From Streptomyces umbrinus (lineage in GTDB: Bacteria; Actinomycetota; Actinomycetes; Streptomycetales; Streptomycetaceae), in contig NZ_JAUSZI010000002.1 in NCBI RefSeq assembly GCF_030817415.1, positions 11,569,501-11,633,500 of the forward strand: 64,000 bases of DNA, written 5' to 3'. The notes under the pieces are model-generated. The model did no database searches, had not been told where the DNA came from, and saw only the letters and a program-made list of their open reading frames with translations. This document shows, piece by piece, positions 1 through 64,000 of the stretch; the stretch's first letter is position 1; every line of letters starts with the position of its first letter. A program made the position numbers and the translations under genes.

Positions 1-1
1 T

Positions 2-1606
2 GAACTCGCCGCCGCCTGGGGAGGGCTGCACTGTCTGGAGCGCATGACACAGCAGCAAAGATCCGCCCTCCAGGCCTACCGCACCCACATGGCCTCCTAC
101 GGCAAGGGCAAAGGCAAGCACGCGGGCTACTACCGTGCGGCCGCCCACGACGCCATGAAGGTCGCCCAGGAGGCCGTGCCTGCCTGGGTCATGCCGATCT
201 CCCAGGTCGCCGAGATGGTGCAGTCCAAGCGGGATGCCTTCGACGTCGTGATCGTCGACGAGGCAAGCCAGGCGGGCATGGACGCACTCTTCCTGCTGTG
301 GCTCGCACCCCGCGTCATCGTCGTCGGCGACGACAAACAATGCGCACCCGCAACCAGCGGAAAGGGCCGGCATCAGGCCATCCATGACCGCCTGGCCGCC
401 CACCTGCCGGACATGCCCCCCGCGCTGCGCGCCCTCTACTCGCCCACCAGCAACCTCTACCAGCTGCTGTCGACGTTCTTCCCGAAGGTCATCCGCCTCG
501 AAGAACACTTCCGTTGTATGCCCGAAATCATCGGCTGGTCCTCCCTGACCTTCTACGACAACAAGCTGCAGCCCCTGCGCCAGTACGGCGGCGAACGGCT
601 TGACCCGCTGCTCACTCATTTCGTGGAAGGAGCCGTCACCCAGGGCCGTGACAGCCGGCTGCGCAACCCCAAAGAGGCCGACGCCATTGTCGACTGCCTT
701 GCCGAACTGGTCGACGATCCCGCTTACCGGGACAAGACCATGGGAGTGATCACCCTGCAAGGGCCCGTCGGGCAGGTCCAGCTCCTGGACGGGCTGATCA
801 AGAAGCGCCTGCCCGCACCGGTCCGTGAACGCCATCAGATCCGCGTCGGCAACCCGGCATCGTTCCAGGGCGATGAACGCCACGTCATTCTCCTGTCCAT
901 GGTCACCGCCGACCCGCCACGGATCGCCGGCGGCCACAGAAGCGAACGCCAGGCCTACAACGTTGCCGCCTCACGTGCCCAGGACCAGATGCGCCTGTTC
1001 TACTCGGTGCCCCCCGACCGCCTCAAAAGCGGCGACCTGCGCCTCAACCTCCTCACCTACATGCAAAACCCGCCTGCCGCACTGGCCACCGCCGACTCCC
1101 TCGGCCTTGTTCCGAGCGACGTCCGGCGCCCGCTCTTCGAACAGCACGTCTACCTGCGGCTGAAGGACCGTGGCTACCACGTGATCCCGCAGTACCCGGC
1201 AGGCAGCAAACGCATCGACCTCGTCGTCGTGGGCGCCCGAGGGCGTCTCGCCGTGGAATGCGACGGTGACTACTACCACTCGTCGACCGAGCAGATCTGC
1301 CACGACCAGCAACGCGACCGTGAACTACAGCGCGTGGGCTGGAAGTTCTGGCGCATCCGCGAAAGCGAGTTCCGCTACGACCCCGACGAGGCACTGACCG
1401 GGCTGTGGGAGGAGCTGGACCGTCACGGCATCCATCCCGCCGAATTCCGCGCCACCCCACCGTCCGCTGCCTCTGCCGGACCCATCTGGACCCCTCTCAG
1501 TCTCTCCTCGGACGACCACGTGCTCGAGGAGGAACCCGAAGACCTCTCCTCTGCCGACGCACTCGTGGACGACAGCGCCCACCATCACGCGGAAGGCGAA
1601 GCATGA
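2..1606 (+). CDS. SF1 helicase with C-terminal Vsr/DUF559-like nuclease domain (5' end outside window)
   Basis: The frame is open to the left edge, so the N-terminus, including the Walker A region, is missing. The first in-window ATG is at 44. What remains is the back half of a UPF1/DNA2-like superfamily 1 helicase. It has a Walker B-type VIVDEASQAG, a motif III VVVGDDKQ, LEEHFRCMPEI (motif IV), ASFQGDE (motif V) and YNVAASRAQDQ (motif VI). The last ~170 residues hold a Vsr/DUF559-type nuclease fold with VECDGDYYH, a following D..R and the GWKFWRIRESEF strand. The stop overlaps the next start as ATGA, so the downstream HEPN gene is translationally coupled. Helicase-nuclease fusions beside HEPN proteins occur in anti-phage systems (family knowledge). 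A defence role here is inference. Confidence 0.85.
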   Translation, partial: ELAAAWGGLHCLERMTQQQRSALQAYRTHMASYGKGKGKHAGYYRAAAHDAMKVAQEAVPAWVMPISQVAEMVQSKRDAFDVVIVDEASQAGMDALFLLWLAPRVIVVGDDKQCAPATSGKGRHQAIHDRLAAHLPDMPPALRALYSPTSNLYQLLSTFFPKVIRLEEHFRCMPEIIGWSSLTFYDNKLQPLRQYGGERLDPLLTHFVEGAVTQGRDSRLRNPKEADAIVDCLAELVDDPAYRDKTMGVITLQGPVGQVQLLDGLIKKRLPAPVRERHQIRVGNPASFQGDERHVILLSMVTADPPRIAGGHRSERQAYNVAASRAQDQMRLFYSVPPDRLKSGDLRLNLLTYMQNPPAALATADSLGLVPSDVRRPLFEQHVYLRLKDRGYHVIPQYPAGSKRIDLVVVGARGRLAVECDGDYYHSSTEQICHDQQRDRELQRVGWKFWRIRESEFRYDPDEALTGLWEELDRHGIHPAEFRATPPSAASAGPIWTPLSLSSDDHVLEEEPEDLSSADALVDDSAHHHAEGEA

Positions 1607-2442
1607 CGCAGCAGCCTGTCCTCGGCTCCCTGGACACCAACACCCTGGAAGAAGTCGCTCGCGTCATCTGCGGCGACGACCACCTCTACTACCGCAAGGG
1701 CTACGAGATCGGCCGCTTCCTGGAACGCGCCGGCTGGAAACGCGTGGCCGACTACGACGGCGAATACCGCAAGGACTGGACCCATGAGCTCCTCACCGAA
1801 CGCCGGGAGGACCCCAGCGAACTGGAGAAAGTGCTGCTCAGGCTCGCCGACCCACTGGAGTACCTCGACGAACCCCAACAACTCCCCAACGTGATCGCCG
1901 CAATCAACACCTTCCTCGTCCACGAGGGGTACCGCCTGGAGAATCCCGGCGGGCGCCCCCGCCTTGTCACCTGCGACCCGTCCCTCGCCTACCCCGGCCA
2001 GCATGCTCCGGTCGAACTCAAAGCCGTCCTGACCGACATCATCGACGATCCGGCCATGGCACAGCTCCTTCAACGGCGCCTCGACGAAGCGCGCACCTGC
2101 CACGCCAACGGCGCCCACGTCGCCGCCATCATCATGCTCGGCAGTCTCCTCGAAGGCGTCCTGCTCACCACCGTCCTGGCCCGCGCCCCGTCACTCCTGG
2201 GTTCCACGCCACCAGGACAGGTCTCGCTGAAAACCCTGATCGACGTCTGCCACCGAGTCGGCTGGCTCGACGCGGACGTCGACAGGTACGCCCACGAACT
2301 GCGCGAATACCGTAACTACGTCCACCCTCACAAAGAAATCCGCGAGGCGCACACCCCGGACCACGACACCCTGAATGTTGCCTGGCAGGTCGTCAACGCA
2401 GCTCTCAACGACCTTGCCACCCCCAAGCCCGGCACCCGGTAG
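1603..2442 (+). CDS. HEPN-domain protein coupled to the helicase-nuclease
   Basis: The protein has 279 residues and starts at the ATG overlapping the upstream stop. The N-terminal ~130 residues are charged and match nothing I recognise. The C-terminal half is helical and contains an R-x6-H motif, R234-EYRNYV-H241, typical of HEPN ribonuclease-type domains, with a helix AIIMLGSLLEGVLL before it. HEPN proteins are RNases or nucleotidyl-transfer partners in toxin-antitoxin and abortive-infection modules. Coupling to a helicase-Vsr protein suggests a two-component defence effector (inference). It might instead be a non-catalytic C-terminal HEPN of the Abi/DUF4145 type, but the R...H pair is intact. 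Confidence 0.7.
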   Translation: MTQQPVLGSLDTNTLEEVARVICGDDHLYYRKGYEIGRFLERAGWKRVADYDGEYRKDWTHELLTERREDPSELEKVLLRLADPLEYLDEPQQLPNVIAAINTFLVHEGYRLENPGGRPRLVTCDPSLAYPGQHAPVELKAVLTDIIDDPAMAQLLQRRLDEARTCHANGAHVAAIIMLGSLLEGVLLTTVLARAPSLLGSTPPGQVSLKTLIDVCHRVGWLDADVDRYAHELREYRNYVHPHKEIREAHTPDHDTLNVAWQVVNAALNDLATPKPGTR

Positions 2443-2852
2443 GGAGAGCCCACCACGTCGCCAGACGACGCCGCGCCGGGGCGGCGAGTGCCGCTCGCCG
2501 ACGGGCTCACGCTGCGTGCGGCCCGCACGGTCGTGCCGATGGAGGGTACTGGCCTGGTGTGCCGCAGGCAGAGCAGTTCGCCGCGGCCGGGGCTGAGGTC
2601 GGGCAGGGGTCAGCGGCTGGTGGGGGCGGCCTGGCCGGCCGACTGGTTCAGTTGCTTCTGGCGGCGCGCCTGCCGGTCGTCGGCCCTCCCACAGGGAGGC
2701 CGGGAGAGACGGGCGGCCCAGCCCAGGTGGCAGCACACGGGCAGGTCCAGGGTCGGGGCCTCCACCTGAGGGCTAGAGGATCACCGAACTCTCGGAATCG
2801 CACTGGGTCCGCCGCACAGCAGGGTCGTGACTGAAACACGCCGTACACGACA
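2443..2852. other. Intergenic stretch, no gene recognised
   Basis: About 410 bases lie between the HEPN gene and the toxin-antitoxin operator. Open frames here are short, Arg/Gly/Pro-rich and lack credible ribosome-binding sites. I see no RNA gene or long repeat. Confidence 0.5.
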
Positions 2853-2880
2853 AAGGGTACGGGTACGTACCCGTACCCTT
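2853..2880. promoter_or_regulatory. Perfect 28-bp palindromic operator of the vapBC-like pair
   Basis: The sequence reads identically on both strands. Each 14-base arm contains the repeated hexamer GGGTAC, and the centre is GTAC|GTAC-like. It ends 23 bases before the antitoxin ATG and just before the AAGGAG ribosome-binding site. This position fits autorepression by the ribbon-helix-helix antitoxin. The palindrome is seen directly. Binding is inferred. Confidence 0.8.
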
Positions 2881-2903
2881 GCGGGATGGAAAGGAGTACG
2901 ACG

Positions 2904-3161
2904 ATGTCCGATGCCAACGTCCGTATCCCCGAGGAAGCCAAGGCCCGGCTCGCCGCTATCGCGGCCGCTGAGGGGCTGTCGCTGCGCGCATATCTCGCCC
3001 GTCTCGCTGAGACGCTGCTGACTCCGGGCGAACGTGCCGAACGCGCGGAGAAGGCCCTGGCCGCGCTGAAGGAGTGGAACGGCTACGCCCCGACCACTGC
3101 CGAAGAGCAGGACCTGGACAGCGAGCTGGACCGGCGCCTGGCCCAGGTGACCGGCCAGTGA
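2904..3161 (+). CDS. VapB-like ribbon-helix-helix antitoxin
   Basis: The protein has 85 residues. The ATG at 2904 is chosen because AAGGAG lies seven bases upstream; an in-frame ATG at 2886 precedes that site. The N-terminus (MSDANVRIPEEAKARLAAIA) is the beta strand plus helix of an RHH DNA-binding domain, followed by GLSLRAYLARLAETLL. The acidic C-terminal tail (EEQDLDSELDRRLAQV) would wrap the toxin. Its stop overlaps the toxin GTG as GTGA. It should neutralise the PIN toxin and repress from the adjacent palindrome (family knowledge). Confidence 0.85.
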   Translation: MSDANVRIPEEAKARLAAIAAAEGLSLRAYLARLAETLLTPGERAERAEKALAALKEWNGYAPTTAEEQDLDSELDRRLAQVTGQ

Positions 3162-3538
3162 GCGACGCCATGCACATCGTCCTGGACGACACCGCGATGG
3201 CCGCAGCCGGCCAGGGTAATGTCCTCGCCTCCCGACTCATCCACCGCGCCCACGCCGAATCAGGCTGGTTCCTGTACGCCCCGGCCTGCGCGTTAGTCGA
3301 AGCCGATCGTGCCCGGCCCGGCACAGCGGAGCATCTGGCTTCCCTGCCGGGCATCACTGTCCTCGATCTGGACCTGGCCGCCGCCCTGGCCGTCGCGCGG
3401 CACAGGACGTGGGCCGCGGCGCACAGCCAGTACGCGGCGCTGCCCACCCCGGATCGTCCCGACGGCGCGATCGTCGCCACCACCGCACCGACCCGGTGGG
3501 CAGGGGAGCCGGTCCGCGTACTGGACCTCAACCCCTGA
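3158..3538 (+). CDS. VapC-like PIN-domain toxin
   Basis: The protein has 126 residues from the overlapping GTG; an ATG at 3170 would give 122. PIN features are visible: an N-terminal acidic strand IVLDDTAM, a conserved Glu in ACALVEADR, and the late acidic motif PDGAIVATT matching the D-x-x-I-A signature. The fold coordinates Mg2+ for RNA cleavage, usually of tRNA or rRNA. Proximity of the acidic residues, the RHH partner upstream and the shared operator make a type II toxin-antitoxin assignment secure. The target is unknown. It sits directly behind the helicase/HEPN genes, so it may stabilise that module (inference). Confidence 0.82.
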   Translation: MSDAMHIVLDDTAMAAAGQGNVLASRLIHRAHAESGWFLYAPACALVEADRARPGTAEHLASLPGITVLDLDLAAALAVARHRTWAAAHSQYAALPTPDRPDGAIVATTAPTRWAGEPVRVLDLNP

Positions 3539-4445
3539 CCGTGAGGCTGAGACAGGGGCAGGTGGGCGGCGGGCGACGGGCAAGAGCTGGATGACGCCTG
3601 GATGGACCAGGTCGTCGACCTCGGATCGCAGTGGGGCCAGTACGAGTACGTGGGCTTCGCCGCCTGGCCCCTGGGCCCCCAGCTTCTGTCGGAGAGGCGG
3701 CGGCTGTCACGCGTTGCTCCCCTCGCAGCGTCGTGTCGCCGGTCCCGTCACCGCCGCTGTCGCAGCCCGTGCTCCGGGCCGGCGCCCCATGGCGCAGGCT
3801 GCGCGGCAGTCGGGATTCCCTCGCGTGCGAGGTGAACTTCCGGCGGGTGCTGCGCTGCCCCTCACGAGCCGCACGAGGCTGCACTCCGTGTTCTACGTCG
3901 ACGAGATCACCGGCAGGTCGAGGGAGCCGGGTCCTTCCCCCTCTCGATGCCTCGTCGGCCGTGGAGCCGGGCGATGGCCGAACAGTGGGTGGGTTCAGGG
4001 GGGTGTGAGGGTGTCGAGCCGGGCGGCGAGGTCGGGGTGGGTGGCGGTCAGGTGGGGGCGGGTGGCGGCCAGGGGGGCGATGAGGTCGGCGGGGTCGTCG
4101 TGGGCGAGGGCCGCGTGGAGCTTGTTGAGCCGGCGGCGGCGATACCGGCGACCTCGGCCTCGGCGCGAAGCACGTGGGCCCGGTCGTCCACGTCTGTGCC
4201 GCTCGTTCCGGCGTCGCGGACAAGGGCAGAAATCTGGGTGGTGAGAGTGGTGGCGCGCAGACCGAGGCCGCCCAGCAGCTGCTGGGCGAGGTCGAGTTCG
4301 TCGTCGGCGAGCTTTTCGGTCAGAACCGCATGTCGCTGTCAGGAGAAGCGTGCGGCGAGCAGAACGGCGTCGTCGTGGCGAGGCATGTTGAGGGCTTTCA
4401 GCGGTACGTCGACCAGGTCTTCGAGTGACGGCAGGGCGGGATCGG
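3539..4445 (-). pseudogene. Decayed region with a broken minus-strand gene (about 3995-4445)
   Basis: From about 3539 to 3990 I see no gene. On the minus strand, from about 4445 down to 3995, a coherent protein-like reading can be followed. It runs LEDLVDVPLKALNMPRHDDA, then an in-frame TGA after AARFS, then a helical stretch (LTEKLADDELDLAQQLLGGL), and after a frameshift LNKLHAALAHDDPADLIAPL to the end. The stop and the frameshift mark a pseudogene. I do not recognise the family. The helical, charged composition resembles small Streptomyces accessory proteins. Confidence 0.4.
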
Positions 4446-4520
4446 AGGCACATCGTCGATACCGGCACCGACTCGTTCCGCTTCGAGAAGACCCAGGAGA
4501 AGCACCGCAAGAAGCCCTGA
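4446..4520 (+). pseudogene. Possible C-terminal fragment of an IS21-type IstB ATPase
   Basis: The plus-strand reading HIVDTGTDSFRFEKTQEKHR ends in KKP and a stop. It resembles the extreme C-terminus of IstB-like transposition helper ATPases from Streptomyces, from memory of the family. It is immediately followed by one copy of the 21-bp repeat. Nothing of the ATPase core remains upstream. The assignment is tentative. Confidence 0.25.
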
Positions 4521-4539
4521 CCTGTTGTCGACACGGTGT

Positions 4540-4560
4540 AGTGGAGCCACTCCGGCAACG
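4540..4560. repeat. 21-bp inverted repeat, left copy
   Basis: The sequence is the exact reverse complement of 5610-5630. The two copies bracket the SDR gene at a distance of about 1.05 kb, like the ends of a small mobile cassette. A related, diverged motif (CCGGAGTGGGGCC) appears near 5984. Confidence 0.75.
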
Positions 4561-4703
4561 GGACTGGGCGGATTGGCATCGTCAGGCTGGGGTCTTATGC
4601 GTCCAGTCCTTGAGGAGGCCGGCAAGCCCGGTCGCGGAAGTGACTGCTGGATCTGCGCTGCCCCCGCTGCTATCGCTGGGGGCTCGCCGTCTAGGGTTCG
4701 GCC

Positions 4704-5483
4704 ATGACCTCGCAGACCTACCTCTCCGAACTGTTCTCGCTGGACGGACGGGTCGCCGTGGTGACCGGCGGCAGTTCCGGCATCGGCCGTGCTATCGCCG
4801 GGGCCCTCGCGCGTGCAGGGGCGAGCGTCGTGGTCGTGGCGCGCAAGGAGGCGGAGCTGGTCGCGACGGTCGGCGAACTGGCGGCCGACGGCTGCCGGGC
4901 GGCCTGGGTAAGCGCAGACCTGAGCACCCGCGACGGCATGCGCGCAGCGGCCGAGGAGGCAGCAGAAGCATTCGGGGAGCCCGACATCCTCGTCAATTCC
5001 GCCGGCGTTAACCTGCGGCCCCCGATGGGCGAGCTGGGCGAGGAGGTGTGGGACACCACGATGGCGGTGAATCTGGAGGCGCCCTACCTGCTGGGACAGC
5101 GGTTCGGGCCCCGCATGGCTGAACGGGGCTTCGGGCGGATCATCCACATCACCTCCCAGCAGGCGCACAGGGCGTTCGTCCAGAGCGGCGCCTACGGGGT
5201 CTCCAAAGGGGCGTTGGAGTCACTGGCCCGTTCGCAGGCTGAGACTTGGTCGCCGTATGGCGTCACCTGCAACACCCTTGTGCCGGGGTTCGTCATGACG
5301 CCGCTCAACGCACGGCTGTCGTCCGATCCTGAGAGGGTAGCGGCGCTGGCTGCTCGCACGATGGTTGGGCGCAACGGTCTGGCCGACGACTTCGCGGGCG
5401 CAGCGGTGTTCCTGGCGAGCCGCGCCTCCGCCTATGTCACTGGGCAGGCAATCTTCGTCGACGGCGGGTTCTCCGTTCACTGA
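4704..5483 (+). CDS. SDR family NAD(P)-dependent oxidoreductase
   Basis: The protein has 259 residues, normal for a classical short-chain dehydrogenase. The Rossmann signature TGGSSGIG is near residue 21 and the NSAGV motif is near residue 95. A catalytic Ser (HITSQQAH), Tyr and Lys (SGAYGVSKGA) are present. The C-terminal substrate loop PGFVMTPLNARL precedes the VTGQAIFVDGG strand. It most resembles gluconate 5-dehydrogenase or 3-oxoacyl-reductase-like members and would be cytosolic. The substrate cannot be deduced. It is a single gene with no obvious operon partner, between two inverted repeat copies, so it may be a passenger gene. The start follows a weak ribosome-binding site. Confidence 0.88.
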   Translation: MTSQTYLSELFSLDGRVAVVTGGSSGIGRAIAGALARAGASVVVVARKEAELVATVGELAADGCRAAWVSADLSTRDGMRAAAEEAAEAFGEPDILVNSAGVNLRPPMGELGEEVWDTTMAVNLEAPYLLGQRFGPRMAERGFGRIIHITSQQAHRAFVQSGAYGVSKGALESLARSQAETWSPYGVTCNTLVPGFVMTPLNARLSSDPERVAALAARTMVGRNGLADDFAGAAVFLASRASAYVTGQAIFVDGGFSVH

Positions 5484-5609
5484 GCCAACACCGGGACACA
5501 CCCGTCCACCGATCAAGGCACTCGATGAGGGCGGCTCTCGCTTCGTTGCCGATCATGGACCTGTAGGTGTGCATCGCCTCCACGGACAGAGCAATGTGGC
5601 TCTCATTCA

Positions 5610-5630
5610 CGTTGCCGGAGTGGCTCCACT
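5610..5630. repeat. 21-bp inverted repeat, right copy
   Basis: Perfect reverse complement of 4540-4560, placed 127 bases after the SDR stop. The flanking bases diverge on both sides, so similarity is confined to this unit. Confidence 0.75.
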
Positions 5631-6188
5631 TCAACCTTCCGAAAACACCCCGACCCGACCCACCCCGACCCGCTCACGAACCGAGGCCGGTTGGGCCCGC
5701 ACCGTTCTCCGTCGGTCGCGCCAATGCCCGTCCTCGTCGTCCACCGCGGATCGGAGAATCCAGTGGTCCCGGATCGAACACGGGTCGAGATCCGCGGTGT
5801 TGTCGACGTGCCTGTCGGGGCCCATCGTCCAGTCGGATCCGATGCGCTTCACGCTACCGCTCCGCCCCCGCCCCACGGGCAGGGAACCCACTCGTTCGGG
5901 GTGGAGCCAAAACAACTTGGCGGAGCCAGGTTGACGACCCTCACACGCCCCCCCACGACTCGATGGTGGGGCCAACTTCAATACCGGAGTGGGGCCGATT
6001 GAAGTTGCCACAAACCCCCTGAGGCAACGACTCCACTGACGCCCCGGCGATGGTTCGCCGCATCGTCGCAACCCCGCGGTTCCGGCCGTTTGTACGCCCT
6101 TTGTTGCCATCCGATCGTATCTGAGCTGCCCCTGCTGTCCGCGCTCGTTACTCCTGAGCCAAGGGTGCGTGTGCGGAGGAGGGGGCTC
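5631..6188. other. Intergenic region with degenerate repeat and hairpin
   Basis: No credible gene is visible. An imperfect hairpin with arms 5971-5983 and 5998-6009 (CCAACTTCAAT against ATTGAAGTTG) frames another CCGGAGTGG motif related to the 21-bp repeats. The stretch probably consists of transposon-end remnants. Confidence 0.4.
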
Positions 6189-6401
6189 ATGGTTCTGTCG
6201 ATCAATGTGGCGGTTCTCCTGGCGGTCATCATCATTGTCCGGCTTCGTCGCCGTACTGAGGCGCGGAAGCGATCCGACGAACAGCTGACCGTTGTCATCG
6301 TGTTGGTGTTCGGCGTGTTGGTTGCTCCGACGGCCTTCGGGCAGGGAGTCGCCGATGTGGTCGGGCAGCTCGCGGATGGCATTACCGAGTCGGGCCGTTG
6401 A
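6189..6401 (+). CDS. Small membrane protein (70 aa)
   Basis: The ATG at 6189 is preceded by GAGGAGGGGG, a good ribosome-binding site. The protein has two hydrophobic segments, VAVLLAVIIIVRLRRR near the N-terminus and TVVIVLVFGVLVAPTAF in the second half. A basic linker (RRRTEARKRSDEQ) between them suggests two membrane passes. No enzymatic motif is present. It resembles uncharacterised Streptomyces membrane peptides. It lies 242 bases before the STAS gene and is probably a separate unit. Confidence 0.55.
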   Translation: MVLSINVAVLLAVIIIVRLRRRTEARKRSDEQLTVVIVLVFGVLVAPTAFGQGVADVVGQLADGITESGR

Positions 6402-6643
6402 GTCTTCTCTTCAGGGTGTGTTCCAGGCCGAGAAGGAATCTCATCTGGTTCCGCTGCCCTGCGGAACGCGGGGCACACGCACCCATACGGGTATCGGGCC
6501 AGACGGTGCCCGGAGCACACGGCAGCCGCATGGAGCCGCTGGCTTGAGCAGTACTGCTGCGGGCGCTCGTCGGTCCGCATGGGGCGCCGACGCGCAGGGG
6601 CCGATCGTGACGCTCCTTCGTACGTTGGCCGGATGGAGGTGCG

Positions 6644-7054
6644 ATGTCCACGCAGACCCATCGCCTGACCATCACCGAGCTTGCCAGCAGCGACGACATC
6701 GCGGTCCTGCGGGTCAGTGGCGAACTCGACCACACCTGCGAGGAGTTCTTCCTGCGCACCCTCGGTGCCAGCGTCGACGCCGGGCATCGCTCCCTGGTGC
6801 TGGACGTGACGGCTCTCGTGTTCTGTGATTCGCGGGGGCTCAACTGCCTGCTCGCCGTCCGCTGGCTGCTGGAACGCAGGAACGGCAAGATCCTTCTGGC
6901 CGGGGCGGGGCGTCGCTTGACGGAGCTGCTGGTGCAAACAGGCAGCATTGAGCTATTGCCCGATTGGCCAACGGTCGGCCAAGCGCTCAGGGAGCTGCCC
7001 GCTGAGCATCGCCCTGCCTGGCCTCCCCCGCCGCACAGTGACGGGCCGTCGTGA
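6644..7054 (+). CDS. STAS-domain anti-sigma factor antagonist
   Basis: The protein has 136 residues and starts five bases after GGAGG. The STAS fold is clear. VLRVSGELDHTCEEFF starts the domain, and LVLDVTALVFCDSRGLNCLL contains Ser63 in the DSRGL motif that RsbW-type kinases phosphorylate. ILLAGAGRRLTELLVQTGSI closes the fold. It should bind an anti-sigma ATPase and release a sigma factor when unphosphorylated (family knowledge). An RsbW-like protein is encoded at 25697-26158, and a broken one at 30854-31410. Pairing with either is only a guess. The C-terminal tail is Pro-rich. Confidence 0.88.
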   Translation: MSTQTHRLTITELASSDDIAVLRVSGELDHTCEEFFLRTLGASVDAGHRSLVLDVTALVFCDSRGLNCLLAVRWLLERRNGKILLAGAGRRLTELLVQTGSIELLPDWPTVGQALRELPAEHRPAWPPPPHSDGPS

Positions 7055-7326
7055 TCTCCGGGAGTTACCACAGCCGCCTGCACCTTCACCGCGGCAACGC
7101 ACGGAGGTCAGCGGGGAGCCCTGGCACGAGTGGTGTGGGGCTCCGGTCACGACGCCGGCACCTTCAGCCCGGATCCGTGCACCCGAACGGGCCCGCGTGT
7201 CCCGGGGCAGCCGAACAGGTCAGTAACAAGTAACCGCATCCGCGACAAATCGGTGCCGGTCGTGATCGGCCGGCTGCCAGGTTCCATCGCGTCTTCTGAC
7301 TCCGCCCGATCCGGCCTGCTGTGGCC
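7055..7326. other. Intergenic stretch between convergent genes
   Basis: About 270 bases. I see no gene and no convincing terminator stem. Confidence 0.4.
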
Positions 7327-8016
7327 TCACGGCAGGCCGAGGCCTGCGTCCCGGGCCAGGGCTACGGCTTCCGCGCGGGTACGGGCGCGGAGTTTGGCCA
7401 AAACGTCGCTGACCCGGTTGCGTACCGTCTTTTCGGAGAGGGAGAGGTGGCGGGCGATGGAGGCGTTGTCCAGCCCGCGGGAGAGCAGGTCGAGGATCTG
7501 CCGCTCCCGGTCCGTGAGATGAGGGAAGGGCAGCGTGTCCCGGGCTGCGTGCGGCGAGGCGAAATGGGCGAGCACCCGCTGGGCGATGCGGGGACCGAAG
7601 ATGGCCTCGCCGCGTGCGGCGCCCAGCAGAGCCCGGTGCACATCCGCGCCGTCGGCCTCCTTCAGCAGATAGCCGCAGGCCCCTGCGCGCAGGGCCGCGA
7701 AGACCGAATCGTCGTCCTCGTCCATGGTGAGGACGATGACCGCGACCTCGGGATGGGCGGTGGTGATCTGGGCGGTCGCCTCGAGGCCGCCGACCCCGGG
7801 CATGCGCAGGTCCATGAGCACGATGTGCGGCAGCAGTCGTGCGGTGGCGGTAATGGCTTGGGCTCCGTCGGAGGCCTCCCCGATGACGGTGACGCCGGGC
7901 AGGTCGCCGAGTACGGTCGCCATGCCGGCCCGGAAGATGGGGTGGTCGTCGACGACGAGGACGGTCACAGGCTGCGGTTGGCTCATCTCGCCCTCTCCTG
8001 TATCGGCGTCTCCCAC
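7327..8016 (-). CDS. NarL/FixJ-family response regulator
   Basis: The protein has 229 residues. The receiver domain has DDHPIFRAGM, the phosphorylatable Asp in VLMDLRMPGVGG and the Lys in GYLLKEADG. The C-terminal LuxR-type HTH reads LTDREREILDLLSRGLDNAS then SEKTVRNRVSDVLAKL. It is transcribed behind the histidine kinase gene, 18 bases after that gene's stop, so the two form an operon. Output genes are unknown. The 14-bp palindrome at 10098 upstream of the operon is a plausible target. Confidence 0.92.
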   Translation of the reverse strand: MGDADTGEGEMSQPQPVTVLVVDDHPIFRAGMATVLGDLPGVTVIGEASDGAQAITATARLLPHIVLMDLRMPGVGGLEATAQITTAHPEVAVIVLTMDEDDDSVFAALRAGACGYLLKEADGADVHRALLGAARGEAIFGPRIAQRVLAHFASPHAARDTLPFPHLTDRERQILDLLSRGLDNASIARHLSLSEKTVRNRVSDVLAKLRARTRAEAVALARDAGLGLP

Positions 8017-8034
8017 CGGGCGCTCGCGGGTCGG

Positions 8035-10062
8035 TCAGGCAGTGGCATGTGTCTCCTCTTGGGGGAGCGGCATTCTTGCCTGTACCGAGGTGCCGCCGCC
8101 CGGGGCCGGGGTGATCGCCAGCCGGCCACCGATCTCCGCCGCGCGTTCGCTCATGCTGCGCAGGCCCACGCCCGCGCGGTGGCGGGGCGGGATGCCGCAG
8201 CCGTTGTCCTCGACGGTCAGTACGAGAACTCCGGCGGTGACGTGGGCGGTGAGGGTGAGGCGGCCCGATGCGCTGTGCTTGAGGGCGTTGCCCACTGCTT
8301 CGGCCGCGATTGCGTACGCCGCCACCTCGACGGAGGCGGGGAGTTCGGAGCAGGCGGCGGTGACCGAGCAGCGGCAGGTGGGAACGTCGTAGCCGGCGAG
8401 CAGTTCACGTAGCGCGCCTGCGAGGCCGAGCTGGTCGAGCACGGCGGGGCGCAGGCCGTTCACGACGGTGCGCAGATCACCGACTGTCGTGCGCAGCCGG
8501 TCCCGTACCACCCTGATGGCGTCCGCGATCCCGGGGTCAGTGGTCCTGCGGGCCAGGGAGTCCAGCTGGTGGGCGGTGCCGGCCAGGGAGGGGCCGATGC
8601 CGTCGTGCAGGTCGGCGCGGAGCCGGCGGCGTTCCTCCTCCCGGACGGCGACGATGTGGGCTCGGCTGCGGGCCACGTCCTCGACGAGCCCCGCCGCGTA
8701 CGCGAGGGTCGCAGCCCGCGCCGCGACCTCCTCGGCCGCGGCCCGCTGCTGTGCGGTCCAGGGCTCGGCCGCACGCCGCCGCCCCAGGTGAAGTTCGCCG
8801 ACCCGGCGGCCGAGCGCCAGGCAGGGCACGGTCCGCCAGCCCGCACCGGGAACGGGTGTGCCGGAGGTCGCCGTCACGGCGGGTCCGGTGAATGCCGCGT
8901 ACGGCAGGCGCAGGGCGCGGCGGAGCTCGTCAACGAGGAGTCCCATGGCCTCGGCCGGTTCCGAGGCGGGGGCGAGGTGGCGGCCGACGCGGGCCATCAC
9001 TGCGTACGGATCGTGGCGGTGTCCGAACAGCAGCCGGTCCACGGCCGATTGGACCGCCCCGCGCCCGGCTGCCGCAAGAAGCGCGGCCGCGGCGATCGCG
9101 GCCGTGCCGCCAAGCGAACCGGGCGCGAGGGTTCCCACGCCCGCGACGACGGCCAGATAGACGCCGAGGACCAGTCCGCTCAGCAAGGTGAAGACGATGG
9201 CCCGGCCGAGTACCACCTCGACGTCGTAGAGGCGGTGGCGCAGCATCGCTACGGCGATACCCGCCGGTGGGCCGAGCAGCCCGGCCACCATCAGCAGGTC
9301 GGTGAGTAGCTGGGGGAGTTGCCCGGTGGTGAAGCCCACGCCGGTGAGCGCGAGGGTCATCAGGAGACCGCCGAGCATCAGCCACTGCAGCTGGGAGCGC
9401 TCCACGCCGCGTGCCGCACGGGTGCGTAACACAATGAAGAAGCAGGCTGCGGCGGTGCCGGCGGCCATGCATGTACCGGAGGACACGTACATGACAGTGT
9501 GCAGCCACTCCGCGTCCCGTACACCCAGCGGGTTGGCCAGGGCGGGCACCGGGTCGGTGCCGCTCGGACGCAGCATCGCGGCGAGGGTGCCGGTCGTGGC
9601 GACGGCGATGACGGTCCAGGCGAGCACCCGGCGCGGGCGGGTGCCGAGCCGTCCGTACGGGAAGAACAGCGGCACCAGAGGGGTCGCGAAGTAGTAGCCC
9701 ACGAACCCCCAGCAGCCCAGCCAGGCCCCGAACTGCCAGCCGGGCAGAGGGTGTTCAGCGACGAGCTGTGAATACGCGGCGTAGTAGGTGAGCAGGTGGT
9801 AGGGGCCGATCAGCGCGGGCGCCATCATCAGCCAGACCAGCCGATTGCGCGGCTGGACGCGGGCCACCGCCGCGCCGAGCAGTGGCCACACCGTGCCCAG
9901 CACCAGATCGCTCCAGAACAGCTCGCTGAGCTCGATCTGCCGTGCCAGCACCGCGTGCGCCGGCACGGTGGCAACGCAGCTCGCGGCGCCGACTCCCGCG
10001 ATGGCGTACGCGGCACGGCGCAGCGCGCGGTCCCGTCGGCTTCCTCGGTCCCCCCGGTCCAT
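8035..10062 (-). CDS. Membrane sensor histidine kinase (HisKA_3 type)
   Basis: The protein has 675 residues. The N-terminal half contains eight or more hydrophobic helices with short loops (for example LLTYYAAYSQLV, GTLAAMLRPSGTDP, VFTLLSGLVLGVYLAVVAGV). A GAF-like region follows, with AAFTGPAV and WRTVPCLALGRRVGELHLG. The dimerisation helix carries ADLHDGIGPSLAG with the phospho-His near residue 480. The HATPase_c region has EAVGNALKHS and VEDNGCGIP then VGLRSMSERAAEIGG. It probably senses a membrane or redox signal and phosphorylates the regulator encoded next. Transcription diverges from the membrane protein gene at 10179. Confidence 0.9.
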   Translation of the reverse strand: MDRGDRGSRRDRALRRAAYAIAGVGAASCVATVPAHAVLARQIELSELFWSDLVLGTVWPLLGAAVARVQPRNRLVWLMMAPALIGPYHLLTYYAAYSQLVAEHPLPGWQFGAWLGCWGFVGYYFATPLVPLFFPYGRLGTRPRRVLAWTVIAVATTGTLAAMLRPSGTDPVPALANPLGVRDAEWLHTVMYVSSGTCMAAGTAAACFFIVLRTRAARGVERSQLQWLMLGGLLMTLALTGVGFTTGQLPQLLTDLLMVAGLLGPPAGIAVAMLRHRLYDVEVVLGRAIVFTLLSGLVLGVYLAVVAGVGTLAPGSLGGTAAIAAAALLAAAGRGAVQSAVDRLLFGHRHDPYAVMARVGRHLAPASEPAEAMGLLVDELRRALRLPYAAFTGPAVTATSGTPVPGAGWRTVPCLALGRRVGELHLGRRRAAEPWTAQQRAAAEEVAARAATLAYAAGLVEDVARSRAHIVAVREEERRRLRADLHDGIGPSLAGTAHQLDSLARRTTDPGIADAIRVVRDRLRTTVGDLRTVVNGLRPAVLDQLGLAGALRELLAGYDVPTCRCSVTAACSELPASVEVAAYAIAAEAVGNALKHSASGRLTLTAHVTAGVLVLTVEDNGCGIPPRHRAGVGLRSMSERAAEIGGRLAITPAPGGGTSVQARMPLPQEETHATA

Positions 10063-10097
10063 GTGGACATGGTGGCGTACGGATATCCCGGGCGAAA

Positions 10098-10111
10098 GGG
10101 ACTGGTGTCCC
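10098..10111. promoter_or_regulatory. DevR/DosR-like box (GGGAC-N4-GTCCC)
   Basis: The perfect palindrome GGGACTGGTGTCCC lies in the 116-bp divergent gap between the histidine kinase and the membrane protein. It sits inside a larger inverted repeat with TCCCGGGCGA at 10086-10095 and its complement at 10124-10133. The arrangement matches the core of the mycobacterial DosR consensus GGGACT...AGTCCC (established knowledge). Use by the regulator at 7327 or 50949 is inferred. Confidence 0.6.
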
Positions 10112-10178
10112 TGTCGCCCGGGACGCCGCCGCGCGGACAGTGCTGCTCAACCGGTCACACCCAGGGGAGTTGAGAGTC

Positions 10179-10874
10179 ATGACAGCAGTGGATCCGGGAG
10201 CAACGGCCGACGTGGTCCAGTCCGACGGCGGCAACGGGCGGGCCAAGTGGCCGCTCTACGGGGTCGCGGCAGGCCTGCTCGGCGGCATTGCCACGCTCTT
10301 CACCGATCCGCGGACGGGCGTCGCGGAGACAGACCGCGTCGACGCGTCCATCCTGGACGAGGTCTCTCGCGGTACCGCCCACCTGGGCCTGGTGACGGGG
10401 TTCGCCACCGTCGCCCTCCTGCTCGTACTGGCAGCGGCCTGGCGGCGGCAGGTAGAACCGCGGGTGCCGGGCAGTACGGCGGCGCATGTGGTGAGCGGCG
10501 CGCTGACGGCCTCGGCGGCCGGGCTGACGTACGGATACGGCTGGAAGGGCGCGCTGGCCATCTACCTGCCGGCGGGGATGAATGAACAGTCCTTCGGCGA
10601 CGACGGCCTGTTCGTGTACTTCATGCTCAATGACTTCGGGGGCCACATCGGCTGGCTGGGCGTGATCGTGGCGGCCGGGGCGATCGCCTGGATGGCTCTG
10701 CGCGAACGCACGGTATCGCGCTGGATCGGCGTGCTGAGCCTGCTGCCGGTACTGGCGGTCACGGTCTTCGCGGGGGCGACCGGACTCCCCGGCTTCCAAG
10801 GCGTGGCCGGGCCGGTGTGGCTGCTGATCGCGTTCGCCGGACTCGCGGCCGGACGCAGCACGATCGTCCGCTGA
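10179..10874 (+). CDS. Multi-pass membrane protein of unknown function
   Basis: The protein has 231 residues from the ATG after GGGGAGTTGAGAGTC. A 25-residue polar head is followed by about six hydrophobic helices (YGVAAGLLGGIATLF, LGLVTGFATVALLLVLAAAW, GWLGVIVAAGAIAWMAL, WIGVLSLLPVLAVTVFAGAT, PVWLLIAFAGLAAG). No transport or enzyme motif is recognised. It is divergent from the sensor kinase and shares its palindromic control region, so it may belong to the same stimulon. Confidence 0.75.
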   Translation: MTAVDPGATADVVQSDGGNGRAKWPLYGVAAGLLGGIATLFTDPRTGVAETDRVDASILDEVSRGTAHLGLVTGFATVALLLVLAAAWRRQVEPRVPGSTAAHVVSGALTASAAGLTYGYGWKGALAIYLPAGMNEQSFGDDGLFVYFMLNDFGGHIGWLGVIVAAGAIAWMALRERTVSRWIGVLSLLPVLAVTVFAGATGLPGFQGVAGPVWLLIAFAGLAAGRSTIVR

Positions 10875-11061
10875 GCGCCCTGCTCCGGAAGGGTGGTGCA
10901 GCGGTTCGGACGCAAAGCCTTCCCGCAACTGATGATCGATGACTCGCCGGACGACACGCCCCTCACAGACCGAGGATCTGCCCCGACGAGCGGGATCGCA
11001 AGGACCCACCCACCGGCCAACCGGTGAAGCACCGGCTGGCCACCACACGAAGGACACCACT

Positions 11062-11400
11062 ATGCCCACCGCACGACTGCTGACTCTCACCTGCAACGCC
11101 ACCGAGGACTGGATGGGGGACGACGAGGTGCTCGTCAAGGTCTTCGGTACGCGCTACGGCGAGGCCTACCGCCCCATGAACAACCATCAGACCTGGGACA
11201 TCAACCTCGACGCTCCCTTCGGCACCAACTCGCGGATGCGTATCGAAGTCTGGGACAAGGACCTCGGCTGGTGGCTGGACCCCGACGACCTGCTGGGCGT
11301 GCACTACGTCAACGCCTCCCAGGCCGGCACCGGGCAGAAGTCGGCGGAATTCAACGCCGACGAGGCCAGCTACACCCTCGTCTACGAAGTGGTGGCCTGA
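11062..11400 (+). CDS. Small C2-like beta-rich protein, first gene of DUF2589 cassette
   Basis: The protein has 112 residues. The start is the ATG after CGAAGGACACCACT. The alternating beta pattern LLTLTCNATEDW, EVLVKVFG, MRIEVWDKDLGWW, DPDDLLGVHYV is that of a C2-type sandwich, with Asp-rich loops that could bind Ca2+. There is no signal peptide. It is followed 36 bases later by another small gene with its own AAGGAG site. I do not know a defined function for this subgroup. C2 domains commonly mediate membrane or protein docking. Confidence 0.6.
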   Translation: MPTARLLTLTCNATEDWMGDDEVLVKVFGTRYGEAYRPMNNHQTWDINLDAPFGTNSRMRIEVWDKDLGWWLDPDDLLGVHYVNASQAGTGQKSAEFNADEASYTLVYEVVA

Positions 11401-11436
11401 CCGACCACCCGACCAGCCAGAAAGGAGCACATAAGC

Positions 11437-11874
11437 ATGGCCACTGCAACGGAGCACGACAACTGGCCCGTGGTGTCCCTCGAACTCGCCAAGCGGGTCC
11501 CGCTGAACGCCGGCGCGGGAGACGGCCGCCTCCTCACTACCCCGACACCCCTCTTCGCCGTGGCGAACAGCATCGACATGGCGTCGGTCGGCGACGGTGC
11601 TCCCGGCGTGACGGTGCGGACATTCTGGTGGGGCTTCCACCTGCAGATCGACCACGACACGCTGCGGCAGATCCTCGACGCAGCGGACACGGTCAACGAA
11701 CTGGTGGTCACCGTCGGCGGCACCGTTCCCAGCCCCGTACAGCCGTGGATCCTGCTGATCGGCCTGTTCGTCGCTGGTACGCACGAGGCGCTGCGCGCCC
11801 TCGACCGAGGTCAGGGCATCTACATCAGCATGAGCTGGTTCGCTCCGGGCGTCTTCGTGCCCACCTCAGTCTGA
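11437..11874 (+). CDS. Conserved hypothetical protein, second gene of DUF2589 cassette
   Basis: The protein has 145 residues with a strong ribosome-binding site (AGAAAGGAGC). It contains WPVVSLELAKRVPLNAGAG, a Trp-rich strand VRTFWWGFHLQIDH, a helix LRQILDAADTVNELV and one hydrophobic segment PWILLIGLFVAGTHEAL that could insert in a membrane. No family is recognised. A long perfect terminator hairpin lies six bases after the stop, so transcription of the first two genes probably ends here. Confidence 0.6.
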   Translation: MATATEHDNWPVVSLELAKRVPLNAGAGDGRLLTTPTPLFAVANSIDMASVGDGAPGVTVRTFWWGFHLQIDHDTLRQILDAADTVNELVVTVGGTVPSPVQPWILLIGLFVAGTHEALRALDRGQGIYISMSWFAPGVFVPTSV

Positions 11875-11879
11875 ACAAA

Positions 11880-11925
11880 CCCACGCCTGCGGAATGAGGC
11901 ACTCAGGGCATTCCGCAGGCGTGGG
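11880..11925 (+). terminator. Strong hairpin terminator, 17-bp perfect stem
   Basis: Arms 11880-11896 and 11909-11925 are perfectly complementary with a 12-base loop. It starts six bases after the stop of the preceding gene. It lacks a T-run, as is usual in Streptomyces. Confidence 0.85.
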
Positions 11926-12054
11926 CCAGCCACCCACGGAAGGCCTTCTGAAGCAGCTGACTTGGCAGAGCAGCCTCAAGGGGGTACGGCGGCCTGTTTT
12001 CCGCGCGTCAGCGCACGGGACGCTACGGCCTTTCAACGACAACAAGGAGGAACG

Positions 12055-12654
12055 ATGCCTGATCCGGGTAGCGAGCTGTCCTCGCTGAATTTCGAAAGTC
12101 TCATCGGAGGTCCGATGGTGGCCGCCGTACACGCACAGGTGCAGTCCGCTCTGGCGACGGTGAACTTCGTCAAGCAGGTGGGATTCCGCCAACCGCCGGC
12201 GGGCGGCGGGACCCCGGGCGACACGACGACCGGCGAACCCGCGACCGTGACCTTCAGCTACAAGAAGCAGGTGGCCAAGGCGGGCGGCAACGGTGTGGAG
12301 GAGAAACCCGCCTCGCTGACCGTGCCGCTGCTGTCCATCCTGCCCATTCCGTATCTGCGGATCGACGAGGTGAACATCGACTTCCTCGCGAAGATCGACT
12401 CCGTGCAGTTCCGGCAGGTGGACGAGCAGATCAAGGTGGGCATCGACGCCGACGCCGAGGCGTCCTGGGGATGGGGGTCGGCCCGTATCAAGGCGAGCTT
12501 CGCCTATCAGCGCGACACCAAAGAAGGAAGCAAGGACACCCGTTCGTATTCCATGGGGGTCAAGGCCCGCGCCGTTCAGGAGGAACTGCCCGGAGGCATG
12601 GCGAAAGTGCTCGGCATTCTGGAGTCGATGATCCAGGAGAAGATCACGGAATGA
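12055..12654 (+). CDS. DUF2589 domain-containing protein
   Basis: The protein has 199 residues behind AAGGAGGAACG. The DUF2589 pattern is recognisable. It opens with LIGGPMVAAVHAQVQSALAT then VNFVKQVGF, followed by a Gly-rich linker and VTFSYKKQV. The central LTVPLLSILPIPYLRIDEVN continues to IDFLAKIDSVQF, and a repeat-like SYSMGVKARAVQEELPGGMA ends in a helix. The family is widespread but functionally uncharacterised. No signal peptide or membrane helix is present. Its stop overlaps the next ATG (ATGA), marking a coupled pair. Confidence 0.82.
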   Translation: MPDPGSELSSLNFESLIGGPMVAAVHAQVQSALATVNFVKQVGFRQPPAGGGTPGDTTTGEPATVTFSYKKQVAKAGGNGVEEKPASLTVPLLSILPIPYLRIDEVNIDFLAKIDSVQFRQVDEQIKVGIDADAEASWGWGSARIKASFAYQRDTKEGSKDTRSYSMGVKARAVQEELPGGMAKVLGILESMIQEKITE

Positions 12655-12974
12655 CCCGCCTGTCGGAATTCGTCGGAGGGCTCGGAGTCGGCCTGGTCCG
12701 CGGAAGGGCCCACAGTGATCTTGCCTCCGTGGAGGTCGCCCGTAAGTACGCGGCCGAACCGCTCCTGCGTGAGGCGCGGGTGCCACGTATGACACTGCCC
12801 GAGGTCACGATCGAGGTGAAGTGCGCGATCGTGGACGTCGGCGCGGACGACGTGGAGATCCGCGTGACCCCCAGAGAACTCATGGACGTTCCCGCCGCAC
12901 ATCTGTCGACGATCGTCCTGAAGTGGAACGGAGAGGACATCGATCCTGTCCCTCCGAATGAAGGGCCGGGCTAA
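12651..12974 (+). CDS. Conserved small partner of the DUF2589 protein
   Basis: The protein has 107 residues and its start overlaps the DUF2589 stop. The N-terminus (MTRLSEFVGGLGVGLVRGRA) is followed by a beta pattern MTLPEVTIEVKCAIVDVG, DDVEIRVTPREL, LSTIVLKWNGEDI. No family is recognised, but beta-rich content matches its partner. The TAA stop lies inside the CTAAG that became the insertion target of the neighbouring ISs. Both flanks retain the stop, so the gene is probably complete. Confidence 0.6.
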   Translation: MTRLSEFVGGLGVGLVRGRAHSDLASVEVARKYAAEPLLREARVPRMTLPEVTIEVKCAIVDVGADDVEIRVTPRELMDVPAAHLSTIVLKWNGEDIDPVPPNEGPG

Positions 12975-12977
12975 GGG

Positions 12978-14440
12978 CAATGCCGTTGCTTTACGGATCT
13001 GCTGGTTGGGGTCTGGTGATGAGGACTGCTCGCGTGCCGGTGCGGGTGGGCTGGGGCCAGTCATGGTGTTCAGGTCGCTTGAGCCGGTAGTTGGACATCT
13101 TGCGTTTCACGACGCGGGGCTGGCTGCGCAGGCGTCTGCTGGGCAGGAGCCGTTCCAGGAGGTCCTGTTCGAGCATCACCAGGGCTCTGACCAGTAGCTC
13201 AGGGGGAAAAGCTGCCGGGCGTGACGGTCACGCTGCGCCGGGCGGAGCGCAGGGTTTCGGTGAAGGAGACCTGGTCGGGGTCCAGACCACGGGTGGCAGC
13301 CGTTCTCAGCATCAGTTCGCGCAAGGCGTGGTGGACCAGGAGGTGTGCCCAGATCTGCTGGCGGACACCATCAGGGGTTTTGCTGCTGAGGACGACGCGT
13401 GCGCCGCGCTGATGGGTTTTGATCTCGGCGAAGACGGACTCGATCTCCCAACGTTCGCGGTAGAGGGCGGCCAGTTGCCGGGCCGGATACCGACGGGCGT
13501 CCAGCAGGGTGGTGACCAGGCGGTATACACCGGCTGCCTCCTCGCCGAGCTGGTCCTTGACCTGGTAGGCCAGGACCCGGACCACGACGGGCTCACGCCG
13601 GGCAGGGCCGCTGCTTGCGCGGACCTGTGACAGCCATGACCCGTCACGGAACTGCTTGGTGACGGGCAGGACGCGGTTCGCGGGCACCCGCCACAGGAGA
13701 TCGGCGCCGGTGGCGGTGAATGCCTGCCACAACGGGACACCGAGGAACTCACGGTCGGCCAGGACGAGTTGGCCCGGGCCGAGCGACCGCGGCAGACGGG
13801 CCACCAGGGTGACTTCCCCGGTGCGGCAGCCGGCCAGTTCCGCGTCCAGCACCGCATGGCTGCCCACCTCCACCAGGGCAGCCAGCCGCACCTGCGGAAA
13901 CGCGCTCCTGCCCGAGCCCCGACCGCTGCCCGGCCGATCGAAGGCGGCCCCGTTGGCTTCGGTGTCCGCGACGTCCCAGCAGGTCCCGTCCACCGCCAGC
14001 AGCCGCAAGCAACGCCAGAACGCCCCGGGCGTCGCCTCGGTGGCCATCGGCTTGGCCGTCGTGGCGAACAGCACCCGCAAGGGCTCGGAACCCAGCCGCT
14101 GCCGGGCCCGAAACAGCGAGGACTTCGCCGGCACATGCCAGGCGCCGAGCAGTCCCTGGTTTCGCAGACCCTCCACCAGGTGCCGCATCACTTCCAGATA
14201 CGGAGCCGGAGAGAACAGCGCCAGCCCCAGTACGAAATACACCACCAGCCGGGCGGGAAGCAGTCGCTTGCGTTGTTCCGCGCACCCGCAAGCGGCCACC
14301 ACTCGATCCACCAACCCTGGCGGATACACCCAGGTCAACAACCCCAGACCCGATAACTCAGAAACACTCGCAGCCACCCGAACCACCCCCGGGACCTACT
14401 GCTAAGCAGCCTACGCCCACCACCTAAAACAACGGCATTG
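12978..14440. mobile_element. IS4-family insertion sequence, complete, with 10-bp target duplication
   Basis: The ends are CAATGCCGTTG (12978-12988) and its complement (14430-14440), with similarity continuing a few bases inward. GGGCTAAGGG occurs at both 12968-12977 and 14441-14450, a 10-bp target duplication as expected for several IS4 subgroups. The element is 1463 bp and carries one transposase gene on the minus strand. Confidence 0.88.
13199..14386 (-). CDS. IS4-family transposase
   Basis: The protein has 395 residues and is intact. The N-terminal IS4-type helical domain includes RLLPARLVVYFVLGLALFSP and GLRNQGLLGAWHVPAKSSLF. DDE acidic residues fit LLAVDGTCWDVADT, LVLADREFLGVPLW and YRERWEIESVFAEIKTHQRG, the last being the Y-R-E-K signature. 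It is the only gene of the element and appears functional. The gene reads toward the DUF2589 cassette. Confidence 0.92.
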   Translation of the reverse strand: MVRVAASVSELSGLGLLTWVYPPGLVDRVVAACGCAEQRKRLLPARLVVYFVLGLALFSPAPYLEVMRHLVEGLRNQGLLGAWHVPAKSSLFRARQRLGSEPLRVLFATTAKPMATEATPGAFWRCLRLLAVDGTCWDVADTEANGAAFDRPGSGRGSGRSAFPQVRLAALVEVGSHAVLDAELAGCRTGEVTLVARLPRSLGPGQLVLADREFLGVPLWQAFTATGADLLWRVPANRVLPVTKQFRDGSWLSQVRASSGPARREPVVVRVLAYQVKDQLGEEAAGVYRLVTTLLDARRYPARQLAALYRERWEIESVFAEIKTHQRGARVVLSSKTPDGVRQQIWAHLLVHHALRELMLRTAATRGLDPDQVSFTETLRSARRSVTVTPGSFSP

Positions 14441-14448
14441 GGGCTAAG

Positions 14449-15347
14449 GGGTCCTTGCAGAAGGATCCTGTTGTGGCACGGTGGGGTTGGAAGTGATTCC
14501 GTGTTTTGTGGGGTGTGACCATGGCGCGGCGGAAGCCGTGGGAGGTCAGTGACGAGTTGTGGGCGGTGATCGAGCCGCTGTTGCCAAGGCATGAACGGCG
14601 CTTCCGGTATCCGGGGAGCAAGCGGATCGATGACCGCAAGACGCTGCAGGGTGTGCTGTTCGTGCTGTACGCCGGCATCCAGTGGGGGTACCTGCCGCAG
14701 GAGTTGGGGTTCGGTTCCGGTCCCACCTGCTGGCGTCGGCCGGCCGAGTGGCAGCAGGCCGGGGTGTGGGAGGAACTGCAGCGGGTCCTGCTGGACCGGT
14801 TACGGGCGGCGGACCGTCTGGACTTCTCCCGCGTCACCGTTGATGCCTCACACGTGCAGGCCAGGCGGGGGCGAAGCAGCCCAAAAGTGGGTCCGAGTCC
14901 GGTTGACCGTGCACGGCCGGGCTCGAAGCATCATGTCCTGACCGATGCGCATGGCACCCCGTTGCGGGTGTCGCTGACCGGCGGACACCGCAACGACGTC
15001 ACCCAGCTTCTGCCCCTGGTCGACGGTGTGCCGCCGGTGCGGGGCAAGCGCGGGCGTCCCCGGCGCAAGCCGCGTGAGTTGGATGCCGACCGCGGCTACG
15101 ACCACGACAGCTACCGCCGCCGACTGCGCGAGCGCGGCATCGTCCCGAAGATCGCCCGACGTGGCGAACCACACGGCTCGGGCCTGGGCTGCATCCGATG
15201 GGTCGCCGAGTCGCCCATCGCCTGGCTGCACGGCCCCCGACGCCTCCGCACTCGCTGGGAGACCCGAGACGACATGCACGACGCCTTCCTCCAGCTCGCA
15301 CACTGCATGACTCTCGCCCGCAAGCATCCGGCTTTCTGAAAGCACCC
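14449..15347. mobile_element. IS5-family insertion sequence, complete
   Basis: The ends GGGTCCTTGCAGAAGG (14449) and the complement of CTTTCTGAAAGCACCC (ending 15347) match at 13 of 16 positions. CTAAG flanks both sides (14444-14448 and 15348-15352). Its left edge lies inside the target duplication of the adjacent IS4 element. Confidence 0.82.
14521..15339 (+). CDS. IS5-family transposase
   Basis: The protein has 272 residues from the ATG at 14521 (MARRKPWEVSDELWAVIEPL). The DUF4096-like N-terminus is followed by FSRVTVDASHVQARRG, GSKHHVLTDAHGTPLRVSLT with HRNDVTQL, and ELDADRGYDHDSYRRRLRER as the DDE core. ESPIAWLHGPRRLRTRWETR holds the late Glu region. It appears full length, within a complete IS. 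Confidence 0.9.
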   Translation: MARRKPWEVSDELWAVIEPLLPRHERRFRYPGSKRIDDRKTLQGVLFVLYAGIQWGYLPQELGFGSGPTCWRRPAEWQQAGVWEELQRVLLDRLRAADRLDFSRVTVDASHVQARRGRSSPKVGPSPVDRARPGSKHHVLTDAHGTPLRVSLTGGHRNDVTQLLPLVDGVPPVRGKRGRPRRKPRELDADRGYDHDSYRRRLRERGIVPKIARRGEPHGSGLGCIRWVAESPIAWLHGPRRLRTRWETRDDMHDAFLQLAHCMTLARKHPAF

Positions 15348-15547
15348 CTAAGACTCGCTAGCTAGATCAGTCTTAAGCCCGGATCAAAACGTTGATCGAG
15401 TTCCCAGCGCGATCCTTCCGGCCCTCTGATCATTGGTGTTGTGCCCGCTCAACGCGGGCTCGGCGGCTCGCCGTTCGCACGGAACGCGAACGGCCCCGGG
15501 GGTCAGCCGGGGCCGCCTGCTCGGAGAACTCTTCAAGGAGAACAGTA

Positions 15548-15709
15548 GTGGCGAACACCAACGGGCCCGAGCTGCTGCCACAGCGTTGGGCGATCATCCT
15601 CCTCGCCGGACTCGTGGCCGGGGCTTTCGTCCTGGCCATGGCGGGCCTGCTGCCGGGGCTCGGTGCCGCTGGGGCGACCATCCTCGGCCTGCACCAGCTC
15701 ATGGCGTAG
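15548..15709 (+). CDS. Small hydrophobic protein (53 aa)
   Basis: It starts at a GTG seven bases after AAGGAG. After ten polar residues (VANTNGPELLPQRW) comes one long hydrophobic stretch, AIILLAGLVAGAFVLAMAGL, and a Gly/Ala-rich end, so a single- or double-pass membrane peptide is likely. A perfect terminator hairpin begins seven bases after the stop, which supports it as a real transcription unit. No function is known. Confidence 0.6.
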   Translation: MANTNGPELLPQRWAIILLAGLVAGAFVLAMAGLLPGLGAAGATILGLHQLMA

Positions 15710-15715
15710 CGCTGG

Positions 15716-15750
15716 CCGTCGGAGGGCGCTCACGGCGCGCCCTCCGACGG
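15716..15750 (+). terminator. Hairpin terminator, 14-bp perfect stem
   Basis: Arms 15716-15729 and 15737-15750 are perfectly complementary with a 7-base loop. It directly follows the small membrane protein gene. Confidence 0.85.
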
Positions 15751-15894
15751 GACCGGCCGGGGTGTCGGGCAGCTCGGACAAGTCCGAGGTGGACGTCAAA
15801 TGACTGTCTGCATTCGGTCGTGGTCGGCCCACGGCACAGGTCATCGGGCCGGGCAGGTGCCGCTCGCTCCGGCTCTGCTTCATGGTCGTGGTGT

Positions 15895-16290
15895 TCAGCG
15901 CGGGGCTCGCTGATCGTAGTCGCGCTGGCGTGCTTGGATCTCGGAGGCGTTCGCGACGGTCCAGTCGTAGAGGTGAGCGAACGGCTCGCGCAGGGATTCG
16001 CCGAGGGAGGTCAGCGAGTATTCGACGCCGACCGGCGAGGTCGGCAGCACGCGGCGCTCGACCATCCCGTTGCGTTCGAGTCGGCGCAATGTCTGTGTGA
16101 GGACGCGTTGCGTGACGCCGCCGAGGCGGCGCTTGATCTCGTTGAACCGGCGTGGTTCGACCAAGACCGCCAACACCATCATCGACCACTTGTCGGCGAT
16201 CTGATCGAGGATCGGCCGGCTCGGACAGTCGGATCCAAACACCACGTCGTGCTCGGCGATGGCCCGGTAGACGGCCTCAGAAGTGGCCAT
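15895..16290 (-). CDS. HxlR-family transcriptional regulator
   Basis: The protein has 131 residues from the ATG at 16290. GGAGG lies eight bases upstream; an earlier ATG at 16305 would contain that site. HxlR features: a conserved Cys in VVFGSDCPSRPILDQIADKW, the winged helix RRFNEIKRRLGGVTQRVLTQ, and LRRLERNGMVERRVLPTSPV. Many HxlR proteins sense electrophiles or oxidants through that N-terminal Cys. It is divergent from the enoyl-CoA hydratase gene and probably represses it from the intergenic CCTAGG sites. Confidence 0.92.
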   Translation of the reverse strand: MATSEAVYRAIAEHDVVFGSDCPSRPILDQIADKWSMMVLAVLVEPRRFNEIKRRLGGVTQRVLTQTLRRLERNGMVERRVLPTSPVGVEYSLTSLGESLREPFAHLYDWTVANASEIQARQRDYDQRAPR

Positions 16291-16309
16291 GGCGGTATCC
16301 TCCACGATC

Positions 16310-16401
16310 CCTAGGATTCCTGAAGTGCGTTATTGACGCAGGTCAAGGACGGTTTCACCCTAGGTATACAACAGGAACCAGAGTCCTGTCAGATACCTAG
16401 G
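16310..16401. promoter_or_regulatory. Divergent promoter region with three CCTAGG sites
   Basis: CCTAGG occurs at 16310-16315, 16359-16364 and 16396-16401. CCTAGGTAT (16359-16367) and ATACCTAGG (16393-16401) form a perfect inverted repeat around the presumed promoter of the hydratase gene. This is the layout expected for HxlR dimer binding. Binding is inferred. Confidence 0.6.
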
Positions 16402-16410
16402 AGAAAAGTC

Positions 16411-17238
16411 ATGGGCCACGACGCCTACCGGACCTTGCGGGTCAGCCAGAAGGACGGAGCCGCGCACGTCACGATCGACAACCCGCCGGTCAACGTCCTC
16501 AGCGTCGCGGTCATGACCGATGTGCGGCGCCTGCTCACCACGCTGGCTGGCGACGACACCGTACGCGTGATCGTGTTCGATAGCGCGGACCCGGACTTCT
16601 TCCTCGCCCACGTCGACATGACCGCCACCCCGGACGCCCTCGCCGGACTCATGGCCGACCTGCCGGACGGCGTCAACGTCTTCCAGGCCGTCGGGGAGCA
16701 GCTGCGCCGCCAGCCTCAGGTGACCATCGTCAAGCTCGCAGGCAAGGCGCGCGGCGGCGGAGCCGAGTTCGTCGTGGCCGCGGACATGGCGTTCGCGGCG
16801 ATCGGCAAGGCCGGGCTCGGTCAGGTCGAAGCCCTCATGGGCATCGTCCCCGGCGGCGGCGCCACGCAGTACCTCACCGAGCGCGTCGGCCGTAACCGTG
16901 CCTTGGAGATCGTGCTCGGCGCCGACCTGATGGACGCCGAGACCGCCGAGCGGTACGGCTGGGTCAACCGAGCCGTACCCGCCGACCAGCTCGACGAGTT
17001 CGTCGACCGCCTCGCCGGTAACATCGCCGCGTTGCCCGGCGGCGTCATCGCGGCAGCCAAGCGCGCCATCGGCCTCCGCGATCATTCTGATGGCCTGGCG
17101 CGGGAGAACGACGCCTGGGCCGGGCTCGTATTCCGCCGCGCCACAGCACAGCTCATGGGTGCCGGGCTGGCCAACGGCGCCCAGACCCGGGACGGCGAAC
17201 AGGACCTCGAGTATCTGTTCCGCAGTCTCGCCGGGTAG
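16411..17238 (+). CDS. Enoyl-CoA hydratase/isomerase family protein
   Basis: The protein has 275 residues from the ATG after TAGGAGAAAAGTC. Crotonase-fold motifs: VTIDNPPVNVLSVAVM at the start, the first oxyanion-hole segment DSADPDFFLAHVDMT and the second KLAGKARGGGAEFVVAADM. GLGQVEALMGIVPGGGATQY forms the active-site loop, with Glu in the catalytic zone. RNRALEIVLGADLMDAETAE then RYGWVNRAV is the typical C-terminal signature. The substrate is unknown. HxlR control suggests response to a reactive compound. Confidence 0.88.
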   Translation: MGHDAYRTLRVSQKDGAAHVTIDNPPVNVLSVAVMTDVRRLLTTLAGDDTVRVIVFDSADPDFFLAHVDMTATPDALAGLMADLPDGVNVFQAVGEQLRRQPQVTIVKLAGKARGGGAEFVVAADMAFAAIGKAGLGQVEALMGIVPGGGATQYLTERVGRNRALEIVLGADLMDAETAERYGWVNRAVPADQLDEFVDRLAGNIAALPGGVIAAAKRAIGLRDHSDGLARENDAWAGLVFRRATAQLMGAGLANGAQTRDGEQDLEYLFRSLAG

Positions 17239-17274
17239 CTGAATGAGCGCCTGTGACTAAGGACTTGCAGATCA

Positions 17275-17697
17275 TTAACACGTCGTCTTGGTCTTGTTGT
17301 GGGGCTCGCCGGTTTGGGCGAGGATCCGAGCGTGAAGGGCTGCGAGGAGGAGGGGTGGCGTCGTCGCGGGCGGGATGACGACGCTGTTCGACTCGAGCAG
17401 CTTCCTGTTCTTCAGAAGGGTGCGGTGCATCGCGGTCCGGCTGCTGCCGAACAGTACGGCGAGGGGTTCCGCGGCCAGGGCGACCCGCAGATGGAGCACG
17501 GTGGCCAGGACCTGTTCGGGGAAGGTGAGCCTGGGCGGACGACCGCGCCGGACCTCGCCGTCGAGGGCCAAAGTCTCTGTGAGCGCGTCAAGTTGTTGCC
17601 GGGGCATCCCGGTCAGGGCGGGGTCGAACAGCAGGGCCTGGTCCCACTGCGGCGCCGGCGCCTGCGGAACCCGGGCCGTCGGAGCGCAGGACGCCAT
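17275..17697 (-). CDS. Transposase-like HTH-domain protein, probably an N-terminal fragment
   Basis: The protein has 140 residues. LTGMPRQQLDALTETLALDG, the linker RRGRPPRLTFPEQVLATVLH and AVLFGSSRTAMHRTLLKNRK form the HTH region found at the N-terminus of several IS5-group (DDE_Tnp_4) transposases. The catalytic domain is absent. The stop comes soon after LHARILAQTGEPHN. It may be an IS remnant or a free-standing HTH protein. No inverted repeats are visible at its ends. Confidence 0.5.
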   Translation of the reverse strand: MASCAPTARVPQAPAPQWDQALLFDPALTGMPRQQLDALTETLALDGEVRRGRPPRLTFPEQVLATVLHLRVALAAEPLAVLFGSSRTAMHRTLLKNRKLLESNSVVIPPATTPPLLLAALHARILAQTGEPHNKTKTTC

Positions 17698-17703
17698 CTG
17701 CCG

Positions 17704-18678
17704 TCATCGGGCCCCCGGCATGAATTCGACGCGTATGTCGTCGGTTTCCCGGATTACATAAGTCGAGTCAGTGTCATGCTGCCAGCCCACAGCGACGGCG
17801 TGATAGCGCCCGCCGCGCTCGATGATGAGCCTCAGCCCGGTGTACCGATAGCGGTAGTGGACCTGCTCTCCGAGATCTTTCACCTGCAGTCCACGGCCGG
17901 TCATGCTCAGTCGGTCGGTACTGAAGATGACGATCGCCGTCCTACCGACCAGATGATCTGCGCTGCGCTCAGCGTTGCGCAGACCCGACTGCTGCGCCGC
18001 CAGCGCGACAGCCCAGAGCAGGCACAGGCATGCTGCCGTGAGCGGTGCGCCCCTTGCACGAATGCCGCTTGGGCAGCGGCTGTTGTTCGCAGCGGACGAC
18101 TGCCCCAAAAGGATGCCGATGGCCAAGAGGACGGGCACCAGCCATTGGTACGGCTGAATTCGGCCCCAGCTGAACAACATGATGACGGCCACGCACAGCA
18201 CGAGCAGATGGAAACGGGCCGCCCGCCGCACGACTCGTCGGCACTGGCCAATCACGGTGGGTGGCAGGAGAGGCAGGACTGACCGGCTGAGCAATTGCGG
18301 GTCACGCAGCACAACCACAGCCACCACAGCGGTCAACACCACGGGAGCAGTCACCAGCCGCAGGCTGCGCATGACGAACTCCGGGAAGCTCAGGCCCAGA
18401 GCCAGCACGTCGATGTGGAAGTACTCGAAGAACGCCCGGGTATGCACAGCGCCGGCATAGAACAACAGCGCCGCAGCGAGCGACAAGAGCGTCGCCAAAT
18501 CGGCGGTGTAACCGGACGCCGGATGCTGGGCATTGGGGGATTCTGAGCGACGAGGGCCGGAATCGCGCCGCAAGATCCGCCTGCGACGTCGCCGGGCACC
18601 GGCACGCCGCGGACGCCGTTCGCCCTCCGGCGTGGACGCTCGGGCGCGGGGAACGGGAAGGGAGCGAGCGTTGTTCAT
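17704..18678 (-). CDS. Membrane protein coupled to a lipoprotein
   Basis: The protein has 324 residues. The ATG at 18678 overlaps the upstream stop (ATGA), which fixes the start. A basic, Arg-rich cytosolic head (~60 residues) is followed by about five hydrophobic helices (LATLLSLAAALLFYAGAVHT, LVTAPVVLTAVVAVVVL, FHLLVLCVAVIMLFSW, WLVPVLLAIGILLG, LTAACLCLLWAVALAA). A soluble C-terminal domain of ~90 residues ends in TYVIRETDDIRVEF. No family is recognised. The second transmembrane region contains FFEYFHIDVLALGLSF. Confidence 0.65.
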   Translation of the reverse strand: MNNARSLPVPRARASTPEGERRPRRAGARRRRRRILRRDSGPRRSESPNAQHPASGYTADLATLLSLAAALLFYAGAVHTRAFFEYFHIDVLALGLSFPEFVMRSLRLVTAPVVLTAVVAVVVLRDPQLLSRSVLPLLPPTVIGQCRRVVRRAARFHLLVLCVAVIMLFSWGRIQPYQWLVPVLLAIGILLGQSSAANNSRCPSGIRARGAPLTAACLCLLWAVALAAQQSGLRNAERSADHLVGRTAIVIFSTDRLSMTGRGLQVKDLGEQVHYRYRYTGLRLIIERGGRYHAVAVGWQHDTDSTYVIRETDDIRVEFMPGAR

Positions 18679-19250
18679 GATGTTGGCGTCGGCTCTGTCT
18701 CGGGTGATGCCGTGGATGTGGAGCTGCACGGATGCGGGCGGCTGCTGGATGAAAGGCCGGGGGACGCGGATGCGTTGGAGGATGGATCGCCGGAACAGCC
18801 ATCGGTGGAACACGGCTTGGTTTGACAGTTGGATTCCGGGCCCGGCATCGACCGTGATGGCGTTGGGCGGGGGTCTGGTTCTGGTACCAGCACGGGGGTG
18901 GGTTCCGGGCCCGGAACCCACGTGGGCTCCGGTACGGGGTCGACGGGGTCTCCGCCGAGAGGCGGTGGCGTGCTCGACTCACCTGTCGGCTTCGAAGGAG
19001 TGCCCGCCGGAGCGGCGCTGTTCAGGGGCGTGCTCGACGCGCTGTTCCTGCCGTGCCTGGCACGTTCGCCCGGCGGGGCATTGGGATCCGTGGTGGGTGA
19101 GTCAGCCGACGGTGCACCCAGAGGAGCACGCTGCGCGTCCGGACGTTCATGACCGAGTGTGGAAGAGCAGCCGACAGAGGAGCCGACCGAGGCAGCCACC
19201 ACAAACACAAGACACTGCAGCCTCAGATGCCGAGCACGCATGCGCCCCAT
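18675..19250 (-). CDS. Proline-rich lipoprotein
   Basis: The protein has 191 residues. A signal peptide (LRLQCLVFVVAASVGSSVGC) ends in a lipobox-like VGC at Cys28. The rest is low complexity, rich in Pro, Ser, Thr and Glu with PVPEPTWVPGPEPTPVLVPE repeats, consistent with a cell-wall spanning stalk. It is coupled by ATGA to the membrane protein downstream, so the pair may form a surface complex. The repeat region makes homology by sequence unreliable. Confidence 0.55.
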   Translation of the reverse strand: MGRMRARHLRLQCLVFVVAASVGSSVGCSSTLGHERPDAQRAPLGAPSADSPTTDPNAPPGERARHGRNSASSTPLNSAAPAGTPSKPTGESSTPPPLGGDPVDPVPEPTWVPGPEPTPVLVPEPDPRPTPSRSMPGPESNCQTKPCSTDGCSGDPSSNASASPGLSSSSRPHPCSSTSTASPETEPTPTS

Positions 19251-19594
19251 CTACCGTTGCACCGGCCCTCTCAGACGTTACTTGTGGGCGCGCCACTACG
19301 GAACGTGGCCAAACCCAGGTCCCAGGAGCCTGCCGCAGACACTGACACCCGCAAAGGCATCGATCGTTAATGGCGATCTCTGGCGCTGACTGTTCTTGCG
19401 TGAGCGATCCAGGGCAAGTTCCCTGTACGCCTGGTTCAGTCCACCCAGCTTGCGGACCGGTTGCCGACCCGATCGGCCCCTGCTGTCGACGCTTGCCGGA
19501 GGAACCGCAGGTGCGGCAGGGCAGCAGATCTGTGAGTCCCTGCGTGATCTGCGAACCGACGACTGATCCGGTCACGTCCCGTGAAGCGGTGTAG
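19251..19594. other. Intergenic stretch, nothing recognised
   Basis: About 340 bases upstream of the lipoprotein gene. It should hold its promoter. I see no gene or repeat. Confidence 0.4.
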
Positions 19595-19953
19595 TCACTG
19601 GCCGAGCTGATTCGGTTCCGGTGGGGGAAGCTGGCGGTCGTCGCCAGTCGGTTGGGTGGTGAAGAGTTCGGTCATGGAGCCTTCGGAGAGGTAGCGGCGG
19701 TCGAAGACCTGCCACTCGTCGTGGAGTTCGGCCAGGACCGCGGCTGCGAGGCGGTCCAGGGCCGCGGGGTTGGGAAAGACCTGCACGGCGTCGGCCCTTC
19801 GTTTGATCTCCCGGTTGAGCCGCTCCAGCGGGTTCGTGGACCAGATCTTCTTCCAGTGCGCCGATGGGAAGTCCGCGAACGCGGTGATGTCCGTCGCGGC
19901 CTCCAGCAGCAATCGCGCGCAGCCGTCTGCTGACCGTCCGGATACCCTCTGCC
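19595..19953 (-). pseudogene. IS256-family (Mutator) transposase, C-terminal remnant
   Basis: The reading [56 protein letters not shown] is the well-conserved C-terminal region of IS256 transposases. Everything upstream is missing. The fragment is cut exactly at the left end of the inserted IS5 copy, and the other side of that IS is peptidase E, not transposase. Sequence was therefore lost on one side after or during insertion. Confidence 0.85.
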
Positions 19954-19956
19954 TTA

Positions 19957-20804
19957 GAGGACATCTCATTTGGTGAGTCGGCGGTAGCAGATGAGGGTGC
20001 AGGCGATGGCCGTGAAGGCGAGGAAATTCGGCTTTGCGTTCGTAGCGGCGATGGAGGCGGCGGCATCCGGCGAGCCAGGCCATGGTGCGCTCGATCTTCC
20101 AACGATGACGGCCCAGCCGGTGCGAAGTCTCGATGCCCTTGCGTGCGATGCGGTGGGTGATGCCACGCCCGCGTAACCATCGACGCAGGTAGTCGTAGTC
20201 GTAGCCCTTGTCTGCGTGGAGCTTGGCGGGCTTGCGCCGGCGGGGACCACGGCGGGAGCGGATCGGCGGGATCCCCCGCACGAGCGGCTGAAGGGCCTGG
20301 CTGTCGTGGAGGTTGGCACTCGATATGCCGACGGAGATGGGCAGACCGGTCCGCTCGGTGATCAGGTGGATCTTCGAGCCTTTCTTGCCTCGATCTACAG
20401 GATTCGGACCTGTCAGGTCCCCCCCTTCAAGGCCCGCATGTTCACCGAGTCAATCGCACACCGCGACCAGTCCAGGTCTCCACGCGCGCCGAGCTCGTCA
20501 AGCACCAGACGGTGCAGCTTGGCCCACACCCGGGCCCGGCGCCACTCGCTGAACCGCCGGTGCGCGGTCGGCCCCGACGGACCGAACGACGCAGGCAGTT
20601 GCCTCCAGGTACACCCTGACGTGGCCACGAACACAATCGCGGCCAGCACCTCACGGTTCCCGTACCGCCGCCGACCCCCACCCTGGGGCCGCGTCGGAGC
20701 GGGCGGCACCACCCGCTCGAACAACTCCCACAGTTCATCCGGCACCAGACGCTCCACGATGTCCACGACCGCAGACTATCGAACACACCAAATGAGATGT
20801 CTTC
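19957..20804. mobile_element. IS5-family element, 3-bp TTA target duplication
   Basis: The ends are GAGGACATCTCATTTGGTG at 19957 and the complement of GAAGACATCTCATTTGGTG ending at 20804, differing at one of 19 positions. TTA flanks both sides (19954-19956, 20805-20807), fitting the TNA target of one IS5 subgroup. The element is 848 bp. Confidence 0.9.
19966..20766 (-). pseudogene. IS5-family transposase in two frames, 3' end frameshifted
   Basis: The N-terminal part (117 residues, 20413-20766) contains LVPDELWELFERVVPP and CTWRQLPASFGPSGPTAHRR and ends at a run of seven G residues near 20425. A -1 shift there restores the DDE core ([17 protein letters not shown], then [20 protein letters not shown]). 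Such two-frame transposases use programmed frameshifting (family knowledge). A second shift after RYERKA is not programmed. The proper C-terminus [19 protein letters not shown] lies in the first frame again, suggesting a 2-base loss. The copy is probably inactive. Confidence 0.8.
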
Positions 20805-21485
20805 TTAACCCCCACTAGGGGGAAAGTGCCTCCACATCCCCTCGGAGACGACCTCGACGGTGCCGTCGATCACCTTGATGGCGGTGTCATCGTCGATCGC
20901 GTATGCCGGACCCGGGATGCCTGCCGCCCATCTTTCCGCGTCGGCCGTGGTGTTCTCCGGCAGCAGTTCGTGGTCCAGGTGCGGGAAGATCGAGAAGTCG
21001 ACGATGCCCAGCGTGCTGTCGCCGCCGGTGGGCGGCTTCCACTCGACGAAGTCCTCCCCGATACGGGGGGTCATCACCATGCTCCCGGCGCTCAGGCCCG
21101 CCCAGACCGTCTCGTGCAGCGACGGCAGGAGGTCCGCCAGCCCGGACTGCCGCATCCAGTGGCACAGGTACAGGGCGTCGCCGCCATTCACCAGCAGGAC
21201 GTCCGCCTCCCGGACCCAGGGGATCCAGCGTTCTTCACCGATGCTGGGCAGCGCGGTGAGCTCCAGTACTCCCAGGGACTTCCACCCCAGCTCACACATG
21301 GATATGGAGGGGGACTGTCCGCTGATGAAACGCCATGCCCCGGCAGGAGTGACCTGGGGGTGCCCGTATGCCGCGGTAGGGATGCACAGGGCGTTGGAGT
21401 CGGCGATCGGTTTGCCCAGCAGGTCGACCAGCGCGTCGTGGATGCTCGGGTTCTTGATGCCCGCGGACGTGAGAAGCAGCTTCAA
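20805..21485 (-). CDS. Peptidase E-like (S51) aspartyl dipeptidase, 3' end at IS junction
   Basis: The protein has 226 residues. MKLLLTSAGIKNPSIHDALV starts the fold. The VLLVNGGDALYLCHWMR segment and the nucleophile elbow VWAGLSAGSMVMTP match the S51 Ser-His-Glu family. PHLDHELLPENTTADAERWA and AYAIDDDTAIKVIDGTVEVV complete it. The TAA stop is the complement of the TTA target duplication of the adjacent IS5, so the last residues may have been altered by the insertion, though the length is near normal. It would cleave N-terminal Asp dipeptides in the cytosol. Confidence 0.88.
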   Translation of the reverse strand: MKLLLTSAGIKNPSIHDALVDLLGKPIADSNALCIPTAAYGHPQVTPAGAWRFISGQSPSISMCELGWKSLGVLELTALPSIGEERWIPWVREADVLLVNGGDALYLCHWMRQSGLADLLPSLHETVWAGLSAGSMVMTPRIGEDFVEWKPPTGGDSTLGIVDFSIFPHLDHELLPENTTADAERWAAGIPGPAYAIDDDTAIKVIDGTVEVVSEGMWRHFPPSGG

Positions 21486-21788
21486 GATGCCTCCTGGTTC
21501 GAGTGCGATGGAGCGGTCTGACGTGTAGACCTGGGACCACCGCGAGACTCATCGCTGCTGAACGGGGCAAGAGTTCCTGCACCAGGCCGCTCGCCCGGTA
21601 GATCAGGATCGAGTGCACTGGGCACTGAAGCGTCCTTGGTTGGGGCCGTGCCGGTTCCGTCCGGCACGGGCCCATGGCGAACGTACCCGGCCGCCGATCG
21701 AGGCATCCCCTCGGGTCATGGGCCGGTGCCACGCGTGTGGGTGATGACAGCCACCCGGTTCGGCGGGACGCTCGGCAGAAAGCCGATG
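21486..21788. other. Upstream region of peptidase E, nothing further seen
   Basis: About 300 bases that should contain the peptidase promoter. No gene or repeat is recognised. Confidence 0.4.
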
Positions 21789-21818
21789 GAGCCCGGCCGT
21801 GCGAGCGCGGCCGGGCTC
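21789..21818. terminator. Hairpin with 11-bp perfect stem
   Basis: GAGCCCGGCCG (21789-21799) pairs with CGGCCGGGCTC (21808-21818) over an 8-base loop. It lies downstream of the minus-strand gene ending at 21884. Confidence 0.65.
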
Positions 21819-21843
21819 GCGCCGTCAGGCGGGCATTGCGCGG

Positions 21844-21881
21844 GCTGCCCCGCACTCGCGAACTGGCGCGTGCGGGGCAGC
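21844..21881 (-). terminator. Hairpin terminator, 12-bp perfect stem
   Basis: GCTGCCCCGCAC (21844-21855) pairs with GTGCGGGGCAGC (21870-21881). It starts two bases past the stop of the minus-strand gene at 21884 and is its likely terminator, with the second hairpin as backup. Confidence 0.8.
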
Positions 21882-21883
21882 GG

Positions 21884-22414
21884 TCAGTGTGGGGTGAAGG
21901 CGTCGACTGTCAGGGTGCCGTTGTCGTTCATGCGGACCCGGTCGGCGAGCTGGGCGAGGACCTGCTCTGGGCTCAGGCCGGTGCGGGTGGCGATCGCGCG
22001 CAGCCGGCGGCTGGCGTCGGCAGGCAGCCACAGCTGCGCCTTCAGCTCATCGCGCGCGTCCTGCCGTTCCATCTGCCAGGCAGCGCGACGGGCGAGGGCG
22101 CCTTCCCACTGCGCGTCGCGTTCCCGTGCCCATGTACTGCCCTGCACGTCCCGCTCCGGGGAGTAGACGGGCCAGCCCTGAGCGTCCATCAGGGCGGTGA
22201 TGCGGCGCCATTCGGTATGCCGCGCCACCCACTGCTCGGCGAGGTCCTCCGGGTCCCATTCGTACGGACCACGATCACCGGCGGAGTCCAGCTGCTGCCG
22301 GGCCTCCCGCTCACGCCGCTCCGCTTCCGCGACCTTGTCCGCGACCTGCGCCACGCTCAAGCCTTCGCCCTGCCGCCGTACCGCAGCCCGGGCCACATCC
22401 TCAGCACTCCACAT
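21884..22414 (-). CDS. Conserved Streptomyces hypothetical protein (176 aa)
   Basis: MWSAEDVARAAVRRQGEGLS then VAQVADKVAEAERREREARQ gives a charged helical N-terminus. The middle is Trp-rich (QWVARHTEWRRITALMDAQG). The C-terminus [20 protein letters not shown] to VDAFTPH resembles a small helix-turn-helix-like segment. Function is unknown. It follows the 169-aa gene by 13 bases, so the two form an operon. A diverged 144-bp copy of its 3' end lies at 26567-26710. Confidence 0.6.
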   Translation of the reverse strand: MWSAEDVARAAVRRQGEGLSVAQVADKVAEAERREREARQQLDSAGDRGPYEWDPEDLAEQWVARHTEWRRITALMDAQGWPVYSPERDVQGSTWARERDAQWEGALARRAAWQMERQDARDELKAQLWLPADASRRLRAIATRTGLSPEQVLAQLADRVRMNDNGTLTVDAFTPH

Positions 22415-22427
22415 CACGCACTCCAGT

Positions 22428-22937
22428 TCATGGGTGGTGGCAGCCGGCGGGTTCAGCGAGAGGCCCGGCGGTGTTCTGGTGGATGGTTGTGGAGGCGGTG
22501 AGTGCGCGTGCGGCAGAGCGTAGGGCCCATTCCAGGACGTCGGGAACGTGGAGGGCACCGGTCCCGTCGGGCGGGATGATCCATTCCAGATGGCCGGTCT
22601 CCCGGTAGGGCGGGGGAGCGGGAATCCAGCTGCCCTTCCCGACGTGGCGGACCCCCGCTCCGACCCACTGGGCAGCGGGGCCCGGGGGCAGGAGGAAACC
22701 CACGCGGTGGGCCTTGCTGTGCCGCAGAGCGGGCCCGGGGACGCGTAACGGATCATGCCAGAGCATGTCGAGGGCAGACAGGCCGAGTTCTTCCGGGACG
22801 CTGAGGACATTCCAGTAGCGTCCTGCCTCCAGCAGAACGAACCCGGTCCCGTGTTCCCACTGCCGTTTGCACGCCCTGGGATCGGCGGCTGCCGCGGCGA
22901 GCCACTCGACACTGCGCATCCATGCTGGATTCCACAT
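22428..22937 (-). CDS. Conserved Streptomyces protein, prim-pol-N-like family
   Basis: The protein has 169 residues from MWNPAWMRSVEWLAAAAADP, with GAGG-like sites upstream. GTGFVLLEAGRYWNVLSVPE, LWHDPLRVPGPALR, HRVGFLLPPGPAAQWVGAGV, GKGSWIPAPPPYRETGHLEW and ALHVPDVLEWAL define a family often found in Streptomyces accessory regions. It is reminiscent of the N-terminal half of bifunctional primase/polymerase proteins, but lacks clear catalytic acidic motifs. The role is not established. Confidence 0.6.
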   Translation of the reverse strand: MWNPAWMRSVEWLAAAAADPRACKRQWEHGTGFVLLEAGRYWNVLSVPEELGLSALDMLWHDPLRVPGPALRHSKAHRVGFLLPPGPAAQWVGAGVRHVGKGSWIPAPPPYRETGHLEWIIPPDGTGALHVPDVLEWALRSAARALTASTTIHQNTAGPLAEPAGCHHP

Positions 22938-23367
22938 GTCCTGTCCTGAGCCTCGTTGGCTGCTGCTGACCGGGCCCGGCCAGCGCAACGGCTGAGCCGG
23001 GCGGTATACGCACAGGTCAGCTCGTTCTGATCATGCTGGTCGATGTTCGAAGCCGACAGGAAGGGTGGCGCACCCTGGCGCTTTACGATGGACCAGTGAT
23101 CGACCAGCAAGAGCCCGGCAACCGTGCAATCAGGACCATGGCGCCTTGGGTAGCGTGGAGATCACTGTGAGCGGTTTCGGCGTTCGCGCGAAAGTGCCCA
23201 GCCGGGCACGGATGAAGGTGGCAGTTCTTCGGCCGCCGTGGCACCGGAGCTCCCGATAATCCTCCATCACGGGGTGGGGACACGCTCCGGGGTGAGAGCG
23301 CAGCTTCATCGCGGAGCGATGCCCGCCGCGCCGATGAGTTTCCGGGGCGGGGCCGGTCTGCACGGGT
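22938..23367. other. Intergenic region between divergent genes
   Basis: About 430 bases. It should contain promoters for both flanking genes. I see no gene, long repeat or RNA. Confidence 0.4.
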
Positions 23368-24237
23368 ATGGAGACTCACACACTCACGACAGCCGGCGCG
23401 GACCTCGTTTATGACGTTCGCGGGCCGCTGCCGACCACAGTTGGACGCCCGCCGTTGTTCATGATCGGGCAGCCCATGGACGCTACTGGCTTCGTCGCGC
23501 TCGCGGCGCGCTTCCCCGATCGGACGGTTGCCACCTATGACCCGCGCGGGCTCGGTCGCAGCACGCGTAAGGACGGTCGGGTCGACCACACGCCGCAGAT
23601 CCAGGCCGACGACGTGCACGCCGTCATCGAGGCACTCGGAGCCGGGCCGGTTGAGATGTTCGCAAGCAGTGGCGGAGCGATCACCGCCCTCGCGGTCGTG
23701 GCGAAGTATCCCGCAGACGTGACCACCCTGGTCGCGCACGAGCCGCCGCTCATCACCCTCACGCCGGACGGCCCGGCGGCCGTGCGGGCGCGGGCCGGTG
23801 TCCGGGAGGCGTACGAAAAGCGGGGGTGGGGGGCCGGGATGGCTGCGTTCGTGGCCATGACCTCGTGGGAGGGAGAGTTCACCGACGGGTACTTCGAACA
23901 GCCAGAGGCGGATCCCGCCGCTTTCGGGATGCCTACGGAGGATGACGGTTCGCGTGACGATCCGCTGCTGTCCGACCGGTCATGGGCGGTAAGCAGCTAT
24001 CGGCCGGATGTCGATGCTCTCGCGGCTGCGCCGACCCGCATCGTGATCGCTATGGGCGAGGAGTCCGAGGACGTGGAGACCGGACGCACTTCCGTCGCGG
24101 CCGCCGAGCTGCTCGGGCAGCGGATGACCGTGTTCCCGAGCCATCACGGTGGTTTCTGCGACGGAGAGTTCGGATATCCGGGGAAGCCGGACGAGTTCGC
24201 GCATCGACTGCGGGAGGTCCTTGACGGCGCCTCGTAA
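23368..24237 (+). CDS. Alpha/beta-fold hydrolase
   Basis: The protein has 289 residues. PPLFMIGQPMDATGFVALAA holds the oxyanion loop. VATYDPRGLGRSTRKDGRVD is the strand-4 motif. The nucleophile elbow is EMFASSGGAITALAVVAKYP, and DVTTLVAHEPPLITL follows. A late His lies in VFPSHHGGFCDGEFGYPGKP. The cap is short. Epoxide-hydrolase-like or esterase members share this arrangement. The substrate is unknown. It is a stand-alone gene. Confidence 0.85.
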   Translation: METHTLTTAGADLVYDVRGPLPTTVGRPPLFMIGQPMDATGFVALAARFPDRTVATYDPRGLGRSTRKDGRVDHTPQIQADDVHAVIEALGAGPVEMFASSGGAITALAVVAKYPADVTTLVAHEPPLITLTPDGPAAVRARAGVREAYEKRGWGAGMAAFVAMTSWEGEFTDGYFEQPEADPAAFGMPTEDDGSRDDPLLSDRSWAVSSYRPDVDALAAAPTRIVIAMGEESEDVETGRTSVAAAELLGQRMTVFPSHHGGFCDGEFGYPGKPDEFAHRLREVLDGAS

Positions 24238-24562
24238 GCCGACCGCTGGATGAGTAGTTCCGAAGACCTCAGTAGCGGATGTCACGAGGCTGTCCAACAT
24301 GAGGGTGTGACATCGCCGCCGGGCCCTGCTCAAGACAGTTCGCTCGGGCCCGCGATCAACATCCGAACTACGCCTCCAGGCCTGCCCCGGACCTTCCCGC
24401 CCCCGCGGCCCCGGCCTCGATCGCCATGAGAGCTGGGTACGCGCGGCGGTCTGGCGCTGATCTGGTGGCGGTGCTGTACTCACCTGGGGACGTTCGGGCG
24501 TACGCCGACGAGCGGTCGGTGCGCCGGCTCCGGGAGCAGTCGCCGGGCAGGAACGCCGGGTG
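24238..24562. other. Intergenic stretch, nothing recognised
   Basis: About 325 bases between convergent units. No gene is supported. Confidence 0.4.
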
Positions 24563-24850
24563 TCAGGGGCGGGTGTCCAGGACTATGGCCACGGTCGCAG
24601 CGATGATGGTGGCCGCGGCCACAACGACCAGCACCGTTCTCACCGCCCTCACCCGTCGAACTGTCCAGGACGCGGGGGCCGGCCCCGGCAAGACTCTCCA
24701 GGGCACGGGCGAACGCTGGCCCGCTGCCGGCGTCCGACGGGCTTGGTTGTCCGTCTCCCGCAGCTGCACGCACCATGCGCAGGTGTCCTGCGCATGGCCG
24801 GCACGCCGGGCGCCGGGACGCGGATCGGAACAGTCACCGAAGGCTCCCAC
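24563..24850 (-). CDS. Possible small zinc-ribbon/single-TM protein (95 aa)
   Basis: A Cys/His pattern C-x-DPRPG...H-x4-C-x2-C (GHAQDTCAWCVQL) is followed by a Pro/Arg linker and one C-terminal hydrophobic helix RTVLVVVAAATIIAATVAIV before the end. The composition is reasonable for a small membrane-anchored zinc-binding protein, but no strong ribosome-binding site or neighbour supports it. Confidence 0.35.
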   Translation of the reverse strand: MGAFGDCSDPRPGARRAGHAQDTCAWCVQLRETDNQARRTPAAGQRSPVPWRVLPGPAPASWTVRRVRAVRTVLVVVAAATIIAATVAIVLDTRP

Positions 24851-25139
24851 GGCTGCTCAACGACCGACTCCCGGCAAACGGCCGAAACCTCACCCGTTTG
24901 CCCCGGCCTCCCTGTTCAGCCCGGCCTATCGCAGGAGCCTGGCACGGCGTCGCCTCCCCAGAAGGAAGCACGTCCACCCGAGAACGACGTGATGTTGCCT
25001 GCCGTCTGCTGGTCACACGAGGTGATCAGCCGCCGATGGAGCCGTCAGCGTGACGTACGGCCGCAGCCGCAACCGAAGCGGCCCTCCCGGAGGTCTGGAC
25101 CGGTAGTTGTCCGCAAAACACCCGGTTGGGAGACAAAAG

Positions 25140-25460
25140 ATGACCCCCTGGAGCAACGAGAACCTCAGTTCCCGCGCCTACGCCGACCCCTACGCCGCTC
25201 CGGACCCCCATGACGACACCTGGCCGACGCCCGTCCAAGCCGGTGATGACCTGGACTATTTCCTGCCGCCGCCCAACCCGGCCGAACGCCTCGGCCGCGT
25301 CCTCGCCCCGCGCGATGAGCGGCGCCTTGCCCTGAACGTGGCCCTCACCGCCGCCGGTATCCCGCCGATGCCGGAAGACCGTGCGGTCATCGACCAGCTC
25401 AGCGCCCTACCTGCAGACGTCAACACCGTCCTCCAGCGCTGGCTGCACCACACCCTGTGA
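25140..25460 (+). CDS. Conserved hypothetical protein (106 aa)
   Basis: The ATG at 25140 follows GGGAGACAAAAG. The N-terminus is Pro/Asp-rich and disordered (YADPYAAPDPHDDTWPTPVQ). The C-terminus is helical, with RRLALNVALTAAGIPPMPED and VIDQLSALPADVNTVLQRWL. No family name is known to me. Similar small proteins occur in Streptomyces accessory regions. Confidence 0.55.
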   Translation: MTPWSNENLSSRAYADPYAAPDPHDDTWPTPVQAGDDLDYFLPPPNPAERLGRVLAPRDERRLALNVALTAAGIPPMPEDRAVIDQLSALPADVNTVLQRWLHHTL

Positions 25461-25696
25461 ACCCGGAAGAGCCGCCCCCGGCGACGGCGTCCCGCACCCG
25501 CACTGTGAGCCGTGAGTGCGGGACATTGCCCTCACCGGTCAGCGTGGGGTGAAGGTGCGATGTGCCGGTTTGGTGTCAGTGACGGGGTGTCAGATAGTGG
25601 TGTTTGTGCTGGTGGAGTGTTGAGGCCGGGGCGGGGTCACTGACGTGGGGTGGTGTCTGTTGCCGTCGCAGACACCATCCGGCCTGACCAGCCCGG

Positions 25697-26158
25697 TCAC
25701 ATCAGACGGCCCACCGGATTCCCGCCGGGATCGTCTGCCAGCACGACCGCGGCTTTCACCCGCTTGCCCACCGGCTCGCGCCGCACCTCGAAACTGCGGC
25801 ACACCGCCATCGTGATCTCCAGGCCATGCTGCCCGACCCGGCCCGGATCAGCAGGGCAGGCCGCCGGCGGCGTCGCCTCGGTGTCCCACACGCTGATCTC
25901 CACCGCGCCGTCGCTGACCTCCAGGTCCAGCAGACACGGTCCCGGCGCGTATTTGTAGGTGTTGGTCACCAGCTCGCTGACGACCAGCTGCACCATGCCC
26001 ATCGCACGCTCCGACACCGGGATCCCGTGGACGGCTTGCACCTCGGTCATGAGACCACGGGCAAAATGCCGGGCCACAGCGATCGGCTCGCTGCCGTCAA
26101 AGGCCACGGCAGACAGGATCGGGCGGCTGACCAGCGACTCATATTCGTCTTCGTGCAT
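25697..26158 (-). CDS. RsbW-like anti-sigma ATP-binding protein (HATPase_c_2)
   Basis: The protein has 153 residues from MHEDEYESLVSRPI. GHKL motifs: the N box VVSELVTNTYKYAPGP, the G1 box ISVWDTEATPP and the G2 region GQHGLEITMAVCRSFEVRRE. The N-terminus (AVARHFARGLMTEVQAVHG) matches Streptomyces single-domain anti-sigma kinases. It would bind ATP and may phosphorylate STAS antagonists. It is not adjacent to a sigma or STAS gene, so its partner is unknown. Confidence 0.85.
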   Translation of the reverse strand: MHEDEYESLVSRPILSAVAFDGSEPIAVARHFARGLMTEVQAVHGIPVSERAMGMVQLVVSELVTNTYKYAPGPCLLDLEVSDGAVEISVWDTEATPPAACPADPGRVGQHGLEITMAVCRSFEVRREPVGKRVKAAVVLADDPGGNPVGRLM

Positions 26159-26566
26159 GCCCCAGCCACACCGCCACCTCGTCCTGAGCAACCCGGTAAC
26201 GACCCCGGATACCCTCGAACCGGCACCGCACACCAGGACCCTATGTCCCCTCTCGCTGCAGGCGAGGCAGTCCCGCTCAATCCGAGGCATCAACTCGGGT
26301 TGCCTCCGATTCAGCGAGGAACCGCAGGTCGCCGGTCAGCTGAGCCGTGTAACGCCTTGACCATCTGCTCGTTGTCCTGGACGGAAGGGGAGCCTCCGGG
26401 GCTTCCACCGCTCGCCTAAGCGAGCGGGTTCTTTCGGCTCGCCGTACACCAAACCTCCGAGAGGGGGCGGCGGCCGAAAGGACCTTGGCAAAGGGCCCAC
26501 ACCTGAGAGGGTGCGGGCCCTGTGCCGTTTGGTTCAGGGAGCGAGATGACCGTCGCAAGGTCGTTC
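26159..26566. other. Intergenic region, no gene recognised
   Basis: About 400 bases upstream of the ATP-binding gene. Nothing recognisable. Confidence 0.35.
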
Positions 26567-26710
26567 TCAGTGTGGGGTGAAGGCGTCGACCCTCAGGGTG
26601 CCGTTGTCGTTCATGCGAACCCGGGCGGCGAGCTGGGCAAGGACCTGCTCCGGCTCAAGGCCGGTGCGGACGGCAATCGCGCGCAGCCGGCGGCTGGTGT
26701 CGGCGGGCAG
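26567..26710 (-). repeat. Diverged 144-bp copy of the 3' end of the gene at 21884-22414
   Basis: It aligns without gaps to 21884-22027 with about 15 differences, including the last ~48 codons and stop. The copy has lost the rest of the gene. It is a remnant of a paralogue or a partial duplication. A shorter echo (CAGCGTGGGGTGAAGG) occurs near 25540. Confidence 0.85.
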
Positions 26711-26762
26711 ACAGACCGAAAGCAGAGAAAAACCTACATGTCGTACCTGCCAGGCCCGTGTC

Positions 26763-27224
26763 TCAGGCCGTGCCGTACACGGTGCCGCACTGCGACTTAT
26801 CGCCCTTCACCGCGCAGACCTGGACGACTATCGGGGTTCCTTCCGCGATGTTGCCAGTCTTCCAACCCGAGGCGTAGTACGCCGAGTGCCCTCGTGACGT
26901 GGCCATGCGGTAACCGGCTCCGCCGCTCTGTGCCATCGCTTCTGCCTCGATTCCCCAGCCGTCGCCGAGAATGTCCCGAACCTGCAGGGCATCTCCTGGA
27001 ATGGCCGGGCTGACAGTGTTGTCGGGGTCGGCGTTCCAGTCTGCGAAACCCGCACGTGTGTGGTTGTTGTAGACCCCGATGCTGAAGCTCTTGCCGTCCC
27101 TGTCGACATCGAACGTGAAGTTGGGGTCGGCTGCAGCAGCGCTCTCCGCACCCGTGATTATGGCAGCGCCGGTCAGGCTCAGGACGGCCACTGAAGCACC
27201 CAGGAACCGCTTGAAGGTACGCAC
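26763..27224 (-). CDS. Secreted protein with Sec signal peptide
   Basis: The protein has 153 residues starting at GTG 27224 (VRTFKRFLGASVAVLSLTGA). Signal cleavage is likely after ESAAAA. The mature domain begins DPNFTFDVDRDGKSFSIGVY and is beta-rich with DGWGIEAEAMAQSGGAGYRM and a pair of Cys (VQVCAVKGDKSQCGTVYG) that could form a disulfide. The family is unknown. It is probably a small extracellular protein. Confidence 0.7.
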   Translation of the reverse strand: MRTFKRFLGASVAVLSLTGAAIITGAESAAAADPNFTFDVDRDGKSFSIGVYNNHTRAGFADWNADPDNTVSPAIPGDALQVRDILGDGWGIEAEAMAQSGGAGYRMATSRGHSAYYASGWKTGNIAEGTPIVVQVCAVKGDKSQCGTVYGTA

Positions 27225-27539
27225 TGTAAATGATCTCCCGTAATGACGAGCGCCCTGGTCAAGGACGCGACGACTGGGGGGCGTCGACATGCGCGTCTTA
27301 CGATCCCCCTCGGGGCGATCATACGATGTGATTGAACCGCTCCGAGAGGAATAACTCGGTGACGGCCCTGGCCAGCCGCAGAGCCAACACAACTATGTGC
27401 GAAGCGGATTGGCCAATTATCCCGGCGTCGGGCGTGTGCACTGCGGCCGACGTGGCCGCGCACGCGGGCAGCATGGCGAAGGCCAGAGGTAGGCGCCAAG
27501 CTGCCCTGCGGGCCTTCGACATCGCCTTCGACGGCCGAC
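27225..27539. other. Intergenic stretch
   Basis: About 315 bases. It contains the upstream region of the secreted protein. Short frames are not convincing. Confidence 0.35.
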
Positions 27540-27812
27540 TTACAGCCGGCCGCCGCTAAAGAAATCCGACCGAGTCCCACCGTTCGCTACACAGACCCGC
27601 GCGACGTTCTCCGGCGGCAGGGTGTCCTTCGGCGGCGCGACGTTCTCCGTCGGCATCGTGTCCTTCGCCCACGCGACGGGGCCAGCCCCTGAAGGGCTTT
27701 TCGATGCCTTCGGCACCCACTCCCCAAGAGGTTGTCCTTCCCTCCACTTGGCTGTCCGCAAATCCGTAGCCCGCGGGAGGCGAAATCCACCAGGAGGCCT
27801 GCGGATGCACAC
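27540..27812 (-). other. Possible gene fragment with 12-residue repeats
   Basis: One minus-strand frame encodes AKDTMPTENVAP followed by PKDTLPPENVAR, two similar 12-residue units. They reflect a diverged ~36-bp direct repeat at about 27600-27672. The repeat reads as protein-like (Thr/Pro/Glu/Asn) and ends shortly before a stop. The upstream part of the frame is Arg-rich and doubtful, so this may be the tail of a lost gene. Confidence 0.3.
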
Positions 27813-27818
27813 CGCGCT

Positions 27819-28237
27819 CTACCAGCGCATGCCGAGATCATCGAGTGTTGCCCGGCGTTCCGGGCTCAGCTTCGCGGCCCGCTTGCGGGTGTTGTCGAGC
27901 CATGCCCCAAGCTTCACGGCCTCCTGCTCACCCTCCCCGCCACCGTTCACGTCGATCAGTTCGACGTGCTTACGAGCGGCCGCAGGTGCCCTTCGCGTGC
28001 GTGGAACTGGCGGGCGGATGCGAAGTCGGTGTTCCACCGCTCATCCTGCGACCGCCGTACCGGCCCGAGCGTCTGGCCCTCTGCGGGCGGTTCGATACCG
28101 AGGGTCTCCAGCAGGTACCGCTGCGCGGGCATCAACTTGTCCCACCCGGCCCGCTGCGCGGCGATCCACACCCCGAGGTCCTCGCCCTGGACGACCAGCT
28201 CGCCCTCCCCCGCCGGGAGGCTGCCGCCAGCCTTCAC
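27819..28237 (-). pseudogene. Helicase-associated-domain remnant, frameshifted
   Basis: The first frame (27956-28237) gives GEDLGVWIAAQRAGWDKLMP and LETLGIEPPAEGQT then RWNTDFASARQFHAREGHLR. After a shift the second frame gives HVELIDVNGGGEGE and LGAWLDNTRKRAAKLSPERR with DDLGMRW at the stop. These are helicase-associated domain units that sit at the C-terminus of Streptomyces DEAD/DEAH helicases. The helicase body is absent. It is a tail-only relic. Confidence 0.75.
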
Positions 28238-28701
28238 GTGAGTGAGGGCTGGCGGCCTGTGCTCGCGGTCGCGGATCAGCGTAGTGCCTGCCGTCGTCGG
28301 CGTGTTGAGTGGATCGAACGCAGCGAAACGTCACTGCCGTTGGCGGTCAGCCATGAAGGGCAGGCGGTCGGCTGGTTCGAGTTCCAGAGGACCCAGCGCC
28401 GGTGGTCCTTGCGGTGCCGCGTCTCGCCGATGCGTTACGGGGCGGCGAAGGTCCACGGCCCACGCACAGCGGATCCGTGGACCTGGATGGTCATGGCGTC
28501 CGTCCCGCCCTGCGGAGGATCCTCGGCGCGCCTGGAAGCGGCGAACTGTGGCAGGGAGCGATCCCGCCGGGGTTGAGCACCGGGCTCAGGAACTGGGTAG
28601 GGTGCGGTTCCTTTCGAGGGATAGCTGAGCTGGGAAGACGCTGATTGACGTGTAGGCGGTGCCGTCGTACTTCTACCGTGGCGAGGTGGAGGTGGGGCGC
28701 C
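28238..28701. other. Unassigned stretch, no convincing gene
   Basis: About 460 bases with several open frames and no domain that I recognise. Confidence 0.3.
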
Positions 28702-29226
28702 ATGGTGTCGTTGCCGGAAGAGCTCCAGGCGCGGGAGGCCGCGGCTCGACAGCGGGTCGAAGAGCTGCAGGCCGAGGCTGCGGAGTTGGCTGTCCGGCTG
28801 GAGAAGGCACGGGCTGATCTGTCGCGGTTGGAGATCACGCGGGAGACCGTCGCGCAGGTACTGGCGGAGTTGTCGGCCGCGGAGCAAGCGCCGGAGGTAG
28901 AGGCGCGCGATGCGCCGGAACCCAAGGCGCCGGCGCCTCACGGCATCGGGGTGATGGCCGTGCCGCCGTGGCGGGAGGGCCTGGTCGTTCAAGTGCTGCC
29001 GGACGTGTACCGGGACATCGTAGAGATCGTCGCTGATGCTCAGGGTCCGTTGCAGGCCAAGCAGATCGTGCCGCGGATCGGGCTGGAGGCCACCACGGCG
29101 AAGATCGAGGGGACACGGGGAAAGCTGAAGCGTCTGGTGGAGCGGGGCTGGCTGGACGAGGACGCACCGGGACGGTTCACCCTCGCCCGACATGACGGGG
29201 ACGCCGACCACGTCAACTCCCGGTGA
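28702..29226 (+). CDS. Coiled-coil plus winged-helix protein (174 aa)
   Basis: The N-terminal ~60 residues are a coiled coil (LPEELQAREAAARQRVEELQ then AEAAELAVRLEKARADLSRL). A Pro/Ala linker leads to a C-terminal winged helix (VYRDIVEIVADAQGPLQAKQ, TRGKLKRLVERGWLDEDAPG). Proteins of this type recur in Streptomyces next to transposable elements. A truncated relative sits at 38485-38735. The stop is at the edge of the following ISKra4 element. It may be a resident DNA-binding accessory protein (inference). Confidence 0.65.
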   Translation: MVSLPEELQAREAAARQRVEELQAEAAELAVRLEKARADLSRLEITRETVAQVLAELSAAEQAPEVEARDAPEPKAPAPHGIGVMAVPPWREGLVVQVLPDVYRDIVEIVADAQGPLQAKQIVPRIGLEATTAKIEGTRGKLKRLVERGWLDEDAPGRFTLARHDGDADHVNSR

Positions 29227-29229
29227 CCA

Positions 29230-29298
29230 AGGGGCTCTTCTCCGTAGATTCGAAGGTGCCAACCGAACGAACCGCAAAAAGAGCCGAAGAAGAGCCCC
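29230..29298. repeat. Inverted repeat before the ISKra4 transposase
   Basis: GGGGCTCTTCT (29230-29240) is the reverse complement of AGAAGAGCCCC (29288-29298). It spans the leader of the transposase gene and may be the element's terminal structure or a regulatory hairpin. No matching right end was found. Confidence 0.6.
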
Positions 29299-29300
29299 AG

Positions 29301-30839
29301 ATGGAACCCTATGACGCCTTATCCCGGCCTGATGAGTATGCCGCCTCCCGTGGCGCCTTCGAACGCCTCGTCTCGACGCTGGCCGACGACCCGGCGCAAA
29401 GCATGGCCCACGACGAGCTGGAGGAACTGCTCGAACAGCAAGGACGGGAGCTGCTGCGGCAGTTGATGCAGGATCACCTCGATGCGCGGGCGAGGACGGA
29501 AGAAGCGGCGGCCCGCATCAACGCAGGGCAACCGGCGGTGCGCGGGCCGGAAGGACAGACGCGGACCTGGCGGGAGAGCAACCACCCCCGCTGGCTGACC
29601 TGCGTGTTCGGGCCCGTCCGGGTGAACAGGATCGCCTATCGCGGCCGGGGCGTGTCCAACGTGCACCCGGCGGACGAAGCGTTGTCGCTGCCTGCTGGCC
29701 GACACTCCCGCGGCCTGGCCCGGCTCGCGGTCCTGGAAGCGGTCCGCGGCTCGTTCGACCAGGCCCAGCAAGCGATCGAGCGACGCTGCGGAAGAGTGCT
29801 GGGCAAGCGCCGTCTCGAAGAGCTGGTGGTCGCCGCGGCCGTCGACATCGCCGCCTACTACACGGTGAAGATCCCCACCCCCTGCACCCGCGAGATGCCG
29901 CTGGTCCTCCAGGTCGACGGCAAGGGCGTGGTGATGCGCCCCGAAGCCCTGCGCGAAGCCACCCGCCGGGCCGCGGCCAAGAGTGCGGCGGCCGGACGGC
30001 GCGGACGCCTGGCTCCCGGAGAGAAACCCAACCGCAAGCGCATGGCGACGGTGGCCTGCGTCTTCGACACCGCGCCCGCCCCGCGTCGACCGCACGACAT
30101 CGTGCATCCGCCCGGCGGCCGCAGCGAGAACCGGCCCGCAAGGCCGGGCCCGACAGCACAGCACAAATGGTGCACCGCCTCAGTGATCCATCCCCCAGAA
30201 CGCGTCGTCGCCGACGCCTTCGACCAGGCCGAGGCCCGCGACCCGCAGCAGCTGCGGGACTGGATCGTGCTCGTCGACGGCGCCCGCCACCAACTCGACC
30301 TGATCCAAGCCGAAGCCACCCGCCGCAACATCCGCCTCAACGTCCTGCTCGACTTCGTCCACGTCGCCGAGTACTGCTGGACGGCCGCACACGCCTTCCA
30401 CCCGCCCGGCAGCCGCAAGGCCGAGACCTGGGCCGCAGACAAACTCACCGCGATCCTCGCCGGACACGCGGAGCGCGCCGCCACCGAGATGACCGCCCAG
30501 GCCAAAGCCGAACAGCTTCCCGCCGCCCGCCGCGAGGCAATCACCACCTGCCACCGCTACCTCACCGGCCACATCGACCAGCTCCACTACGACACCGCCC
30601 TCGCAGCCGGCTGGCCCATCGCCACCGGCGCCGTCGAAGGCGCATGCCGCCACCTGATCGCCGACCGCCTCGACATCACCGGCGCCCGCTGGGGACTCGA
30701 CGGCGCCGAAGCCATCCTCCGACTCCGCGCACTGATCACGAACGGCGACTTCGAGGACTACTGGACCTTCCACGCGGCCCGTGAACACCAACGCCTCTAC
30801 CCCGCCCCCGACCAGCAGAAGTACAACCTCACTGCTTGA
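29301..30839 (+). CDS. ISKra4-family transposase
   Basis: The protein has 512 residues from MEPYDALSRPDEYAASRGAF. ISKra4 features: a helical N-terminus with ELEELLEQQGRELLRQLMQD; FGPVRVNRIAYRGRGVSNVH; LPLVLQVDGKGVVMRPEAL-like catalytic Asp in EMPLVLQVDGKGVVMRPEAL; DWIVLVDGARHQLDLIQAEA; NVLLDFVHVAEYCWTAAHAF; and TGAVEGACRHLIADRLDITG. It appears full length. The element's right end could not be delimited. Confidence 0.9.
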   Translation: MEPYDALSRPDEYAASRGAFERLVSTLADDPAQSMAHDELEELLEQQGRELLRQLMQDHLDARARTEEAAARINAGQPAVRGPEGQTRTWRESNHPRWLTCVFGPVRVNRIAYRGRGVSNVHPADEALSLPAGRHSRGLARLAVLEAVRGSFDQAQQAIERRCGRVLGKRRLEELVVAAAVDIAAYYTVKIPTPCTREMPLVLQVDGKGVVMRPEALREATRRAAAKSAAAGRRGRLAPGEKPNRKRMATVACVFDTAPAPRRPHDIVHPPGGRSENRPARPGPTAQHKWCTASVIHPPERVVADAFDQAEARDPQQLRDWIVLVDGARHQLDLIQAEATRRNIRLNVLLDFVHVAEYCWTAAHAFHPPGSRKAETWAADKLTAILAGHAERAATEMTAQAKAEQLPAARREAITTCHRYLTGHIDQLHYDTALAAGWPIATGAVEGACRHLIADRLDITGARWGLDGAEAILRLRALITNGDFEDYWTFHAAREHQRLYPAPDQQKYNLTA

Positions 30840-30853
30840 TCCCGACCGTCACT

Positions 30854-31410
30854 TCAGAGGATCCGCACCCAACTGGGTATGGCGATGCGGGCCCAGACTG
30901 TTTTTCCGTGGGGGCCGGGTGCGCAGTAGCCCCACTGGCTGGTCAGGGCGTCCACGATGAGTAGTCCCCGTCCGGTCTCGGCCAGGTGGTCGGGGCAGCG
31001 GCGTGCTGGGGGGCGGGGCTGGGATCGACGACGGCGCATACGACGGCGCCGCCCGTGCGGACCATGCCCAGCCATGCCTTGGTGTCCGCGTCGCCTGCTC
31101 CGGCCAGCGCGTGGCGGATGGCGTTGGCGGCGAGTTCGCCGACCACCGTCGTCATGTCGTCGGCGAACGGGCCCAGGCCCCAGTCGCTGATGGTCTCGCG
31201 GACGAAGTGGCGGACGCTTTTGAGACTGGCGGCATTGCAGGTGAAGGCGCGGGCGGCGAATCCTGCCGCACTGATTCCCAGGGCAAGTCCCCAGTCCGGC
31301 GCGGCAGGTGGGGTCAGAGTGGTGCTCTGGAGGGGGCTGCTGTCGGTGGAGGAGAGCGGGATCGGGATTCCCGTGGCCCGGCTCAGTGCTGTGGCCGCAT
31401 GTATCGCCAC
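30854..31410 (-). pseudogene. Frameshifted RsbW-like ATP-binding protein
   Basis: From the ATG at 31410 the frame gives VRHFVRETISDWGLGPFADD and the N box TTVVGELAANAIRHALAGAG, then VVCAVVDPSPAPQHAAAPTT. The rest of the GHKL fold (ETGRGLLIVDALTSQWGYCA, then KTVWARIAI) continues in another frame from about 30985. One frameshift splits the gene. The gene abuts the IS701 remnant on one side and the ISKra4 element on the other. Confidence 0.8.
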
Positions 31411-32771
31411 TGTTCATCCCCCCGGAAGACGTCCAGTACCTGACGGGGCTGCTGGCGCCGCGGGAGCGGAACAAGACGATCACCTGCCTGGCAGGAGCTG
31501 AGCCGGTGGCCGGCGCGGGGATGCCGGGGGTGCAGCGGCTGCAGTTCTTCCTGTCCGAGTCCCCATGGGAGGCCGAGCAGATCAACGGCCGGCGGCTTGA
31601 GCTGCTGCGCGGGCAGTCGGCGACGGCTCCGCATGACGGCGGGGTCATCGTGATCGACGACTCCGGGGACCGCAAGGCTGGCACGGCCACCGCCAACGTG
31701 GGCCGGCAGTGGCTGGGCCGGTTGGGCAAGACGGACAACGGCATCGTCACGGTGACCACGGTGTGGACCGACGGCCGTGTGTACTACCCGCTGCACGCGA
31801 CTCCTTACACACCCGCCCACCACTTCGCCCGCGCCCGGTCCGACCCGGCTTTCCGTACGAAACCGCAGCTGGCCGCTGCTCTGGCGGTCCGCGGGAAGGA
31901 GGCGGGCTTCGGCTGCCGGGCAGTGGTCGCCGACTGCGCCTACTTAAGTCAGTGACACCTGGTACCTCGCACTGCGCGAGGCCGGCCTGGCCTACGTGGT
32001 CGCGCTCAAGCCTCACCGCGGCACCTGGGCCCCGGCCGGCCAGCCGCACACCCCCATCGACGCCGCACACGCCCTGACCTGGAAGAACGCAGACCACCCC
32101 GGTGACTGGGCACCCGTGGAGCGTCACTTCCGCGACGGGCACACCGAGACCTGGTGGGCCGCCGATGCCCGACTGGGCGGTTACGGCCCTGACTCACCCT
32201 GCCGGCTGGTCGTGGCCACCACCGATCCAGCCACCCTGCCGGAGAAGGCCACCTGGCACCTGGCCACCAACCTGCCCCACCCCAACGCAGCCTGCACCGC
32301 CACCAGCCCACACCCGCCGGCGACCTCGCCGAGATCGTCCGCCTCTACGGCCTGCGACCGTGGATCGAGCAGAGCTACAAACAGGTCAAGGACGAACTCG
32401 GCTGGGCCGACTTCCAAGTACGTTCCGACCGCGCCATCCGCCGACACCAGACACTGGTGAACTGCGCCTTCTCCTTCTGCTGGGACCAATGGTTCGCCCC
32501 ACCCGGCCCCGTGGATGCCACCGCGCCGGACCCGTGCCCCAACGAGGGGCCAGAGAGGGGGCTCAGCCCCGTCCCACCAGCACCAACAGCCCTGCTGGCC
32601 CAGGGCCTTACGGGCGATCCGTTCCTGGCTCACCCCCGCCGTCACTCTCAACCGATGGTGGCGAGCCTGGACGGACAAGGACCCACCCTCCGAACTCCGG
32701 GCCCTGATCGACGTAGTCACCACCGGACACGGCATTGACCTCTACACGCCGGATTTAACGAACTACCGGTA
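31405..32771 (+). pseudogene. IS701-family transposase, N-truncated with two frameshifts
   Basis: The reading starts at LFIPPEDVQYLTGLLAPRER. The first DDE segment is GVIVIDDSGDRKAGTATANV, with GIVTVTTVWTDGRVYYPLHA. At about 31945 an extra base in the TACTTAAGTCAG stretch breaks the frame. It resumes as YLALREAGLAYVVALKPHRG. A second shift near 32313 precedes LAEIVRLYGLRPWIEQSYKQ, VKDELGWADFQVRSDRAIRR. The first ~40 residues are missing. It is inactive. Confidence 0.85.
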
Positions 32772-32779
32772 ACAGGAAC

Positions 32780-33298
32780 ATGCAGGAGGGCCTCGGATTC
32801 CCAATGCGAGAGCGTTCCGACGCTGCCACCTACAGCGTTCCGATCAAGCGCAAGAAGATCGTTCCCACGAAGACGACGGTCCCGGCCAAGCCGTTTCGCC
32901 TGGAACCTGCTCTGGCCGAAGCACACTACGAGGCGGCCCTCGAAGTGCTGCGAAACCAGCGAAACGCGCTGGAGCTGGCTCCGGGCACGAGCGCCAAGAT
33001 GGGAGAGGAGGAGATCCGGAATCTTCTTCTCATCGGACTGAACAGCCACTTCGAGGGCCAAGCTGCCGACGAGGTCTTCAACAACACCGGCAAGACGGAC
33101 ATCCTCATCCGCGTACTGGACACGCTGCGTATCAAGTTCGGACGTATTGATAGTTCCGAAGCGCCGAACACGGGAATGACCGAGCGGATCAGCTCGCGCT
33201 ATCCGCGGCATGGGCGGACGGGTTGTCCTTGCGAAAACCATTGGTGCCCGGCTTGCTCCGCTGATGGACTGACGTCCCGCCGTGAGTCTGCTGTGTGA
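32780..33298 (+). CDS. Truncated restriction-endonuclease-like protein
   Basis: The N-terminal ~115 residues (LAEAHYEAALEVLRNQRNAL, MGEEEIRNLLLIGLNSHFEG, ADEVFNNTGKTDILIR) match the helical region leading into a PD-(D/E)xK nuclease core. In the family this runs on to an ILIR...ECKFW active site. Here the sequence changes abruptly after TDILIR to unrelated, Arg/Cys-rich residues, so the E-x-K strand is missing. Only the catalytic Asp side remains. It is probably a disabled defence gene. The start follows CAGGAACATGCAGGAGG. Confidence 0.5.
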   Translation: MQEGLGFPMRERSDAATYSVPIKRKKIVPTKTTVPAKPFRLEPALAEAHYEAALEVLRNQRNALELAPGTSAKMGEEEIRNLLLIGLNSHFEGQAADEVFNNTGKTDILIRVLDTLRIKFGRIDSSEAPNTGMTERISSRYPRHGRTGCPCENHWCPACSADGLTSRRESAV

Positions 33299-33312
33299 CG
33301 GAGGCAGTGGTT

Positions 33313-34069
33313 GTGACGGAATATGACGTGCTTGCCGAGGTGTACGAATGGCTCATCTCGGATGCAAAGTTGCCTCCCGCCGAGTTCGCTGCGTCGTTCG
33401 ATGACGTCCTCAGTGTCCTGCCGTCGAACGCTCACGTCCTCGACTGTTCGTGCGGAACCGGACAGTTGGCGGTTGGGCCTCGCCGGTCGTGGCATGCAGG
33501 TTGTCGCAACTGACGCCAGCGAAGCGATGGTTCGCCGGACTGCAGAGCTGTCTGAGGAGTTCGGGGCCTCCGTCCGGGCCGTGCGGGCGAACTGGGAAGA
33601 GTTGCCCGATCATTTCGAGGACGACACGTTCGACATGGTGTTCTGCGTTGGCAACTCGCTTCACCATGCTGCGGGCGCGACAGGCAGGGGTGCTGCTCTG
33701 GAGTCGATGTCACGGCTTCTGCGCCCTGGCGGGCGCTTGGTGCTCACATCCCGCACTTGGGAACTCGTGAGGGCCAGAGGTTCCCGGCTGGACATCAGGG
33801 ACCGACTCATCCGACGAAACGGTCGCGATGCCGTCGTGGTCTACCGCTGGGAGATTGCGCCGCATTGGGAGGATGAGCACCACATCGAGATTGCGATCGC
33901 CCAGGTTGATGCGACTGGGCTGGTTCTTGTCCGCTCGGAACTGCTGTCCTGCTGGCCCTACCGGTACGAGGAACTCGAAGTCGAGCTGCACCGGGTCGGA
34001 CTCCGGACGGAAGTGAGCACGTTCGATCTTGAGGCCGAGAACTACATGGTGGTCGCGAGCAAGGTATAG
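33313..34069 (+). pseudogene. SAM-dependent methyltransferase, single frameshift
   Basis: It starts at a GTG preceded by GGAGG (VTEYDVLAEVYEWLISDAKL). Motif I HVLDCSCGTGQLAVG is followed by a one-base shift near 33470. The reading continues with LAGRGMQVVATDASEAMVRR, TFDMVFCVGNSLHHAAGATG and LLRPGGRLVLTSRTW to the natural stop. The full fold is present across two frames (~250 residues), like small class I methyltransferases of the glycine/sarcosine type. It is either a pseudogene or a sequencing error. Confidence 0.75.
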
Positions 34070-34190
34070 ACACCGGGCTCTCAGTCCCTGGCAGGACCGC
34101 GCGGTTGCTCGCAGGACGCTTGCGCCCTCTCATCGGTGCGGGTTCAGGCGGTCAACGCTACGCCTCGGACGAGGAGTCATGCTGCGTGCA

Positions 34191-34828
34191 TTACGGCGAG
34201 CGGACACGGTGGCCCGCGTAGCGCGCCCAGGGTTCTGCAGCCTTCTCGGCATGCAGGAACGTGACTTGGTGGCTGTACCCGAGGGCATCGGCAACCAGCG
34301 ACGGAGGGCATTCGAGGACGAGTTCGCCAATGGCTCGGTTACGCGCGCCAAGGAGGTTGACGCCGAGATCACGGAGTCGGTCCATGACGGTGTTGGGGTG
34401 TAGGTGGCGGCCGGCGAGGGTGCTAGGGAACATCCAGGGGCTGTCGGTTCCGGCGCCGGTGCGAAGATTGGGACGCGTGGCGAGATGCTCCCTGATGAGC
34501 GACGCGAACGGCTCGGGAACGTCAGTCGGGTGCGTGCCAAACCTGATGCTCATGCCTGGCTCGCTGTCGTCGACGATGCTGGTCGGGAAGGTGACGACCT
34601 TGACGAGCGGCTGGGCGTAGAGCAGCAAAAGCATGCCGGCCACGCGGTAGGGGAGCGACTCACTGGTGCCAGTGAGGAGTTCGTGGATCCAGGCGAGCCG
34701 CTGATCCTGACTCAAAGAACGACTCGTCTTCGCCGCTCGATGCTGAATAGTGACCTGGGTGTTGAGGCGGGACTTCTTCGCGAGCACGAAGAACGTCCGG
34801 ATGTCGGCGTACTCCCTAAAGTGGCTCT
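34191..34828 (-). pseudogene. Integrase-like gene, C-terminal part, cut by ISL3
   Basis: The reading YADIRTFFVLAKKSRLNTQV, SRSLSQDQRLAWIHELLTGT, SLPYRVAGMLLLLYAQPLVK, DLGVNLLGARNRAIGELVLE and DALGYSHQVTFLHAEKAAEP matches a tyrosine-recombinase-like Streptomyces family with degenerate catalytic residues. The gene is interrupted exactly at the left end of the ISL3 element. Its N-terminal part continues at 38097-38480, beyond two inserted ISs. Confidence 0.75.
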
Positions 34829-36554
34829 GGCAAGATTTTCGTAGGCGGAGATCATCTGGGTGCGGTGGTCGACCGGTCCGCATAACGGCGGCGGAGGTGG
34901 GCGATCAGGACGACTCGGTGGCGCAGGAGTGGGACGCCAGCTCACCCTGCCATCAGGCGTTTCTGGAGTTTGACGTCGGTGATGCGGCCTTCGTTGACAC
35001 CGGAGTTATAGGTGGTGGCAATCCCCTGCGCGACGGCGTGTTGGTCTTCGCGCAGGGCTCCGGCGATGCCGGCGAGGGGCGCCAGTCCGCTGTGGGAGAG
35101 CTCGTCCAGCCAGGACGGCAGGGATGAGGCGTCGCGGTTGTCGAGCATGTTGGCGAACCGGCGGGCCAGGTCGTGGGTGCGCTTGAGTTCCGGACAGTGC
35201 TCAACGAGCCGGTGCAAGCGGTGGGAGACGTGAAGGCTGCGGCGGTCTGGGTGGGTGGTGATCCAGCGTGCGGCCTCGCGCGGGGATGGCGGGCGCTCAC
35301 GGGGCTGGTCCAGGGGCAGTCCGCGTCGCAGGGGTGCGACGGCCATCTTCACGCGCTGGTAGTGGCCGAGGTATCCCTTGCCAAGGAGTTCCTGGTGAAG
35401 ATGCTTGGCACTGTGTTCGCCCTCGTCCCAGCGTTGTTGCAGGTAGTCGAGATAGGGGTCCAGGGTGGAGGGACGGCGGGGCGGACGACGCATCACCTCC
35501 TGCCAGCTGCGGGCATGGGCGTATTTGCGCACGGTCTTGCGGTCCAGGGCGAGCTCCCGGGCGGCAGCACTGTAGGACCGGCCTGTATCGGTGAGGGTGT
35601 GCACCGCCTCGAACAGCCTTCGGGCATGCCGACCGGCCCGCGTGTGTGCCGCAGCATCCTCAACGCTCAGCTCAGTCGATGACGGGGCGGTCTCCTCAGC
35701 TGGGGACCGCGCTGCCGGCAAGCAGCCGCGGTGAGCGGCGGCGATCTCCTGGACGCGGTGGGACAGGTCCTGCCAGAGGTGAAAGCGGTCGCTGACCTGC
35801 ACGGCCTCGGGGGCTCCATCAGCGATGCCCTGCCGGTAAGTGAGCGAGCCGTCGCGGCAGACAACCTCGGCTCCGGGATGCCCCCGGAGCCAATGGCTCA
35901 ACTGCTCGGCGTCCCGTCCTTCCCAGAGCGTGAGCGGGAGCCGGGTAGTGGCGTCGACCAGGAGAGTGCCGTACGTGTCTCTGTAGAGGGCGAAGTCGTC
36001 CACGCCCAGGACCCTTGGCGCCTGCAGAAGCGGCAGCGGGATCCGCATCAGTTGTGACAGGACGGTGCACCGCGAGAGAGCAACGTCTAGGACCCGCAAC
36101 ATCCGGGCGCCGCCCCGGCCCGCCAGCAGCACTCCCACCGCCTCGACCATGTGCTGCAGCAGCGGTGTACGGCGTTGATAGCGCACGGTCAGACCCGGCA
36201 CCTGTTCGACGAACGTCACCTTCCCGCAGGTGGCGTTCTCGCAGTACAGACGCCGCACACTCAACTCGATCAGCACCGGACGACCACCCAGCGCGGCATC
36301 CGCGAGTCGTCTGACATAGCGGCTGTGACACCACCCGCTCGGCCTTCCGCAGCCCGTACACGGCGCGGGAGCAAGCGACCGTGTACGCGCACGGACAACC
36401 ACCACAGGTCCAGAGCCCTCGACCGAAAGAACCGACACGCACGCCAAGTGCGGTAACAGATACGGCAGTTCAATAGAGCACACCCAAAGGATGCCCATTA
36501 CGCGGACCGGCCGACCACCGCACCCAGATGATCTCCGCCTACGAAAATCTTGCC
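34829..36554. mobile_element. ISL3-family insertion sequence with ~53-bp inverted ends
   Basis: GGCAAGATTTTCGTAGGCGG at 34829 is repeated inverted at 36554. The match extends over about 53 bases with one internal mismatch. No 8-bp target duplication is present (GTGGCTCT on the left, AGGAACGG on the right), so one flank has been rearranged. Confidence 0.9.
34852..36498 (-). pseudogene. ISL3-family transposase with late nonsense codon
   Basis: From MGILWVCSIELPYLLPHLAC, the Cys motif CTGCGRPSGWCHS and RRLYCENATCGKVTFVEQVP form the zinc-finger domain. RVLGVDDFALYRDTYGTLLV and VCRDGSLTYRQGIADGAPEA with SDRFHLWQDLSHRVQEI are the DDE core. An in-frame TGA at 34942 stands where relatives have a CGA Arg (KRLMAG then AGVPLLRHRVVLIAHLRRRY). 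The frame continues 29 more codons to a stop at 34852. The truncated product loses only the C-terminal tail, so activity is uncertain. Confidence 0.85.
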
Positions 36555-36804
36555 AGGAACGGGGATGGCTGCGCTGATCACCTCGGGTGAGAGAAAATGG
36601 GGTGGGTGCCCCGGTCACGCCGATGGCTCTGCGATGCCGGTGAGCTCGTTTGTCCAGGATGGCAATGGGGGTCGCGCTGGGGACCACGGTTTGTTGCCAA
36701 GGCAGTGATCCGCTGCCGGGAGCACGCGTGTCAGATTCCGCTTCTTTCCCTGATCCCTCCGGGGTTCCCGCCAGGTTTTCGCTACGGGTGTTCAGGAGCG
36801 GGCG
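36555..36804. other. Leader of the IS110 element / junction sequence
   Basis: About 250 bases between the ISL3 right end and the IS110 transposase. IS110 elements carry a long 5' non-coding region, recently shown in IS110 relatives to encode a bridge RNA (family knowledge). Such an RNA could lie here. I cannot define its structure by eye. Confidence 0.35.
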
Positions 36805-38067
36805 ATGAGTCGGCAGGACGTGAAGGACGAGGTCATCCATCTGCGGTCCGCGGGAGTGGACCTGGGCAAGCGGTTCCTGCTCGCCTGCGTGCGCACGCCC
36901 AGTACGACTCGGGCGGGAACATGGAGCCTGGAGACCGAACGGTTCGGCACCACCCGGTCCGAACTACGTCGGCTCCTGGCCTGGCTGGTGGAACGCCAGG
37001 TCGACGTGGTGGTCATGGAAGCAACGGCCGACTACTGGCGCGGGGTCTACTACCTGCTGCAGCCGCAGCTGAACCTGATGCTGGTCAACCCCTCTCACCT
37101 GAAGGGGATCAGGGGCCGCAAGAGCGATCCGAGCGACGCCGCGTTCCTGGCCCGGGCCGGCGCGTCGGGAATGGTGATGGCGTCCTTCGTCCCCGGCCGC
37201 ATGGTGCGGGAACTGCGTGACCTGACCCGGCGCCGCACCGAACTCCTGCGTTCTGCAGGCCGGGAGGTCCAGCGGCTGGAGAAGGAGCTGGAGGACACCG
37301 GGATGAAGCTCACCTCCGTGCTGACCGATGTGGCCGGGAAGACCGGACGGACGATCCTGGCAGCCCTGGTCGCCGGTGAACGCGACCGTGAACGCCTTGC
37401 GGATCTTGCCGTCGGCAAGGCCCGTGCCAAGATCCCCGCCCTGATCGAGGCACTGGACGGCGACTTCACCGACCACCACGCCTTCATGGTCCAGCACTAC
37501 CTGGACGAGGCGGACCGGTTCAAGGAGACGGTCGCTGTCTTCGACACCCGTATCGCCACCCTGCTGAGCGAGCACGAGCACGACCTGGACCTCCTGGACA
37601 CTGTTCCCGGCATCGGGCGCATGGCGGCAGAGATCCTCTTTGCCGAAACCGGCGGAGACATGGGCCAGTTCGCCACGGCCCATCACCTCGCCTCCTGGAT
37701 CGGGGTCTGCCCGGGGCAGAACGAGTCGGCAGGGGTGAACAAGTCCGGCCGGACCCGGCACGGCAACACCCATCTCAAACGCGTGCTCGGAGTCGCCGCG
37801 CTGGCCGCCATCAGAAGCCGGGACACCTATCTCGCCGTGTTCTTCCGCCGGATCTCGGCACGGCGAGGTGGCAAACGGGCACTGGTCGCGGTCATGCACA
37901 AGATCGCCATTGCTGTCTGGCACGTGCTCCACGACCACGTCCCCTACCTCGAGCTGGGCGCGGACTATTTCACCCGCCGCGATCCAGCACGCGCCATGCG
38001 CCGCATGCTGAAGGAAGCCAACACTCTCGGCCTGACCATCCGCTTCGAACCCGTCGCCACAGCCTGA
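36805..38067 (+). CDS. IS110-family transposase (DEDD)
   Basis: The protein has 420 residues. The RuvC-like N-terminal domain has SAGVDLGKRFLLACVRTPST, VDVVVMEATADYWRGVYYLL and RGRKSDPSDAAFLARAG with the DEDD acidic residues. The C-terminal Tnp_IS110 domain has LLDTVPGIGRMAAEILFAET, FATAHHLASWIGVCPGQNES and SGRTRHGNTHLKRVLGVAAL containing the conserved Ser region. It is complete. It inserted beside the ISL3 element inside the integrase-like gene. Confidence 0.92.
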   Translation: MSRQDVKDEVIHLRSAGVDLGKRFLLACVRTPSTTRAGTWSLETERFGTTRSELRRLLAWLVERQVDVVVMEATADYWRGVYYLLQPQLNLMLVNPSHLKGIRGRKSDPSDAAFLARAGASGMVMASFVPGRMVRELRDLTRRRTELLRSAGREVQRLEKELEDTGMKLTSVLTDVAGKTGRTILAALVAGERDRERLADLAVGKARAKIPALIEALDGDFTDHHAFMVQHYLDEADRFKETVAVFDTRIATLLSEHEHDLDLLDTVPGIGRMAAEILFAETGGDMGQFATAHHLASWIGVCPGQNESAGVNKSGRTRHGNTHLKRVLGVAALAAIRSRDTYLAVFFRRISARRGGKRALVAVMHKIAIAVWHVLHDHVPYLELGADYFTRRDPARAMRRMLKEANTLGLTIRFEPVATA

Positions 38068-38096
38068 CCACCGAACTCAACCGCAGGCTCTTTTCG

Positions 38097-38480
38097 TGTC
38101 AGAGCCACGTTCACGTGTACGCCGACACCGGATCGCGCTGCGCGTCGTCGGGCCAGTGGCCAGCCACTCATCGACATCCTGCTGGGTACACGTCGCAGCC
38201 GTGCGCTGGTAGGTCTCGTGCAGCCACACGAGGAACTTCACCGTTTCGGTGATCTCCTGCTTCGCGGAGTGGACCGGGCCACGCGTCGCGGCGCCGGCTG
38301 CCGCTTTGGCCCGAATACGACGTAGATGGTGCCAAGTGGCGAAGTGCTGCACTGGTTGCCGCACCTCATCAGGAAACCCGTCGAGCTTCGCGTCGATCCA
38401 CTACTCGAAGCGGGGGAGGTACGGGTCGCGCTGGGGGAGCAGGCCATGGTGCTGGAGCAGGGCCCGCAGATGCTCGCCAG
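38097..38480 (-). pseudogene. Integrase-like gene, N-terminal part
   Basis: The minus-strand reading GEHLRALLQHHGLLPQRDPY, LPRFE, an in-frame stop, then WIDAKLDGFPDEVRQPVQHF, ATWHHLRRIRAKAAAGAATR and KFLVWLHETYQRTAATCTQQ with DVDEWLATGPTTR is the core-binding region of the gene whose C-terminal half is at 34191-34828. Besides the IS split, it has its own stop codon and a diverged 3' end. Confidence 0.7.
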
Positions 38481-38484
38481 CCCC

Positions 38485-38735
38485 ATCCCCTCGACACGGT
38501 CCGGCACCAACCGCATCCCGCCCGCACCCGGCCCAGCCGCGACGCGCTCCGGCTCCACGATGCCCGACGGCCGCCGTCCCCCGTCCGTCGCCTCGGCCCA
38601 CTGCCCGAACACCACCTCGGCCGCCTCCAGCCGGCCCAGCTCGGCGTCAACCTCCGCCAGCTCCTTGCGCAGCAGCTCGGCCCGCTCAGTCAGTCGCATC
38701 CGCCGCTCGATCGTCCACGTCAGCACGTCCACCAT
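38485..38735 (-). pseudogene. Truncated coiled-coil/winged-helix protein
   Basis: MVDVLTWTIERRMRLTERAE, LRKELAEVDAELGRLEAAEV and a Gly/Ala linker ending GMRLVPDRVEGM parallel the N-terminal two-thirds of the protein at 28702-29226. The winged helix is missing because the frame runs into the integrase-like fragment. It is a decayed relative. Confidence 0.5.
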
Positions 38736-38889
38736 GCGCCTCCCTTCCGTTGCGGAACCTACGAGACGCCTCAAGCGGACCACCCCAGAACCCGCGAACC
38801 GGCCCGTGACAGACGATCACCTGCTAATGATCACGTCCTAGACCAGCACGAGCGAGTCAATCTCCACCCACGCCAGAGACCCGACCTGC

Positions 38890-39216
38890 GAGTTCAAGAT
38901 GAAACGATCTCATTGTGAACTCGACTTCCGACCCCGGCGTCGGCAAACCACATGGCAACCCGGCAGGTCGCCGGACCGCCACCTGTGTCGACGGCCAGCT
39001 GCACTGCGACAGGACATCAGCGACATCGACCCTCGCGCTCTACCAACGGGTCTGGCGGGTGATTCTTCGAGCTCCCGAAGACGATCTCCGGCAAGTTCCG
39101 CGTCGAACTCCGCAACCGCGAAAACGATCTGTCGGCGACGGGCGGCAGCACCACTGTGTGGCGCGACGACTACGTCACCGAGACCGCCCCCGGAGGCAGG
39201 CGGATCAGTGGCCGGG
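38890..39216 (+). other. Possible gene remnant in two frames
   Basis: GRRTATCVDGQLHCDRTSAT up to about 39055, then in another frame FFELPKTISGKFRVELRNRE and TGGSTTVWRDDYVTETAPGG, read like one beta-rich extracellular protein broken by a frameshift. The family is unknown. Its 3' end runs into the 3' end of the trypsin-NACHT gene on the other strand. Confidence 0.3.
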
Positions 39217-42132
39217 TCACGAGGCCATTTGGCGTTCGGCCTCTCGCTCTCGTCCGTTCCGGTAAGTGGCCGCCAGCCGCTTCTGAAGGCGGAGGTGGCG
39301 GAAGGCGAGCGCGGGACCCTGGCTGCGCAGCACCCCTTGATCGTAGGCGTGCCACAGGATGCGCGTCCCGCCCGTCGGCACGGCGCCACGTAGCCGAAGC
39401 TGCAGGAACACCAGGCGGGTGCGCCAGAGGTCGGACATGCCGATAGCGCAGGCCGCTGTGATCAGGGCCCCGATGGCGATGCCCGCGACGACGCCGGCCA
39501 GCACGCCGTGCGCGGTGGCGTTCTTGAACCCCAGGGCGAACCCGAGGATCACGCCGGCGGCGAGTCCCACGGTGAGGCTGCGCTCCCGGTCCCGGTGCCA
39601 CTGTCGTCGCGGGCTGCTGAAGTCGCCCTGGGCGGCGGGGCGCAGCACGCCGGCCATCAGGCCGAAGACCGTGGCCCCGGCGATGCTGGCGGCGACTCCG
39701 TTGGCGACGCCGTTCGTCGTGCCGTAGGCCAGGCCGACGGCGAGCCCGGTGGCGAAGGCGGTGACCGGGTCGATCCGGGGACGGAGCAGGCGGGATCTGG
39801 GCTGGCGTCGCCGGGGGATCGGCCACGGCCGTGTGGCCGCGGCCCCAGCCAGCCCTCCGACGGCGATGCCAGTCGGTATGCCGATGAGGTAGGAGGTCTG
39901 GTTGCCGACGGCCACGGTGAGGACGACGGTCAGCACGGGGGTCGCCGCAGGGTTGAAGAACCGCATGCGGGGCGCCTCGTCACTTCGCTTCCGGCCCGCA
40001 CGGGTGGTGCGTAGCTCCGAGCAGACGGCGGCCAGCAGGCCGAAGACCAGCCCGATCATGCTTCCATACCCCAGCCCGAAGGCGGTGCCGGTGGACCCTC
40101 TGACCGTGTACTGGCCGAGAGGGCCGAACACCACGGACCCCAACACAGAGGTGGCCGCCATGCCGATCAGCCCCGTGCCCAGGACGCGTGGCAGCCACGG
40201 CTGCCACCGATGCAGGTGCTGCCAGAGCAGTGTCGTGCTGGCCTCCTGGCTCATCCGGTGGGCCATGTATCCGAGGCAGAGCTCGACTTCCTCGGCCGTG
40301 GGCCGGGAAGGTTCACCGGGGAGCGGCCGACAGGCGACGCGCGGGTACTGATCGAGCAGGTAGTCCTCGACGTCGTCGCGCGAGTCGAACGTCTCGGGGG
40401 TCAGGAGCCGCCGCACGATCGCCTCGTCGTTGGAGACAGCCCGCAGCAGCATCAGAGCCAGCGGTGAACTCAGCGCCTCGGAGATGACGCTGTCGGGAGA
40501 GCTCTGAAGGTGCTCGGTGAGCCGCCGCCAGTCGGGGCGCTCGGGCACCACGTGGCACCGTCGCAGATAGTCCGCCGCTTCCTCGGAGAACACCGGGGAC
40601 AACTCCAGCACCAGGGCCCGGCTCAGGTGATGCGACCTCTCCACGGCTTCCGCGAACGCCTCGGTGCGGGAGAGCAGCACGAAGCGGAGCGTGGTCTGTC
40701 GGTCTATCTCCTCCAACGCGATGGCCTGGAACTCCGGGTCGAGTTCGTCGAGGCCGTCGAGAAAGAGCGTCACCCTGCCGGAGCGCACCAGCTGCGAGGC
40801 TAAGGTTTCCTTCTTCCGCTTGCGGGCTCGCAGTGCGGGGTAGTTGCGCTCGCGGGCTCGCAGTCCATGGTAGTCGGCGGCCAGCCTGCGGGTGAGCCAT
40901 TCGATCAGCCCAACCCGGTTCGGCTCCCAGTCGCGGCAGGTCAGCAGCACGGGGACCGGAGTCTGTGCCCGCTCTTCGGCGTCGGTCGTGTTCTTCCGGT
41001 TCCTGAGGGCGTTGAGCAGGGTGATGATCGCGGCGCTGGACTTTCCGCCGCCTGATCTTCCCAGGATGACCACTCGGCCGGAGGCCAGCCCTTCGTAGAT
41101 GGGGCAGAGACTCTCCAACTCCCCGTTCTCAACGCTCCCGAGCGCGGCGGGCTTCGCCGTCGGCACGGTAGGCGCGATATAGATCGGCTGCCGCGACGGG
41201 TCGACGGCCAGTTCGACGGCGCCGGCGACGTGGAGGCGGGAACGGTTCCACCGCACCGGAATCGGGGTGGGCTCGAGCAGCCGCTGCCGGCTCGCTTCTA
41301 CCTTCCACTGGTCTTCCACCTCGTCCGCCAGGGCGTCTGCCGCGGCCAGCACGCGTCGTGAGATCTCGGGAAGGCGAGCGCCGACGCGCTCCGCTGGCTG
41401 CGAACCGGCTTCGGGGCCGGGTCCTTCGGGCTCCACCCCATGTGCGGCTGAGATGTCGACGAGCGTAGGCGGGCCATCACCGTGACGGCGCAGGAGCGCG
41501 GCGAATTCGGGGTCGCCAGTGAAGGTACGGGCCGGACAGGCATGCAGGCGGCGGTTCGCGAACACCTCATCATCGTGGATGACGACGCCAACGAGATGGT
41601 TTTGGCAGAAGACCGCGCTGCCGGAAGCTCCAGACCACGCCTGTTCACCATCCGGACGCATGTCCGGCCAAGAGGTCTGGTCCAGGACATACAGGTCCCG
41701 GGCGCCGACACCGCCAGCCTGAGGCGGCAACTGCCCCCTCAGGTACTCCACGTTGTTCTGCCCATCCCTGAACGTCGCCGAAGGGAACCCCATACCCTCA
41801 TAGGGCAGCGGGGTGTTGCCGACAGGACGGCCCCAGCGCACCATTCCGGGCACGTCGACCTTGTCGACCAACAGCAGCAAAGCAACGTCGCGTCCTTCCC
41901 GGTCAGTCCAGGGCACCGATGCCAGGCAACGATGTATGTCGGCGTCCTGGGGATGCCCCACAGACACAACGATCTGGGCCCATGGCATGCCCTTGCTCTC
42001 CTCGATGACGTGCCGGGCCGTCAGTACGAGGCGAGGCCCGATCAGATAGCCGGTACCGACACGACGAAACTCATCAGCGTTGCCACCGCGGATCAGAGCC
42101 AGTCTTCGCCGGTCCAACTCAGCCCTCGTCAT
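39217..42132 (-). CDS. Trypsin-like protease - NACHT NTPase - multi-TM protein
   Basis: The protein has 971 residues. Residues 1-200 are a trypsin-like domain with His41 (VLTARHVIEE), Asp82 (GRDVALLLLVD) and Ser170 (WSGASGSAVF). A NACHT STAND NTPase follows, with Walker A LGRSGGGKSS at 357-366 and Walker B VTLFLDGLDELD near 454-465. From about residue 640 there are several hydrophobic helices (GTGLIGMAATSVLGSVVFGP, MIGLVFGLLAAVCSEL, LAAGVILGFALGFKNA). It overlaps the trypco2 gene by 14 bases. Protease-STAND-trypco associations are recognised as NTP-controlled conflict systems (family knowledge). A membrane-bound, infection-triggered protease is inferred. Confidence 0.9.
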   Translation of the reverse strand: MTRAELDRRRLALIRGGNADEFRRVGTGYLIGPRLVLTARHVIEESKGMPWAQIVVSVGHPQDADIHRCLASVPWTDREGRDVALLLLVDKVDVPGMVRWGRPVGNTPLPYEGMGFPSATFRDGQNNVEYLRGQLPPQAGGVGARDLYVLDQTSWPDMRPDGEQAWSGASGSAVFCQNHLVGVVIHDDEVFANRRLHACPARTFTGDPEFAALLRRHGDGPPTLVDISAAHGVEPEGPGPEAGSQPAERVGARLPEISRRVLAAADALADEVEDQWKVEASRQRLLEPTPIPVRWNRSRLHVAGAVELAVDPSRQPIYIAPTVPTAKPAALGSVENGELESLCPIYEGLASGRVVILGRSGGGKSSAAIITLLNALRNRKNTTDAEERAQTPVPVLLTCRDWEPNRVGLIEWLTRRLAADYHGLRARERNYPALRARKRKKETLASQLVRSGRVTLFLDGLDELDPEFQAIALEEIDRQTTLRFVLLSRTEAFAEAVERSHHLSRALVLELSPVFSEEAADYLRRCHVVPERPDWRRLTEHLQSSPDSVISEALSSPLALMLLRAVSNDEAIVRRLLTPETFDSRDDVEDYLLDQYPRVACRPLPGEPSRPTAEEVELCLGYMAHRMSQEASTTLLWQHLHRWQPWLPRVLGTGLIGMAATSVLGSVVFGPLGQYTVRGSTGTAFGLGYGSMIGLVFGLLAAVCSELRTTRAGRKRSDEAPRMRFFNPAATPVLTVVLTVAVGNQTSYLIGIPTGIAVGGLAGAAATRPWPIPRRRQPRSRLLRPRIDPVTAFATGLAVGLAYGTTNGVANGVAASIAGATVFGLMAGVLRPAAQGDFSSPRRQWHRDRERSLTVGLAAGVILGFALGFKNATAHGVLAGVVAGIAIGALITAACAIGMSDLWRTRLVFLQLRLRGAVPTGGTRILWHAYDQGVLRSQGPALAFRHLRLQKRLAATYRNGREREAERQMAS

Positions 42133-42436
42133 TCCAGGAGCCGGAGTACTGGCGACCGATTTCGGGGCTGGATCCGCCCAACGCCCGGTCCTTGACCTGC
42201 AGCTTCAGCTTCAGCTTGTGCCCGCGGACCGAGGAGTGCGATCCGCCCCCGCCCACGGTCGCCACCCCGAACTGCAGCTTCCCCTCGCCCTTGCCGTCAT
42301 CGCGCAGCTCCAGCAACAACTCCAGCTCGGCTTCCTCGATCTGGAAGGCGAACTGCTGCTGTGCTCCCTGGGCCTGGGCCTGGTAGAGCTCTTGCCGCAG
42401 TTCCTCGACGGCTGCGGCCAACCCAATCGTCGCCAT
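42119..42436 (-). CDS. Trypsin-co-occurring domain 2 (trypco2) protein
   Basis: The protein has 105 residues. MATIGLAAAVEELRQELYQA, then QQQFAFQIEEAELELLLEL and VRGHKLKLKLQVKDR, is the trypco2 pattern of a helix followed by two beta strands flanking a Gly-rich loop. Its 3' end overlaps the protease-NACHT gene and its ATG lies two bases after the stop of an upstream frame, so it was the middle gene of an operon. It is thought to act as adaptor to the protease-STAND effector. The mechanism is not established. Confidence 0.85.
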   Translation of the reverse strand: MATIGLAAAVEELRQELYQAQAQGAQQQFAFQIEEAELELLLELRDDGKGEGKLQFGVATVGGGGSHSSVRGHKLKLKLQVKDRALGGSSPEIGRQYSGSWNDEG

Positions 42437-42759
42437 GGCTACTCCCCGTCGACTGTGAAGTTCAGAAGTGCCCGGTCGGCGATCTCAACTTGCTGCGGTT
42501 CCAAGCCTCCCGGGACACCCCGTAGCCGCGCAGCACCTCCACCGCCGCGGGCGGGGTACCTCGTCGGGGACGAACCCCAGCCAGGGGAGTGTGCACAGCT
42601 GCACCGCGGCCCCAACGCCGTCTGAGGAAACAGGAACTTTCGCAGGAACGCCTCATCCGCCGAGGTGAGGGCGAGGTAGCGGATCAGCTCCTCCTTGCCG
42701 ATCGACGGGAAGGACCGCACGGCCTCCAACTTCTTTTCAGAGAACACGCGCGTTGCCAC
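42437..42759 (-). pseudogene. Tn3-family transposase N-terminal remnant fused to an operon gene tail
   Basis: MATRVFSEKKLEAVRSFPSI, GKEELIRYLALTSADEAFLR then FLFPQTALG is the DUF4158 N-terminus of Tn3 transposases. Two frame changes follow (AAVQLCTLPWLGFVPDEV, then PPAAVEVLRGYGVSREAWNR). The reading ends VEIADRALLNFTVDGE with a stop two bases before the trypco2 ATG. That tail does not look like Tn3 and probably belongs to the lost first gene of the operon. Confidence 0.7.
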
Positions 42760-42819
42760 CAGCCAGCCCTCCCGCTCCTGCCACCGGATTCACTCCTACA
42801 GACCAACGAGCCAACTGAC

Positions 42820-43046
42820 CCCGCGGCAACGGCCAGGGCAGGCCCTACTCCGTTGTTTATTGTGGCGAGTACTACCGAGACCTCAGGAACGCTGCCCAGT
42901 GCCAGACCCTGACGCTAATGACCTGCGGCGCCGGTCAGAAGGAGGTCGGGGGATACATCAATCCTCAGACCGCCTCCGCGGTCACCAGCCAAACCCGGAC
43001 TTCCGCTGTCGACTTGAGGCACTCAACCCGCGCCTACGGTGACTCG
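42820..43046 (+). other. Remnant of a Cys-containing protein gene, cut by IS
   Basis: One frame gives YSVVYCGEYYRDLRNAAQCQ, TLTLMTCGAGQKEVGGYINP and TSQTRTSAVDLRHSTRAYGD, which reads as a small extracellular, disulfide-bearing protein. There is no start after the upstream stop near 42819, and the 3' end is truncated at 43047 by the IS5-family element. The family is unknown. Confidence 0.35.
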
Positions 43047-43048
43047 CT

Positions 43049-43921
43049 AAAGGGTGTTGCACAAGGCTGTGTTCGGGCAGGTCAGGGCCTGTGGAGACAG
43101 TCCTCTGGTCATGATGCGAGGGCGAGGTTGTGCATGTGGGCGACGGCCTGGACTGCGTGGTGGAGGCCGTCGCCGCGTTGCCGGCAGTCGCGGAGGATCT
43201 TGTAGTTCTTGAGCCGGCCGATCACATGCTCCACCCGCGCGCGGACCTTGCGGTGGGCGGCGTTGTCTTCTTCCTCGCCCGCCAGCAGGGCCCGATGGGG
43301 GCGTTTGCGGTGCGGGGTGACCATCCCGCAGTTGAGGTAGGTGCCATCGCCCAGCACGGTCACGCCCTGGCAGTGCTCGGCCAGGCCGGAGGCCCGCCAG
43401 GCATGCGCGTCCGCGGTGGTGCCCGGCACCGGCCGGGCCGCCGCGATCACCAGACGCGTGTCGGCATCCACGATGACCTGCACGTTCGCCGAGAACCGGT
43501 AGTTGCGGCTGGACGCGGCCACCGTCCGGTCGCGGACCGGGATCAGCGTGCCGTCCACGATCCACATGCGTTCTGGGGCATCGACTGGGCGGGAGACGGG
43601 CTCCATCGCGAGCAGCGGTCCCGGCCGCTGGATCACCCGGCACACCGTGGAGGAAGAGACGCCGAACAGCGGACCCAGCTGCCGCATTGTCAGATTCGTG
43701 CGGTAGTACACCGCGACCACCAGTACCCGCTCGGCCAACGGCAGTGACCACGGCCGGCCCTGCAGAGTGCCGTCACCGCCCCGCTCCCGCACCACCTTCA
43801 ACAGGCGCGCGAACTGCGTCACCCTCAGCCCGGTGAACGTCTCCACCCACACCCGCTCGGACCTCAACACCCCAGCCATACACCGGAGATGCCCAGTTCA
43901 CAGCCTTGTGCAACACCCTTT
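43049..43921. mobile_element. IS5-family insertion sequence
   Basis: AAAGGGTGTTGCACAAGGCT at the left (from 43049) is matched inverted at the right (ending 43921); the repeat is about 25 bp and perfect. A TA on each side is the likely target duplication. The right end abuts the IS1182 remnant by four bases. Confidence 0.85.
43109..43879 (-). CDS. IS5-family (DDE_Tnp_4) transposase
   Basis: The protein has 256 residues. The N-terminal HTH region includes GLRVTQFARLLKVVRERGGD and TMRQLGPLFGVSSSTVCRVI. The DDE_Tnp_4 catalytic domain includes RMWIVDGTLIPVRDRTVAAS, VQVIVDADTRLVIAAARPVP, LGDGTYLNCGMVTPHRKR and VRARVEHVIGRLKNYKILRD. It is intact. Confidence 0.9.
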   Translation of the reverse strand: MAGVLRSERVWVETFTGLRVTQFARLLKVVRERGGDGTLQGRPWSLPLAERVLVVAVYYRTNLTMRQLGPLFGVSSSTVCRVIQRPGPLLAMEPVSRPVDAPERMWIVDGTLIPVRDRTVAASSRNYRFSANVQVIVDADTRLVIAAARPVPGTTADAHAWRASGLAEHCQGVTVLGDGTYLNCGMVTPHRKRPHRALLAGEEEDNAAHRKVRARVEHVIGRLKNYKILRDCRQRGDGLHHAVQAVAHMHNLALAS

Positions 43922-43925
43922 AGAA

Positions 43926-45493
43926 GCAATGCCGTGACTCTGTTGGTGATCTTGTCGGGGTGGTGACGGCGGTCGCTGGTGGTGGTTGGCTGGTCTGTGG
44001 CGGGGCGGCCTCGGTTTTGGGGCGGTGGACGGTGTCGATGCGTCCGGCAAGTTTCCAGCGGATTCCCCGGATGACGGTCCGGACGGCGTGGGCGGCGTGT
44101 CCGAGGGGGACGCCGGTGATGCTGATGCGGGACCGGCTGGATGTGGTGTTCGCCGACGACGACTTCACTCACCTGTATCCCGCCGATGGCCGACCGGGCT
44201 TCTCGCCGGGGCAGTTGGCGCTGGTGTCGGTGCTGCAGTTCGCGGAAAACCTCTCCGACCGTGCGGCAGCGGATGCAGTGCGCACGAGGATCGACCGGAA
44301 GTATGGACTCGGCCTGGAACTGGACGATCCTGGGTTCGACTATTCTCTGCTCAGCGAGTTCCGAGCCCGGCTGACCGAGGGCGACCGGGCGGATCAGCTG
44401 CTGCAAGCGGGCGGCAAGGCAGCGGTGCGTGAACGTGCCGAGGAGTTCGGCCGGGACGGGCAGAAACTTCTCACCGCCGCCTGGGCGTCCGACGCCCCAC
44501 CCCGTCTGCGGATGCTGCGACAGGTGGAGATCCTGCGGCGCGTCTGGATCCACCAGTACTCCTGGGATCGCGAGGGGCAACTGCGCTGGCGGGAGGGCAC
44601 TGCCCTGCCGCCGGCCTCGCTGCGGTTCGACTCCCCCTATGACACGGACGCGCACTACTGCGTCAAACGCGATGTCGCCTGGAGCGGATACCGGGTTCAT
44701 TTCACCGAGTCATGTGATCAGGACCTGCCGCACCTGGTGACGCACGTGGCCACCACCATTGCTCCCGTCCAGGACGGGCAGCTGACCGAGAAGATCCACG
44801 ACGACCTCGCCACCCGCCGCCTGGCTCCGGCCGAGCACATCGTGGACACCGCCTACCTCACTCCCGCCCACGTCGAACGGGCCCAGCGCGTCCACGGCAT
44901 CACGCTGCTCGGCCCGATCCTCGCCGACAACAGCCGCCAGGCCAAAGCGGGCTCGGGCTTCGCCAAGGCCGCCTTCACCATCGACTGGGACAACAAGCAG
45001 GCCATCTGCCCGCGCGGCGCGACGAGTGCGTCCTGGACCAAGCTGAATATCTCCGGCCACACCTACCTTCAGGCCCGCTTCGCCGAGAGTGACTGACGGC
45101 CCTGCCCAGACCGTGCCCGGTGCACCTCCTCGGCCACTCGCCCCCGCTCCGTCGCAGTCCTGCCGCGGGCACTGCACGAGATCCAGATGCGCAACCGGCT
45201 CGACCAGCAGACCGAACAGTGGCAGCGCCGATACGCGATCCGCGCCGGCATCGAGGCCACCCTTTCGCAGAACGTACGAGCTCACGGCCTGCGCAGAAGC
45301 CGCTATCGAGGCCTGACCCGCACCCACGTGCAGCACGTCCTGACCGCCATGGCCTGCAACCTCAGCCGTCTCGCCGACTGGTACGACACCACCTCATCGG
45401 CCCGCCGGGCGCCTCGCTTTCAAACTCTCTGCAACACAGCCGGATACGCCAGCAACTGACCGCCCAAGATCACCAACAGAGTCACGGCATTGC
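43926..45493. mobile_element. IS1182-family insertion sequence, degenerate
   Basis: GCAATGCCGTGACTCTGTTG at 43926 is matched inverted, ending at 45493; the repeat is 29 bp and perfect. The internal transposase is broken. The right end lies three bases from the stop of the secreted-protein gene. Confidence 0.88.
43960..45459 (+). pseudogene. IS1182-family transposase with internal deletion and frameshift
   Basis: VMLMRDRLDVVFADDDFTHL, GRPGFSPGQLALVSVLQFAE, NLSDRAAADAVRTRIDRKYG form the N-terminal domain. RLTEGDRADQLLQAGGKAAV appears shortened compared with full IS1182 transposases. RFDSPYDTDAHYCVKRDVAW and DTAYLTPAHVERAQRVHGIT follow. After ARFAESD a stop and frame change occur. The C-terminal part QWQRRYAIRAGIEATLSQNV, RAHGLRRSRYRGLTRTHVQH continues to 45459. 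It is inactive but bounded by perfect ends. Confidence 0.85.
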
Positions 45494-45495
45494 CC

Positions 45496-45990
45496 CTAGA
45501 GGGCGTCCCACACCTTGAACCAGCCGATGTTGTCGTTCGCTCGGGCACCCACGTTCGGCGTGCCGAACCCGTAGTAATAGACGGCGCTGTGGCCGTCGTT
45601 GAGGACGGCCTGCTGGCCGTCGCAGCTGTTGTAGGTGATGAACGAGGAGATCGAGCGCCACCACGTGCCGGTGCTCAGGACGTAGCCGTCCGCGTCGCAG
45701 GGGCCGTAGTCCCCGTATACGTCGGTGTTGTCGCCGCCGTACTCGGCGTGTTCGTACCAGGTCATGAGCAGGGTCCGGCCGCTGCGGTTGACCGCCGCCG
45801 TCCCGGTGTCGGAACAGGTCCGGCTCTTCACCCGGGAGAACCTCTCACCCGGCTTCACCCGCTCCACCACCACGGAGCAGTGCGTGCCGTCCGACGACGC
45901 CGAGGCTGATGCCTGCGGTGCGAGTCCGACGAGGCCGATGAACGAAGCGGCCACGCTCAGCGTGGCGGCCATACGCGTGTACAGGGACAT
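45496..45990 (-). CDS. Secreted protein, small Cys-containing
   Basis: The protein has 164 residues from MSLYTRMAATLSVAASF; the upstream ATG at 45993 and GTG at 46002 are alternatives. A signal peptide ends near ASASA. The mature part contains four Cys (DGTHCSVVV, KSRTCSDTG, GDYGPCDAD, YNSCDGQQA), probably two disulfides, and is rich in Tyr and Gly (WYEHAEYGGDNTDVYGDYGP). No family is certain. It resembles small exported beta proteins such as peptidase-inhibitor-like folds. The stop is just outside the IS1182 end. Confidence 0.65.
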   Translation of the reverse strand: MSLYTRMAATLSVAASFIGLVGLAPQASASASSDGTHCSVVVERVKPGERFSRVKSRTCSDTGTAAVNRSGRTLLMTWYEHAEYGGDNTDVYGDYGPCDADGYVLSTGTWWRSISSFITYNSCDGQQAVLNDGHSAVYYYGFGTPNVGARANDNIGWFKVWDAL

Positions 45991-46270
45991 CATGCTCCTC
46001 ACGGCTGGGCTGACAGGGCATTGCGCACCGCAAGCCTAGGAAGGCGAATCGCGCAGCGGTCCCTGACAGATGTCAGGGACCGGGTCCGGGCAGGGGAGCG
46101 TGGCAGCCCCTGCTTGGGAGCGGTCACGTCCCGGCCCTTTCGCGGTGCGCAGGACATGAGCTTCCACGGTTGACCGATTGTCTGGCAGGTCCCTTTCACT
46201 ACTTCGGGCAATGTTTTGGGTTCTGGTAGTGCCGAAGCACGACGGTCCCCGCCCCCGGGCATGACCGGAT

Positions 46271-46310
46271 GGGGCCGTCCTTCCGACCCCCGTGGCGGGA
46301 GGACGGCCCC
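46271..46310 (-). terminator. Hairpin terminator downstream of secreted-protein gene
   Basis: GGGGCCGTCC (46271-46280) pairs with GGACGGCCCC (46301-46310) over a 20-base loop. It lies 24 bases beyond the stop of the minus-strand gene at 46334. Confidence 0.75.
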
Positions 46311-46333
46311 GGTTCCTTCCGGTGGCCGCCTGG

Positions 46334-46957
46334 TCAGTGCAGCTTGTTGACGGCCGCGGTCGTGGTCTTCTTGAAGGCGGTCACGGGCGCGTTCTTGAAG
46401 TCGCCCATCTGTCCCCACTTGACGACGGTGACGGTCCTGCCGTCCCGTCCGACCGACAGCAGGGCGATGTCGGTGGCGCCCGAGGATGTCTCGGTGTGCA
46501 GGCCGCGGACGCGGGCGCCCTCCTCGACCGGCAGCTTGCCGTAGTCCCGGCCCTCGGCCTCGACGTCGGGCGAGGACTTCTCGATGCGGCCGGCGCAGGT
46601 GCGGATCAGGTCGTCGTAGTGCTTCGCCAGCGCCTTGGCCTGGGCGGCCGTGCCCGTCACGACGGTCAACTGCACGGCGCCGGTGTCCAGGTCGGTCCGG
46701 AACTCCCGGTGCCGGTAGTCGTAGTCGAGCACGCCCTCCGTGCTCACGCAGAGGCCCAGTGCCTCCGGGAACCCCTCGGTGACCGGCCCGGCGGTCCAGG
46801 ACGACGTCGGGTGCGGCGGCAGTTGGGACGCCGACAGGAACTTCGGCACCGCGGCCTTCGGCGCGGCGCCTGCGGTCGGTGCCGTGAGGACCGTGCCCGC
46901 CGCGAGGGCGGCGACGGTGAGAGCGGTCAGAGCGCTCGTTCGGATGCGCATGGACAT
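46334..46957 (-). CDS. Secreted protein of unknown function (207 aa)
   Basis: It starts at the ATG at 46957 behind GGGGGAACATCC. A Sec signal peptide (MRIRTSALTALTVAALAAGT) ends near AGAAP. The mature part is beta/alpha with two Cys (ALGLCVSTEG, IRTCAGRIEK). It includes LDTGAVQLTVVTGTAAQAKA then LAKHYDDLIRTC and GATDIALLSVGRDGRTVTVV. This pattern resembles sensor-like PknH_C or LpqN-type extracellular domains of actinobacteria, but the match is only by eye. Confidence 0.65.
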   Translation of the reverse strand: MSMRIRTSALTALTVAALAAGTVLTAPTAGAAPKAAVPKFLSASQLPPHPTSSWTAGPVTEGFPEALGLCVSTEGVLDYDYRHREFRTDLDTGAVQLTVVTGTAAQAKALAKHYDDLIRTCAGRIEKSSPDVEAEGRDYGKLPVEEGARVRGLHTETSSGATDIALLSVGRDGRTVTVVKWGQMGDFKNAPVTAFKKTTTAAVNKLH

Positions 46958-48120
46958 GGATGTTCCCCCGTGAATGAGTGCGTGGACGTGGATGCCCCGG
47001 CGAGGCCGGCTGGTCGGCCCGGACCTGGTCGGCGTGACACCAAGAGCATCAGCGGTCACAGCGGCCGAGCGCAACAACCCACGGCCGATCGGATACGGTG
47101 GAATCATCCCAGCCCGTCTGACCTGCAGATACACGAGGTGCCTGGGATACCGTCCCAGGCCGGGTGAGGCCGTACGCGGAAGGTCTCGGCCGACGACCGC
47201 AGTCACCTCGAGGCGTTCCCCGAGATCGTGGTGCTGACGCACCTGATCCTCGATCCGCTCACCACCGCCCCCGACCATCGCCACCACTGCAGCACCTCGC
47301 CGTGGGCTGTGTACTGAGCTCCTGGCGCATGTCCAGGGAGCGCAGCCGCACGCCGGGCTGCCCGGGTCCCGTGTCGTAGGGTCTGATGTCGCGGCCACGG
47401 CGCGGACTCGGGCGGACTCTCGCCCGACCAACCGGCCTGGTGCCGAGCCCGGTTGAGGGAGAACAGGGACCAGCCGACCATGGTCTTCGGACACCACCCG
47501 CTGACCGCACGCAACTCACCGTTCCCCGTGATGAGCGGGCAGCGCCTCAACCGCCGCCAGGCCCGCGCGATCCTCGGCGCCCACTCCGTCGCCCCGGTGT
47601 TTTCCTCCATCAGGCCGGTCACACCCACCGCAACAAGCGCACCGTCCTCCCGCAGGCCCGGCACGTCACACTGCAGGAGATCAGTGTCGTGAAGGAGTAC
47701 CCGGGCGGCTTCTGCCTGCTCCGGATCCACACGGGCGGCTACGCCCTCAACTACTACAAGACCAGCAGCGGACCGGCCCGGGAGTGGAGCGAGCGCAGCC
47801 GACGGGTGGCGGCCGGCCTGTGGCCCCAGTACGCCCTCGGCCGCTCGGTCTGCGACCGCAACAGCGTCGCCACCCGCGACCTCTCGGGCATCACCCCGCC
47901 GGCCTCGCGAACTGTGGTCCGTGGTGCCGCCTAGATGACGGCCCTAGTGCTGTTCAGATGATGGCCGTGGTGCTGCCTGGTCGACGGGCCGGAGCATGCT
48001 GGTTCGGTACTGCGCCACATCCGACGCAGGTAAGAGCCTCGACCTGGTCCTTCAGCCAGTACGGTGACCATGAGGCCTACCGGATGAACGGCACCCTGGC
48101 TGCGTGTGTCGGAGGAAGCG
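46958..48120. other. Intergenic and possibly decayed region
   Basis: A plus-strand frame ending at 47934 contains a stretch that could be coding (VVKEYPGGFCLLRIHTGGYA, LNYYKTSSGPAREWSERSRR). Its upstream part is low-complexity Arg/Pro and has no good start, so at most a gene tail is present. The rest shows nothing recognisable. The promoter of the histidine kinase should lie near the end. Confidence 0.35.
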
Positions 48121-49854
48121 ATGAGCGGGGAAGAGCAGGGAGGTTCCGGGCAGCAGCTGCCCAAGCTGCGGCTGGACGAGCTGCTCGACGAGCTCCAGGC
48201 GCGCATCGACGCGGCCCGGGGGACGCAGGACCGGGTGCACAGCCTGTTGGAGGCGGTGCTGTCGGTCGGGCGGGAGCTCGATCTGCCGCAGGTGCTGCGG
48301 CGCATCGTCGAGGCCGCCGTGGTGCTGGTGAATGCCGAGTACGGGGCGCTGGGCGTGATCGGCGACGACAGCCGGCTGTCGGAGTTCCTGACCGTGGGCA
48401 TCGGCGAGGAACGGCGCGCGGAGATCGGCGAACTGCCCAGCGGCCACGGCATCCTTGGCGAGCTGATCCGGCACCCGGAGCCGCTGCGGCTGCCGGAGCT
48501 GTCGGATCACCCGGCCTCGTACGGTTTCCCGGCCCACCATCCGCCGATGCACTCGTTCCTGGGTGTGCCCATCCGGGTGCGCGACAGGGTGTTCGGGAAC
48601 ATCTACCTCACGGAGAAGCGGGGTGCGGCGGAGTTCGACGCCGAGGACGAGTCGGTGCTCTCCACCCTCGCAGTGGCGGCCGGGGTGGCGATCGAGAACG
48701 CGCGGTTGTACGAGGAGACGCGGCTGAGCGAGCGCTGGCTGCGGGCGAGTGCGGAGGTCACGAGCACCCTGCTGTCGGGGACGTCCGGCGTCGAGGTGCT
48801 GGAGCTGATCGTCGGAAAGGCCAGGGAGATCGCCTCGGCGGACGTGGGGATGATCGCGGAGTACGTGACCGGGGCGGAGGAACTGAGGCCGGTACTCGCG
48901 GTGGGGCCGAACGCGGAGCGGCGCAGTGGGCTGGTCCTCTCCGCGCAGGACGGATTCGTCGCGGCCGCGCTCACCACGGCGGAGCCGGTGGCCAGCGCCG
49001 ATATCGAGCGTGATGCGCGCACCGGCGAGGGGGAGTCGCAGTGGGCCGGGCTCGGCCCCGTGGTCGCGGTGCCGCTCGGCGCCGGCGGGAAGGCTCGTGG
49101 GGTGCTGCTGCTGGGGCGGCTGGCGGGCCGTACGCCCTTCTCCGAGTCCGACATCGGGCCTCTGCTCGGCTTCGCGGGGCAGGCGGCGCTGGCACTGGAG
49201 CTCGACGAACGCCGTCGGGACGCGGAGAAGATCGCGCTGCTGCAGGACCGGGACCGGATCGCGCGCGATCTGCACGACCTGGCGATCCAGCGGCTCTTCG
49301 CGGCAGGCATGACCCTGCAGAGCACGCAGCGCTTCGTGGACCATCCCGAGGCCGTGGAGCGACTATCGCGGACCGTCGACGATCTCGACGACACCATCAA
49401 GATAATTCGGTCGACGATCTTCGGTCTGCGCGCCCACGGCGGTGGGACGAAGGAGGACAGCGGTCTTCGCGGCCGGGCGTCCGAGGCCGTGAAGGCCTGC
49501 GCCACCTCCCTCGGCTTCGCTCCCGCACTGCGGGTGGAGGGTCTCGTCGACACGGACGTCCCCGGTGAGGTGGCCGACCACGCTCTTGCGGTCCTCGGCG
49601 AGGCGCTCAGCAACGCGGTCCGGCACTCGGGGGCACACTCCGTGGACATCCATCTGCAGTGCGCCAGGGGCGAGTTGGCGCTGACGGTGACGGACGACGG
49701 GTGCGGAGTGCCCGCCGGTGTGGCGCGCAGCGGACTCAAGAACCTGGAGGACCGGGCCCGCTCGCTCGGCGGAACACTCACGCTCGGTGAACGGCCGCAG
49801 GGTGGCGGTACACGTCTGGTGTGGCGCGTTCCGACAGGCTCAGCGCGGGACTGA
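48121..49854 (+). CDS. GAF-GAF sensor histidine kinase, DevS/OsdK-like
   Basis: The protein has 577 residues from the ATG six bases after GGAGGA. The first GAF has LRRIVEAAVVLVNAEYGALG and HHPPMHSFLGVPIRVRDRVF. The second GAF has LELIVGKAREIASADVGMIA and VVAVPLGAGGKARGVLLLGR. The HisKA_3 motif IARDLHDLAIQRLFAAGM puts the phospho-His near residue 384. HATPase motifs are GEALSNAVRHSGA, VTDDGCGVPAG and GLKNLEDRARSLGG. In DevS/DosT the first GAF binds haem. Whether a haem-ligand His is present was not resolved. It is probably the sensor for the regulator at 50949. Its stop overlaps the convergent acg-like gene by 15 bases. Confidence 0.9.
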   Translation: MSGEEQGGSGQQLPKLRLDELLDELQARIDAARGTQDRVHSLLEAVLSVGRELDLPQVLRRIVEAAVVLVNAEYGALGVIGDDSRLSEFLTVGIGEERRAEIGELPSGHGILGELIRHPEPLRLPELSDHPASYGFPAHHPPMHSFLGVPIRVRDRVFGNIYLTEKRGAAEFDAEDESVLSTLAVAAGVAIENARLYEETRLSERWLRASAEVTSTLLSGTSGVEVLELIVGKAREIASADVGMIAEYVTGAEELRPVLAVGPNAERRSGLVLSAQDGFVAAALTTAEPVASADIERDARTGEGESQWAGLGPVVAVPLGAGGKARGVLLLGRLAGRTPFSESDIGPLLGFAGQAALALELDERRRDAEKIALLQDRDRIARDLHDLAIQRLFAAGMTLQSTQRFVDHPEAVERLSRTVDDLDDTIKIIRSTIFGLRAHGGGTKEDSGLRGRASEAVKACATSLGFAPALRVEGLVDTDVPGEVADHALAVLGEALSNAVRHSGAHSVDIHLQCARGELALTVTDDGCGVPAGVARSGLKNLEDRARSLGGTLTLGERPQGGGTRLVWRVPTGSARD

Positions 49855-50835
49855 CGACGCTCCCTCGGTCAGTGTCCGGGACGCTCCGCGACGCGGCGAA
49901 GAAGGCCCCTGCGGGCCGTACCCCAGGCGGATCACCATCTGCGCGTGATCACGCCGGTCGCTCGGCCATGGAACGAGTTGTTCGCGCAGGTCGGGCCACT
50001 CCAGCGCTTGGTGCAGCAGCGATGCCCGGAGGCCATGAGCGGTGGCCGTCAGGAGCACGCGTTCGAGGGCCTGCCCGGCGCGCAGCCAGTCGGCCCGGGA
50101 GTCGTGCTGGGTGGACAGGACGGCGATCGACGGCCGCTTCTCGAAGGGGCGGGAGGCCGGCACGGCCGGGTGCCGGTGGGCGCCGAAGTCCCGCATCGGG
50201 ACCTGCTCCCGGGAATCCTGCGGCCCCAGTGCCTCCGGTGGTACTCCCAGGTCCGAGTGGTTCGGATCGCGGACCCACAGGCGGCTCTCCCCGGCCCGGT
50301 CGGCGTCGGCCGTGTTGCGGCGCTCCGCTTCCGTGGTCAGCTGCAGCAGGCGGTCGGTCTCGCGCGGCGCGGGACTGCTCAGCAGTGCGCCTTCACTGTG
50401 TGCGGCCTCGGCGAGTTCGGTGAGGACGGCAGCGGGCAACGGCCGCTCGGAGAAGGGGAAGCGGCTGCTGTGCCGACGCCACACCGCGTCGTACAGGCGC
50501 GGCGAAGAGGCGGTTCTGGCGGTGCCGCCGAAGCGTACGGTGGCGAGCAGGTCCGGCTCGCCTGGCCGGGGCAGCAGGCGGGACACCGGTTCCCAGCCGA
50601 AGTGCGCCACCGCCACCCGCAGGTTGAGGAGCGCGCACCCGACGGAGAGGTGCAGGGCACGCCCGGTCGGGTCGATGTGGTGCAGGCCATGGTCCGCGGC
50701 GGCGCGGATCTCCAGGGTGACGGTGTCCGGGTCGAGGCGGAAGCGCCATGGCTGGGTGTTGTGGATCGAGGGGGCGGCCACGGCCGCGGATATCAGCTTC
50801 TCCAGGGTCGGGGCGTCGAGTGTCATGGACCTCAT
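49840..50835 (-). CDS. Acg-family FMN-binding nitroreductase-like protein
   Basis: The protein has 331 residues from the ATG at 50835, with GGAGG eight bases upstream. LISAAVAAPSIHNTQPWRFR and LDPDTVTLEIRAAADHGLHH are the signature of the DosR-regulated Acg family. RRHSSRFPFSERPLPAAVLT and LERVLLTATAHGLRASLLHQ complete the FMN-reductase fold. Mycobacterial relatives are induced by hypoxia and nitric oxide and may sequester FMN. A hairpin and a GGGCC-N4-GGCCC palindrome lie upstream, supporting separate induction. Confidence 0.88.
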   Translation of the reverse strand: MRSMTLDAPTLEKLISAAVAAPSIHNTQPWRFRLDPDTVTLEIRAAADHGLHHIDPTGRALHLSVGCALLNLRVAVAHFGWEPVSRLLPRPGEPDLLATVRFGGTARTASSPRLYDAVWRRHSSRFPFSERPLPAAVLTELAEAAHSEGALLSSPAPRETDRLLQLTTEAERRNTADADRAGESRLWVRDPNHSDLGVPPEALGPQDSREQVPMRDFGAHRHPAVPASRPFEKRPSIAVLSTQHDSRADWLRAGQALERVLLTATAHGLRASLLHQALEWPDLREQLVPWPSDRRDHAQMVIRLGYGPQGPSSPRRGASRTLTEGASSVPR

Positions 50836-50880
50836 CGCGAACTCCTCCCCGCCCTGGGCCGGTTGGCAGGCCGGGCTCAT

Positions 50881-50909
50881 CGGTGACCGCTCTCAGCGTG
50901 CGGTCACCG
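50881..50909. terminator. Hairpin with 10-bp perfect stem between regulator and acg-like gene
   Basis: CGGTGACCGC (50881-50890) pairs with GCGGTCACCG (50900-50909). It would terminate the regulator transcript or act in the leader of the acg-like gene. Confidence 0.65.
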
Positions 50910-50925
50910 GCTGTCGCGGCAGCAG

Positions 50926-50939
50926 GGGCCGTACGGCCC
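50926..50939. promoter_or_regulatory. Palindrome GGGCC-GTAC-GGCCC upstream of acg-like gene
   Basis: A perfect 14-bp palindrome about 90 bases before the acg-like ATG. It belongs to the proposed DevR/OsdR-like operator set. Confidence 0.6.
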
Positions 50940-50948
50940 GGATGCGCT

Positions 50949-51650
50949 TCACCTCGCGGGACGCTCTTCGGAGCCGGGCTGTTCGAGGTGGGAGGCGAGG
51001 ACCGCGGCCTGCACTCGGCGCTGGACGCCCAGCTTGGCCAGCAGTCGGGAGATGTGGTTCTTGACGGTCTTCTCCGAGAGGAAGAGGTTCTTGCCGATCT
51101 CGCGGTTGGTGAGTCCGTCTCCGATGAGGGCGAGGATGTCGCGTTCGCGGGGGGACAGGCTCGCCAGTTCGGGGGCGACGGCCGGGGTGCCGGCGGGGTC
51201 CGCCCGCAGCGAGGCCATCAGCCGGGCGGTGGTCGCGGGGTCGAGCATGGACTGGCCCGACGCGACGGTGCGTACCGCCGAGACGAGGTCGGAGCCCTTG
51301 ATCTGCTTGAGTACGTAGCCCGAAGCCCCGGCCATGATCGCGTCGAGCAGGGCCTCCTCGTCGTCGAACGAGGTCAGCATGAGAACGGCCAGCTCCGGCA
51401 TCTGGCTGCGCAGCTCACGGCAGACGGTGATCCCGTCGCCGTCGGGCAGGCGTACGTCGAGGACGGCGACGTCCGGGCGGAGGGCCGGGCCGCGGGTGAG
51501 TGCGTGCTCGACGTTCTCGGCGTCGCCGACCACCGAGATGTCCGGTTCGGAGTCCAGGAGGTCGGACAGGCCGCGGCGTACGACCTCGTGGTCGTCCAGC
51601 AGGAAGACACGGATCGGGTCCTGCTCCGTGAAGGTGCGTGCCTTGGTCAT
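50949..51650 (-). CDS. LuxR-type response regulator, DevR/OsdR-like
   Basis: The protein has 233 residues. The receiver has VFLLDDHEVVRRGLSDLLDS, the phospho-Asp in VAVLDVRLPDGDGITV and the Lys in GYVLKQIKGSD. The HTH reads LSPRERDILALIGDGLTNRE then IGKNLFLSEKTVKNHISRLL with AKLGVQRRVQAAV, very close in pattern to mycobacterial DosR. The GGGCC-N4-GGCCC palindrome 83 bases upstream suggests autoregulation. It likely controls the surrounding stress genes together with the kinase at 48121. Confidence 0.92.
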   Translation of the reverse strand: MTKARTFTEQDPIRVFLLDDHEVVRRGLSDLLDSEPDISVVGDAENVEHALTRGPALRPDVAVLDVRLPDGDGITVCRELRSQMPELAVLMLTSFDDEEALLDAIMAGASGYVLKQIKGSDLVSAVRTVASGQSMLDPATTARLMASLRADPAGTPAVAPELASLSPRERDILALIGDGLTNREIGKNLFLSEKTVKNHISRLLAKLGVQRRVQAAVLASHLEQPGSEERPAR

Positions 51651-51732
51651 GACGACCCCTCGTTCCCCGGCGGCTGACGGACTGCGGACTGTCCGTGACG
51701 ACGATCGTCACTCGCCGGGACCGGATGCACTA

Positions 51733-51746
51733 GGGCCGACCGGCCC
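51733..51746. promoter_or_regulatory. Palindrome GGGCC-GACC-GGCCC upstream of the response regulator
   Basis: The site sits in the 184-bp gap between the response regulator and the cyclic-nucleotide-binding gene, 83 bases upstream of the regulator start. The arms are perfect. Confidence 0.6.
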
Positions 51747-51834
51747 CACTCCACCCCACAATGCGCCCTGACCGGCGCATCCGTCGCGGACCAAGCCCGT
51801 CCCGGAGTCCCGGACGTGACTGGTCGGTGTGCGG

Positions 51835-52299
51835 TCACAGGCGGCTGCCGCTGCCGTACGGGGCGTAGAGATCCAGCAGCCGGGTGCGGGCCGAGCGCAG
51901 GCGGTGGGCGAGGATGTCGCCCACCCACTGGGCGACCGTGTGGCCCAGGGCAGGGTCGTCCTGGCACATCGCCCGGACGGCCGTGGCGTCGAACTCGTAG
52001 GCGCGGACGGGGCTTGTCGTCTCGGAGCCCAGGTGCCAGGAGTGCGGTGCGAACAGCCAGGACCAGCCGACGAGTTCGTTGTGGCCGAGGGTCTCGATGA
52101 CCGCTGCCCGGCGGCCGGGTACGTGCATGTCGAGCTGGATCGTGCCGGTGCGGATGATCCAGAACCGGTCGGCGCGACCGCCCTCCTCGAAGAGGCGGAC
52201 TCCCTGCGGGAACGACACCTCCCGGGCGATGTGCATCAGTCGCTGCCGGTGCTCGGCGGGCAGTGCCCGCGGCATGCTGGACGTGGGCGGAGCGTTCAT
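51835..52299 (-). CDS. Cyclic nucleotide-binding domain protein (no DNA-binding domain)
   Basis: The protein has 154 residues from MNAPPTSSMPRALPAEHRQR. The cNMP fold is seen in REVSFPQGVRLFEEGGRADR, FWIIRTGTIQLDMHVPGRRA, ETLGHNELVGWSWLFAPHSW and AYEFDATAVRAMCQDDPALG. A final helix DILAHRLRSARTRLLDLYAP ends the chain and no HTH follows, unlike Crp. The phosphate-binding cassette is degenerate. It may be a redox or nucleotide sensor acting through protein contact. Confidence 0.85.
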   Translation of the reverse strand: MNAPPTSSMPRALPAEHRQRLMHIAREVSFPQGVRLFEEGGRADRFWIIRTGTIQLDMHVPGRRAAVIETLGHNELVGWSWLFAPHSWHLGSETTSPVRAYEFDATAVRAMCQDDPALGHTVAQWVGDILAHRLRSARTRLLDLYAPYGSGSRL

Positions 52300-52368
52300 G
52301 ACCGGCCTCCAGGACGGACGTTCGAACCTAGGACTTCCAGCGTGTGCCCGTGCTTCGGCTCGAACCAT

Positions 52369-52402
52369 GGGCCACCCGGCCCCAGGGAGGGACTGTGCGG
52401 CC
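52369..52402. promoter_or_regulatory. Tandem operator-like sites upstream of universal stress gene
   Basis: GGGCC-ACCC-GGCCC at 52369-52382 is followed at 52388 by a degenerate GGGACTGTGCGGCC, about 20 bases on. They lie roughly 75-105 bases before the stress gene ATG. Paired sites at one to two helical turns are typical of DevR-type control. Confidence 0.5.
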
Positions 52403-52475
52403 CCTGCGCACGCGGGCGTTCCTGTACGAGGCTCCGCATGAGATCGGGCAGGACCGGACACAGGAGGTGCCCACC

Positions 52476-53384
52476 ATGGTTCGGCACATCACCACAGGAA
52501 TCGACGGATCTGCCGAGAGCCTCGCCGCCGCGCACTGGGCGGCGAGGGAGGCTCTGCGGCGCGGCGTGCCGCTGAACCTCGTGCACGCCTGGACGTGGCA
52601 CCCACGCCCCGCCCCCTCCGTCCCCGCGGACAGGACCGAGCGCGACTGGGCCGAACAGACCCTGGACCGGGCGGCGGGCAGCATCCGTGCCGCGCACCCC
52701 GGGCTGCGGGTCGTCGAGCGACTGGTGGCCGACTCCGCGGTGACCGCCCTCCTCGCGGCGGCCGAGGACGAGGAACTGCTGGTGCTCGGATCCCGTGGCC
52801 TGAGTGGCGTCGCGGGATTCATGGTCGGCTCGGTGTCCCAGCGGCTCGTCGCCAGGTCCTCCCGCCCCCTGGTGCTCGTACGTGCGGGCGAGAGTGCCGC
52901 CGACGAACACTTCACCACCCTGGACGGCGTCTCGCCCGACGAGATACCCGAGACCCCGTATCGCGATGTCGTCCTCGGCCTGGACACCCGGCGCCCCAGT
53001 GACGAGCTGATCGAGTTCGCCTTCGAGTCCGCACGGCGGTGCGGCGCCACGCTGCACGTGATCCACGCCTTCGGTACGCCGCGGGTCCAGCCGGCCGACG
53101 GACCGTGGGCCCCGGTGACCGGGCCTGAGCTGATCGCGGCACAGGAACACGCCATGGTCGTGGCCCTGCGCCCGTGGTGCGAGAAGTTCCCGGAGGTCTC
53201 CGTGGTCGAGACCGTCTCCGAGGAACGGCCCGCCACCGCGCTGGTGCGGGCGTCGTCCGGAGCCTCCCTCGTCGTCGTGGGGCGCCGGACCCGGGACAGC
53301 CTCCTCGGCACGCACATCGGCGCCGTCACGCACGCGGTGCTGCACCACGTCGGCTGCCCCGTGGCCGTCGTCCCGCACGACTGA
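52476..53384 (+). CDS. Universal stress protein, two UspA domains
   Basis: The protein has 302 residues from MVRHITTGIDGSAESLAAAH, behind CAGGAGGTGCCCACC. Domain 1 has the ATP-binding pattern LLVLGSRGLSGVAGFMVGSV then SQRLVARSSRPLVLVR. Domain 2 (DVVLGLDTRRPSDELIEFAF) ends LVVVGRRTRDSLLGTHIGAV, THAVLHHVGCPVAVVPHD. The glycine loop is intact in both, so ATP binding is expected. It is likely hypoxia- or dormancy-induced, given its position behind operator-like palindromes. Confidence 0.93.
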   Translation: MVRHITTGIDGSAESLAAAHWAAREALRRGVPLNLVHAWTWHPRPAPSVPADRTERDWAEQTLDRAAGSIRAAHPGLRVVERLVADSAVTALLAAAEDEELLVLGSRGLSGVAGFMVGSVSQRLVARSSRPLVLVRAGESAADEHFTTLDGVSPDEIPETPYRDVVLGLDTRRPSDELIEFAFESARRCGATLHVIHAFGTPRVQPADGPWAPVTGPELIAAQEHAMVVALRPWCEKFPEVSVVETVSEERPATALVRASSGASLVVVGRRTRDSLLGTHIGAVTHAVLHHVGCPVAVVPHD

Positions 53385-53404
53385 AGCGGCGCCGTGACGG
53401 TGCT

Positions 53405-53436
53405 CAGGGCACCAACGGCCCAGGGCACCAACGGCC
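53405..53436. repeat. Two perfect tandem copies of a 16-bp unit
   Basis: CAGGGCACCAACGGCC is repeated exactly at 53405-53420 and 53421-53436, followed by a third partial CAGGG. It lies in the 68-bp gap between two stress genes and carries GGGC...GGCCC half sites. Confidence 0.85.
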
Positions 53437-53452
53437 CAGGGAGGGAACAGTC

Positions 53453-54286
53453 ATGACCACACGTCACGTCATCGTCGGGGTGGACGGCTCCGTCGTCGCC
53501 GTACGAGCACTGGACCTGGCCGCCGACGAGGCAGCCCTGCGCGCCACCGCTCTGGAGATCGTGTACGCCGTGCCCGACCTCGACGAGGCGGGCCCGGTGC
53601 TGGCGTCCGCCGCCTCGCGGGTGGGTTACCGCCACCCGGGCCTGCCGGTCGTGACCGTTCCTGCCGAGGGACACTCGGTGGCCGTCCTGGCGGAGCGCGG
53701 ACGATGGGCCGCGCTGACCGTCGTCGGCTGCCGGAGCCTCGGCGGGTTCGCGGGCACGGTGTTCGGCTCGGTGAGCCGGCGCCTTGCCGCGCACGCACCC
53801 GGCCCGCTGCTGGTCGTACGCGGCGACTCTCCGCCGCACCTGCACAACGAGGTACTGCTCGTCCTCGACGAGGAGGACGACGCGGACACGGCGGCGTCCG
53901 CCTTCCAGGAAGCGGAACTCCGTGGTGCTTCGCTGCGCATCTTCCGGCTCTCGGCGGACCGGCACCCGGTCCCGGTGCCGGTGCCGGTGTCGCACCGACG
54001 GAGCGAGTGGACCGCGTCGTACCTCCCGGCCGGTGACCCGTCGTCGGCGCTCCGCGATCGGCATCCTCTGGTCCGGGTGGGGAGTCGCGACGCTGCCGCC
54101 GCCTCGACGCAGACGCTGCTGGAGGCCACACGCACGGCGGACCTCGTCGTGACCGCCTGCCGACCCGAGCGGAGCGGGCACGGCCGCCATCTCGGTTCCC
54201 TGGCACGGATGTTGCTGCAGCGAGCCCACTGCCCGGTGCTGCTCGTTCCCGCCGGGCAGGAGAGCGCCGCGCCCTCGACCTCGTGA
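53453..54286 (+). CDS. Universal stress protein, two UspA-like domains, second diverged
   Basis: The protein has 277 residues from MTTRHVIVGVDGSVVAVRAL behind CCAGGGAGGGAACAGTC. The first domain has LTVVGCRSLGGFAGTVFGSV then SRRLAAHAPGPLLVVRGD. The second lacks a canonical start but ends LVVTACRPERSGHGRHLGSL, ARMLLQRAHCPVLLVP. The middle is short and polar (SADRHPVPVPVPVSHRRSEW). It probably pairs with the upstream stress protein in one transcript. Confidence 0.85.
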   Translation: MTTRHVIVGVDGSVVAVRALDLAADEAALRATALEIVYAVPDLDEAGPVLASAASRVGYRHPGLPVVTVPAEGHSVAVLAERGRWAALTVVGCRSLGGFAGTVFGSVSRRLAAHAPGPLLVVRGDSPPHLHNEVLLVLDEEDDADTAASAFQEAELRGASLRIFRLSADRHPVPVPVPVSHRRSEWTASYLPAGDPSSALRDRHPLVRVGSRDAAAASTQTLLEATRTADLVVTACRPERSGHGRHLGSLARMLLQRAHCPVLLVPAGQESAAPSTS

Positions 54287-54346
54287 AGAACTCCGTCGCG
54301 CCGTGCGGCGGGACCACGGGCTGTCGGCTCTGTCGGTCCTGTCGGC

Positions 54347-56107
54347 CTACTGGGTGTCGCCCCGGGCGAGACCCCACTCCCGGTACGCAGCGACAGCGGT
54401 GGGCAGCGTCGGGAAGACCAGATCGGCGCCGACCGACTTCGTCAGGCCGTACGCGACCAGTTCGTCCATCAGGTCCTGCTTGACGCGGGCGAGGGCGAAC
54501 ACGATGCCGCGCCGGGTCAGTTCGAGGCGCAGCGCGTCGACGGCGTCCAGGGCGGTGATGTCGACCTCGACGTTGGCCTCTGCGTTGAGGACGAACCAGC
54601 GGACCGGGACCTCCTGTTCGTCGACGGCGGCCAGGGCCCGGCGGCGGAAGTTCTCGGCGTTGGCGAAGAACAGGGGCGAGTCGTAGCGGTAGACCAGCAG
54701 GCCGGGGATGGTGCGGGCCTGCGGATAGTCGTCGATGTCGTGCATTCCGGCCACACCGGGGACCACTCCCTCGACGGCATCGTGCGGACGGGCCACGCGG
54801 ACCAGCAGCTCCGCGACAGACAGGCCGACGGCGACGATCACGCCGTAGAGGATGTCCAGGGCCAGCACCCCGGCCAGGCAGCCGAGGGCCAGCAGCAGTT
54901 CCCGGCGGCGGAAGGACCTCAGCCGGCGGAAGCCCGCCAGGTCGATCATGCGGACAGCGGCGTACACGACGAGCGCGCCCAGTACGGCCGAGGGCATGCG
55001 GGTCAGCAGCGGGCTGAGGAAGAGCAGGACCGCGAGGACCGCCACACCGGCGACCAGCGCGTACGCCTGGCTGCGGGCGCCCGCCGAGGCGGCGAGCGCG
55101 GTCCGGCTGGCGCTGCTGCTCACCGGGAAACCGTGCAGCGCACTCGCACCCAGGTTGGCCGCACCGAGGGCCAGGAACTCCTGGTTGGGGTCGAGGCCGG
55201 GGCCCTTGTCGTCGGAGGAGTCGACGGTGAAGGCGCGCGCGGTGAGGATGAAGTCCGTGTAGCCGACGAGGAGGACTCCGAGGGCCGGGAGGACCAGGTG
55301 CGCGAGTTCGGTCAGGTCGGGCACGGCGAGGCCGGGCAGCCCCGACGGGACCTCGCCGATCACCTTGATGCCGTACCGGTCGTCGAGGTCGAACACGGCC
55401 ACGGCCGCCGTGCCGAGCACCACGGCCAGCAGGGGGCCGGGGACCGCCCGGAGGAATCGCGCCACGGTGAAGAGGAACGCGAGCGTGACGGCGCCGAACA
55501 GCAGCGTCGCCCCATGGACCTGCGTCAGGTTGCGTACGAATGACCAGAGTTGGGCGAAGAAGGCTGAACCCGTTGTGTCCACGCCGGTGAGCTTGGGCAG
55601 CTGGTCCACGATCATGATCAGTGCCACGCCCGCGAGGTAGCCGATCAGGACGGGTCGGGAGAGCAGGTCCGCGAGGAACCCCAGCCGCACCGCCCACGCC
55701 ACCAGGCACAGCAGGCCCACCGTGAGTGCGAGGGCGGCTGCCAGTGCGGCGTAGCGGTCCGGGTCTCCGGCGGCCAGCGGGGCGACCACGGTCGCCGTCA
55801 TCAGCGCGGTCGTCGACTCGGGGCCGACCGACAGCAGGCGTGAGGAGCCGAACACGGCGTACAGCGCGAGTGCGGGCAGGATCGCCCACAGTCCGGCGAC
55901 CGGCGGCAGACCCGCCACGCCCGCGTACGCCATCACCTGGGGGATGAGGTACGCGGCCACGGTCACCCCGGCCAGCAGGTCGCCCTTCAGCCATGAGCGC
56001 CGGTAGCCGAGGAGCGTGCCGACTCCGGGCGCGAGGTGCCCGAGGAGAGTGCCGAGCCCCTGTGTCGGACGGCCTCCCGGAACGTGCCCGCCCGCGCTCC
56101 TTGCCAT
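54347..56107 (-). CDS. SulP-family (SLC26) anion transporter with STAS domain
   Basis: The protein has 586 residues. About 10-12 membrane helices begin with YRRSWLKGDLLAGVTVAAYL then IPQVMAYAGVAGLPPVAGLW, the SulP signature. FSVGPES-type motifs appear as SSRLLSVGPESTTALMTATV. The cytosolic C-terminal STAS domain begins VFFANAENFRRRALAAVDEQ-like and contains LNAEANVEVDITALDAVDAL and RLELTRRGIVFALARVKQDL. It would import sulfate, bicarbonate or related anions. It lies inside the stress island and diverges from the DoxX-like gene. Confidence 0.9.
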   Translation of the reverse strand: MARSAGGHVPGGRPTQGLGTLLGHLAPGVGTLLGYRRSWLKGDLLAGVTVAAYLIPQVMAYAGVAGLPPVAGLWAILPALALYAVFGSSRLLSVGPESTTALMTATVVAPLAAGDPDRYAALAAALALTVGLLCLVAWAVRLGFLADLLSRPVLIGYLAGVALIMIVDQLPKLTGVDTTGSAFFAQLWSFVRNLTQVHGATLLFGAVTLAFLFTVARFLRAVPGPLLAVVLGTAAVAVFDLDDRYGIKVIGEVPSGLPGLAVPDLTELAHLVLPALGVLLVGYTDFILTARAFTVDSSDDKGPGLDPNQEFLALGAANLGASALHGFPVSSSASRTALAASAGARSQAYALVAGVAVLAVLLFLSPLLTRMPSAVLGALVVYAAVRMIDLAGFRRLRSFRRRELLLALGCLAGVLALDILYGVIVAVGLSVAELLVRVARPHDAVEGVVPGVAGMHDIDDYPQARTIPGLLVYRYDSPLFFANAENFRRRALAAVDEQEVPVRWFVLNAEANVEVDITALDAVDALRLELTRRGIVFALARVKQDLMDELVAYGLTKSVGADLVFPTLPTAVAAYREWGLARGDTQ

Positions 56108-56234
56108 GAGTCTCCTTCTGCCGCGTGACGTCAGGATCCACCGACGGGCGGACGGCCGCGAGACGTCGACCCGGCCGACAGGAACCTACAGGCACTCGGC
56201 CCCGTTCCCGGCAGCCCAACCGGCCCTGTGGAAA

Positions 56235-56248
56235 GGGCCGTTCAGCCC
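56235..56248. promoter_or_regulatory. Operator-like site between sulP and doxX-like genes
   Basis: GGGCC-GTTC-AGCCC differs at one base from the GGGCC-N4-GGCCC pattern. It overlaps a hairpin (CGGCCCT...AGGGCCG, 56221-56240). It is a weak candidate. Confidence 0.35.
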
Positions 56249-56380
56249 CGTCGCCGCGGACCTTCGGCATCCGGCGACCCCCGCCCGGCGCGGCCAGAGT
56301 GATGGGTGTCGGACAACGACCGGACCATCCCCGAACCCCCCGCCCTCCCGAACCCTCGAATCCCTGAAGGGACCATCACC

Positions 56381-57010
56381 ATGGCCGTGCACGAGCATCC
56401 TCGCCGGAGCCCGGGGTTCCACCTGCCGACGTTCCGTGGCAACCGGACCGCCGCCACCTCCGAGTCCGCCGTGTCGGCTCGTACCGACACGCACACGGCG
56501 CGGGCCTACGCCTTCGCGTCCCTGCGACTGCTCACGGGGTTCGCCTTCCTGTGGGCGTTCCTCGACAAGACCTTCGGCTTCGGCTACGCCACCCCGTCCG
56601 GCAAGGGCTGGATCGACGGCGGCTCGCCGACCATGGGCTTCCTCAGCGGCGTCGCCGCCGGGCCGATGGAGTCCACCTTCCACTCCTGGGCCGGTGCCAC
56701 CTGGGCGAACTGGCTCTTCATGGCCGGCCTGCTCGGCATCGGACTGGCCCTGGTAGGCGGGTTCGCGCTACGGCTCGCGGCCGTCGCGGGCACCGCGATG
56801 ATGGCGCTGATGTGGGTCGCCGAGTGGCCGCCCGCCAAGCTCCTCTCCGACGGGTCGCCGAGCATGTCCAGCAACCCGTTCGTCGACTACCACCTCATCT
56901 ACGCCGTCGTCCTGATCGCGCTTGCCCTGGCCTCCGCCGGTGACACCTGGGGCATCGGCAAGTTCTGGTCCAGGCTGCCGTTCGTCCGCGCCAACGGCTG
57001 GCTGCGCTGA
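56381..57010 (+). CDS. DoxX-like membrane protein
   Basis: The protein has 209 residues from MAVHEHPRRSPGFHLPTFRG. A 45-residue polar head is followed by four hydrophobic helices (ASLRLLTGFAFLWAFLDKTF, ANWLFMAGLLGIGLALVGGF, LAAVAGTAMMALMWVAEW, DYHLIYAVVLIALALASAGD). FGYATPSGKGWIDGGSPTMG is a typical DoxX/DoxD loop, related to thiosulfate:quinone oxidoreductase subunits. It may act in membrane redox balance. A 10-bp-stem hairpin follows the stop. Confidence 0.82.
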   Translation: MAVHEHPRRSPGFHLPTFRGNRTAATSESAVSARTDTHTARAYAFASLRLLTGFAFLWAFLDKTFGFGYATPSGKGWIDGGSPTMGFLSGVAAGPMESTFHSWAGATWANWLFMAGLLGIGLALVGGFALRLAAVAGTAMMALMWVAEWPPAKLLSDGSPSMSSNPFVDYHLIYAVVLIALALASAGDTWGIGKFWSRLPFVRANGWLR

Positions 57011-57019
57011 CCACGGAGA

Positions 57020-57051
57020 ACGCGGCGGGACTCGCGACGGGCCCGCCGCGT
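57020..57051 (+). terminator. Hairpin terminator after doxX-like gene
   Basis: ACGCGGCGGG (57020-57029) pairs with CCCGCCGCGT (57042-57051). It starts ten bases after the stop. Confidence 0.75.
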
Positions 57052-57065
57052 CCGCCTGTCCGATT

Positions 57066-57099
57066 GGGCCGATCGGCCCCTGTTGAGGACCTACGGCCC
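57066..57099. promoter_or_regulatory. Tandem palindromic sites upstream of universal stress gene
   Basis: The perfect palindrome GGGCCGATCGGCCC (57066-57079) is followed exactly 20 bases later by AGGAC-CTAC-GGCCC (57086-57099). The pair is 130-165 bases before the stress gene start. The 20-base phasing matches two dimers on one DNA face. Confidence 0.65.
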
Positions 57100-57151
57100 C
57101 TGCACCACGAACTCATCCGGCACGACGCTGGAATCGGATCGTGCGACCCCT

Positions 57152-57218
57152 GCCTCGCCTCCGACTCCGCCTCCGACTCCGACCTCGACTCCGACTCCGA
57201 TCCCGACTCCGATCCCGA
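57152..57218. repeat. Short tandem repeat of CGACTCC-type hexamers before a start codon
   Basis: Eight or so diverged units of (C/T)CCGA(C/T) and CCGCCT run up to 12 bases before the ATG at 57230, ending at the GGTGGAG ribosome-binding site. Such a run is prone to slippage and could alter leader length. Confidence 0.7.
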
Positions 57219-57229
57219 AGGTGGAGACC

Positions 57230-58135
57230 ATGCCCCGCACCGTCATCGTGGGACTCGACGGCTCGCCCGAAAGCCACGCCGCGGCCGAATGGGCGTCCCG
57301 GGAGGCGAAGCTGCGCGGACTGGCGCTGAAGCTCGTCAATGTCTGGGAGCCCGCTCCGACGCCCGTGGCGCAGGAGCCGCTCCTCGGCGCCGGGACCCAG
57401 CAGCACTGGAGCGAACAGATACCCCGTGAGGCCGCCGAGGGCCTGCGCCTGCGGCACCCCGGTGTCGAGATCACCGCCGAGCAGGTCTACGGCCGGCCGG
57501 GCGAGATCCTGGCGCGCCTGGCCGAGGACGCCGCGCTGCTCGTCCTGGGCTCGCGCGGCCTGAGCGGGTTCGGCGGGTTCCTGGTGGGCTCGGTCGGCCT
57601 CGCCGTCGTGGCGCACGCCGAGCGGCCCGTGGTGCTGGTCCGTGCCGGGGAACAGGCCGCCGACGAGCACGTGATGGATCCGTCCGGCATCCCGTCCGCC
57701 GCGACGCCCTTCCGGCCCGTTGTGCTCGGCATGGACCCCGACAGCCCGGACGACTCGCTGCTCGCCTTCGCCTTCGAGGAGGCGGTCCGTCGTGTCACCG
57801 CCCTGAGGGTCGTGCACGGCTGGAACCTTCCGCCGTACTACGCCTATGGCCTCTCCGCCGACCTCGGCCTGCACGAGGAGATCGTCCGGCAGCAGACCGC
57901 CCGGCTCACCGAGACCCTGCACCCGTGGCGACAGAAGTACGCGGATGTGGAGGTCGTCGAGGAGTCCCGCTCGGGCAGCCCGGCCAACCAGCTGGTCGAC
58001 GCCTCCCACGAGGCCTCCCTGGTCGTCGTGGGACGCCGCGTCCGCCGCAGCCCGCTCGGTGCCCACATCGGCTCGGTGACACACGCCGTGCTGCATCACG
58101 CCACCGCTCCTGTCGCCGTCGTCGCGCACGGCTGA
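57230..58135 (+). CDS. Universal stress protein, two UspA domains
   Basis: The protein has 301 residues from MPRTVIVGLDGSPESHAAAE. Both domains keep the ATP loop: LLVLGSRGLSGFGGFLVGSV then GLAVVAHAERPVVLVR in the first, LVVVGRRVRRSPLGAHIGSV then THAVLHHATAPVAVVAHG in the second. It is very similar to the protein at 52476 and probably a paralogue. The alcohol dehydrogenase gene starts 24 bases later, so the genes are co-transcribed. Confidence 0.93.
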   Translation: MPRTVIVGLDGSPESHAAAEWASREAKLRGLALKLVNVWEPAPTPVAQEPLLGAGTQQHWSEQIPREAAEGLRLRHPGVEITAEQVYGRPGEILARLAEDAALLVLGSRGLSGFGGFLVGSVGLAVVAHAERPVVLVRAGEQAADEHVMDPSGIPSAATPFRPVVLGMDPDSPDDSLLAFAFEEAVRRVTALRVVHGWNLPPYYAYGLSADLGLHEEIVRQQTARLTETLHPWRQKYADVEVVEESRSGSPANQLVDASHEASLVVVGRRVRRSPLGAHIGSVTHAVLHHATAPVAVVAHG

Positions 58136-58159
58136 CGCATCCCGAGGAGAACGAGAACC

Positions 58160-59182
58160 ATGAAGGCAGCGGTCGTACGCGCATTCGGCGAGCTCCTGGT
58201 CATCGAGGAGCGCCCCGATCCCGAGCCCGGCCCCGGCCAGGTCCGGGTCCGGGTCGAGGCCTCCGGGCTCTGCCACACCGACATCCACGCCGCCCACGGC
58301 GACTGGCCCGTCAAGCCGAACCCGCCCTTCGTCCCCGGCCACGAGGGCGTCGGTCGCGTCGAGACCATCGGTGACGGCGTCACCCATCTGGCCCTCGGGC
58401 AGCGGGTCGCCGTGCCCTGGCTCGGCAAGACCTGCGGACGGTGCGAGCACTGCCTGTCCGGCTGGGAGACGCTGTGCGAGCAGCAGATCAACACCGGGTA
58501 CGGATGCGATGGCGCGTACGCCGAGAAGATGCTGGCCTGGGCCGACTTCGCGCAGCCGGTGCCCGACGGGATCTCCGCGCTCGACGCCGCCCCGCTCACC
58601 TGCGCCGGTGTCACGACGTACAAGGCACTCAAGGTCGCCGACGTTCGGCCAACCCAGCTCGTCGCCATCTCCGGTGTCGGAGGACTGGGCCATCTGGCGG
58701 TGCAGTACGCGAAGATCGCCGGAGCGACCGTGGCGGCCATCGACGTCACCGACGAGAAGCTCGAACTCGCCGCGGAACTCGGCGCCGACATCGTGATCGA
58801 CGCCCGCGAGCACGACCCCGGCGAGGTGCTCAAGCGGCACGGAGGCGCGCACGCCGCCATCGCGCTCGCGGTGAACAAGGCCGCCTTCTCCACGGCCTAT
58901 TCGGGGCTCCGGCGCGGTGGAAAGCTCGTCATGGTCGCACTGCCGGCGCACGGCACGATCCAGGTCCCGATCTTCGACACCGTCCTGGGCGGCACCTCCG
59001 TGATCGGCTCCATCGTCGGTACCCGGCAGGACCTGACCGAGGTCTTCCAGCTGCACGCGGCGGGCCGGACCAGGGTGATCCAGGAGACCCGACCCCTCGC
59101 GAGCGTCAACGAGTCCATCGACGAGGTGCTGCGCGGCCAGATCAAGGCAAGGATCGTCTTCGACCTCGGTGAAGGAAGGTGA
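58160..59182 (+). CDS. Zinc-dependent alcohol dehydrogenase (AdhP-like)
   Basis: The protein has 340 residues. The catalytic zinc site has Cys and His in ASGLCHTDIHAAHGDWPVKP and GHEGVGRVETIGDGVTH. The structural zinc lobe is CGRCEHCLSGWETLCEQQ. The cofactor fold is QLVAISGVGGLGHLAVQYAK with IDVTDEKLELAAELGAD. It should interconvert ethanol or other alcohols and aldehydes with NAD. Its stop overlaps the next gene's GTG as GTGA. Co-transcription with stress proteins fits fermentative redox disposal during oxygen limitation. Confidence 0.92.
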   Translation: MKAAVVRAFGELLVIEERPDPEPGPGQVRVRVEASGLCHTDIHAAHGDWPVKPNPPFVPGHEGVGRVETIGDGVTHLALGQRVAVPWLGKTCGRCEHCLSGWETLCEQQINTGYGCDGAYAEKMLAWADFAQPVPDGISALDAAPLTCAGVTTYKALKVADVRPTQLVAISGVGGLGHLAVQYAKIAGATVAAIDVTDEKLELAAELGADIVIDAREHDPGEVLKRHGGAHAAIALAVNKAAFSTAYSGLRRGGKLVMVALPAHGTIQVPIFDTVLGGTSVIGSIVGTRQDLTEVFQLHAAGRTRVIQETRPLASVNESIDEVLRGQIKARIVFDLGEGR

Positions 59183-60060
59183 GGACGGTGGAGCTTCCCC
59201 TGGTCGTCGGTGTCGACGGCTCCGAACCCGGCATGCGCGCCGTGGACTGGGCGGCGGACGAGGCCGCTCTGCGCGGCGTACCGCTGCGCCTGGTGTACGC
59301 CTCACTGTGGGAGCGCTACGAGGGCGCCGCGCTCGCCGAGGGTCTCGGCAGGTCCTCGGAGCAAGTACTGGCCGACAACATCGTCGAGGCCGCCGCGAAG
59401 CGTGCGCACCGCCGCGAGGTGGACCTGAAGATCTCCACCGAGGTGCTGCCCGAGGAGCCGGTGCCCGCACTGCTGCGGGAGGGGCGAAACGCCTCCGCGC
59501 TGGTCCTGGGCACCCGTGGCCGCAGCGGAATCGCCGAGCTCCTGCTCGGCAGCGTCAGCCTCGCCGTGGCCGCCCGCGCCCACTGCCCGGTGATCGTGCT
59601 GCGCGGCGGCCACGACCACCAGGTGACGTCCAGGATGCGCAGGCGCATCGTGCTCGGCGTCGGTGAGGAGCCCGAGAACTCGGCCGCCGTGCGGTTCGCG
59701 TTCGAGGAGGTGCGGGAACGCCGGGTACCGCTGGAGGCGGTACGTGCCTGGCGCTGCCCCGCGCACCAGACCACCGACCACCCTCTGCTGGCCGGCGAAC
59801 CGGCCCGCCTGTACGAGCAGCAGGCCACGGAAACCCTGGAAGCGGCACTGCGTGACGCCCCGGCTGGGGTGGAACTGCACCGGCGCATCATCGAGGGCCC
59901 GGCCCGCAAGGTGCTGCTCGACGCCTCGGTCGACGCCGACCTGCTCGTCGTCGGAGCCCGGCGGCGCCACGGCCACTTCGGGCTCCAGCTCGGCCGCGTC
60001 GCCCACGCGGTCCTGCACCACTCCGCCTGCCCCGTCGCCGTCGTCCCCCAACAGGCATGA
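59179..60060 (+). CDS. Universal stress protein, two UspA domains
   Basis: The protein has 293 residues from the overlapping GTG; a GTG at 59188 (VELPLVVGVDGSEPGMRAVD) is an alternative. Domain 1 ends ALVLGTRGRSGIAELLLGSV then SLAVAARAHCPVIVLR. Domain 2 ends LLVVGARRRHGHFGLQLGRV then AHAVLHHSACPVAVVPQQ. Both glycine loops are present. It is translationally coupled to the alcohol dehydrogenase. Confidence 0.93.
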   Translation: MRTVELPLVVGVDGSEPGMRAVDWAADEAALRGVPLRLVYASLWERYEGAALAEGLGRSSEQVLADNIVEAAAKRAHRREVDLKISTEVLPEEPVPALLREGRNASALVLGTRGRSGIAELLLGSVSLAVAARAHCPVIVLRGGHDHQVTSRMRRRIVLGVGEEPENSAAVRFAFEEVRERRVPLEAVRAWRCPAHQTTDHPLLAGEPARLYEQQATETLEAALRDAPAGVELHRRIIEGPARKVLLDASVDADLLVVGARRRHGHFGLQLGRVAHAVLHHSACPVAVVPQQA

Positions 60061-60065
60061 CCGGC

Positions 60066-60869
60066 TCAGAGGCTCGCCGCGTGATCGGGAACGTACGTCT
60101 GCAGATCGCGCGGCGGGCGCTGGTAGCCGGTCGAGGGCGGCCGGGGCGGCAGCTCCAGCACCGGCGGCGGCACCTCGTGGTACGGCACGGAACTCAGCAG
60201 ATGGGCGATCATGTTCAGACGGGCCCGGCGCTTGTCGTCGCTCTCCACGACGAACCACGGGGCCTCCGAGATGTCCGTGTGCACCAGCATCTCGTCCTTC
60301 GCCCGGGAGTACGCCTCCCAGCGGGTGATCGACTCCAGGTCCATCGGGGAGAGCTTCCAGCGCCGCGTCGGGTCCTTCAGCCGCTGCCTGAACCGCTTCT
60401 GCTGCTCCGTGTCGCTCACCGAGAACCAGTACTTGTGCAGCAGGATCCCTTCCTCCACCAGCATCCGCTCGAAGATCGGGCATTGGCGGAGGAAGAGTTG
60501 GTACTCCTCCTTGGTGCAGAAGCCCATGACGTGCTCGACACCGGCGCGGTTGTACCAGCTGCGGTCGAGCAGCACGATCTCCCCGGCCGCGGGCAGATGC
60601 TCGACGTACCGCTGGAAGTACCACTGGGTGCGCTCGCGCTCGGTCGGTTTGGGCAGCGCCACGGTCCGTGCGACGCGCGGGTTGAGGTGCTCCGAGACCC
60701 GTTTGATCGTGCCGCCCTTGCCCGCCGCGTCCCGTCCCTCAAAGACCACCACGAGCCGGGTGCCCTCGGCCCGCACCCATTCCTGGAGCTTGACCAACTC
60801 CGTCTGCAGACGCAGCAGCTCCTGCTCGTACGCCGCGCGCGGCACCTTCGCCGTCTTCTTGCCGGCCAT
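60066..60869 (-). CDS. ppk2: Polyphosphate kinase 2
   Basis: The protein has 267 residues from [20 protein letters not shown], behind GGAGGAGGCGGC. Walker [19 protein letters not shown] and the Walker B/lid segment [20 protein letters not shown] are the PPK2 signature. [20 protein letters not shown] and [20 protein letters not shown] are typical. It transfers phosphate between polyphosphate and nucleotides, making ATP or GTP from polyphosphate when respiration is limited. It is convergent with the stress-protein gene and divergent from phosphoketolase, with 50 bases between the two starts. Confidence 0.93.
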
Positions 60870-60919
60870 GCCGCCTCCTCCGCTCGATGACGTCCCTCGA
60901 TGACACATACGGAGTCACC

Positions 60920-63304
60920 ATGACCAACGTCGAACACCAGGACAGCACCGTACTGACCGACGAGGAACTGCGCACCCTGGACGCCCACTGGCGGGCCGCC
61001 AACTACCTTGCCGTGGGCCAGATCTACCTGCTGGCCAATCCGATGCTCACCGAGCCTCTGACGCCCGAGCACATCAAGCCGCGGCTGCTCGGCCACTGGG
61101 GGACCTCGCCCGGCCTCAACCTCGTGCACACGCACCTCAACCGGGTGATCAAGGCCCGCGGTCTCGACGCCCTGTGCGTCTGGGGTCCTGGCCACGGCGG
61201 TCCCGCCGTCCTCGCGAACTCCTGGCTGGAGGGCAGCTACAGCGAGACCTACCCGGACGTCTCGCGCGACGCGGCGGGCATGGACCGGCTCTTCCGGCAG
61301 TTCTCGTTCCCCGGCGGCGTGCCCAGCCACGTGGCCCCCGAGACACCGGGCTCGATCCACGAGGGCGGTGAGCTGGGCTACTCCCTCGCCCACGCGTACG
61401 GGGCCGCCTTCGACAACCCCGATCTGCTGGTCGCCTGCGTGATCGGTGACGGCGAGGCGGAGACCGGGCCACTGGCCGCGTCCTGGCACTCCAACAAGTT
61501 CCTCGACCCGGTGCACGACGGCGCGGTCCTGCCGATCCTGCACCTCAACGGCTACAAGATCGCCAATCCGACCGTGCTGTCCCGGATTCCCGAGCACGAA
61601 CTCGACGACCTGCTGCGGGGATACGGACACGACCCCATCCATGTCACCAGTGACGACCCGCGCGAGATCCACCGCGCCATGGCAGGCGCCTTCGACCACG
61701 CCCTCGACCGCATCGCGCTGATGCAGAGCACGGCACGTGAGGACGGCGTGACGGAGCGGGTCCGCTGGCCCATGATCGTGCTGCGCACCCCGAAGGGCTG
61801 GACAGGACCCGGCGAGGTCGACGGGCAGCCGGTCGAGGGAACATGGCGTGCGCACCAGGTCCCGCTGTCCGGCGTACGCGAAAACCCCGACCACCTGCGG
61901 CAGTTGGAGACGTGGCTGCGCTCGTACCGGCACCAGGAGCTCTTCGACACCGACGGCCGGCCCACCGCGGACGTCCTCGCCTGCATCCCCGCGGGGGCCC
62001 GTCGGCTGGGCGCGACCCCGCACGCCAACGGGGGTCTTCTCGTACGCGACCTGCCCGTCCCGTCTCTCGACCGGTTCGCCGTCCCCGTCGACAAGCCGGG
62101 CGTCACCTCGCACGAGCCCACCCGGGTTCTCGGTGACCTCCTCGAACAGATCATGAACGACACGTCGAGCCGTCGCGACTTCCGGCTCGTGGGCCCCGAC
62201 GAGACCGCCTCCAACCGGCTGGACGCCGTCTACAACGCCAGTGGCAAGGCCTGGCAGGCACAGATGCTCCAGGTCGACGAACACCTGGACCGGCACGGCC
62301 GGGTCATGGAGATCCTCTCCGAACACCTCTGCCAGGGCTGGCTGGAGGGCTATCTCCTCACCGGACGGCACGGCCTGTTCTCCTGCTACGAGGCGTTCGT
62401 GCACATCGTCGACTCGATGGTCAACCAGCACATCAAGTGGCTCAAGACATCGAGGGAGTTGCCGTGGCGGGCCCCGATCGCCTCGCTCAACTACCTTCTG
62501 ACCTCGCATGTCTGGCGCCAGGACCACAACGGCTTCTCGCACCAGGACCCCGGCTTCGTCGACCACGTACTGAACAAGAGCCCCGAGGTCGTACGGGTCT
62601 ATCTGCCGCCGGACGCCAACACGCTGCTCTCCGTGGCCGATCACGCCCTGCGCAGCCGCGACTACGTGAACGTGATCGTCGCGGGCAAGCAGCCCTGCTT
62701 CGACTGGCTCTCCATGGACCAGGCCCGCGTCCACTGCGCACGGGGAGCGGGCATCTGGGAGTGGGCGGGCTCCGCGAACGGAGACCGCGAGCCCGACGTC
62801 GTCCTCGCCTGCGCGGGAGACGTCCCCACCCAGGAGATCCTGGCCGCCTCCGATCTGCTCCGGCGTCATCTGCCCGAGCTGGCCGTCCGGGTCGTCAACG
62901 TCGTCGACATGGCCCGGCTGCTGCCGCGTGAGGAACACCCCCACGGGATGGGCGACTTCGAGTACGACGGCCTGTTCACCACCGACAAGCCGGTGATCTT
63001 CGCCTACCACGGCTATCCCTGGCTGATCCACCGCCTCGCCTACCGCCGCACCGGCCACGCCAACCTCCATGTCCGCGGCTACAAGGAGATGGGCACCACC
63101 ACGACCCCGTTCGACATGGTCGTCCGCAACGATCTGGACCGCTACCGCCTGGTCATGGACGTCATCGACCGCGTCCCCGGCCTCGGTGTCCGTGCCGCCG
63201 CCGTACGCCAGCGGATGGCGGATGCCCGCACCCGCCACCACGCCTGGATTCGCGAACACGGCACGGACCTGCCCGAGGTCGCCGACTGGACCTGGACCGG
63301 CTGA
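60920..63304 (+). CDS. xfp: Xylulose-5-phosphate/fructose-6-phosphate phosphoketolase
   Basis: The protein has 794 residues from [20 protein letters not shown], with GGAG six bases before. [40 protein letters not shown] and [20 protein letters not shown] are characteristic. The thiamine diphosphate motif is [21 protein letters not shown]-terminal [20 protein letters not shown] and [20 protein letters not shown] complete the family. It cleaves pentose or fructose phosphates with phosphate to acetyl-phosphate, giving carbon flow and ATP without pyruvate dehydrogenase. With PPK2 it provides anaerobic energy. Confidence 0.95.
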
Positions 63305-63337
63305 CACCTCTTCACATCCCTTCCATGACAAAGGAGT

Positions 63338-64000
63338 TCATCGCCCGGCCGACACACTTTCCGCAGCCGTGAGCGCACCCAGCGCGCTGGCCTGGGTGCG
63401 CCAGTCCGACGGGTTGGGGCTCGTGCCGGCCCAGCGCTGGCCCAGGCGGTTGAGGCGGTCCCGGTCGGTGCTCCAGATCGAGTCGGCCTGCTTCGTCACG
63501 TAGGCCTGGTAGGTGGCGGACCCGGTGGCGTCCGCCAGGTCGGCGAAGTGCCGCATGAAGATGCCCTTGAACTGTTTCTGGTTGTCGTCGCAGGAACCAG
63601 TGCCGACATCGCAGGACTCGGTCAGCACGCCCCCACGGGTCAGCGCCGACGAGGACATCGCGGCGTCGGCCAGGCGTTTCGCCGTGTCCAGGTACCTGCT
63701 GGTCCCGGTGGACCGCCACAGCTGGGTGAAGGCGCCGATGGCGAGGCCCTGGTTGTAACTCCACACGGTCTGGCCGTTGTTGCCGCAGCTCCCGTTCAGC
63801 CCGTCGTTGACCAGACCGGAGGAGTTGATCAGCCCGCTGCCCAGGTACCAGTTCGCCGCCGTGGTCGCCCGCGAGCCCCACACGGTGTCACCGGAGATCC
63901 GCTGGTGCAGCGAGGTGGTCAGCCACAGGTACTGCCCGTTGGTCACGGCGTTCTTGTACGTGCGCTCCCGGTCCCACCACACACCGCCGCCGCACGTGCC
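63338..64000 (-). CDS. Glycoside hydrolase family 76 protein (5' end outside window)
   Basis: The frame is open to the right edge. The visible C-terminal part has CGGGVWWDRERTYKNAVTNG, YLWLTTSLHQRISGDTVWGS, INSSGLVNDGLNGSCGNNGQ then TVWSYNQGLAIGAFTQLWRS, ending at a natural stop. This is the alpha-1,6-mannanase-type (GH76) (alpha/alpha)6 barrel. The paired Asp active-site residues would lie upstream. It is probably exported and acts on fungal or mycobacterial mannan. It is convergent with phosphoketolase and not part of the stress island. Confidence 0.88.
   Translation of the reverse strand, partial: GTCGGGVWWDRERTYKNAVTNGQYLWLTTSLHQRISGDTVWGSRATTAANWYLGSGLINSSGLVNDGLNGSCGNNGQTVWSYNQGLAIGAFTQLWRSTGTSRYLDTAKRLADAAMSSSALTRGGVLTESCDVGTGSCDDNQKQFKGIFMRHFADLADATGSATYQAYVTKQADSIWSTDRDRLNRLGQRWAGTSPNPSDWRTQASALGALTAAESVSAGR

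Follow-up and report, generated by a model that had tools for sequence, protein, structure and literature searches.

Gene pairs and single proteins that join helicase, nuclease and HEPN

The named NCBIfam proteins most similar to the helicase considered here, ProA (NF058533, presumably the Prometheus of DefenseFinder) and Hhe (NF042953, PADLOC Hhe), are anti-phage proteins, and their trait, an SF1 helicase plus an MTES_1575 nuclease, is found here as well. Three proteins exceed the ProA cut-off among 198 genomes. Two of them (L144, L145) are single chains made up of HEPN_Swt1, DUF4011, helicase, MTES_1575 and DUF3320; thus, the ProA kind can combine these functions in one protein, as an earlier note on this DNA had stated for known systems. 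The third (L146), which has 1,601 aa and whose match begins at position 355, seems too short, its N-terminal HEPN being apparently missing. Giant single-chain proteins with HEPN, transglutaminase, SF1, Vsr and wHTH domains are described by Anantharaman et al. 2013 (PMC3710099); they share the helicase–Vsr core with the studied pair, in which HEPN is a separate gene.

Two further systems are comparable in their mode of action. In restriction-modification (R-M) systems with a linked HEPN RNase, such as PrrC, which is encoded with PrrI, the R-M enzyme keeps the RNase inactive, and disabling that enzyme sets it free (PMC3710099). The studied pair would resemble the PrrC/PrrI Type Ic R-M system in that a machine for DNA restriction holds a HEPN RNase whose gene accompanies it, but it has no ABC ATPase, and the partner is a helicase-nuclease without a methylase. 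Hachiman (HamAB; PMC12278908) would work similarly through a helicase sensor and a separate effector nuclease, although this effector is unrelated to the HEPN protein.

Both ProA and the studied pair contain an SF1 helicase, an MTES_1575 nuclease and HEPN. However, the HEPN_Swt1 domain of the ProA chains L144 and L145 is N-terminal and fused, whereas the pair has a DUF4145-like HEPN with its own N-terminal domain, encoded by a separate 3' gene. Hhe has the same core of helicase and Vsr-type nuclease, but it is a single protein. The best NCBIfam match of the intact helicase from the genome under study (locus L004, below) is ProA, with 176.3 bits against the curated cut-off of 1500, and Hhe follows with 123 bits against 2000; L025, a locus with a second type of helicase, reaches 808 bits for ProA, also below 1500. 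PDC-S37 is the best PADLOC match for both (175.5 bits in L004, 851.6 in L025). The Mokosh proteins MkoA (122.5 bits) and MkoC (117.5 bits) have their best stretch in the helicase part of L004. No HEPN family, and hence no fused HEPN_Swt1, occurs among the best 25 of 31 Pfam matches of L004; the studied HEPN aligns to HEPN_Swt1 at the motif only, and it lies beside the ProA-like helicase in none of the 12 ProA-family loci that were read.

Judged by its domains, the pair looks like a split form of one-protein anti-virus systems, but is not simply ProA or Hhe cut in two, as its HEPN belongs to another subfamily and is in the 3' position. Of the split, uncatalogued architecture suggested in the earlier note, the two genes and the missing model for HEPN hold: the HEPN proteins of the window and L004 match no NCBIfam model at E<=1, and in PADLOC those of the window and L025 match nothing, while that of L004 matches only REase_II (E 0.0026 over 47 residues). 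In the passages and listings of the mostly open literature searched, no two-gene unit consisting of a helicase-MTES_1575 gene and an independent HEPN gene is described.

A decayed copy in the window and an intact copy in the same genome

The window, the whole analysed stretch of 64,000 nucleotides, comes from contig 2 (11569501-11633500) of the 12.4-Mb genome of Streptomyces umbrinus. An open frame of 534 aa enters from its left edge, followed by an intact HEPN frame (Table 1). The earlier reading of the first gene as an SF1 helicase with a C-terminal Vsr/DUF559-like nuclease is borne out by AAA_12, MTES_1575 and DUF559 (Pfam E 1.3e-5); the end of AAA_11, including DEASQ, scores 22.2 bits, below the cut-off of 27. 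The second gene was rightly described as ATGA-coupled, its ATG overlapping the TGA of the helicase frame, GCATGACG, and as carrying an R-x6-H motif, seen as R234 and H241.

Table 1. Positions of the genes and domains discussed; residues are those of the frame named
Feature	Sequence	Coordinates	Strand	Remarks
3' part of broken SF1B (UPF1-like) helicase-nuclease gene	window	2..1606	+	retains motifs II-VI; upstream of the window, motif I (Walker A) is lost
AAA_12, second RecA-like domain of helicase	window	482..991	+	Pfam, frame residues 161-330, E 5.2e-17
MTES_1575, Vsr-like restriction-endonuclease domain	window	1136..1417	+	Pfam, frame residues 379-472, E 8.9e-31
HEPN protein, 279 aa	window	1603..2442	+	intact open frame; ATGA overlap with preceding gene
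N-terminal domain of HEPN protein	window	1603..1983	+	six helices and a beta hairpin
HEPN domain, DUF4145-like	window	2041..2424	+	
R234-E-Y-R237-N-Y-V-H241 motif	window	2302..2325	+	R-x6-H, inner invariant R
Intact helicase, 1,569 aa	L004	8951-13660		AAA_11, AAA_12, MTES_1575
Intact HEPN protein, 278 aa	L004	13657-14493		
Unnamed ~470-aa family	L004	15786-17435		
Unnamed ~470-aa family	L053	8957-10390		
Unnamed ~470-aa family	L025	2215-3987	-	
Sister helicase	L027	4764-11210	-	
Sister helicase	L030	5687-11620		
Sister helicase	L034	5150-10381	-	

An intact copy of the pair, with 78% DNA identity to the window copy, is located at 3.07 Mb of contig 2 (L004). The start of its helicase was assumed to be TTG, a start about 20 codons later being equally likely. 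Sequence matches of this helicase in the PDB (n=18) begin with '5'-3' RNA helicase-like' chains (8ftm) and include a putative deoxyribonuclease (9kwf), SMUBP-2, UPF1, NAM7, Sen1, and DNA2; by these matches it is a UPF1-like SF1 helicase. Upstream of the intact pair (L004 5798-7947) are an AbiEii nucleotidyltransferase (E 1.7e-13) and a match to the PADLOC candidate PDC-S66 (36 bits), and because of these two genes the pair may sit in a defence island.

Contrary to the expectation that upstream sequence would complete the window helicase gene, it stays incomplete when 12 kb are added upstream (L003). In the numbering of the intact 1,569-aa paralogue, L003 7211-7696 corresponds to residues 565-727. 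A transposon of 3,449 bp (L003 7693-11141) follows after residue ~727, the helicase resumes from L003 11135 at residue 726, and an in-frame TAG is found at L003 11459. Residues 1-564, with Walker A, are absent from L003; when the whole genome was searched with them (71 of 71 candidates scored), the intact copy was the only hit apart from two helicases that match weakly (34% and 42%). The transposon encodes a DDE_Tnp_4 transposase (Pfam, L003 8410-9249), has unusually long inverted ends of 211 nt that are 99% complementary, and lies between short direct repeats (read by eye); two further open frames that were scanned have no Pfam match. The locus retains a 698-aa frame with motifs II-VI and the nuclease. 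The window helicase is a pseudogene, and the locus is a decayed relic, not the working two-gene system that had been proposed for it. Our best explanation, to which as a whole we give moderate confidence, takes the window copy for a duplicate, now in decay, of an operon whose two genes are conserved elsewhere.

The HEPN protein was compared in an alignment of 31 family members (A1), with identity down to 32%. H241, R237, and V240 are invariant in 31 of 31, and R234 is arginine in 29, with lysine in P0100 and P0112. R234-x6-H241 agrees with the R-x4-6-H pattern of the HEPN superfamily, and this canonical spacing arises only via R234, as the invariant R237 gives R-x3-H. The shorter pattern R[ND]x[VA]H is present in the HEPN frame at 79 of 80 loci. 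Pfam DUF4145, from the HEPN clan, is below its gathering score of 23.1 bits both in the window (15.5) and in L004 (21.8), and is matched by 23 of the 31 members at E<=0.05. In an AlphaFold model, residues ~147-274 can be aligned with HEPN structures (VIA-align); a Foldseek search with the model gave no match at E<=0.001 (best E 0.69), and a sequence search of solved structures with the family gave none at E<=0.1. The structural alignment, the DUF4145 matches, and the motif support the HEPN fold predicted for the second protein in the earlier note, and the protein is probably an RNA-cutting ribonuclease. Its N-terminal domain weakly resembles AbiJ_NTD3 and death-fold domains. AbiJ_NTD3 matches two of the 31 members weakly (best E 0.029), and hhalign gives E 0.0061 but a probability of 6% over 111 columns.

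Conservation of the pair, its neighbours and its helicase groups

Pairing of the two genes, for which the earlier note proposed a survey, is conserved. In a sample of 150 Streptomyces genomes, including the one under study, HEPN occurs in 11 genomes as 12 copies, and in all 12 the gene immediately before it is a helicase-MTES_1575 gene or what remains of one. Nine of these helicases look intact; the other three, in the window, G148, and G053, are broken or split. A helicase match was found in at least 16 of the 150 genomes, a lower bound because three helicase candidates were scored per genome. In a collection of one genome per species, which shares some genomes with the Streptomyces sample, the best 80 of 104 confirmed relatives were examined, and 73 of these loci have the helicase: 64 at full length, with motif I and nuclease, and 9 partial (short contigs, split frames, truncation); 7 have none. 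Some of the helicases that look split, in either sample, may be draft-assembly errors. All 64 loci with a full-length helicase, 28 after dereplication, have a full-length HEPN, and 27 of the 64 allow a 4-nt start/stop overlap, the start nearest such an overlap having been taken by the script. The HEPN gene counted alone is narrowly distributed: a sample of 293 genomes of the order contains it in 19, and one of 296 genomes of the class, searched with another member as the query, in 4. A phage collection contained no match to the HEPN family; viral contigs gave none with a single-protein query and two distant partial matches with A1.

Some HEPN relatives have other surroundings. Two distant family members adjoin Type I R-M genes, without a helicase: in Thermosulfurimonas (L113), the gene is part of a Type I R-M operon, flanked by HsdM and HsdS; in an Omnitrophota MAG (L117), a short contig carries it 0.3 kb downstream of an HsdM gene. 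In a Stahlbacteria MAG (L118), it is near a contig end, again without a helicase. Broken or truncated HEPN genes without a helicase are found in L077 (= G649), L079, L083 (= G659 contig 23), and L130, and G717 and G712 contain HEPN fragments only; G649, G717, and G712 have no helicase match. In L072 and L091, as in the window, an intact HEPN frame adjoins a helicase remnant without motif I.

Plasmids also carry relatives. One distant relative is in the Prevotella plasmid record NC_022111.1 (97% coverage, 23.5% identity). There (locus L157, 6995-9312), it ATGA-overlaps a gene for a caspase-like protein (MALT1-like, E 1e-13), and upstream of these two are what we take to be conjugation genes. 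On the linear 939-kb plasmid NZ_CP108821.1 of Streptomyces chartreusis (L156), the pair adjoins TIGR02677-TIGR02680 genes, presumably of the Wadjet type.

The toxin-antitoxin pair that had been noted downstream of the HEPN gene (window 2886-3538) is a possible one: a ParD-like match scores 19.1 bits, below the cut-off of 27.3, and the short partner gene has no Pfam match. Among the 28 dereplicated loci it has no support as part of the system; the only neighbour recurring in at least 5 of them is another family, which a second neighbour row overlaps. This unnamed third family near the pair, of ~470 aa, is present in 23 of the 64 full loci and 10 of the 28 dereplicated ones (among these, one fragmented member and one at a distance of 1.8 kb), and its position differs, three arrangements being seen. 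For 7 of the 12 Streptomyces copies, 80-425 nt separate it from the pair, against 1.6 kb at the intact copy of this genome; it occurs in 27 of the 150 genomes and is near the pair in 8 of these. The window and L003 contain no significant match to it. In Pfam, nothing better than E 0.09 is matched by four members, the L004 member has no PADLOC match, and a profile of 16 members finds nothing in the PDB better than E 0.11.

Among 84 aligned helicase relatives, motifs I, II, III, and VI are conserved, and the catalytic-type D, E, and D of the nuclease are kept in 83, 79, and 82; this conservation is overstated because the set was mostly selected for motif I and nuclease and includes near-duplicates. 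The helicase detection HMMs were built from some of the same loci. A second helicase group with HEPN (G002, G059) bears DUF4011, as scanned in L025, and its HEPN is only ~33% identical. The main-group helicases L004 and L020 show neither DUF4011 nor DUF3320 (in L004, among the best 25 of 31 Pfam matches), while an hhalign comparison of N-terminal profiles for DUF4011 (A2 against A3) gives a probability of 97.5% at 12% identity in a gapped alignment. In a FastTree phylogeny with midpoint root, the main HEPN-paired group is beside helicases with a GreA/GreB-like end, and the second is among ProA-like helicases without a HEPN partner; two groups of helicases thus carry the pairing. The sister helicase-MTES_1575 proteins (1,744-2,149 aa) are found in 8 of the 150 Streptomyces genomes. 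All three tested end in a GreA/GreB-like domain, above the Pfam cut-off only in L027 (31.1 against 26.9 bits), and no HEPN of the studied family was found beside these helicases.

A possible mechanism and its alternatives

We consider it fairly probable that the two-gene operon would act as a phage defence in which attack on DNA precedes cleavage of RNA. The helicase-nuclease would bind invading or damaged DNA, translocate on it and cut it, while holding or recruiting the HEPN protein, whose N-terminal domain may be adaptor-like. Engagement of DNA, or a failed attack on it, would release or activate the HEPN protein; once freed, it would cleave RNA, so that translation stops and the phage cannot multiply. 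We place DNA attack first and RNA cleavage second because the HEPN family is found beside Type I R-M genes and behind helicase-nucleases, which suggests the logic of PrrC; the anti-phage role, complex formation, RNA cleavage, and this order are inferred from sequence. In favour of the model are the conserved pairing and gene coupling, the kept helicase and nuclease residues, the UPF1-like helicase matches, and the HEPN fold. The anti-phage relatives ProA and Hhe argue for defence and, in single loci, so do the TIGR02677-02680 genes and AbiEii. Against the model are the narrow distribution of HEPN, the lack of matches among phages with only two distant partial ones in viral contigs, the window DUF4145 score below cut-off, the non-significant Foldseek result, and the R-x3-H spacing of R237. 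A strictly obligate pair fits poorly because intact HEPN frames adjoin helicase remnants in the window, L072, and L091.

A broader but tentative explanation is that HEPN is a portable suicide effector, composed of a death-fold or AbiJ-NTD-like adaptor and an RNase domain. It would have been joined more than once to unrelated machines that sense DNA or act as proteases: SF1 helicase-Vsr proteins of two separate groups, enzymes of Type I R-M systems, and a protease resembling caspases. Many sensors would then share a single family of effectors.

We find it rather unlikely that HEPN is a nucleic-acid-binding or assembly subunit instead of an RNase, with DNA degradation alone providing defence. 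Some HEPN domains are non-catalytic (PMC3710099), and a motif read from the invariant R237 would be R-x3-H. However, R237, V240, and H241 do not vary across the 31 members, R234 hardly does, and the motif recurs at 79 of 80 loci; moreover, the unrelated partners of the family (Type I R-M, the caspase-like gene) suit an effector better than a helicase subunit.

The possibility that the operon is a toxin-antitoxin unit, in which the helicase protein counteracts HEPN as a free toxin, appears improbable. HEPN toxins are common, and all actinomycete HEPN copies found here without an adjacent helicase are broken or truncated (L077, L079, L083, L130, G717, G712, with the remnant in G324 outside this count), but the HEPN frames beside the helicase remnants in the window, L072, and L091 are intact. 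The window case is not decisive here because the intact paralogous helicase could act in trans.

There is little to recommend the idea that the truncated window pair is itself functional, with HEPN acting alongside the C-terminal half of the helicase and its nuclease: the 698-aa frame with motifs II-VI and nuclease and the intact HEPN frame would allow it, whereas the lost Walker A, the transposon in the gene, and the in-frame TAG oppose it. That the helicase merely serves DNA repair or housekeeping and HEPN is a bystander, as the UPF1/IGHMBP2-like matches might suggest, is very hard to reconcile with HEPN in only 11 of 150 Streptomyces genomes, its duplication and decay within one genome, the tight coupling in 64 full loci (28 dereplicated), and best named relatives that are anti-phage.

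If the preferred DNA-attack-then-RNA-cleavage explanation is true, searches for one-chain ProA/Hhe proteins would miss a split version whose HEPN gene is present in 11 of the 150 sampled Streptomyces. The pair would then provide a small, separable HEPN effector, and its control by a DNA helicase-nuclease would be directly testable, since either the sensor or the effector can be deleted while the other is kept. Since members of the same effector family also lie beside Type I R-M genes, the restraint of R-M-linked HEPN RNases would become testable outside PrrC.
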